This document shows, in pieces, positions 1 to 64,000 of a DNA stretch of 64,000 nt (positions within the stretch are counted from its first letter, which is position 1; each line of letters opens with the position of its first letter). The DNA is taken from the NCBI GenBank assembly GCA_030386875.1, contig CM059569.1, positions 48,895,842 to 48,959,841 on the forward strand, read 5' to 3'. The notes beneath the pieces were generated by a model. It was given only the letters and a program-made list of their open reading frames with translations, did no database searches and was not told where the DNA came from. Both the position numbers and the translations under genes were made by a program. Source of the DNA: Morinoia aosen (taxonomy: Eukaryota; Arthropoda; Malacostraca; Amphipoda; Talitridae).

Positions 1-17
1 TTTTTTTCCTCAGTTAA

Positions 18-239
18 CACGTTGACTGCGACACGACCCACCGGTGGGTCGTGCTTAGGTTTTTCCTGCTGCGAAACGACCCATCGATGGGTCGTTTTGA
101 AAAATTCTAACAACCTTTCTAAATTAGTGGTATTTAACAGGCCCAGTTAATGTTTGATATTTACAAATTTGCTTATCACTTTTGACTTTAAATTCAAGTT
201 GAATATTGAACTTCGGTTTAACCCATCGCAACTAACGTG
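18..239. mobile_element. piggyBac-like MITE (TTAA-flanked)
   Basis: The 222-bp element is bounded by TTAA on both sides (14-17 and 240-243), the piggyBac target duplication. The ends are inverted repeats: the left begins CACGTTGACTGCGA and the right, read in reverse complement, CACGTTAGTTGCGA (11 of 14 matches). It has no coding capacity, so it would be a non-autonomous element. Two perfect palindromes of 22 and 24 bp (32-53 and 74-97) lie just inside the left end. Family assignment rests on TTAA and the terminal repeats only. Confidence 0.72.
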
Positions 240-433
240 TTAAGTATTTCGTAGAATTACATGACGATTTCTATCGCTGTGTTGAAAAGACTAAGAGTTT
301 TTCAGTTTCTGTGTCTCTCATTTCACACACTGATGCACGTATTAGGGATGAATAACCATCAGAAGATCTCAAAGAACATTGTGCATTTCTGCTTCAAAAG
401 AACAATCAATAAACCAGTAAGTTATCAGTGCTC

Positions 434-634
434 TCAACAATTTGACTGCGGTAGTAAAACTGAAGTTTAATGTTCAACTCAAATTTAAAGTAAATTGTTG
501 TAAGCAATTTTGAAAACAGCAAACGTTAACTCAATTGTGCTTTCGTTTTGAGTTGATGACTACTGGTCGGTCACCAGCATTTTGAGAACTCCCCTGTGAC
601 CACCGGTGACTCACGTTGTAGTCAAAGTACTAAT
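434..634. mobile_element. diverged, inverted second copy of the piggyBac-like MITE
   Basis: Read in the opposite orientation this segment aligns along its length with 18-239. Its left end (TTTGACTGCGG near 441-451) matches the terminal repeat. Positions 459-535 match the reverse complement of about 145-220. Its right end (595-632) matches the reverse complement of the CCACCGGTGG-containing left end. The flanking TTAA has decayed (CAAC on the left, CTAA on the right), so it is clearly older than its neighbour. The 190 bp between the copies hold nothing recognisable. Confidence 0.6.
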
Positions 635-749
635 ATCAGTAATTCGGCTCACTCCCTGTACTCATTCCTGTGATGCTGCAAACATTTACACGAACACGTA
701 TTGCAGTAGAGGAAGTATTTACGTACACTCGGCTGAATAGTAGTCTTGG

Positions 750-947
750 CTTAGTTGTTGTAATACCAACTCGCCTAAAATTTGTGCTTAGTACCAATTC
801 TTAGTGTGATTTTTCATTTCAGTTATGAAAATTCATCATAATACTTTTAGCTTAGTTGTAGTTATACCAATTCGCCTTGAATTTGTGCTTAGTCTAGGAA
901 CACTGATTTTGAATTTCGGTTATGAAAATTTATCATAATACTTTTAT
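750..947. repeat. 101-bp tandem duplication, two copies
   Basis: Copies start at 750 and 851, each beginning CTTAGTTGT and ending with ATCATAATACTTTTA. They differ at scattered positions and by a small indel. They lie beyond the collagen stop codon, possibly in or just past its 3' UTR. No function is evident. Confidence 0.75.
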
Positions 948-2023
948 CTTGCATTCATTTCAGCTATTCGGTGGTGATTTTGATCTCATTATGTGGTGGA
1001 GTGAATCAATTGATTGGGAGTGAAATATAAAAAAATAGTGACCGTCGTAGCGTTATTGGAAAAAAGGCATCGTTATTTATTGCCCAATTAGTTCAGTTGT
1101 GTCGTGCAAATGGGTTTTACAGTTTCTCATCACCAGGGGAGTGAAGTGCAAGTCCAACGCGTAAAAGATTAAGCTCTTTAACCCATTTTTTTCTGTTTTT
1201 TATAATCACCGGGGAACCTGCATATACGCTGGTGAAAATGGGTAGGTTACCAGAAAGGTGTAGAACCGTGGTCTTTGTCAGCCCTAGAAAAACTCACGCC
1301 GCAGGGATATAGCAAAACTATGAGTAATATTTTGAGTTACTTAAACGTTTCCAGTCGATGTTCGGTGGACGGAACTTGAAAGATGTTCCATTGGGCCAAA
1401 ACTGTTTTATTTTCTTAACGTTGTGTTATTTTCCGAATAACATTTCATTTTCGCTGCTACAGTGTTGCTCCTGAAGAATAGTGTCAAGGGTAAGAAAATT
1501 CAGGTATTAAATCAAGAATAGATCCATTCTTGCTTAAAATGAATAGATATAAAATAACCATTTATACCTTTATACAAATTAAGGAACTTACTAAACCATA
1601 CGCTAATATCGCTCAGACGTAAGATATAAGACAGAGATACAGAAAAGTCAGGAAAAAACGCCAAGCTGCGTTGTGACTCAATATTTCAACACATTCAAAC
1701 ACACTTCACGACAGCATCATCACTCTGCACTTCATAACAAACTGTGTACACTTTATACATATACTAATTACAATATTTTGTGCCCAAAACGACACGTACT
1801 CCACAAAGTTCTAGAAACTGAACGTTTCGTAACCTTGGGAGTTTGAGAACATTTTCAAGACTACGCACCAATCGTAACGTCCTGGGAATGTTTTTTGCTG
1901 CATGCCTTAAGAATTAAGCAAGTTTCAGAAACTGTTCTCTTGGGTTCAAGTACGCATTTCGGTCAAGAGAAAGGGTCAATACTGAATTTGGCATGGCAAA
2001 AGCGCTCGAGACCTCCAGAGCGT
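948..2023 (-). other. collagen 3' UTR and downstream flank; possible poly(A) signal
   Basis: There is no coding sequence here. Reading on the minus strand from the collagen stop (2024-2026), the first AATAAA hexamer I find is at 1406-1411, about 610 nt downstream, and another is at 1076-1081. Either could end the transcript, and the sequence alone does not decide between them. Nothing else in the stretch is recognisable. Confidence 0.35.
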
Positions 2024-21835
<19,812 letters not shown>

Positions 21836-22110
21836 GGCAGCGCTCGAGTCCCCAGGGCTGCACTAGCCTTGCCACTGGCTCATAGTGAGGCTCGTGTGCC
21901 GCTGCTGCTGCCACCACCTCGTGTTGCCCTAACCATAATACAACACGGAGTGAGGTGGTCGTGGCGTCGCACTCCCTCCACTGACTGCCGCTTACTTCCT
22001 CCCTCTGCCCAAGTCGCTCGGTTCTCCCACGCCCACCTACGCATGCTCCGGTCTACGGCGGCCGCCGCTGCTCCCCCGCTCCATGAATGCCCCTTGTCCG
22101 TCCACCGTTT
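21836..22110 (-). promoter_or_regulatory. GC- and CpG-rich region upstream of the collagen start
   Basis: The 275 bp immediately 5' of the start codon are far richer in G+C and CpG than the surrounding tens of kilobases (for example GGCGGCCGCCG-like runs near 22050). This fits a first exon 5' UTR and core promoter. I see no clear TATA box at a fixed distance. The open frame on the plus strand (21869-22114) is of the kind expected by chance in GC-rich DNA. Confidence 0.4.
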
Positions 22111-25100
22111 CTAGACAGCTCGTTTGTCTTCCTACTTTCACCGACGTCTTTGAGGTCTCATTTGCTTACATGTTTGCAACTTTGGGTCAAACTATTCCGA
22201 CTCAAAAATTTGCGTGGTGTTTGTGTTTTGCATGAAAATACTTATTGCAGAGCGTTTGCTGAAATAATGAAAGAAGCCATTTGGGCTAGGATATTTTCCT
22301 TAAATATTGAGCACAGCAATTTGGACAGTAGTAATTTGCATTCAACACCTCACTTAGCTCCTGAACTTGCGTTCAACGCTCATTAGTTGTGGCCGCTCAC
22401 TGTGCGTACTTGACTAAGATTAAAAGACGCTATTTTAGAGCAGGAGGACATAAGGTTTTTTGCAGAGTCAATTCTGCGAAAACTTAATAGCAACCAGCTT
22501 TAGACGTTAAATTTAAAATTTAAACGGCTTGAGAGTTAACTTTACCCCGAAATTTTTGTTTACTTTAACTCCATCACTTCAATTCAAGACTCCGATTCGA
22601 AACATGCGTAAAAAGGGATTTCAACTTGTGCGTTGTTGTTCAGTTGCTGAGGGAAATTTAGACTTTTGCCTATCTTCTTGGGCCATATATAGATTTAGAA
22701 ATACGTATTACGACCCAGCAATTTTTAAACTAATAAAAATTTTATTTGCATTCTTTTAAAAACTAAAAAATGGCTCATGAAAAACATTGAGTCATTGGCT
22801 CATATTTCGTGCTCTAGGCATACGTTGATACATGCAGGTTACTGGTTAACAAAATTTTTACGAATTGCCTGGATGCTAAAGCCCAATCTCTTATCAAGGC
22901 ACTAATGTATCCCAGCCTTCATAAGTAAAGGCGTTATTTAAAATTCCTGCTATATTTCATGCTTTAAACCTGAAACTGCTCTTAAAAAAGATTTGAATGC
23001 GTATTGATTTCTCCAATTTTGTATTAGGATAACATCGTCATGAATTTCAATCAACACGAGTATATTTCAATTTAAAAAACTAAATTTTACAGTCGTTATG
23101 TAGCGTTCAGGTATCCAGCTTGTACAGTGAGAATAGAGACGGACAGACCAATCTAGCAAGCAACAAATGCAGAGTAATTACCCGGAAGGTTATTTTACAT
23201 ACTAGGAAACGATCAAGTGCTAGGAGACATTTACTATGGACTGGCTGTAGAAGAGTTGAAATGTTTCCTTCTACCGAAATTCTGATTATTATAAAAAACA
23301 AATCCGAGGGTGAGGAGGAGTTAGGAAAATTACCAAGCATTGTTATAAGCGTAATTAGAATGCCTCACATTTATCAAAATATCTTTCGGAACTTTTAAAG
23401 CACTTCACTCCACCTAACTAGGTATATTTGGCAATTATTTGATGCTAGAATAGCTTTCCTTGAGGTAATGATGTAAAATTTGAAACTTCCATCTTTGATA
23501 GAAGGGTTAAAGTGATAAAATTAAGAACCAACGTACGTATCAATGTTTTAACCGAAAACGTTTTGGCGTTTAAAAATCCATCTTAAGAGTTGAAATAAGA
23601 TAATAGAGAACTTCAAATGTTCAAACAAGAATTAATGAAACATCCATCTCTAGACGCCTAAACACTGGCGAACTGAACACTGCTGTTATTCTAAAATCTC
23701 CAATGTTAACGCACAACACTATCATCATGTTCCTTCACAAGATGAAGGAACCCAACAAGCTGTCATGAATTAAGCTTCAAAAACAGCTAACGCGAAGCCC
23801 ATGCGGACTTCTGCAGTGGAAGCCTCCGTATAATAGTCAAATCTTAAAATTTCAAATTCTAAAATGAAGCTAAAAGCTTAATAAATATTAAATACAGTAT
23901 GAGAATTTCATTGGTAGTCAGAAAGTTATGTAGTTGAGTAGTAAAAGGCTGGGTATAGCATCAACTATACTATATAAATTAAGTCTTTAGTTGATCTTTC
24001 ACGGCTAAAAGAACGCAACTTCTTTCATTTGCTTAGACTTGGTAACATAACCACGCCATCAGCTCTTCTGTAATTTTCTCTTTCCTGAGGGACCTGATGT
24101 TTGCGTACCTTCAATTGGGATTCCGCTTTTTTGGTTGTGTCTCAAAGATAAATTTTTCATCACACGTTCATTTCACCATCCATGGTCAAAAAAATCATAA
24201 ACCGTCGTGCCTGTAAGTGAGTGACAATCTAATTTTTCAATCGGCCTATATACTTCTGCACTGAAAAAAATTCCGTTTTCCGTTGCATTGGAAAATTAGT
24301 TGTGTTTGATTAGAAATATGCGTCTGCGTCGAACACGTTGTACGCAGCACTTTCGTCGCCTCTTCGGAGCTTGTTGCTCGAAAAGCGATTATAACTGCCG
24401 AATATTATTATTATTATTAATGGATATTAATATGTCCGTTGTTGTGTGAGGGCGCTGTGAGGCTGTGATCATGCAGCTCGATTTCAGGAAGTGAAAAATG
24501 CTTGACGAAGCCTTTCTGCTTAACTGCACTTATGTACGCATAGCATTCAATGTGAAGTTATGAACTGAGGTAGAGGCGAAATTCTGTATTATGTTCTCGT
24601 ATCAGCATAAAAATAGGTTTGAGTTATTATTCTATCTATAGTGATATTTATTGGTATGGGAGTTTTTCTCTGCGTAACTTTCTTTGCAAGTTTGCTCGTT
24701 TTTATCAATCTTCTATTACTGACGGTGTGTGCTGGTATAGTTAATTGATTTCATCTCTCCCTTAAATTTAGTTAACTCTGTTACTATAAATTAGGCTATT
24801 ATATCTGTATACTCTGAACATTTTGATCAACGTTGGTTAATGTTTGGAGACGCTTGAACTTTAACAAAATTTTAATTTCGTTCAAGCAGGGTTGTTTATT
24901 TCAAAAAGTACGTTCCTTAAATACTGTATAGATAAAGAACAATAGTAATTTTGCCTGTTATCGTAAATTTCTCAGTTTTTTTTCATCTCTCTGAAAGTGC
25001 CAAGTGTACTGCAAACAGAGGAATAAGATGCAACAGCAGAACATTTTAAGATTTCATTTACAATTCAAACTTGCGTGCCCTCATATTTTCTTCTTCGAAA

Positions 25101-25125
25101 ATAGCTCACAATCCTTCGAGGGTTT
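22111..25125. other. intergenic, nothing recognised
   Basis: AT-rich sequence with only short chance open frames. There is a short TTA microsatellite near 24404-24420. I see no exon, RNA gene or complete mobile element. Confidence 0.5.
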
Positions 25126-25350
25126 TATGCATTCTTTTAATGATGAATGGCTGACGCAAGACAAGGTTAGCCATTCTGATAACCATTTTTTTAATTTGGA
25201 TTTTGTGTGTTCTTTTAATGATGAATGGCTGACACTCGACAAGGTTAGCCATTCCGATAATTATTTTTTTAATTTGGATTTTGTGCTTTCTTTTAATGAT
25301 GAATGGCTGACACAAGGCAAGGTTAGCCATTCCGATAACCATTTTGTCTG
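25126..25350. repeat. 78-bp tandem repeat, three copies
   Basis: TGATGAATGGCTGAC starts at 25141, 25219 and 25297, giving an exact 78-bp period. Each unit continues through AAGGTTAGCCATTC to TTTAATTTGGATTTTGTG. Because 78 is a multiple of 3, an open frame runs through on both strands, but it has no other protein-like feature. The last unit and the following 40 bp (to about 25390) match the body of the SINE-like element at 27364-27449, so the array was probably seeded from that element. Confidence 0.8.
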
Positions 25351-25390
25351 CTGCCAGATTTCAATTTGAAAATCTGAGAAAAAGTATAGC

Positions 25391-27279
25391 CAACTTTTAT
25401 CAATTTGAAATAGGAAATCTCGTTCTTCATTGGAAAATAAATTCACCAAAGGTCTATCCTTTGATAGGTGTTTAACTAATGGGCATTGGATATCCCCATC
25501 CAAATCCCTATTAATTACGCATATTTGTTATCGGTCATGCAGTAGCGACATCTTTATACTTGGTGAGTCCGGTGGTCGTTGTCAACCTCGAGCAGGTGAC
25601 GTAGTTCCTCGTCTCTTATTTAGGCTTTGATTTACACGCTAAATAATGTATACTAAGAAATACGCACCAGGTTGTTCTCATCAAGTAATGCGTATTAAGT
25701 GTAACGTGTGAGGTGATTCTTCCTACGTTTCGCTCAAAAACTTGTGCCAGGCAATTCTTTCATATGAGTTTAGTTCAAATATTCCTTTCTAAAGCTGTAT
25801 ATACTTCGATGTAATTAAAACGCTGACAACTTCCAAATATCGAGCTCGAGCTCGGCATATTTCGGTATTTCTTATGAGAATTGCCGTGCAGTTATACACT
25901 TAAGTCGTCCTATGGAAATACACGACCGGAAGTGAATATATGACTTGGAATGCTCTCTTGAAATACTTGACTAAAAATTTATTGCTGAGTCAAACATTTT
26001 ATGCGACGGGTATTTCCGGAGATTCGTTTGATTCGTTCTAAATTTTGCTGTTTTCCTGTTTTTTGATTAAAGAACGAGTTCTCATTCAAAGCTTTCAAAT
26101 TAAGGGATTTGAAGACATTTATTGCCAGTTAACTGCTCTAATTTTGTACTTAGTTTTGAGTGTGATTTCTATTAATCCTCGACGTATTACTGCTGTAAAC
26201 ATGAGCCAAAAAAATACTTCATTTCATAATTTACGTCGAAGTCTGTACGCGTACTAACATCTTGTAATATTAAGTTTTGGGTTTGATTAGATCTCTCGGT
26301 TTAATTAAAGTTACAACGAACTTAATGCTACACTCTAAAGTTATTGGTGACTTCCATTAAACCTTAAATTGAGGCATTCATACTCTTTAGCTAAGAAATA
26401 ATACTCCTTTTCAAATTTAAATTCTAGAGTATAAAATAATGAGTGAAGTACATGTAAACTGGAGCTCTAGAACTAGAACGAGATTTGAACTCACAAGATT
26501 TTGCTTAATTCGTAATTGTTAAAAAAACGAGAAAAAATGTTACTCTTAGTTAGGGGCAGAACGTGCGTGCTTCAGAATATTTGTGTGATGATGACTAATG
26601 CCCATGAGTGTGTTTGATACGCTAAAGTTCTGTGAAAAATATTTGCGTGCATTTCACCCCCGCAAAAGCACACTTGAATCGCAAGTTTTCAGTAATTCAC
26701 TCAAACTTACTGACATACTTTAAAGCATGCGATATACTTAAAAAAACACACACATTCTATAACTCTATGGAGTCGCAAAAGTGCACTCACGAATTAGATA
26801 GTCTACAGTAAATGCCAAACAGGGCATCTATGCTGATCAATGGCTGATTTGAGTGCGAGAGCGCGTGAGCCACCCATTGAGAAGTACCGTTGCACAAGTC
26901 TGGCCCCGGTGAGCTCCCAACAGAGGGACTCTTTCAATGAAGCAACGCACGCGGCGTCCATAAACAATCTGTGTCAGCTGATCGTGTCTGGTTACGGCAG
27001 TGCTCAGCAATGATCATCAGGCCTGGCATTAAACACAGCGCTCGACCGTTATTTTAACCATACTCTTTCGAGGCACCCAACTGCGCATCCTTGAAAATAA
27101 GAGCGGGGTTTTTGACGCGTTTTGATAGAGTGAACTTCTTAGTTTTTTCTACATGTCATACTTGAGAAATTTAGTCCGATCTTGCTAAGTTCGCGGAGTT
27201 TTTCAGTCGTTACTCAAACAGCTGCGGTTTCGTTAAGTTCTTAGTCTATTTTCGTACTTTCTGAGTCAGCATAGCAAGT
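25391..27279. other. intergenic; GC-richer island near 26.8-27.1 kb
   Basis: The stretch is mostly AT-rich with no gene. Positions about 26840-27070 are notably GC-richer, with CpGs and a donor-like CCCCGGTGAGCTCC. This may be a regulatory island or an unrecognised exon, and no frame is convincing. Confidence 0.3.
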
Positions 27280-27450
27280 CTCTCGAAAAAAAGAAAAAAG
27301 AAAAAAACATTTATTTTCCAATAGAGTACAAACATGAAATGTCGATACATTGGTTTTTTTAAATGCCTGACACAAGGCAAGGTTAGCCATTCCGATAACC
27401 ATTTTGTCTGCTGCCAGACTTCAATTTGAAAATATGAGGAAAAAGTATAT
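27280..27450 (-). mobile_element. SINE-like element with the tail of the local LINE
   Basis: Read on the minus strand, a body (27449-27364, including GTCTGGCAGCAGAC and ATCGGAATGGCTAACC) is followed by a tail. The tail carries a CCAAT...ATTGG stem-loop (27353-27318), AATAAA (27315-27310) and a T-rich run of TTTTTTTC type. The body is shared with about 25310-25390. The tail is shared with the 3' ends of the LINE at 36086-36118 and 36863-36895. I could not find a convincing Pol III A/B box, so SINE is an inference from small size and the LINE-type tail. Confidence 0.55.
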
Positions 27451-30400
27451 CGAAGCAAATTAACTAACCTGTAGTTAAAGTAGAGGTGTATTAAAACGAT
27501 TGCTGTTCAAACACAGGGGAACGGAAAAGTTTCCCGCTAAAACTCCCATTTTCGCAAATATACTCTGGCTCGGTAAGTTCCTCTTTTCGATTTTAGGATA
27601 GAAGTAAGCGCACTACTACCAAGTGCTGTATTCAATATTGACGCTTTTGTTCGTTGCTCAGAGTAAAAAGATACGCGAAGAGTGAATTGAGGCCTCCATG
27701 CATTTTGCCTGTTCTTTCTACTCGGTGTCAGCATCTAGGTCCAAGTTTTAGCTGCAGTTTTCAATTTTTAGTAGGAATAAATGGTGAATTTCTTTCTGAT
27801 AGTCCTCTAATCTTGGGCGTCGATTTTTATCGCAAATAGCGGAGCTTATTCAATCTAAAGGATTTTCTCCTTATTCGTGCAGAGGAACATTTTGAGACGA
27901 AAGCGACGATTTTGTTAATCTATTTTCTGTCAGCTATGGATGGAATGAATATTTAACCCTACTAGGACCTAGTTATTTCTTTGCACAGAATATTACAATC
28001 ATATTACGCAAAATGTCGCAATATGCAATAGAGGTCGAGGTGTCCAATAAAACGTTTCAAGTAAAATAATGTTATAGATCACTCCACATCAATGTCCAGG
28101 AATGACGGTAATCTTTATAAGGTTTAATTGTTTCGTTTGTCTGTTATACATCCGTTTCAAATTCATTCACTTTATTCTTATCCGAATTTAATTTCCTAAC
28201 GTATCAGGTTTTTCGGTACAGTAATCATGGCGATTGTGTCTATTCAACCGTTATACTAAACTTTAGAGGCCAAATGAACTGTTTTGATGGTTTCTACAAT
28301 TTCACTCGTCAAATAGATTGACTAGGCTGTTGTTCGTTTACAATACGCATAATATTAAAATTAAAGCTACCTGCGCTTTTTGGTGTCGTTGAAATCTGAG
28401 AGAAATTTGAGGATTTAAGATAAAATTCACACAAAAATATATATATATATTTTATAGTTTTAAACCCATGATAGAGTTTTTTATTAGGGCTACTTGATTC
28501 CTCGTCATTATTTACGTTCTGCTTTCAGTAATAACAAAGGCCAGCATAAATTATCTCATTTCAAATAATGAAATAAATTATTCATCTTCTTTTTTCACTC
28601 TGCAGATAACGTAAGTCTTTCGATACTACGTTGGAGAAAATTCCCTTTCTTCTTGTTAGGGTCCAACGCACAGTATTTCGAATATCAATCCCACTCTGTT
28701 CTGGATACTCTGTAACAAGTATCCATTTTACGGATAATCTTTCAAATTGACTCTTCAATGAGTTTTTAACGAAATATTTCTCACTGAAATCAAATTATTA
28801 TACATAAAAAAACTATTTTTAACAGCTATCAGGCATGAAATACAGATAGAAATAACTTTATCAAACGGGTCACGAGTGATGCACTATTATATATAACAAC
28901 AAAACCAATAATAGCGTGGCATCACTAATCAATAGTAGCAAGGAAATCAAAAATAGTAGTAAAATAAATAGTAGCCATCCTATAAAAGTTACTAGTATGA
29001 CTCAATGATGAGGAAGCCATCAAATCATTTGTGAGACAGGAGTTTTATTCCGATAAAAAGTCACAAATTTGGGAGTGCAGAGTTGCACACTGTTTCAAGA
29101 AATTCTATTCGCTGTTGATAATAAAAAATATAGAAGTATAAGGGCAATACTGAGTTTCTGAACTAGGTGATGTGTCGCATGAGTGTATGTTAGATGATAT
29201 TGCCCTTACAAGCTCCTGCGATCTATCGAGAGAGGCGGCCATGTGGAGGCATCTAATGTATTATCACGAGTTAATCGCAGTGTCCGCGTAAACAGCTCCC
29301 ATTGTAAACTAAGAGATTGGCGAGTCAGCAGCATTCGTACGAATTTGCATTTATAAAAATTACCGAACTTATTTTGCGATATTAATTCGAATCCGTCAAT
29401 TTATAGGCCATGCTTGAAACTGACTCCATGTCCCGTATTGTCTGTATAACCAATGTCTTGTGTCTTTGCTTTGGCTGAAATGATCATCAATTCATTTTTG
29501 CGTTTCTAATCTTGGAACAATTATTCCTTAAATTCGTTTATGTTTTCCAGAACTGAGTCGTTTACTTGTCGGTTAATCTTTGCCTTAATATCAAATTTAT
29601 AATTTTATCGTACAAATTTTAAGCCTTGGATTCAAAATTTCAATAAGGGCACAGCGTGTGAAAGTAGCATGCATGTACGTCTATGATAGTTTTTTGTAAA
29701 TTAATTTCTTAGCATTTGGGGTAAATAGTTCTACATAATAACTGCTCTCAGTTTTTAATTTTTCGAAGTACTACTGAATAATCTTCGTTTCATGATGGTC
29801 AAAAACGGAGCACTTTCACCAAGTTAAAATTCATCGAGTGTATTAGAATAAAATTCTGTTCGTCTCTTTCATAATATTTTTTTCAGTTGGCTTAGAAAGA
29901 TCTTTCCTTCTAAATGATGATGCGTTCATGTTTTTCTTGATAACACACATCACCGTCCTCCACCAAGCATTGGCGTCGGATGTTGGTTTTATTGCATTTA
30001 TTCCGGTATTTCACCAAAATTTCTATCGAGCGTTTTAGCAAGCTTTGAAGCCCTCTCTGAGAGCAGTATTTAGTTATTATTGAATATATTAAAACAGCTT
30101 GTCAAAGTAACTCATTCAATAGCTGTACAATTTCTTTAAACCTTGAATAACTCGTGTGTTCACTTGTAATAAGTTTTGTGAACTTCTGCGAAGCTTTGGC
30201 GCATTGACAATATGCTGTTTTCACCAGCTGGTACGAGATCGAACATTATTTATTAAAAAAATTATTATAAATATTTATTTAGTTTGGTGTCATTATTAAT
30301 CAAAAAACAATTCATGAATCCATAAGAAATAACGTAGTTTAGACTATAAAATAAACTTGAACACATCGGGTCCTTATAATTCATATTTTAAAGCAGATTA

Positions 30401-31729
30401 GGCTTACACATCTTATTAATCAATTTTCTTTCATTATTCATGATTGCTGTTTTCAATGATAGCTTAGTAAAGCTTCAATCAAAGATAGTGCTATCGATTG
30501 TTTTACTGGTTCAGAAATTTTTTATAACTATTCCCTCACCAATGACGCAACGGACAATTTAACCAACGCACAGCGGGTTAACAGCATCGTGATTTTGATA
30601 AAGCAAATTAGTATGTTTCCGATGTTTAATTTAACTTTTTTGCCGCGCTGGTCGGAGTAACTTTATTTATTTATTTTTATATTTTTAATTTAATTCTACT
30701 CTCAGAAGCATCTCGGACCTGAAATCACGTTGCGATTTTTATCTACGAAATTTTATCGAGCAATATGTCCTTCTAGCCTGAGATATGAGGCGGATAACCT
30801 ATCTTTGAACTTCTATGGCCTACTGTCGTTTAATTTAGAAATCAGGTTATAAGGAAATGAAGAAATTAGTTAATTATTGCTTACTCAGTACTTCACAACT
30901 TCATCTAAGCAAATGAACTGGTCGCGTCTCAAGTGTGTAGTCGTTGAGAACTGAAGTGTGTAGTCGATGGTCGTTCTGCATATGAAGGTCCGTACTTTTA
31001 GTAAACAATTGAATCAAATAACATGTGGTGCTGCAGTGAGACCGGTCAGGATAGAAAATCTCAAGGCAGATATTGATCTAACTTTTAATTAAATGTTTCC
31101 ATTGATACTTGCACGCTGTTTTTTATTTTGTCTCACAGAGTATCCCACAAGAATGTGGGCGGATTTAAGTGAGAGATTCTTTCCTGAAGCACAGCAATAA
31201 ATAGCCATGTAGCGTGTGAAACAAGATAAACTGCGAGAAATTCGTGTTCTATTTCTTTCTACCTGACACTTTAGGAAATGGTATGTTCGACTAACGAAAA
31301 AAATTGTCTGACTGTGAACTCTCAAGTAGTTGCAGAGCGAACATATCTACGGATGTTGTCAGTAACAGCAGGGCATAAGAGAGCGGTCATGAAGCGTTAG
31401 CCTTAGTTAAGAACAAAGCGATATTGTGGCCCAGTGAGCCCTCTGATGATATGGTCTGGTAGAGGCCAGCCGCGAGACGACGGTGGGTGAGCGATCTAAC
31501 AGATGAAGAACTCCCGCATTCCCAGTGGTGTTTGGTGGGGGCGGCTGCCAGTCACATATTGTTGCTACCACTGCCGCTGCTGCTGCTGTCGCTGTACTCG
31601 CTCGCTTGATGAGATATCCTGATCAAGAGAAGAGCATATCCTCCGCTGGCGCGCTCTGCCTCTCGGGAAGGACTGCGTGCACGCTTGAGAATGCGGATTG
31701 CGGATATTAAACCAACTATTTAAGTAAAC

Positions 31730-31828
31730 ATTTGAATTCCGTTCATCGGTGAGAATAGAACATTTGAATTTTATTGAATGGGGCGAATAGAATATTTGAA
31801 TTCCGTTCATCGCTAGATTAATAGAACA
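31730..31828. repeat. 32-bp tandem repeat, three copies
   Basis: ATTTGAATTCCGTTCATCG-type units start at 31730, 31762 and 31794, each ending in GAATAGAA or a variant. The middle copy is diverged. The repeat lies next to the GC-rich island. Confidence 0.65.
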
Positions 31829-33097
31829 TCTGCTTTTCTTTCGAAATCGGCCAAGACATCGGGGTTAAAACACTCTCAGATTACTAAATTAGGCTATTCA
31901 ACTTTCATACTAAAAGAGTTGGACGAGTGAAAAACCTGAAATTGGCAATATGCTTTATGAGTTAATAATGAGCGATCTCGAAAACGTAGGATTATGAGCA
32001 AGCAGTTTCATTGAAGTGTTTGAAGTATTTGAACTTATAAAACATATTTACTTTCCTAGAAAACCACATGCATAGTCTGATCATAAGAGAATATTCCCGA
32101 CCCCTCTGTAGTGCTGCGAAACTATTAAATGTGGACGTCAACCGATGCTGTCTGCCAATAACCACCCTACGTAATAAAATATCGTTTTTTATTAGATTAT
32201 ATTAGATTATAAGTTGTTCAAGCCTCCCTAATCACAACAAAGGTTTTTCGAAGAGAGGAATTATGATATAAGACTTTTAACTACAACTGACATTCACTTT
32301 ACTTTCGCAGTACATTCTTACTTTTCGACAGCCATGATTTTCTGCTGCATTACTTTCAGTAAACGTTAAAATCAGTGATGTTAGATTTCTCTTAGCAATT
32401 ATTCATCTCGAAGAAGATTTTCTAAGTTTGTGAAGACTACAATGGTAGAGTTTGCGTTTCACACTCTTTGTTTTATAGTAACTAGTCCACCCCCTATTAT
32501 TTGAAATAAAAAAGAAGGCCAATTAAGAGAAAGGCCGTAAGAAATTAAAAAATACAATCTCTCGAGAGTTGATGAGGCCGCGTGAACACGGCCCGTCAAC
32601 ATATATAGGGCTGGAGCTTGTATCACAGATACGCTCATCACACACTGCAGGCTGGCTTCGGACAGACAGAGAGACGGACGGACGGACGCAGCTCTTATTA
32701 TAGTATAGATTCTTGCAGAACTTTGACCAAGCTTATGAAATACGGGTGAATTTGTACAGCAATGAATACTACTTTGATTGCTGCAAATGCACAGTGATGT
32801 CAGAGTAATATTTTCATGAAGCAAAAATCATATCATCTCACTTTCAGTAAAGTATTTTATGCTAAATCATAATCGCTTTGCTACTGAATCACTAATTTGC
32901 CGATACGTATATTTATATATGTTTATTGTAAGCAGCGAGAATATCAAAGTTGTAATGATTATTCTTCGCAACTTTATTTAACATTCAATTTGATTTGGTG
33001 CTTTAAGCTTGAAATGAAATACAACTGACCCGGACTAAAGAATTTAAATAATTTATTTTCACAATCAATGCATTAATAGAATCATTACTTAGAACTA

Positions 33098-33195
33098 TTA
33101 CAATGGAGAGGTTGAGATGGAACTTCTTGAGGGCCCGCCGGAGTTCAGTGACTCGAAATCTAGGGGTGGCTTCACTAGGCGTCGTCTCCGCGTCT
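33098..33195 (-). CDS. candidate terminal exon of an unrecognised gene
   Basis: A GC-rich 98-bp segment stands out from AT-rich surroundings. On the minus strand an acceptor (ATTTCACCTTGCAG) precedes an open frame reading TRRRRLVKPPLDFESLNSGG and then PSRSSISTSPL, ending with TAA at 33100-33098. An AATAAA lies about 45 nt downstream (near 33050-33055). That combination fits a last exon. The plus strand is also open (from ATG at 33102, with a GTGAAA donor after 33195), so the strand is not settled. I recognise no family. Confidence 0.25.
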
Positions 33196-34723
33196 GCAAG
33201 GTGAAATGAGCAATGAAATCTGAACCTAATACAGTGACGTTCTTCAATTTTTTTATGGAGATCACGTGCTGAATCACGCTAAATAAATTTGTGTGGAAAA
33301 CGTCCGTGCGATAGGGGTGTCTTTTGTGACTATACTCATTGAATAATTTACTGAAAATTTCAACGCGGAATGACCTGATACGAGAGAACTGCAACGCTGG
33401 TGCTTGAAAACCTGCAAGAGATGATCGCCAATTGTTTAGCTTTTTTTCCGAGGAATAAATTCACCTCGATTATAAACTTGGTCAATCAAAATCATACCTC
33501 GAATGCTGCAAGTTAGGTCCTGGATAATATTGCAACAAACTCTGTCATAACTCATGCTGAAAGCGGGAAGTGTCGAAACCGCGTTTAATCTTACTTCCAA
33601 GATATAAAGAAAAAAATTAACAGAAAAATGAACTTGATTTCTCAAACGTTTTTCATGAAGAATTAATTTTTTCATGAGAATAATGTCACATGACGACGAA
33701 TGTGGAAACAAGCTTTTATCAATTGCCACTAACAGAGAGTATAATTCTTTAGACACAAAGTAGTCTAATGCATCTGTATAGTAACTTCTCTATACAGAAT
33801 ATCTAGGAAATCAGACTCTTTGATGCCAAAACATCTTAGTAAAATTGTAGCTGTTAACCGTTTAGAAAAAACGAAGAAGCGGAAGAGCTTGATTAACCCT
33901 ATATGGCACGCATTTTCAGTTTTGGTAAAAAACATTATTTTAACTCAAAACCTCGTTTATAACAGTGCCAGAATGATATACATCGTGTTAAAAAAATTTT
34001 ACTATGAGTATGTAAAATTTTTCCGTATTGTTGCCTCAAAGCAACATTGCGCCATATGGGGTTAAAATTCGTAAAGCCACAAGGAATTAAATTAGTTGAA
34101 AAATTAATATTTTTTGGTTAAAATCTTCACTTAAAAGTTTTTCAGGTGAAAGTTTTTATTTTAGTTCTTGACAAGAGAAAACCAATTTCAAAGTTGGGGA
34201 AATTCAAAGACATACTGGAAGGTATACTAAAGGGACACCGGCAGTTCAAGATGTGCGTAGAGATTACTGATGCAATTACTGTATGTCAACGTCGTTCAAT
34301 AATTGGAATAATGGGATCTGATTCGATCGGTTATAATGTACTTTTTTCCAAGCAATTGACTGGTATTTACATAATATAGAGAACATCAAGATAAGTCTAT
34401 GATTCAAACTGAACATACTTTTAATAGTTCAGCAAAGTGAATTAGTTATGACCCGAGAGGCTCGGTTCCTGAGAATGTATATCTCAACATCTTGACCCTC
34501 ATAAAGATTACCCTTTGCGTACTGATGGGGAACATTACGGTTTTTATAGATATTAAAACCGTCTTAAGCAGAACATCACAAGTAGAATAGTAACGACAAC
34601 ACCCAAGAATAAAGTAAGTTGTCACGTCGGATTGAAGGTGTCATCTTGGAAGATAGTTGATTTTCTTACATCGAGGATAAAATAATTTGACATACAGTAC
34701 ATAATATTTGAGCTCGGTCTGGA

Positions 34724-34800
34724 GCTTCTTGTGAATTTTTTTATGTTGTGCTGTGCTTCTTGTGAATTATTTTATGTTGTGCTGGGCTTCTTGTAAATTA
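34724..34800. repeat. 31-bp tandem repeat, about 2.5 copies
   Basis: GCTTCTTGTGAATT followed by TTTATGTTGTGCT recurs at 34724, 34755 and 34786. There are few mismatches, so it is fairly recent. Confidence 0.7.
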
Positions 34801-36064
34801 TGTTGGCCAAATTTTTATCAGATCCTGAAATCATTTACGGCTGTATTTTTCTATTCACTTAAGCATTTCAAATCTTTTATCCTTTGAAATAGCAAACTAA
34901 GATCATACATTTTTACCACGCTGCTCGTATCTAGTTTAGCCACTGTCATAGGTGTTAGAATACCTTTCGTTATATTTACACTAATTTGACAGAAAGAATG
35001 TTACGTTAAGCAATTTTGAAAATATAATGTTTTGATTTTTGTCACAGCTGTTTTTTGTTCGTATTATATAATGCTTTGTAAGCCTTATGCAATAACTGTT
35101 TCTCGTTATTGACTAATACGAATTCTTGTGCCTCTGTCATTTTATTTCGCAGTTTAACAAGTTTGTTATCTGATAGAACAAACTCCACAAGATACTTATT
35201 AGGAACTCACTTGACATGCATGCACAAAAACAAAAAACAAATAAGCCTGCTAAGTAGAAGGGCTTTTATCATAACATTTCCTAGCTTTCCTCTCGGCTTT
35301 CTTTTAACACTAGATAAAAGGGACTACCCTGATAAATACTTCGTGCTATTCCGAAAGCGTATTTTTGAAACAAATCTGTAAAAAATTATAAGAGGAATAA
35401 CTGCCCCGGAGAAACATAAAAAAAGGGTCTTGATTAAAAAATTGAAAATTTGCTGGAAAATTTATCACTTGCACAAGGATTCTAAAAATATTCACGCTTT
35501 ACGATAAATTTTTTAATAATGAAGGCATCTACGGATGCTTTATTTCCAATTCAAGCCTGATACATATCACCTTGTACATTGGATTTTCAAATGCCTTATA
35601 ACTAACACCAGGATGCCATGACGCTTTCCCCCGGTCAAGACCGGTACCCATTTCAGACACCTGGGTAGAGTGGGGTATTGTGCTTAGAATTTTTCCCCTA
35701 TATCCAACAGAGAAAATTGCCACCAGCGGTTTTCGTGAGTGTCGTGCTCATTTTCTTGAATGTTAATTGGAATAAAATCCAGTTTATCAAACTTATTTGA
35801 TCTTTCCATTGAATAATATATAGTAACCTGATTCAGAGTTCAATGTTTGATTCATGGTTAATATCGCCGATCTTCAGTCTGCTCTTACATCGTTCATCGA
35901 ATATACTGTTAAATCTAGTCCATATGAACTATATTGTAAAATGAAGCATCTAATATCAAGTTAAAGTATTAATTGATCAGTCAAATGAAAAACTAGTTTA
36001 AGTGAATTAGGTTAAACACTATTGTACACCTTAGAATAACGTTGATGTTAGGAAAGAAAGAAAG

Positions 36065-36840
36065 AAGAAAGAAAAAACTTTATTTCCAATAGAGATTGTA
36101 CAATATTACAATCATTGGTTTTTAAATATCTTAAAATTAATACACTTAGATGATACACACAAACGAGTATTGAAAAACTCGTGTCACTAGTCGAAAATAA
36201 ATGATTGAGGGCAATGTACTCCTAATCTTGCTTAATCTACATTTGACAATACATGTAATGATAATTATAAGAGATAACGCAAATTCATGGACGATGCATT
36301 TTCATTGTGGGGTGAAAAAACTTTTGACAGTTTACATGTACATGACATAAAACTTCGCAATTATTGATGCCAGGAAATAATATATGAATCGCTTGTTTCG
36401 GCAAATGTTCAAAAGTGTCATTTTAAGGAAGCATGAAAAAAAAATATATATATATAAATACAAATCCATATACATATATATACGTACATACATATATACA
36501 TACATACATACACACACACATACAGATATATATATATATGTACGCATAAGCATGAGGACCAAGAAGATTATAAGTTTTGTATTTCTAATTCAACAATTTT
36601 AACATGACGGTCGTTAGTTAATAAGCATTTTATTTAAATATAAATGGATGATCGTACAACAAATGTATAGTTGGTACATGAATGCTTTGCAATAATAAAG
36701 AGATGACGAGTTAGGTAATGTTACAAGTTGAGAGTGAACAGAAAATGACCATTATCTCTAGTAAAATGCTAGTTGTCAGTTTAGTACACACATATGTGCA
36801 CACATACATGTAAATATATACACATACATGTACACATAAA
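36065..36840 (-). repeat. LINE 3' UTR copy A (distal)
   Basis: About 775 bp closely matching 36841-37725 in the same orientation. Landmarks in both are ACGAGTATTGAAAAACTCGT, GACGATGCATTTTCATTGTG, GAGGACCAAGAAGATTATA, AAATATAAATGGATGATCG and AATGCTAGTTGTCAGT. It includes a variable TA/CA microsatellite (36447-36540). Confidence 0.85.
36086..36118 (-). promoter_or_regulatory. LINE 3'-terminal stem-loop, copy A
   Basis: Arms CCAAT/ATTGG, a 3-nt AGA bulge, then GATTGTA pairing with TACAATC around CAATAT. It is followed on the element's strand by AATAAA (36084-36079). In LINEs with stringent 3' recognition such a hairpin is read by the reverse transcriptase. Confidence 0.65.
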
Positions 36841-37725
36841 AAAGAAAAAAAAATGGTTTATTTCCAATAGAGATGGTACAAAAGTACCATCATTGGTTTT
36901 TAAAATATCTTAAAATTAATACACTTAGATGATACACACACACGAGTATTGAAAAACTCGTGTCACTAGTCAAAAGAAATGATTGAGGGCAATGAACTCC
37001 TAATCTAGCTTAATCTACATCTGATAATACATGTAATGAAAATTGTAAGAGATAACACAATTTCATGGACGATGCATTTTCATTGTGGGGTGAAAACACT
37101 TTTGACAGTTTACATGTACATGACATAAGACTTCGCAATTCTTGACGCCAGGAAATAATATATGAAATCGCTTGTTTCGGTCAATGTTTACAAGTGTCAT
37201 TTTGAGGAAGCATAAAAAAAAGAAAAATATATATAAATATATACCCACATACACACATATGTACATATACGTATGCATGTGTGTATATATCCATACACAC
37301 ACTCACACACATACACACACACACACACATACATATACACGCGTTTTACGGCCATGTGTGTGCCTAGGTTACGAAAAACACCGGTTTCGTTAACATGGAC
37401 ACACACGTGTGTACATATAAGCAAGAGGACCAAGAAGATTATAGGTTTTGCATTTCTGATTCAACAATTTTAACATAACGGTCATTAGTTAACAAGCATT
37501 TTATTTAAATATAAATGGATGATCGCACAACAAATGTATAGTTTTTACATGAATGCTTTACAATACTAAAGATATGACGAGTTAGGTAATGTTACAAGTT
37601 GAGAGTGCACTGAAAAAAAGACCATTATCTCAAGTAAAATGCTAGTTGTCAGTCTAGTACACACATATATGCACGTATACATGTAAATATTTACACATAC
37701 ACATGCACACATATACCCACGCACA
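36841..37725 (-). repeat. LINE 3' UTR copy B (proximal)
   Basis: Second direct copy, longer because its CA/TA microsatellite (37226-37345) is expanded and includes an extra segment. Weaker internal copies of the same material occur further in (AAATGGATGATC...ACATGGATGCTTTACAA near 38180-38235), so the 3' UTR has a history of repeat turnover. Confidence 0.82.
36863..36895 (-). promoter_or_regulatory. LINE 3'-terminal stem-loop, copy B
   Basis: Same outer stem CCAAT/ATTGG and AGA bulge. The inner stem is GATGGTAC/GTACCATC around AAAA. Compared with copy A a T-A pair became G-C on both sides, which preserves pairing. AATAAA follows on the element's strand (36861-36856). Confidence 0.65.
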
Positions 37726-38649
37726 TATTTACACCTGACTCGTAAGCGTACGCAAATGCATTTCTATACATCGAGGCAATACATACGCATTCTACAGAGT
37801 GTCATACGCATAGCGTGGACACGTACACATTTACACAAGTAAGCATGTGCGCAAATATCAGCGTAAACTAGTCAGTATAAATCAGAATTCCAATCGAGGG
37901 AAACGGAGAAAATATCTTTTATTATAGCATGAATTTTATAAAATTTCGTACTAAAAATAGTGGCACAAAACAGTCTACTTAAGTCAGAAACATGAAAACG
38001 ATTGTGGGACGTGAATAAGAAAGAAAACCTTAATGTCCTATAATGGTTTCATATTAGAAAAAAAAAATCACATTATCTTTGAAATATGGCGCAAATTGTC
38101 GTCAATTGATAAACAAACATAGGTATCACATTATTATAAGCATATAACTATAGGCCGAATAAGTATATTACTGCAGTATAAATGGATGATCACACAACGA
38201 ATTTATTTTTTTTTACATGGATGCTTTACAATTTCATATTAGAAAAAATACATTATCTTTGTAATATGGTGCAGAATGTCTGTAATTGATCAACACACAC
38301 ACACATAGGTACCATGACGGTCTAGTTTGATGCTTGCACAGAAACGGAGAGGAATGACATAAAATGCACCTTCGACTGGTTCATCTACTCTAGTGCACAC
38401 AGTTGTACGTGCACATATACACACCCATATGCGCACATACACCTATATACGTACACACATATACAAGTAAGCATGTTTGCAAATGACAACGTATAGGCGG
38501 TCAAATCATAATACCTACGCATACTTCAAAACTGTTGTTTGATGTCTTGAATTATAACACAATGAGCGAGGGAGATTGTTCAGCAATGGAGATACCAGGT
38601 AAATGAGATTCGTCAGTACTCATTCAGTATGTTCTGTAACTAAGGATTA

Positions 38650-41616
38650 TTATTGAGACACAAGATGACGAGTTATTTTGGCTTTAAATTCTCTCGGTCT
38701 TTGAGGGACTTTAATACTCAGGGGAAGTTTGTTCCACAGTAAGGCGCCTGATATGGACAGAGCCTTCTGCCCTAAGTGAGATGAACGATAGTTGACTAAG
38801 ACATTATTGTTTCTGTTCGGTTTTTGATTGGTTACAGTGGGTGGATGGAAACGCACTATCTCAGCATTGCTCTGAGGAAGATATAACGAGGAGAATACGT
38901 ATTGGGCCTTCTGCATGAGGAGCCTTTCTTGGATAGGGATCCAGCCGAGTTTATTGAGGAGAGGGGTTACGTGATCACGTCTTTTGAAATTACCGTTGCA
39001 TACCACCTTGGCTGCAAAATTCATGCATTTTTGTAAGTCCCTTTGAAGGTATTGAGGTAAGTCTCCCCATACTAGGCTGCAGTAGTCAATGCGCGATAAC
39101 ACAAGGGATTGAATGGCTAATAATCTGGATTTTTCGTCTAGCATACTTTTTATTCGATGAAAAAACATTAAAGTTCCGTAGATTTTGTTGCAAGTAGTCT
39201 CAACGTGAGATTTGAAGGACATATTTCTATCGAACCAGATACCTAGATTTTTAACTTTTTCTGATGCATCAATTTTATCATTTCCAACTGCAAGAGTAAG
39301 ATCTGAAGTTTTTTTAATTGCATCTTTGGATCCAAAAATGATGCATTGTGTTTTGTTAGCATTTAATTTGAGACCATTTCGGTCGTACCATGATTTCAGG
39401 CTAGTCAGTAAAGTTTCGGCTTTAATTTGCGTCTGTGGTATTTCCGATACAGAACTTGTTATTGCAATTTGAACATCATCTGCATACATAGAGATCCGTG
39501 TGTTAGAAGGCATTGGAGGGAAATCATTAATGAAAATAGAAAACAGTAGCGGACCAAGAATGGATCCTTGGGGAACACCAAAATTGTTTTGAATGAATGG
39601 GGACAATTTGTTTTCTATGCGGACTGCATGAGATCGATTTGACAAGTAACTTTCAAACCATTGCGTGTCTATTCCCAAGTTCAGTATTTTACGTAGAAGT
39701 CTTTCATGTTGGACGCTATCGAACGCCTTAGAGAGATCGAGTAGTAGCAAGAGTGTTACATTCTTTTGATCGATGTCACTGTATATTTTTTCAGATATAT
39801 TGAGCAGAGCGTCTTGAGTGCTAGTATTTCTTCTATAGGCATATTGATTTTGGTGGAGTAAATTTGACTCGTCCAGGTGAAATGACAGTTGATTTGTCAC
39901 CACTTTCTCCAGTAGTTTGGACATGACAGGCAAAAGACTGATGGGCCTGTAGTTTGATGCTGTATTTAGGTCACCACTTTTGTGCAACGGTCTAATAATG
40001 GAGTGTTTCCATTGGTTTGGAAACGTATTGGTTACTATTGATGTATTAATTATCAGACGAATCCATGGTGCTGTAACAGGGAAACTATCTTTGATATATT
40101 GAAGACTGATACCATCATGTCCAACTGCCTTTGTGTTTTTTAGTGAGTATAAGATGTTTCGTAACTCTGGTAAATCGACAGGGCGTGGTCTCCACTTGAC
40201 ATCAGTCCTCGAGGGTGCAGTGGGGCATGAATTTTCAATTGTCGTTTCATCTGGATTGGTACACACCTCACTGAAAACTTGAGCCCCTACTTTTGAAAAG
40301 AATGTGTTGAAATCCGTGGCTGTTGCCAAGGGATTTTCAAAATTACTTATGCGATCTAAATTTTTATATGGGGCTACCTCACTAATGATTTCCCAAGTTC
40401 GCTTCGGGTTATTTTTAGCCGTTATCAGTGCCTGGTGGAAGTGAGTTTGTTTCGCTTCAGTGATTTTCTTTCGAAGAATTTTTTCATGTTCTTTATATCT
40501 CTTGTATAAGGTACTGTTTGATCTATTGTTTTTGTACTCTCGCAAGTTAGCTTTCTTTATTCTGCTCATCTCTTTAACTTCGTCAGTGATCCAAACAGTT
40601 CGTTTTGGCTTGGTTTTTTTGGTGACGTAAGGTGCACATTCGTCGAGAGCTGCTGTGAAGTTCTCGTTGAAAATTGACACTTGTATATCAACATCGTCAG
40701 ATTGCATCATTTTCTGGAATTCGGTAGACCTATCGAGTAGTTTTTCTTGAAATAGTTCTGCTGAATAGTGCCTTTTCGAGCGATAGGTCATTAAGCGGTA
40801 TTTTTGTCTTTCCTTCGCAATATTAATTTCACATTCTATAGAGTGGTGATCGGAAATAGAAGGTGATATTACTGTACTAAGTATTGCGGTGGGATTATTT
40901 GTGATTGCTAGATCGAGGAGAGTTGCAGAGATTTTAGTGATGCGAGTCGGTTCTTTGACCATTTGTGATAAGCTTAGTTTATACAATAGTTTGCTTAGCT
41001 GATTGTTTTTATCCGTTAGGTCAACATTGAAATCTCCGAAAGCAAAGAATGATCTTTTTGCCTGAAGGATTTCTTTGAAGGTTTCCTCAATGAAATCTAG
41101 TGTTCGATTTAGGGGAGACGATGGGTGCCGGTAAAGGCTGCCAATGATTATTGATTTGTGTTTATTTATTTGCACTTCTAACCAAACCATTTCAATGCCT
41201 TCGCAAACTTTATTCACTAGTAGTGAAGATGTTGAGTACATTTCTTTCACAAAAATACAAGATCCACTACCTCGGCTGGTTTTAGCGCCATCGTAGCGGT
41301 ACAACACGTAATCAGGAATGTTAAAAAATGAACTTTGGGTTCGTGAATCAAACCATGTTTCTGAGACACACAAAATGTCAATTTTTTCAGTGACCAACAT
41401 TACTCTGATTTCATCCAATTTACCATTCAGGCTTCGAGCATTTACATGCTTAATTTTGATTTTACCTATATTAGCACTCTTTTTAAAGGTAGCGAGGTTA
41501 CTACTATCTCTACTATCTTCAGGGGATTTATCGATTTTGTCTAAGTTGCCCAGGGTGTTTGGCCCAGCATCTGCTATGTAAGAAAGTCTACTATTTGGCT
41601 GGGCAGCGGCACTTTG
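38650..41616 (-). CDS. LINE ORF2: AP-like endonuclease and reverse transcriptase
   Basis: The frame is open for 988 codons after the ORF1 stop. Endonuclease motifs in order: KHVNARSLNGKLDEI, CVSETWFDS, IIGSLYRHPSSP, FFAFGDFNVDL and SPSISDHHSIE. Reverse transcriptase motifs: AVGHDGISLQYIKDSF, IIRPLHKSGDLNTASNYRPI, LLLLLDLSKAFDSV, GVPQGSILGPLLFSIFINDF and the catalytic MYADDVQI. A typical C-terminal region follows (LARIDYCSLVWG-like, then LLWNKLPLSIK) and the frame ends at TAA/TGA-type stop 38650-38652. All catalytic motifs seem present. The first in-frame ATG (41400) lies after the endonuclease Asn motif, so a full-length enzyme needs another mode of initiation. Confidence 0.92.
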   Translation of the reverse strand, partial: QSAAAQPNSRLSYIADAGPNTLGNLDKIDKSPEDSRDSSNLATFKKSANIGKIKIKHVNARSLNGKLDEIRVMLVTEKIDILCVSETWFDSRTQSSFFNIPDYVLYRYDGAKTSRGSGSCIFVKEMYSTSSLLVNKVCEGIEMVWLEVQINKHKSIIIGSLYRHPSSPLNRTLDFIEETFKEILQAKRSFFAFGDFNVDLTDKNNQLSKLLYKLSLSQMVKEPTRITKISATLLDLAITNNPTAILSTVISPSISDHHSIECEINIAKERQKYRLMTYRSKRHYSAELFQEKLLDRSTEFQKMMQSDDVDIQVSIFNENFTAALDECAPYVTKKTKPKRTVWITDEVKEMSRIKKANLREYKNNRSNSTLYKRYKEHEKILRKKITEAKQTHFHQALITAKNNPKRTWEIISEVAPYKNLDRISNFENPLATATDFNTFFSKVGAQVFSEVCTNPDETTIENSCPTAPSRTDVKWRPRPVDLPELRNILYSLKNTKAVGHDGISLQYIKDSFPVTAPWIRLIINTSIVTNTFPNQWKHSIIRPLHKSGDLNTASNYRPISLLPVMSKLLEKVVTNQLSFHLDESNLLHQNQYAYRRNTSTQDALLNISEKIYSDIDQKNVTLLLLLDLSKAFDSVQHERLLRKILNLGIDTQWFESYLSNRSHAVRIENKLSPFIQNNFGVPQGSILGPLLFSIFINDFPPMPSNTRISMYADDVQIAITSSVSEIPQTQIKAETLLTSLKSWYDRNGLKLNANKTQCIIFGSKDAIKKTSDLTLAVGNDKIDASEKVKNLGIWFDRNMSFKSHVETTCNKIYGTLMFFHRIKSMLDEKSRLLAIQSLVLSRIDYCSLVWGDLPQYLQRDLQKCMNFAAKVVCNGNFKRRDHVTPLLNKLGWIPIQERLLMQKAQYVFSSLYLPQSNAEIVRFHPPTVTNQKPNRNNNVLVNYRSSHLGQKALSISGALLWNKLPLSIKVPQRPREFKAKITRHLVSQ

Positions 41617-44280
41617 TCAAGATGAGGTAACCCCGGTCTGATTTTTGCCTTGTGTGACAAGAGCACTGAAGTGATCGTTTTTACGATGGAGCAGTAGTGG
41701 AGGGTTATTATTTGATAACTCTGAAATGGGAACGATTGATATTTTCAAAACACAATGATCTTTTTCATCCAGGACGAGAAGTTTTTGGCCTGTCACATTT
41801 GAAATGATTAGTGGTATAAGGTCTACAGCAGCTTGGTCAAAATGTTTTTCGTTAATGTAATTATCTATGAGGTTTTGCATGTCGCCACTGTTCTTGTCAA
41901 AAAACTTAGCATATGTGCTGTAGTTTGCTTTACTCTCTGTTTTGATTGCAGCCTTTAGGGAATTGTAATTCCATTTTGATGCTGGTTGTTTTGTAAGTAG
42001 TTGAGCTACTGCGTGGAGGAGGCAGTGTCCATCGGCTTTGGTGGGAATCAGTTTTATGTTCCATGATCGTTTCAATTCATCCATTGTGGAATTCATGCGT
42101 TCACAAATGCGGCTGGAGACGTTTTTTTTCGCACTTTTTTCATCATTAAGAGGTTCTGAGAGGTGCGGGGAATTTACGTTTTTCTGGCTCTGAATTCCTG
42201 TTCTGTGGTGATTTCTCGTATGGGGATTTGCAGAGAACTGAGAAATGCTCGTGTCAATTATATTTTTCTGGTGATGATTGTGCATACCGTTGGGTAGTGG
42301 ATTTTCCATCGATTGTCGACTGCAATTTTGCAGCGATTTCTCTCTTCCTATTGATTTTACTGCTTCCGAGTATGTGATTGGATGTTGATTTATACTCGTG
42401 TCTGAGAGGGGCTTTTCATCCTCTTCATCAGCATTGGATAGCAATGAAAACCTATTTTTTGTAGGCACTCCGCAGTTGTTTGTGGCGGATGCAGGAGAGG
42501 GCTTGTTATATGAGGGCAAACATCGGGAGGAGAGGGGAGGAGAGGGTTTGTTATATGAAGGCAAACATCGGTTTATGCTGCTGGAGGTTTCACGTGGATA
42601 GGCGGTCAACTTAGAACAATCATTCAACTCATTTAGCTGTTTTGAATAATCATTAGAGTATTCAATTTCTTCATTCAGATCATGGGAGTTTCTGACACAG
42701 GAGATAAAATGTGAAGTTAGTCTCAAAGGTGATTTTAGAGCAATTTGTTGAAGAAAATGATGCGTGTCTTCTCGCGTAACGGGCCAAGTGCGGACATTGT
42801 TGTAAGCTTCATCAACAGGACCGGTTTTTACATTTGCTCGCAGCGGAATCAGTTTAAGACCAATTTTTCTGCACAGGCTCGATGCCATGTACAATTGCTG
42901 CCCACTGCAGGCACTCACCACATAAATACGAGAAAGAAGATTCTTTGTCCTGATCAAATTTTTTAATTTCGTGAGATTTTGGGACGAGAGGCTCAAACCT
43001 TTGAAACTAATTATATAATTCCTGAAAGCAGGTGCGCGTTCAATCTCATCATAGAGATCATTTAGACGTTCCGAAGTTATGGTCTGAATCCTGCATGCAC
43101 TATCAATGTCATCTCTGTTGATTTTTGTGAGACTATTGTCTCCAACGAGAAAAGTGTCTAAAGGGGATTTCGCATAAGGATGGTTACTCGCAGCTACCAC
43201 TGGCGTAAAATCATGAGCGCTGATACGATAATTTAAAGCAAAAAGCTGTTCTGTAATCACTTGAATATTTGATACAGTGGAAAAAATCGACGCTGGGCTT
43301 GGGGGACAATTTTGTCTCAAAGCTTTATTGAGAAATGCAGCTGTAAGAGACAGCGTGTTATTTATTTCGTGAATAGTTTGGGAACTGGTCATTTGGAGAG
43401 GATGTAAGTACCCATCAAAAGCGGTAACAGGTCTGGTTGTATTTTTCTCCACTGAAAATCTTACGTTATCCTCGCAGTTTACGCTCTGAGGTATTTTACT
43501 GCCAGTATTAGCTGCTTCGTATGCATTTTCAAACATAACTTCGCCACCTGAAAGGTCTACACACAATTTATCATTAAAATTATAATTAAAATTACCCCTT
43601 TTACTCTCTGACTGGTTGCACACATCCAAAATTTTATCGCGTTCTAACGATGACGTTGGTGTTTCCGTCGGCGGTGATAGATTTTGAGCTTTCTCAGTGA
43701 CGCAGGGCAGGGGCGACGTCGCCATGACGCAATCGTTTCGGCGAGACGAAGGAGCTCGCAGTGCTGTGGCAGCTTCCGCCAGTGAGGACGTATCTTCTTC
43801 ACTAAAGATTCTCGGCTTTGTGGACGATGAATCTTCTCGGACACAGTCCAAAGCGTGGGGTTGAGAGTCGAGTGCTGCTTGTACGGAATTTCTTGAACTC
43901 GCTTCGGGTGTGCCCGTAGCAGGTTTCAGAACTTGAGAAGATGAATTATTACTGGGAGCTGAATTATTACAAGCAGCGCCTGAGAGATTTTCGCCCGTGT
44001 CAGATGACTCTGATTTTGCAGTCATTAGTGATGCTTCAGGGGCTGAGAAACACTTGCTGATACCAGACTTCACGAACGTCCGAGAAGCATTTTTCGTTTT
44101 GAGTGTTTGAGGACCTTGAACAGATGGATTCACAGGGGCGGATTTATTAGGTCTGCCTTTCCGCTTTATGGCTGGTGCTTGACGCTTTTTACTGAGCTTT
44201 TCGTGCGAAGCTGTACTGGAGGATGTTTTTTCAGATGGAGCAACCTTCCGAGTAGTTGAACGAGTTCTATATTGATACAT
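41617..44280 (-). CDS. LINE ORF1 protein with C-terminal OTU cysteine protease domain
   Basis: 887 residues. The N-terminus is strongly basic with an AT-hook-like KRKGRPNK (about 40-47), followed by a long Ser/Thr-rich, low-complexity region. The middle (about 390-560) looks globular but I do not recognise it. A ten-residue CLPSYNKPSP repeat occurs twice (about 580-610). The C-terminus (about 735-880) has OTU hallmarks: KADGHCLLHAVAQLL with Asp750 and catalytic Cys753, then LLVLDE, then KNDHFSAL with His870. OTU enzymes are deubiquitinases. The role here is unknown; processing of the ORF product or removal of host ubiquitin are possibilities only. No CCHC zinc knuckle is visible. The frame ends at TGA (41619-41617) and continues open behind it into ORF2. 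Confidence 0.82.
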   Translation of the reverse strand: MYQYRTRSTTRKVAPSEKTSSSTASHEKLSKKRQAPAIKRKGRPNKSAPVNPSVQGPQTLKTKNASRTFVKSGISKCFSAPEASLMTAKSESSDTGENLSGAACNNSAPSNNSSSQVLKPATGTPEASSRNSVQAALDSQPHALDCVREDSSSTKPRIFSEEDTSSLAEAATALRAPSSRRNDCVMATSPLPCVTEKAQNLSPPTETPTSSLERDKILDVCNQSESKRGNFNYNFNDKLCVDLSGGEVMFENAYEAANTGSKIPQSVNCEDNVRFSVEKNTTRPVTAFDGYLHPLQMTSSQTIHEINNTLSLTAAFLNKALRQNCPPSPASIFSTVSNIQVITEQLFALNYRISAHDFTPVVAASNHPYAKSPLDTFLVGDNSLTKINRDDIDSACRIQTITSERLNDLYDEIERAPAFRNYIISFKGLSLSSQNLTKLKNLIRTKNLLSRIYVVSACSGQQLYMASSLCRKIGLKLIPLRANVKTGPVDEAYNNVRTWPVTREDTHHFLQQIALKSPLRLTSHFISCVRNSHDLNEEIEYSNDYSKQLNELNDCSKLTAYPRETSSSINRCLPSYNKPSPPLSSRCLPSYNKPSPASATNNCGVPTKNRFSLLSNADEEDEKPLSDTSINQHPITYSEAVKSIGREKSLQNCSRQSMENPLPNGMHNHHQKNIIDTSISQFSANPHTRNHHRTGIQSQKNVNSPHLSEPLNDEKSAKKNVSSRICERMNSTMDELKRSWNIKLIPTKADGHCLLHAVAQLLTKQPASKWNYNSLKAAIKTESKANYSTYAKFFDKNSGDMQNLIDNYINEKHFDQAAVDLIPLIISNVTGQKLLVLDEKDHCVLKISIVPISELSNNNPPLLLHRKNDHFSALVTQGKNQTGVTSS

Positions 44281-44520
44281 TGTGACGTTGATAGAGAGGA
44301 AGAAAAATTAAAATTTGTTCATTGGGTTAAAGTAGAAGACCTCGCCTTTTAAAGGTAGATAAAAAGAGACTGCCAGTAGGAAAGCAAGGGGGGGGGGGCT
44401 TGGGGTGCAAGACAGAGGAGGACAGAGTGTGAGCGGGAGGAGGGGGCAGGATGCTTGCGGTCGGCAGAGCAGCGTTGCTTGCTGTCCTGCTTGGGGAAGA
44501 AAAGAGAACAGAAAAAATTG

Positions 44521-46194
44521 CCTTATAAGTCGCTGAACTTATTCGGGCTCACAGGTAGCTATAATTAAATTTGACCATTTTACTAGACTTAAGAAACATT
44601 CTATCTCTGTATCACCTGTGGTAAATAATTTTTTTAAATGTGCGAAAAACATAAAATTTGATTACGAGAGAAGATAACTAAAAGCAACTCAAAACTATTT
44701 TCCCCGAGCGAGAAGAGGTAAAAATCACTTTTGAATCAAAGAAGGTGATACTAGATCCCAGTTTAGTACCTGTTGTATTTTCAATAGAATTAATCTCTGG
44801 TGATGTTAGCAAATGAAAAAAAAACTGGCAGAATGAGGTTAAGATAATGGGAAAATGTTTACTCATTCTGCTTGCTCTTCGCCCACTCATACTAACTCAT
44901 TTCCTATCCTTTTTAAAATAAAATTTAAACCATTACTGTGCTGATTGTGATGATAATAAGTTAATAAAATAATACATTCTCGATTGGTTGTTGGCATTTG
45001 AGCACGCGATAAAAGTTTTTTATTACGTACGTAACTTGTTTTATAATATATCATTGATAATTGCTTCAACTGTAAGAATATCACTTAGACCTTACTTTAT
45101 GTAATTGCTTGCGAGATATTTTAAAGAAACATTTCCATTTACGAAACAATTTTAAAAAGATTCTCAGATTTTTACGTCCACCAGCCCGCATCATACACTC
45201 CTCCGAGTGCAATCACAGTATGAAAGTTTAGTTGTCTGAAATTGGCTGTTGGTAACAGTTGGTTCTCTTCTTTGAGTTCTTTCATACAAATGTGTGCTTC
45301 AACTGCTGACAAAACGGCATGAGTATCTGTTTTTGAGTTTTACTAAGATCGATTATTTTTTTGACGGCGGTGTTTTGAATCTTTTTTAGAGATGACTGGT
45401 ATTTGGGTATGGAATGTGTGATATATTTAACTAAGAAATCCATTGACTAGGCCTAACTAGTGAACTTTAACTAATTTTTGTGCATCCGATGAATGGAAAT
45501 TTTTAACTAGCACTGTATGCCGTTGGCTGTTTCTACATTTTTGTCTCGAATTGTTACAATTTTTTATTTATTTTGTTGTTGCATTGCTTGTCCTATTTGG
45601 CGTGATAGAAAACAAACTACAACTTTAGAATGAATAGCTTGCCTTGATGAATGCAATGTAGTTGTAGTGTGTGCATGTTTATTGAATTTCCACAGAAAAT
45701 TTCATGAAATTTTAGAGTTTAAGCCTTCTTGAAGTTCAGCCTGTAGAAACAACTGTAAAGTTGTTTCAATACAAACAAAGAAGGTGATATTCAAAAGTTG
45801 TTTCACTTGAAACAACTGTATTAATATTTTGGTTCACAATCAAATTTTTAAGTTAGGTATTTTAATTAAATAGTCATTATTTAAATAACATAGGTAATTT
45901 CTGGGTAAATGTGAAGGAGAGGACAATAATTGATTTTCTAATTTTTTTTCCTTGTATAATGGTAATGATGTCAAAATAAACGGTCAATATTTACTTTAAT
46001 GCTGTCAACGATTCTCATAATTTCTTAGCTATAGATAGGTAATATAATAAATTTTAAGACGTTTTACAAGAATGACAATGTGCCTGGAAATGCTTAGTTT
46101 TCAAGTTATTTAAGTTTGAAGTTATACAAACGGCGCTCCTGAATGGCCTTTTTTGCGCAAAAGCAGTCATTGTTTTTGCAATAGAAACAGAAGC
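44521..46194. other. intergenic, nothing recognised
   Basis: AT-rich sequence upstream of the LINE without a convincing gene or element. Short repeated motifs occur (AGTTGTTTCA and its complement near 45750-45825), suggesting small foldback debris. Confidence 0.45.
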
Positions 46195-46196
46195 TA

Positions 46197-46464
46197 ACCC
46201 TCTATTACAAACGTAAAGAGGTTGGGTCATGAATGGTAGCCACAGTTCTTCTAGGGAAAATTATAAATAAAGGTTTCTAGTGACGTTTGTTTACATGAAC
46301 TCCAAAATAGCTGCTGCGATCTTTGGTACCGGGTAGCGCCATGGCGGCAGCCACCTCGTAGTTGATGTAAACGGACGTTACTGAAAACCTTTTTTTATAA
46401 TTTTCACTAAAAGAACTGTGGCTACCCCTCACAACCCAACCTCTTTACATTTGTAAAAGAGGGT
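46197..46464. mobile_element. foldback MITE with TA target duplication (Tc1/mariner-like)
   Basis: Nearly the whole 268-bp element is an inverted repeat. The 80-bp outer arms (46197-46276 and 46385-46464) differ at about nine positions and contain ACCCTCT, GTAAAGAGGTTGGGT and GGTAGCCACAGTTCTT. The pairing resumes inside with GACGTTTGTTTACAT. It is flanked by TA on both sides. It has no coding capacity. The central unpaired part contains GGTACCGGGTAGCGCCATGG. Confidence 0.78.
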
Positions 46465-46466
46465 TA

Positions 46467-47018
46467 GGGTAATCCATCAAATATCAAACTGAACTAATTA
46501 TCAAACAACTTTGAAAATATGCGCGTAATAAATTTAGTAAGCATCCAAACTTGCTCAGTGCTGGTGATCTTACATCTAAAACTCCTATTTTAGTGATAAG
46601 AACTCATTTCTGTTAGCTGCAAACTGCTACCAGCTGTTGCGAACGCATTTCTGTACGACCCTTACAAATTGGTCATATTTTTCCACTTGAAAAATCTTAC
46701 GCACCTTGGGAAAATTGCGACGGTTCAACTGTTGTCGTGCCAACGTCAACCTCCCGTCATAACTAGAGAGTAGGGTTGTCATATGATGTTCTGTTGCTGT
46801 ATTTTTTTCTTGCCGGCTAAAACCTTGATAATTATTCCATGTTTGACATTCAGTTCCTATTTCATGTCAATATTAAATACTGAACAAAGGTGTTCGAATC
46901 AAAATTCCTTAAAAATCATGAATTTATGCCTCAAACAAGGCTTTTTGATTCTTAATTCTTTTAAATAACTAAATCGATCTATTGAATGCCTGTTTTATTT
47001 CCTCAAAATATTGTATAA
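46467..47018. other. no gene seen
   Basis: AT-rich sequence between the foldback MITE and the transposase relic. It may include the decayed 5' part of that transposon, but I cannot recognise DDE sequence in it. Confidence 0.4.
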
Positions 47019-47756
47019 ATGCTTGATAATAACATTGAAGTAGTTGAAGATGACCACCAATCAGCTGCTGGTGTTCCAAGGCCCTCAAGATCATCAATGA
47101 TTCGTCTGGCTACATTTACTGATGATCAATCCCTTGCCAAGAAAATTGATGCAAGCATCAATAATAATTCATTGACGAGTGCTCTACACTCTACTCCAAA
47201 AAAGGTCACACAGGTTGATGATCACAATGATGGTCCAACAAGCACTGCAAATGAAAAATCGATCTCGTATTCAAATTTTGATAACTCTCCATTCTAATGC
47301 TTCCTGAAAATAAGTAATGAGACAGTTATTTCAAGAAAATCCAGTGCACCAAAGCCAGTTACACCTAGCGCTATTACAGGGAAGATGTACAATGAGACAT
47401 TAAAACTGGCACAGAAGAAGAAAGCTGATGCAATAGCTGAAAATAATCAAAGCAAGGAAGAGAGAGCAAAAAAGAAGGCACTGAAACAAGCTAAAGGAAA
47501 GTCTACAAGGATTCGTAAGGAAAGTTCCAGCGAGAGTGAAGATAAAGAATCTAGAGCTGCTTGCCAAGCCTATGGTGGGAAAGACAGGTGGGAAGACAAC
47601 ACGGCATGGATTGGATGCAACACCTGTGATGCGTGGTTGCCCAGGGATTGTGTTTCTGAAGAAGTTGGGAACATGACCGAAGAAGAAATCGAACATTTCA
47701 ATTTTGTTTGTTTAGCGTGTGAGAGGCAAATGATTTGTATTAAGCGGAAGAAATAA
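47019..47756 (+). pseudogene. transposase C-terminal fragment with PHD-like zinc finger
   Basis: One reading frame, interrupted by a single in-frame TAA at 47295-47297 and otherwise open to 47756. The first part is acidic and Ser-rich. The second has a Lys-rich stretch (KKKALKQAKGKSTRIRKE), then a PHD-like finger: AACQAYGG, WIGCNTCDAWLPRDC, FNFVCLACE. The first Cys pair is reduced to one (CQAY), so zinc binding may be compromised. Such fingers are common at the C-terminus of Tigger/jerky-type transposases in invertebrates. The catalytic DDE region is absent. Confidence 0.6.
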
Positions 47757-47767
47757 GTTGAAGCTTG

Positions 47768-47941
47768 CAGCAAACCCCCGCACAAGGACCTCTTGGGAGG
47801 AATGCCTTGTTCGTTGTACAGAGGGTCCGTTGTGCAGGGGGGGGGAATGCCCCCTCGGCACAATTGATAATCCCCTCTGCACAACGAACTTTCATCAGTT
47901 TTCTCTGTTGTGTGGAAGTCCGTTGTGCGGGGGGTTTACTG
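47768..47941. repeat. nested inverted repeats at the Tigger-like 3' end
   Basis: Outer arms 47768-47790 and 47918-47941 (CAGCAAACCCCCGCACAA versus its near complement) enclose inner arms 47809-47825 and 47872-47889 (GTTCGTTGTACAGAGGG versus CCCCTCTGCACAACGAAC). All four are variants of the terminal repeat. A run of nine or more G (47837-47845) lies in the centre. It could be a small internal-deletion MITE inserted next to, or derived from, the relic. Confidence 0.6.
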
Positions 47942-47943
47942 TA

Positions 47944-48639
47944 AGTATAACTGGCTATAGTCTTGAGACATATCTAGTTGCGCGGAAGTCCATTGAGTTA
48001 AAAAGGAATTTATCTTGTGTTGATTAGCCTATGGCAATATATACGGACGTGCTTAACATTACAAAGTGTATCATACGGGTCAAAGGTCAATAAAAAGTCA
48101 ATTTAATTACTGAAGAATATATTTGTTACAAAAATAAGTAAAATAAAATAATATCTCCGTCTTAACTGTATACAAGCTCGGTCTACCTCCCCAGACGATA
48201 TAGGCTACGTTGCAGTACTTAGCCATAATCGTAAATCTAAGATCTAGAAAATGTACTGTAGTATAAAGAAGAAGTCACTCCTTAAATATATTGATATAGG
48301 GTATCTCACGGCCTTTTTTCCCTAATCCTAGATAGGCCTATATAGTTTTTAGTAAGTTGTGTTCGGATTCAAAATTCGAACAAAAAACCTGTTAGGACCA
48401 AAATTCTTGTTCGATTCATGTTCGATATTGATGAAATTGTTATTAAAGAGTTCGATTTTTAGAACAATGAATAAATTCCAACAATCTACGTTGTCTTTAA
48501 AGCGACATCACAGAACAAGAAAGCAACTGTTCAAGAATAATCTTGAGGCCCACAACAGTTATTCAGAGCAAAAGTTACCGATTTATGAAGGTTGTTTCTA
48601 GACACACGTGGTTTCTGTTCGATATTTGATGAATTACCC
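47944..48639. other. no gene seen
   Basis: AT-rich sequence without a recognised gene or element. The ATTCGAACA/TGTTCGAAT-like words near 48360-48420 are locally repeated. Confidence 0.4.
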
Positions 48640-49320
48640 TAGCTTCCGTTATCAATTAAATTACGCTAGCCACGCACGCTTCCATGGCGCGCACAAGCCA
48701 GCTTCAAAGATTAATAATTCGAAAATAACGCATCAGCGGGCAGAATGTTATTCGTGTAAAACATTCTTAAATGTGTTCCTTTATTGATTCTTTGCAACAA
48801 AGTTATGAAAATCGTTGACAACATTAAAGTAAATATTGACCAAATAAACAACTTATCTTCTATGCACTTTTTGTCACAAATGCATATGTAAGGTCACTTC
48901 ACAATTTTAGTTATTTTACCTGATTTGTTTGAAATTTGGCCAGTATATGTATATGTTGAGAGTGCACATTTTTTATTCTTGTAACTTTTTAGATTTAGGC
49001 CTTATTTCGGTATTTGTGAAGCGTAGGAAAATCGTTGATTTTCCAAATTTTGCTGCCTAAACATAGTTAATTAGATTGAAATAAACAACTTTTCTTCTAT
49101 GCACTTTAGGGGGCAAATGAGTGTTTAACGAGTTATAGCGGAAGGTTTAGTTTTGTCTTTGATGACGAATACGCTTGAATAAACAGCCACTTACCGATTT
49201 TTAAATTTTTGTTGCTTGAATCATGGTAATAAGTTACTAATAACATCAAAATAAATAACTTTTCTTCCATACTCTTTTTGCCGCAAATGAGTATTTTACG
49301 AGTTAAGAGTGGTTGGTTTT
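48640..49320. repeat. composite copy of a dispersed foldback-type repeat
   Basis: The first part (48640-48790, with GTAAAACATTCTTAAATG and CCTTTATTGATTC) matches 51181-51340 and, inverted, 49434-49570. The second part contains two blocks (49060-49150 and 49240-49310) with AACTTTTCTTCTATGCACTTT and GTTATAGCGG, matching the arms of the element at 53822-54262. There is no coding capacity. It looks like several partial insertions of one family. Confidence 0.6.
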
Positions 49321-49433
49321 TTTTTGCACGATTGAGCTGTTGAAGTACGTTTAAGTACTTATTAATTTATTATTTGCCGGCCCTACAGAGCTTGCGGAGC
49401 CTAAACCCACTTCTAGGATCTTTTAGTTAATAA

Positions 49434-49570
49434 CACAATAGAAATTATTGGTCAATGTGAGGTGTGATGCAATCAAAGGAAATGGGAATTTTATTCTGAA
49501 GAATCACTAGAGGAACCCATTTAGGAATGTTTTACACAAATAACATTCTGCTCTCTGATGCGTTATTTTT
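49434..49570. repeat. inverted copy of the 48.7 kb / 51.2 kb repeat
   Basis: In reverse complement it reads CAGAGAGCAGAATGTTAT, TAAATGGGTTCCTCTAGTG, GATTGCATCACACC and TCACATTGACCAA, matching 51250-51390 base for base over most of its length. Confidence 0.7.
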
Positions 49571-50951
49571 TAATTATTCAGCTTTGAAGTTGTTGGGGGA
49601 TAACTGTTGACCCGGTAAGGCCCCTATAGTAGGAGACTGGCAGGACTCTCTATTCCACTTCTCAAGTGGAAGTGGCAAAAGAAAATACTAAAATGATGGG
49701 AGCCACAGGCAAGGGGAGAGCTTAGACTGAATATGAGAAACTCAAAAGGGGGAATTACAGACTAATTCATTCAGTGGGATATAAATTAAACTTTCATGAA
49801 CACACAACATATACTGAAACAATCACAAATACAATGAATCCATTGGCTGTAACTGACAATTGGTTTGGTCAAAGGGGTTAGCATGGTTAGATAGGGAAGG
49901 AAGAATTACAGCCCAAAAGACAGACAGACTATACCTAAACACATATATAAATACACAGATGCACGAGACATAAGAGGTTCGTAACAAGCTTGCACAATAC
50001 AATTTCAAGGGAATCTGCTACGTAGAAGGGAATCAGACGGTGGAGGATCCTGTCACAAACTGCCGGTGGGTACATTACCCAATCTGTCTGCCCAACGTAG
50101 CTGAGTCGGGCCAGTGGCAAGAGTCCCAGACTCGCTGCTCTAAAAGGAAAAACACAGGACATAAGCATCTCAGCTAGCCACAAGAAGCAGAAGCTGCCGA
50201 GGAAAAAGTTGAGGGAACAGTATTTAACACCAAAGCAGAGCAGCACACAGGGGCAAAAGAACTGAAGCACACGCAAAAATGATGGATATTGAACACCAAA
50301 CTAATAATAGAGATATAACAAATAAAGCTGAAATATAGTATTAGCACTATATGCAGGTATTGGACAGTAAAGTAAGTGAACAAGAAGCACAAGGCACACT
50401 GAAATACATTTAAGCAATCCTAGTCCAATAAGGTCAAATAAGCAGGCATACTTAGACTTACCCTAAACGAGCAACCAGGATTAAAATACGGCAGGATGAA
50501 TCAAGGTAGCAGGTCAAGCAGTGGATCTTAAGATTAGCGTCTCAAGCAGGTGAATAGAAAAAGGCAAAATATGACACTAGGAACAGAAGAGGTTATAGGA
50601 TTTAGCAAAATAAATCTGAAACAAAAAGAAACAAGGGGTAATGAATATGGTGGCAGGCACATGAACAATACAGGAACATGTCAGGCCAATCCTCCACAAA
50701 GTTAATAGGTAAATTGCTTTCCCGCGCAAAATGTGGAACACAGAGTGCGAAAAGGTTGGGTCCGGAAAGGCAAAGTTTGGATCATGAGGTGTTATAGTTT
50801 TTGCTAGAACTTCGTAGAAATAAAAAAATGATAGAAATTGTTTATAAATAATCAGAAATATTGTTATCAGTTAATAACATTAAAAAGTTAACGTACAATT
50901 TCTTGTACTTGGTGCTTTTGACGTTTTTTTAGTCATCATTATTATTATGTT
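49571..50951. other. no gene recognised; possible decayed element
   Basis: Moderately repetitive-looking sequence without introns, exons or terminal repeats that I can define. Short open frames occur on both strands but none resembles a protein. A tRNA A-box-like GTAGCTGAGTCGG lies near 50087-50100, with no B box at a suitable distance. Confidence 0.35.
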
Positions 50952-51177
50952 GTCACCTTTACAGTCAGCTCATAGATGGCGCCACCCGGTACTGTCACCT
51001 TTACAGTCAGCTCATAAATGGTGCCACCCGGTACGGCCGCCGCCATCATGGAGCAGATGTAAACACAATAATTAACATGGCCTTTATGGGTTGCTTTCAA
51101 CCTTTATTTATAATTTTCACTAGAAGAACTGTGGCTACCCCTCACAAAACAACCTCTTTACGTTTGTAACAGGGGGT
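50952..51177. mobile_element. left-truncated copy of the 46.2 kb foldback MITE
   Basis: The right arm (about 51090-51177) matches 46385-46464: TATAATTTTCACTAGAAGAA, CTGTGGCTACCCCTCACA, AACCTCTTTACGTTTGTAAC and a GGGGGT end followed by TA. The centre is present in reverse orientation and duplicated: two 42-bp units start at 50952 and 50994 (GTCACCTTTACAGTCAGCTC ... GCCACCCGGTAC). The left arm is missing. Confidence 0.7.
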
Positions 51178-51180
51178 TAA

Positions 51181-51680
51181 CTTCCGTTATTAATGAAATT
51201 ATGGTTTGCCCGCTTGCTTCCTTTGGTGCACGGAAGCTAATTTCAAAGTCGAATAATTCTAAATTAATGCATCAGAGAGCAGAATGTCATTCATGTAAAA
51301 CGTTCTTAAATGGGTTCCTTTAGTGATTCTTGGGGTCAGAATGATTTTTTTCCGTGATTGCATCACGCTTCACATTGACCAAATTATCACCCAAAAATGA
51401 GTTATAGCGGTATGTTAACTTTCGTCTTAGATGGCGGGAACGGGCTTGATGATTTAAGGGCATTCGATGGCAGCGTCCATTGCAGTGTTACCAGATGCCG
51501 TGCTTGATGAATTACTTCCCGCTTCAAACACTGGAGTTGTGGTAATTAATTTACCGCTCTAACTTGTTAAATACTCGTTTGCCCCCAAAAGCGCATTGAA
51601 AAAAAATATTTATTTCGATCTAATTAGCTATGTTTAGGCACCAAAAATTGGGAAATCAACGATTGTTCTACCCTTCACAT
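51181..51680. repeat. dispersed repeat copies abutting the MITE
   Basis: 51181-51390 matches the 48.64 kb repeat. 51400-51680 (GAGTTATAGCGG, GCTTGATGAATT, CTTCCCGCTTCAAACACTGG, TTAGGCACCAAAAATTGG) matches 54090-54240 of the foldback element at 53.8 kb. It has no coding capacity. Confidence 0.65.
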
Positions 51681-51734
51681 TTACCCTTATTTTTTTTTAG
51701 GATAATACAAAATAATAGTGTATTGGTACATTTT

Positions 51735-52050
51735 TATGGATATTTCAAAAGAGTAAAAGTCACTAAGTTTTCATGCTAGAACAAAACCAAAGACAGTTTT
51801 AGAATCCTCGGAGCATTTCTAACATTAGTATGGTTTAAAATTGTAAATTTTTTTCTTTTGATATGCAATATATTATAAATATTTAGCATATAAAATAATT
51901 TTGGATTTTGAGCTTGATAACAATTTCGATCAAATTTGAAAGTTTGAGACCGTACTATTGTTGAAAATGTTCCAAGGATTCTAAAACTGTCTTTGATTTT
52001 GTTCTAGCATGAAAACCAAATGACTTAAACTCTCTTGTATATTCAAATAT
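51735..52050. repeat. foldback element with about 100-bp arms
   Basis: Left arm 51735-51833 and right arm 51951-52050 are inverted copies, including TTTTCATGCTAGAACAAAA and AAAGACAGTTTTAGAATCCT with few mismatches. The spacer is AT-rich. No clear target duplication was seen, and it is unrelated by eye to the neighbouring families. Confidence 0.75.
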
Positions 52051-52434
52051 ATGATTATTCAGGAGAGCCAAAAAGCACAAATAAATTTCTTGAAGTATCT
52101 TGAAAAAACTACCATGGGGGCAAGGAAAGAAATGCTGAACACTCTGGACATATACTGAAAGTCGTCAGTACATTTTTGAAAGACAGTTTTAAGAGCAATT
52201 TAATATCCAGAGCCCCAGCAAGTATCCCCGCATCGGAGAGGTGACCGGCGGAGTGTCGTCGGCAGCGCGACTCCACGACTAGCCCATGGGCGTTCACAAG
52301 GAGGAAGATCACGGGCTGTGAACAAATACTTGAGTTAGGTTTGTTCGGTGCGGTAAAACAAAGTTTTACAAAAGAACACTAAGAGCAAATAGTAAGCTTT
52401 CCCTTATGCATCTTCGGAATTAGATAGCCCGGAG
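52051..52434. other. no gene; short GC-rich block
   Basis: 52210-52290 is GC-rich with several CpGs (GTGACCGGCGGAGTGTCGTC) inside AT-rich DNA. A minus-strand frame crosses it but has no family resemblance. It could be a SINE head or exon debris. Confidence 0.25.
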
Positions 52435-52600
52435 ATAGCATACAGGTATAGGAAAATAGCAGAGGCTAAATAGCATGGCTAGATTGCGTACAGGTATAGG
52501 AAAATAGCAGAGGCTAAATAGCATGGCTAGATAGCGTACAGGTATAGGAAAATAGCAGAGGCTAAATAGCTTATAGGATGATAGCAATGCCTAAATAGCT
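52435..52600. repeat. 48-bp tandem repeat, about three copies
   Basis: TACAGGTATAGGAAAATAGC starts at 52441, 52489 and 52537 (exact 48-bp period), followed by AGAGGCTAAATAGCATGGCT. A degenerate half unit follows to about 52600. The near identity of the units indicates recent expansion. Confidence 0.85.
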
Positions 52601-53460
52601 CATAGTGTGCTTAAGTGGGCGAGAACCCTTCGTGATCTTCTCATTTATTTCTTAGGCCAGAGTGATGGACCTTCTACTTGGTTAAGTAGTTAAGAATTAC
52701 TGAACAGGTTGACTGGACATAGCGCTATCAATCACTGCAACCCACCATAACAGTAATCCGGTCCTTGGGTCCCCGTAGCCCGTAGTGAGTGACGAGGAGG
52801 TAATCCTGTGCCAGGTCTTCATCACTTGCGGGAAACGACTGCTCCCCCGAAGCGTCGCCGTCCTGCCCTCATCCTTCCACGAGCCGGCATGTTGATTAGC
52901 TTCACTGTCGAACACATGCTCTCACCAGGCACGCTGTGATTAACGAACGTGACACACTGTAAAAAACAAGCTGAACGGCGAGAAATTTTATTGATGAGGT
53001 GATTGATTGGTGCCAGACTGATGTTTTTGCGTAAAGCATGTCTGGAGTTAAGAATGGTTTTGTTCTTTTGGGGCTAGTGGGAGTAGCTAGGGCTGCTCTT
53101 GGAGCCTCGGGGGCTAGGGAAAGAATAGCGCTATGAGTGAATAAAACTGCGTAATTCTTTGAAACAAAAGAAAAGTCACGAATGGTTCTCTTTTTGAGCA
53201 CATATTTGCCTTAAGAAGATTTTTTATTCTAAATAGCGGAACTTTCTGTACAAATTGTAATATCATGGACAATTTATGTAATTGAATGCCGTTTTCATTT
53301 TTATTTTGATAATCTCCATGTTTTACTTGATATTCTCACTGTGATATGTAATTTAAAAAAAAATATATTTTTTTATCAAAATTATGAACTTTTTTGTGGT
53401 CTGATTCTTATGAAATTTGACTATTATATGTAAGTGACCTCCTTAACAAGTTATAGGGGT
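52601..53460. other. no gene recognised; GC-rich segment 52.70-52.92 kb
   Basis: 52700-52910 is GC-rich and open on the minus strand for 72 codons (including TWHRITSSSLTTGYGDP), ending at a plausible stop, but has no family I recognise and no clear splice signals. It may be exon debris or part of a repeat. The remainder is AT-rich. Confidence 0.25.
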
Positions 53461-53540
53461 GATGTAACGTAACTAAACTAACCCAACCTGACCTAACATA
53501 ACCTTAAGTAACCTAAAGTAACCTAACGTAACATAACCAG
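53461..53540. repeat. degenerate CCTAA/GTAACCTAA repeat
   Basis: A run of ACCTAACATAACC, AAGTAACCTAAAGTAACC and similar units. On the other strand these are TTAGGTTA-type, resembling a degenerate form of the insect telomere repeat TTAGG. Interspersed TTAGGTTAGG stretches are common in insect euchromatin, so this is not evidence of a telomere nearby. Confidence 0.55.
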
Positions 53541-53821
53541 CCGTTGGAACAGAGATTCTGCTTGTCACCCCTCAAAACTATTTTTCCTGTGCTTGAAAGA
53601 ATAGAATTACGGTAACATACCGCTATTATTCGTTAAATATTCATCTCCCCCGGAAAGTGCGTAGAAGAAAAGTTTATTTCAATGTAATTACCATAATTCA
53701 AGCATCAAAATTTTTAAAATCAATTAGTCGCTTCTCTTTAACACTTGCCAAATATTGATGGAAAGTTATTAAACTTAAATCTAGAAGATTTATGTTAGAA
53801 ATAAAGTTTTTTGAAAAAGGC

Positions 53822-54262
53822 GGTTAATGTTGAATGTTTGGCAGTAATTGATTTTTGAGATTCCTGTGCCTAAACATAGTTAATTAGATCAAAATCGACA
53901 AGTTTTCTTCCATGCACTTTCCGCCGCAAATAAATATTTAACGAGTTATAGCGGTAAGTTTAGTTTCGTCTATGATAACGAATAAATAAAGGTTTAGCCC
54001 GGAATTGAGTTATAGTTATTTCTTTGATGACGAGGGCGTCGGAAGCGAGACTCCATTGCAGTGTTGCTATAAGACACGCTTGATGAATTTCTTCCCGCTT
54101 CAAACACTGGAGTTGTGGTAATGAATTTACCGCTATAACTTGTGAAAGAGTCATTTCTGACAGAAAGTGCATAGAAGAAAACTTTTTTATTTCAATATAA
54201 TTGACTATGTTTAGGCACCAAAAACTGGAAAATCGATTACTGGCAAACATTCAACATTAACC
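53822..54262. mobile_element. foldback element with about 150-bp inverted arms
   Basis: The ends are perfect inverted repeats (GGTTAATGTTGAATGTTTG at the left and its complement at the right). Pairing continues for about 150 bp with mismatches (CCTAAACATAGTTAATTAGAT, TTTTCTTCCATGCACTTTC, GTTATAGCGGTAA). The roughly 140-bp centre includes GCTTGATGAATTTC and CTTCCCGCTTCAAACACTGG. No target duplication is obvious. It is the most complete member of the family scattered over 48.6-54.3 kb. It has no coding capacity, so it would be mobilised in trans if at all. Confidence 0.75.
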
Positions 54263-56474
54263 AAATAGGCTCCAGATCCAGAAAAGTATTTGTAATCACA
54301 TTTTCTTACCACTTCTCATATTTTTCACATGACTGGGTAAACCACTTTTTATTTCATATATGTTTTGTGCTGTATGGACAATTCAGCATAAAAACCTGCT
54401 TGTTATTTATGTAACGCTCATTTTTTGCACGTAGAAGAAAATTTTTCCTGAAAGCATTTTTCTATTTATACATGGTTGTCTGATGTGTTTTATAGCATCA
54501 TGTAAATGTTTAACTAGTTGAAGCTTTCAAATACTCTGAACTTAGCCTTTGAGAACTTGGGTAAATTTATTTAATTTGCAAGAGAAGCTTTATTATTGAA
54601 GCATTGTTGAGCAATATCTATCTACTTGTAGTATTTCATTTTGGTTAATATTTACTTTAATGTGCTCACAGAAATTGAAAATTTTGTTCCAAAGAATCCC
54701 TAAAAGAACATATTACAGTAATGACATTTTGCTGCTGGTATGTAATTTTTGAGTTATTAAACTTTGAAGTTATAAAATTGTCATTTATAACAGTGAAAAA
54801 ATGTACACCTAAATATGCTGTAATACATTATTGATGTAATGATTGGTTAGATTAGGTTAGGTAATGTTATGTTAGTTTAATAAACTAACCTAAAATAACT
54901 CAACTTAGCTGTACCAACACTGATGATATTCCGCTAAAATAGTGCGCATGTTCCAACCAAGCAGGTACGCTGCAGCCGACTATTTAACGTTACTCCTACC
55001 TGAATATAATTCCTGTTATATCTCAAAAACTTTCTTAAATGTGCTCCTTCATTGATCCGGGAGAATCAGATTTCTGAATTCCGTGAGCGCATACAAGTAA
55101 ATAGCGACCTTCATTTTTGTTTTGTTAATCCCTGCAGAATTTCTTCCTTCAGCAGCTTAGTCGATATTTTTAGTTTGTTAGTTCAGCATTTCTAAACTTT
55201 CATGTTAAAATGTACATTTTCTACAGTTGTGTATATATAGTCATTTTGTTCATTTTAAATGGACTTTATAAATGTCTTGTCTTGAATCAAATTTCTATAT
55301 TTCAATTTCTTTACGTTTCAACTTGCAAAGGGTCTTTGTGCTACTCAAAATCACTTCTAGCTGCACTGTTTACTAACTTCTTTGATGATCATTCTTGGTG
55401 AACTATAAAACTTTGCTGGTTTGATTTCATTGAATATTTTAAAATAAATGTTGATATCAGAATAAATAATTTTTTTGGTGAATAAGTTTGAAAATAAAAT
55501 TGTAATTTTGTCAAAAGGTCTTGAAAAAATTGTTCTTAAAGCGCATAATTGGTCTATTCTAGCTATAGTTTGTTGTTGAAATGCATGGGTTGGTACATGA
55601 TTGATAAATCTTAATTAACTTGGCAGAAAACTAAAGATATATAGAAATGCTTTGTTATTCAATGAGTTAAATTTTTAAGCGTGTTTAAAATCGAATCGGA
55701 AAGAAATTGTACGTAAATGGCTGACCAGCACTGCATGTAAACAATGCACTCATAAAATAACTAACTAAATAAACATAATGCCAAAAATTCATTATTTTGG
55801 TCATGAATGACAAAAAAGCAGTTTCTAAGGAGCACATGTCTGATGTAGGACATGCTTCTACTGTGTACAAATATTTGGAATCAGTGTCACCTGTTGGAAA
55901 ACAGAAAATAAACTTCTATACTCACAATCACCTCCTCAACACAGTAATATTTTTGAGTATTTTAATGGGTGTTTTAAAATTTTACCAATGCAAAGGTAAT
56001 CTTTTCTGGATGAGTAAAAATTCAAGAAAAACACAGGATGGCTTCTCCGAAACCAAAAGTATGAAAAAGTCTAAAATTTTATAATAAAATAGCTAAAAAA
56101 TGTTTGTTAAATCAGACTTCTAAAATTGATAAGCAATGTTATATTAGATCAGTCTTCATATTTTCAACGTACTCAAGATTTGTATAATATGAGAGCATTT
56201 GTTGGGGGAACTATCTTCTGTACATAGAGGTTCCCAATCAGGCCAGAGCAAGCACCCTTTTCTGTAATATGTATAAAACATATATCATTGAATGTGTTTA
56301 ACACTAAAAATAGTCATGGATGGTACTGTTTATAACCAAAAGAATACTAAGGGTTTTGAAGATAATTTTCATACTTTTTTTTTCAGATTTCTTATTGCTT
56401 TTAATAATTCAGTTGCCAATTATATTGATTGATAAAGTCCTCTTAATCCAAGTTTGTATGATAATCCAGCCATC
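54263..56474. other. flank upstream of the UBXN7-like gene
   Basis: AT-rich sequence with small repeat debris (55030-55060 resembles the 48.7 kb repeat). A strong acceptor-like run of T followed by CAG at 56375-56385 suggests that the first coding exon may have a spliced 5' UTR. An in-frame TAA lies 14 codons upstream of the start. No promoter can be placed. Confidence 0.45.
54846..54905. repeat. TTAGGTTAGG stretch with hairpin
   Basis: GATTAGGTTAGGTAATGTTA is followed by the palindrome GTTAGTTTAATAAACTAAC, then CTAAAATAAC. It is of the same composition as 53461-53540 but in the opposite orientation. Confidence 0.55.
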
Positions 56475-59400
56475 ATGTCTCTTGTTGAGAAATTGATGAA
56501 AGAAACAGGTAAGATAATTCTCCGCATTTCAATTAATTAGGTTGTCAAGACTTCTTATCAGTCTCAATTTATGGTTAAGGGAAACTGTCGATATAGCAAT
56601 TGTGCAGCAACACATATGCTTTGCTCACTAAAATGAGTCTTTCGATTCTAAAATTGGTCTTCAAGGTCTGGCCAGTCCAATTTCAATGTCATTTAAAGTA
56701 AATACTGTAATATTATAAACTGCATTATACTGAGTTTGTTATGTAATTAATGGGCAGTAAATCTTTAAAAAATATTTTTATGCATATCAACTAAATTTTT
56801 GTCCTAATTTTATTTAATTTTCACTGTTTTCTGATATAACTCATAAATTATCTGTTGAATTTTGTCTTGAAAGTGACTTATAATTTTTTAGAAGCATTAC
56901 AGCAAAATAAAATGATCCTAAATTATCATTTGCAGGAGCTGACAAAACAACTGCTCAGTACTTACTGGAAGCTTGCAGTGATGACTACCAAATGGCAGTG
57001 GTCATGTATGCTGATATTCAGCCATCTACATCAGGTGCCCAGGTAACATTTTAGTCTCTAGGCCCGGTTATAATCAATAACATCAGCACTTACAGAAAAA
57101 TTGAAGGAACCTAAAGAATAAAAACTCACAATAGCAATGATTGGTGGTTCTAGTTTTGGTTTATTGTAGGGAGCAGCAGTTTATGTGTAGTTATTTGGAC
57201 TAGTTACTTGTGAAATTGAGCTTTTTAGCTCTTTTCTTAAAGATACATGTTTATAAATACTTAATTGAGGGTCATCCAGCGTTGTGCTATATCCAAAGTT
57301 TTTACAGAAAGATAGTCTAGTAATTAGCTACTCTGAGTACCTTGTACTGTGTGTCATTGTCTCATTTGGATTAGGAATTTGGATTTGTTTGTTGGAGAGT
57401 GAGAAAAGCTGCAAGGCGCAATGTCACTTGTTGAAATTTGTATCTTCTAATTAGATCAGAATTTGAAATTTTTAGTTTACACTTTTGAGTTGGTAACTGG
57501 CATATTTGTTAATGACTGCTAGATAATTATCTATAATTAAGAACCTCCTCTTCAAAGAAAGATCTATGGGTAAATTGTAAATAATATTTTATCAAATTAT
57601 CTACTTTGCTTCTTTTTTTTTCATTATGCTCCCACTCTTCAGGGGGCAAAGAATGAGCAATGGGTGTAAATTCATTTACCTATTTTATGGGAGGTAACTG
57701 GCTAGGATGGATGAGTAAATTGATATAGATAGGCAGAGGGGACTCGCATTTGTTGTGTTTACTTTATTTCTTTTAGTGTTCATGCATTCTATGCTGTCTC
57801 TTCTTTATCTTCCCTTATGTACTGATTCTATACCCTGGGTATCCAGTGTTGAAACACACCTTGTACATAAATTGCCCATTGCCTTCAATCCTAAGTGAAT
57901 GGTCCCTAGCCTTGGTTCTTTTGAGATTGCCTATGATGTTGCTGAGGAGTTGCAATCTCAGTGCATTTTACACTTCATTTTTCCTGCATCATAAGATAGT
58001 GGTTCATGGGAACATTCATGCAGACACAGAGACTGATTTCTTTTGTCAATAGCAATAGAAATCAGTCTCTGTTATTATGTATTTGGGCCTTTGTATATGT
58101 TTTGTACACAATTTTTTCTCTTTTTAACTATTGAATCTTTTATCAGATGACAGTTCACAAAGTATCGTATGAGGATGTAGCTACTGTAGGGATAGCAATT
58201 ATCTGTCCCAGGAAAATATGGTAGGCATAATAATAGATAAGCCAACTTTTTGTTGAAATAAAATATTTTTTAAATTTGTTATAAAGTATCTCTTAGTAGT
58301 TCACTGCTTTCTTTTATTTTAGAACTTACTACTTTATTTTCCAACTTTTATTTCGTTTCATCACCTTTCAACCTTGCCCTTTCTATGTGCAAGGAATTTG
58401 ATGTGGGAACATGTGAACACTGAAGGGTGCCATCTTCTTCTCCCTATTGGAGATGCATTTTGTGTGGTTTGGGTGGCTAAAACTAACTTTGATTTGATAT
58501 TATAAGAACTAAATTCAGTTAGAGGTGCAATTTAGGGTGATATATTTTTCTGCTGTCTGTGTCTGAAAGATAATGGGTAAACAATTTGCAAGGTAGTGAG
58601 AAAATAACAAAATTGATTTGTTGGAAGATAAAGCTGATTGCTGAATGAGATCACTTGCCAGAAGGCTTTTGGAAACCTTAATTGAGACTAATATATACAA
58701 AAAAACAAAAGATATTATGAAGCTGATCATGAATATACTCATTGCTCACTTTCATTGGTTCAAGTAATGGGAGAATGTGCTCACTATTTTATGCTCTTAA
58801 CCTAATTGAATGGTTTACTGTGTTCCAAATTCATTCATTATTGAATATTATCAATTCTGATAATGTGCATACACTGGTGATAATTGCCATCTTGTGTAAA
58901 TAAATGTACTTTCAAGATTTTTTGTTTTATCCTACATATTTTTTTCATCAAGTGTTTGCCGTGTGTAGCTGTCTGTTAAATTTTCCTTCTGCGTGGGTTT
59001 GAAAATACACAACTCATTACCATTATTATGGTGGATATATGTGTTTGGTGTTCACATCAGAAGGATCATTAAAAAAACTCGAGTAGGTACTGAAGAGCAT
59101 TACAAATATCATTTTCACAGACTTTCTGTGCAGTGGATCAGATTATGGTTGTGTTATATGTAATTCTAAGTTTATTAATTGGTTTATGAACTCTTTAAAA
59201 GATTATCATGGGCTGGTCATTTTAGGTTAGCTGTGTACAGTATGTTTGATTTTACATAGATACATCGAATCTATTATGATGTTTAACTATTTACTATAAT
59301 TTTTTGTTGCTTTGAACTAACACTGCAAGCTTTCCTGCAGACTTGTTCTAAATCAAGTTTCTCACGCTTTCCTGCAGACTTGTTCTAAATCCAGTTTCTC

Positions 59401-62400
59401 ACGCTTTCCTGCAGACTTGTTTTAAATCCAGTTTCTTACACTTTCCTGCAGACTTGTTCTAAATCAAGTTTCTCACGCTTTCCTGCAGACGTGTTCTAAA
59501 TCAAGTTTCTCACACTTTCCTGCAGACTTGTTCTAAATTAAGTTTCTCACGCTTTCCTGCAGACGTGTTCTAAATCAAGTTTCTCACGCTGTTCTGCAGA
59601 CGTGTTCTAAATCAAGTTTCTCACACTTTCCTGCAGACTTGTTCTAAATCAAGTTTCTCACGCTTTCCTGCAGACGTGTTCTAAATCAAGTTTCTCACGC
59701 TTTCCTGCAGACTTGTTCTAAATCAAGTTTCTCACGCTTTCCTGCAGACTTGTTCGAAATCAAGTTTCTCACACTTTCCTGCAGACTTGTTCTAAATCAA
59801 GTTTCTCACGCTTTCCTGCAGACTTGTTCTAAATCAAGTTTCTCACGCTTTTCTGCAGACGTGTTCTAAATCAAGTTTCTCACGCTTTCCTGCAGACGTG
59901 TTCTAAATCAAGTTTCTCACACTTTCCTGCAGACTTGTTCTAAATCAAGTTTCTCACGCTTTCCTGCAGACGTGTTCTAAATCAAGTTTCTCACGCTTTC
60001 CTGCAGACTTGTTCTAAATCAAGTTTCTCACGCTTTCCTGCAGACTTGTTCGAAATCAAGTTTCTCACACTTTCCTGCAGACTTGTTCTAAATCAAGTTT
60101 CTCACGCTTTCCTGCAGACTTGTTCTAAATCAAGTTTCTCACGCTTTTCTGCAGACGTGTTCTAAATCAAGTTTCTCACGCTTTCCTGCAGACGTGTTCT
60201 AAATCAAGTTTCTCACACTTTCCTGCAGACTTGTTCTAAATCAAGTTTCTCACGCTTTCCTGCAGACGTGTTCTAAATCAAGTTTCTCACGCTGTTCTGC
60301 AGACGTGTTCTAAATCAAGTTTCTCACACTTTCCTGCAGACTTGTTCTAAATCAAGTTTCTCACGCTTTCCTGCAGACGTGTTCTAAATCAAGTTTCTCA
60401 CGCTTTCCTGCAGACTTGTTCTAAATCAAGTTTCTCACGCTTTCCTGCAGACTTGTTCTAAATCAAGTTTCTCACGCTTTCCTGCAGACGTGTTCTAAAT
60501 CAAGTTTCTCACGCTTTCCTGCAGACGTGTTCTAAATCAAGTTTCTCACGCTTTCCTGCAGACGTGTTCTAAATCAAGTTTCTCACGCTTTCCTGCAGAC
60601 GTGTTCTAAATCAAGTTTCTCACGCTTTTCTGCAGACGTGTTCTAAATCAAGTTTCTCACGCTTTCCTGCAGACGTGTTCTAAATCAAGTTTCTCACACT
60701 TTCCTGCAGACTTGTTCTAAATCAAGTTTCTCACGCTTTCCTGCAGACTTGTTCTAAATCAAGTTTCTCACGCTTTTCTGCAGACGTGTTCTAAATCAAG
60801 TTTCTCACGCTTTCCTGCAGACTTGTTCTAAATCAAGTTTCTCACGCTTTCCTGCAGACGTGTTCTAAATCAAGTTGCTTACGCTTTCCTGCAGACGTGT
60901 TCTAAATCAAGTTTCTCACGCTTTTCTGCAGACGTGTTCTAAATCAAGTTTCTCACGCTTTCCTGCAGACGTGTTCTAAATCAAGTTTCTCACGCTTTCC
61001 TGCAGACGTGTTCTAAATCAAGTTTCTCACGCTTTCCTGCAGACTTGTTCTAAATCAAGTTTCTCACAGGTGACATCACCCCTAGGTGTAGAGGATGCAG
61101 TGCGGGCACCCATCCCACCCAAGTTTGAAGTGCTGTGTCCAGAGCCACAGATGCCCGTGCCTCTCCACCAACACCGAGTTCCGTCTGCTTGGGCTGCTGC
61201 TCCCCACAACACCGCACCATTCAGAGACTTTGAGCATGAGACGAGTGAGCTCCCGTAGACATTGCTCCTGTATGCTACGTAGTGTTTTGCCAGAGCAGTC
61301 ATTCTCGGTGATCTTCATTACCATCAGGGATTCTGTTCTGGATTAAATAACTTTTGGTGCATATCTCAAGCATGCTAATTAATTTCGAATTATTAACTCA
61401 CAATTCAAGAGAAGTTGTGTGAAAAAGCTCAAGTTTCCTAGTGACTCATTCTATTCATTGAAATTAGTCTTCAACTTGTGTTAGAAACTTATTGTAGTAG
61501 TGCTAAATTATTAGAATTTTGGTGTTGCCACTGCCGCATTAAAATTTGGTATTGCTACAGTGGTTATAATTCATTGTAGTTCCCCTTGGTGAGCTTGAAT
61601 TGTCAGCTGTTTAAAATTCACCTTTGTTTTTTTTCTCATAGGATTACTTTGTGTTTCTAATTCTCTATTAGGGCAAATCATTACTGCAAACACAGGCACA
61701 CAGCCTAGGAGATGATTGAGGTCATAAGATGTAGGTTCGGTAAGCAATCCTTTTGTTGAAGTGGTATGGCTTTTCATCTTTATTTTGGCCCATCTTGTTT
61801 TTGATTCACTGCTGTCCTCGACTCTCTCATTACCTTGCCAACATTTATCTTATTTCATAAACGTCTTCCTGTTATACTGTTTATATGTGCAGTGAAATCT
61901 TGTCTGGGAAAACACTTGTACATGAATACCCTTAGTTCCGAAGTAAATAGTGTCTTCATCTTTTTTTCTTGGGACTACATTTTATGTTATTAGGAAAGCT
62001 TGATTGACTTAGAACCTAATCAACACAGCCACAGAAATTTCACCTCTTAACTCAGAAATATTAATATCTAATATTTTTTGATGGTGCAGAAACTAAAGTC
62101 TGATGATGATTTCGACAATCAAGATGGCAGTGTGTAATTATCTAAAATTGAACAGTTTAATTTGAAATATTTGCTTTGAAAATTTGATCTTTGAATTTCC
62201 TTTTATGCAACAACATCAATGTTGTTAGTTTGATCGTTATATTTATCACAATCTCAGTTTCTATGTTTTGTGTGCAGGATTGCAAGAGCAGATGATGGGA
62301 CTGGGCAGTGGCATATTTGGCACAGGCCAAAACAGACCAGGACCACGGGATGGAGCGGGACCAAGCTCTAGTAAGTCTTGAGAGAGCTGCTCCCAGACTC

Positions 62401-63895
62401 ATAGTTCTCTTTACTCTCACTGCTGCTGGCCTTCTCTATGCTTCAGTGTTGACTTTGACTCTATGCTTTGTTGACTAGGTCAACAAACATCGAAGTTATT
62501 ATTGTGCAGACCCTGTCATTGTTATGCTGTCCCTCCAGTTATGTGCTTCACAGGGTATGGCTTTATGAAATTCATTAGAAATTTTTTTTTTTTTTTAATT
62601 TACATTTATGGGGGCGAGATCGTTTTATTCATGCAATTTTGCTTTGGTCAGTGTTATTTCTCATGTCAATGTTTAGTGTGATGTAGCTTAAAAATTCACT
62701 TCCTATTTCACATTGAGAACTAATTTAAGAATAACTATTGCAATACTTAGCTCTCAAAAGAAATAACCTATTGTATAGAGTTCATGTTATTTGATCTGCT
62801 GTTCAGCTCTCTACCCTCACATCTGAGCAGGAAGGACAGGCAAGAACTCCAAACTGTCTGGGGACAAAATTGACTACAACGCCAAGCTCAAGAAACTGGA
62901 AGATCTCTTCAAGCCTCCTCTCGACATCATCTACAAGGGATCTTTCTTTATGGTAGGTCATTAAATCTTTATTTTGAGCTTTGACCTTTATTATGGGTCA
63001 TTACGCCTTTTTATGGGTCATCAAGTATATTTTACGGTTGGTCATTACATTTTCATGGTGGGTTGTTTCATCTTCCTTTATGGTGGGTCAGTACATTTTC
63101 ATTTGTTATAGGTCATGACATTTTCATTTATGATGGATTATTACATCATTACTGCTAGAAGTAAAATATCTTTATAATCCAGGAATTATGGTCCACAGTT
63201 GTTGATGCCTGCAAAGTCAGATGGTGGGAGTCTTCACTCGCATTCCGTTTACTGTACTGTTTATAATTCCTTTTATACGATCAGAAGGTATGATCGTGGT
63301 AGATGGGAAGAAGTGAAATGAGACGGTCAAGTGAGAAAGATCTTTTTAAATAGAAGCACAGAGTGTTTGCTGAAGACCATTCAGAGCTTAGAAAGCTTGT
63401 TGGCCTTGATGTTCTGATTAGCGCCTGTTTTACCTTCTGCGCCAAAGTACAGTAGATAGAAGTTTGCTCCACTGTGACAAAAGTGATCTAGGTAGACCTT
63501 GCTGGGTCCTGCCTTGAAGGGGCGGTCGGGATATATAACCGCGAAACGACCAATGCGCGCATGCTGTGATGTTAATAAATTCTCTCGATTCATTTTCAAG
63601 CATTTCCTTGTCCCTTTTCTCTTAATACTTCAACGAGAAAACGAGCATCCTGCTCCGGGAAAAGGCTAGTAGTTAAGCAAACCATTAATGATGATTTATA
63701 CTCGCTTGCACTTCACATTAAAAGGAATGGGACTGACTTGCATTTCAGGCTCGAGAAGAAGGCAAGACAGCAGGGAAGTGGCTGCTGGCTAACATCCAGG
63801 ACAACGACGACTTTGCCTGCCACAAGCTCAACAGAGACGTTTGGGCAAACACCAACGTCCGAAAGTTACTGGAGGGTCACTTCTTGCTCTGGCAG
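56475..63895 (+). CDS. UBXN7: UBXN7-like UBA-UAS-UBX protein, 5' part (continues past right edge)
   Basis: Adaptor that in other animals links ubiquitinated substrates to the p97/VCP ATPase and binds neddylated cullins. Exons 56475-56508, 56936-57042, 61070-61244, 62278-62370, 62831-62952 and 63749-63895, all GT-AG with consistent phases, give 226 residues and then the window ends. Residues 1-38 form a UBA-like helix bundle (MSLVEKLMKETGADKTTAQ, then YLLEACSDDYQMAVVMY). The linker keeps the family signature EDAVRAPIP (about 55-63). From about 158, KLEDLFKPPLDIIYKGSF, then GKWLLANIQDNDDFACHKLN, RDVW and GHFLLWQ match the start of the UAS thioredoxin-like domain. The UBX domain lies outside. 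The start is supported by the upstream in-frame TAA. Intron 2 (4 kb) contains a 1.74-kb tandem array ending exactly at the exon 3 acceptor. Confidence 0.9.
58026..58072. repeat. perfect 15-bp hairpin in UBXN7-like intron 2
   Basis: Arms 58026-58040 and 58058-58072 (ACAGAGACTGATTTC and its exact complement) are separated by 17 nt. Too short for a typical microRNA precursor; it may be a small foldback remnant. Confidence 0.6.
59331..61069 (+). repeat. 37-bp tandem array, 47 units, ending at a splice acceptor
   Basis: TTTCCTGCAG recurs every 37 bp from 59331 to 61033: 46 steps of exactly 37 bp with no net indel, so 47 units. Each unit continues as ACNTGTTCTAAATC, then AAGTTTCTCACGC. Common variants are ACTTG/ACGTG, CACGC/CACAC, TTTCC/TTTTC and TGTTC. 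Larger blocks are repeated too (for example 59700-59960 resembles 59990-60250), indicating higher-order duplication. Each unit looks like a pyrimidine tract followed by CTGCAG, a 3' splice-site-like motif and a PstI site. The last unit ends CACAG instead of CACGC, and that AG (61068-61069) is the acceptor of the third UBXN7-like exon. Confidence 0.95.
62943..63150 (+). repeat. degenerate repeat of the UBXN7-like exon 5 donor region
   Basis: The exon 5 end and donor (TTTATG then GTAGGTCATTAAATC) recur in degenerate form about seven times in the following 200 bp, for example TTATGGGTCATTACG, GGTTGGTCATTACATTTTC, TTTATGGTGGGTCAGTACA and TATAGGTCATGACATTTTC. Spacing is about 20-27 bp. Several copies retain GT-containing donor-like words. 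Confidence 0.6.
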
Positions 63896-64000
63896 GTGAG
63901 ACCCTGCCACGTTCGCTTTGCAGGCTGACATATAGCTTTTATGCATCGTTTCTCTCCCTGAATGCGTGAGACTCGCGGTAACTGAGTGAGTGTTGATAAG
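63896..64000 (+). other. start of the next UBXN7-like intron
   Basis: The sequence begins GTGAGACC after the exon ending LLWQ. The rest of the gene (end of UAS and the UBX domain) is beyond the window. Confidence 0.7.

Follow-up and report, generated by a model that had tools for sequence, protein, structure and literature searches.

In the 64,000-nucleotide stretch of Morinoia aosen DNA analysed here (the window), an array of 47 tandem 37-bp units, built like miniature splice acceptors, lies flush against a predicted exon of a UBXN7-like gene. The explanation that we consider reasonably likely as a whole is that the array arose by tandem duplication from the acceptor region of this same intron, that the acceptors proximal to the exon are the ones used, and that the array is near-neutral. 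The argument draws on the following features:

56936-57042, + strand: upstream coding exon with a UBA-like end (from its translation, which ends SGAQ; weak Pfam match).
57043-61069, + strand: 4,027-bp intron, with the array making up about 43% of its length, if the acceptor is 61069 (coordinate arithmetic).
59315-59328, + strand: left flank of the array; CTAAC at 59317-59321 (from the sequence).
59329-61067, + strand: array of 47 tandem 37-bp units without indels; consensus GCTTTCCTGCAGACGTGTTCTAAATCAAGTTTCTCAC; 10 unit types.
61041-61042, + strand: AG of the last unit, TTTCCTGCAG followed by ACT; in-frame alternative acceptor that adds nine codons, TCSKSSFSQ.
61068-61069, + strand: AG just 3' of the array, TTTCTCACAG followed by GTG; the acceptor given by the preliminary description, in frame.
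61070-61244, + strand: UBXN7-like exon, VTSPLGVEDAVRAPIPPKFEVL...FRDFEHET, phase 0 in and phase 1 out, with donor GTGAGC after 61244.
63746-63895, + strand: part of a later exon, encoding a thioredoxin-like (UAS) domain (Pfam Thioredoxin_7).

Tandem Repeats Finder placed the array at 59329-61067 (+), with a period of 37, 47.0 copies, 95% matches, 0% indels, no partial units and a score of 3128; the runner-up among its 33 rows for the window scored 369. The 47-copy array was the only large tandem array in the window. A unit-by-unit table gave a length of exactly 37 bp for 47 of 47 units, with an AG directly 3' of unit 47. The two analyses together confirm the count of 47 units with no net indel made in the preliminary description. 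The span it assigned to the array, 59331-61069, was shifted two bases to the right, because it counted this AG; the AG stands just outside the array, where a further unit would carry GC or AC. That the last unit ends on the acceptor AG therefore holds only in part: the array does run up to the predicted exon, but the AG at 61068-61069 does not belong to it. The same is true of the pyrimidine-rich motif ascribed to each unit, since CTGCAG is present in 47/47 units but GCTTTCCTGCAG is exact in only 31/47 (summed over the 10 unit types). A branch-point-like CTAAAT occurs in 44/47. The first GCAG of the array would be served by the CTAAC of the left flank, which conforms fully to the branch-point consensus and whose A lies 20 nt before the end of that GCAG. 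With a single unit set between both flanks, the sequence would pass for a normal end of an intron.

Judged from its sequence, the predicted exon at 61070 is probably real, with a frame and phase fitting a UBXN7-like gene. The upstream exon has an acceptor TTTGCAG/G, preceded by CCTAAATTATC, and a donor CAG/GTAACA at 57042 in phase 0; its match to Pfam UBA_4 was weak and fell short of the cut-off (E 0.01, 16.1 bits versus 21.8). Further downstream, LEDLFKPPLDIIYKGSF is encoded at about 62.9 kb of the window, and the Thioredoxin_7 match at 63746-63895 reached an E-value of 1.3e-10 (41.6 bits against a cut-off of 27). The resulting order of UBA, VRAPIP, LxDLFxPP and UAS is, we assume, that of UBXN7, which the exon at 61070-61244 presumably resembles as well; a Pfam search of this exon matched no family. 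Joins of the 61244 donor to the 62.9-kb stretch are candidates, and an extra small exon near 62.3 kb is possible. Among the five UBX matches listed for the genome, none fell on chromosome C14, where the locus resides, and no array-free UBXN7 paralogue was found, the exon peptide matching just the two copies of the locus described below (2 matches from 3 scored candidates). A coding role for the array was rejected, as stops interrupt its forward frames, in most cases at intervals of 36 codons. The forward stop-to-stop frames of at least 30 aa inside the array were mostly 36 aa long, with two of 73 aa, and the longest frames overlapping the array, 92 aa (+) and 95 aa (-), run into the exon.

The unit itself has the layout of an acceptor. 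In the consensus, 26 nt separate the branch-point-like A of CTAAA from the end of GCAG, at least 8 of the 10 bases ahead of the AG are pyrimidines, and no other AG occurs more than 10 nt past the branch point. In place, a YTNA motif lies 15-40 nt ahead of 45 of the 47 GCAG sites, with no AG more than 10 nt past it; this per-site count covers the motif and the AG, but not the pyrimidines. The acceptor of the upstream exon (at 56936) likewise has CTAAAT ahead of TTTGCAG. The earlier proposal that dozens of 3' splice-site-like motifs lie upstream of the exon is thus borne out by the CTGCAG and CTAAAT counts and by the acceptor geometry of the consensus. Under a geometry rule that was fixed after the unit had been seen, 94 of 20,000 random 37-mers (drawn from the window, on either strand, and repeated in tandem) qualified in the strict (CTAA) form and 844 of 20,000 in the looser form. 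Shuffled versions of the unit qualified more commonly than these (573/5,000 loose, 80/5,000 strict), and part of the unit's acceptor likeness is therefore a matter of base composition. A scan of the window with a stringent branch-point-plus-acceptor pattern was uninformative (1 match versus 5.05 expected from shuffling). When four stretches of the array were folded as RNA, one was more stable than its shuffles (z -2.54, with 4 of the 200 at least as stable) and the other three were not (z 0.39, -1.03 and -0.08), so that we make no general claim of RNA structure for the units. In the predicted fold of the T-variant unit, an ACUUG/CAAGU hairpin encloses the branch-point-like motif, and no known structured RNA was detected at the gathering threshold in 54-64 kb of the window.

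Searching the 1.99-Gb assembly for the unit at up to 3 mismatches returned 90 matches, against 0 for a reversed control. The number may be a lower bound, and more diverged copies would escape such a search. All 90 fell in the array or in its duplicate, both on C14. This second copy lies 0.918 Mb away, in a duplication that spans at least 76 kb at 99.0% identity and extends upstream, where a 4-kb segment of the flank matched in full at one further site, in the corresponding position. The array of the second copy likewise numbers 47 units, of which 45 are identical to their counterparts. As the surrounding DNA is nearly identical (4 substitutions between 30 and 65 kb of the window, counted in 1-kb bins, against 456 in 75,938 compared columns overall), the equal length of the two arrays says nothing about their stability, nor about the high copy-number polymorphism expected in the preliminary description. 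Two of these four substitutions are inside the array (59727 and 60057), too few to interpret. Two loci on C7, about 2 Mb apart, also resemble each other (98.7% identity over 3.0 kb), a hint that the assembly contains further duplicates on single chromosomes, perhaps as retained haplotypes.

We infer that 37 bp at the 3' end of the intron, comprising a branch-point-like motif, a pyrimidine tract and an AG, were duplicated in tandem to give a minisatellite, which would then have been enlarged through multi-unit duplications. The order of the unit types bears on the second step: units 9-18, a block of 10, recur exactly as units 17-26, whereas none of 2,000 shuffles of unit order contained a repeated block of 10 (the longest was 9), and this repeated block indicates growth by multi-unit duplication. 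Agreement at a lag of 8 units was 0.49, a value that 1.25% of shuffles reached at their best lag. For the first step, the idea already advanced in the preliminary description, that the array grew out of the acceptor region itself, appears the most likely, given the acceptor geometry of the unit, the junction flush with the exon and the placement of 90/90 matches at the locus or its duplicate. Because the array was originally chosen for its position, its flush ending gives no clean probability, and the position could also be the coincidence expected if an unrelated satellite had come to lie beside the exon by chance. Minisatellites are common in introns, and shuffled units were acceptor-like at the frequency given above under the loose rule. 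We nevertheless regard such a chance placement as improbable: the unit is itself acceptor-like and, at up to 3 mismatches, it was found nowhere in the 1.99 Gb besides the two copies of the locus. Since all matches fall there, the array does not look like a roaming satellite, and a dispersed satellite or transposon-borne repeat, for which the unit should turn up at several unrelated loci, is not supported. An assembly artefact in the number of units is more improbable still, to the point of being hardly credible. The same chromosome does carry the region twice, perhaps because a haplotype copy was retained, but both copies have 47 units with intact flanks, and 1.7 kb would be short for long reads.

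Two AGs are candidates for the acceptor of the predicted exon. Of 96 AG dinucleotides in 59300-61069, only those at 60985, 61042 and 61069 leave the frame open to the exon end. The first is a CAAG only 6 nt past the branch-point-like A, as counted on the unit, and is therefore an unlikely acceptor. Among the GCAG sites, the last (61042) alone is open, and the other 46 of 47 run into stops. The exon start previously placed at 61070 is plausible by frame, phase and donor, but GCAG 61042, which the preliminary description overlooked as an in-frame alternative, is open as well, so that the exon could begin at 61043. Were 61042 the true acceptor, the unit would comprise 12 nt of intron and 25 nt of exon, the array would be a duplicated intron-exon boundary, and TCSKSSFSQ would precede VTSPLG. 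This reading is a tentative one, which we think possible but rather unlikely. The 27 nt between the two acceptors, 61042 and 61069, are in frame and without a stop, and the branch-point spacing is better (26 versus 16 nt): for 61069, the nearest branch-point-like CTAAA places its A at 61053, and a further AG lies between the two. However, these 27 nt have the GC content of the rest of the intron (33% in both) rather than that of the exon (58%), and an exon starting at 61070 begins with G, as at the two other apparent acceptors of the gene (56936, and the UAS exon near 63748). Use of 61042 is compatible with duplication of the acceptor region as the origin of the array and would alter the start of the exon.

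In its sequence the array resembles an already described class of boundary repeats, which the preliminary description had overlooked, and would join that class rather than represent a new kind of system. Its nearest relatives are the "mirages" of amphioxus, tandem repeats at splice boundaries that have been described in Adh3, in the globins BflGb6 and BflGb9 and in troponin C, with many repeats carrying splice signals and splicing reported as undisturbed (PMC3087553, PMC3902484). As far as these accounts describe them, the Adh3 units measure 10-72 bp, and the BflGb6 repeat is on the acceptor side, comprises the 3' end of the intron and the start of exon 2, and has 6 and 3 units in two haplotypes (PMC3087553). 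The array shares with mirages a tandem arrangement of near-identical units (47.0 units, 95% matches, no indels) and a position at a splice boundary whose signal is repeated, the adjoining exon here being predicted; the BflGb6 repeat also matches it in side, and the size range at Adh3 brackets 37 bp. It differs in having 47 near-perfect, indel-free units rather than the few units described for BflGb6, and in its arthropod rather than lancelet host; the COX1 protein and the mitochondrial gene order likewise suggest an arthropod, perhaps an amphipod crustacean, while tRNA scans of two mitochondrial pieces found nothing. Inclusion of exon sequence in the unit, a further trait of mirages, holds here only if 61042 is used. 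Another such trait is a length that varies between haplotypes; here the two genomic copies, in nearly identical DNA, both number 47 units.

Two human minisatellites offer more distant parallels. The 25-bp VNTR in intron 18 of ABCA7 is described as flush with the exon and as beginning with a splice site, its units varying slightly (PMC5954066). It is like the present array in these respects, but it is on the donor side and its length correlates with exon 19 skipping, whereas the M. aosen array is on the acceptor side. The name of the 31-bp CBS VNTR, c.1444_1467+7(16_21), spans coding sequence into the intron, and 16-21 units are reported, the number being polymorphic (PMC2630376). This too is a minisatellite of fixed unit length at an exon edge, differing from ours in its donor-side position, its 16-21 units and its reported polymorphism. 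The repeated donors of CBS are reportedly used alternatively. Our literature search did not find a case of such an array in a UBXN7-like gene.

If used, the 46 upstream acceptor-like copies would be unproductive. Under exon definition, the spliceosome would pair acceptor and downstream donor across the exon, which is short at 175 or 202 nt; this would favour the acceptors nearest that donor, 61042 and/or 61069, both in frame, and would yield a normal mRNA; the upstream units would be mostly passed over in the 4-kb intron, and mis-splicing to them would produce early stops. The array is thus probably tolerated through the choice of proximal sites, and this tolerance fits the reports of normal splicing in lancelet genes with comparable repeats. 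A tension is that, with 61069 as the acceptor, a branch point 16 nt away with an AG between is tight.

Alternatively, the decoys could matter, as in the preliminary description, which suggested effects on exon inclusion, branch-point choice or splicing speed: upstream acceptors might take a share of splicing, the resulting early-stop transcripts would be degraded, and array length would tune the output of the gene. We judge this unlikely. It would be in keeping with the stops that follow 46/47 GCAG sites, with the branch-point-like motif within range upstream of 45/47, and with the correlation between VNTR length and exon 19 skipping reported on the donor side in ABCA7 (PMC5954066), which shows that an array of this kind can have consequences. 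The lancelet genes, however, are reported to splice normally though many of their repeats bear splice signals (PMC3087553, PMC3902484), and by eye the unit contains no AG/GT donor, so decoys would mainly lengthen the exon. In its strongest form, the array would be a length-tunable splicing rheostat, in which dozens of acceptor-like sites are set against two productive ones and unit number sets the share of productive UBXN7-like mRNA against the share lost through early stops; the chance of this is slim.

Tandem duplication of the acceptor region, with use of the proximal sites, would extend boundary minisatellites to an arthropod, in this case with an acceptor-side position and a high and very regular copy number. 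The array looks harmless or mildly noisy, and like a good test case: it would be a natural assay of how the spliceosome settles on a single 3' splice site when dozens of nearly identical sites are available, and it bears on whether exon definition hides decoys or whether decoys cost expression.

The array and its surroundings recur on the contig that carries the window (C14), where approximately positions 239-76287, in coordinates that run past the window end, match sequence from 47978133, 0.918 Mb away, at 99.0% identity. Between roughly 30 and 65 kb the two copies are almost identical, and divergence climbs beyond that stretch, a pattern that could reflect gene conversion, duplication in the recent past or a haplotype copy that was retained. 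Two further features were annotated in the window:

~2307-12912, minus strand, fibrillar collagen gene (Gly-X-Y open frames; COLFI domain, E 1.5e-32)
38650-44307, minus strand, two long open frames resembling those of a non-LTR retrotransposon (open-frame and domain matches)

Within the latter, an 896-aa frame precedes a 988-aa frame that matches endonuclease and reverse transcriptase; the 896-aa frame also gave a weak OTU-protease-like match (E 0.0042, under the cut-off). An ORF1 with an OTU domain would be unusual.

L017, apparently a 4-kb piece of the upstream flank, contains near its positions 1930-2240 an element of ~300 bp. Among the further matches listed, from 40 scored of 9,177 first-look candidates, 38 of 41 were ~300 bp long, with 94-97% identity, and were spread over many contigs; the element is a young interspersed repeat.

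Elsewhere in the assembly, contig C28 carries two mitochondrial-type COX1 copies, at 2209 and 20565 (a spacing of 18,356 bases), and further ones occur on C26 and C29; these may represent either a mitochondrial concatemer or nuclear copies. Several COX1-family frames without stops were located on contig C27, as were 20 of the 24 genomic matches to Thioredoxin_7 (the Pfam family matched by the UAS exon of the UBXN7-like gene), which together suggest that C27 is pooled unplaced or bacterial sequence.
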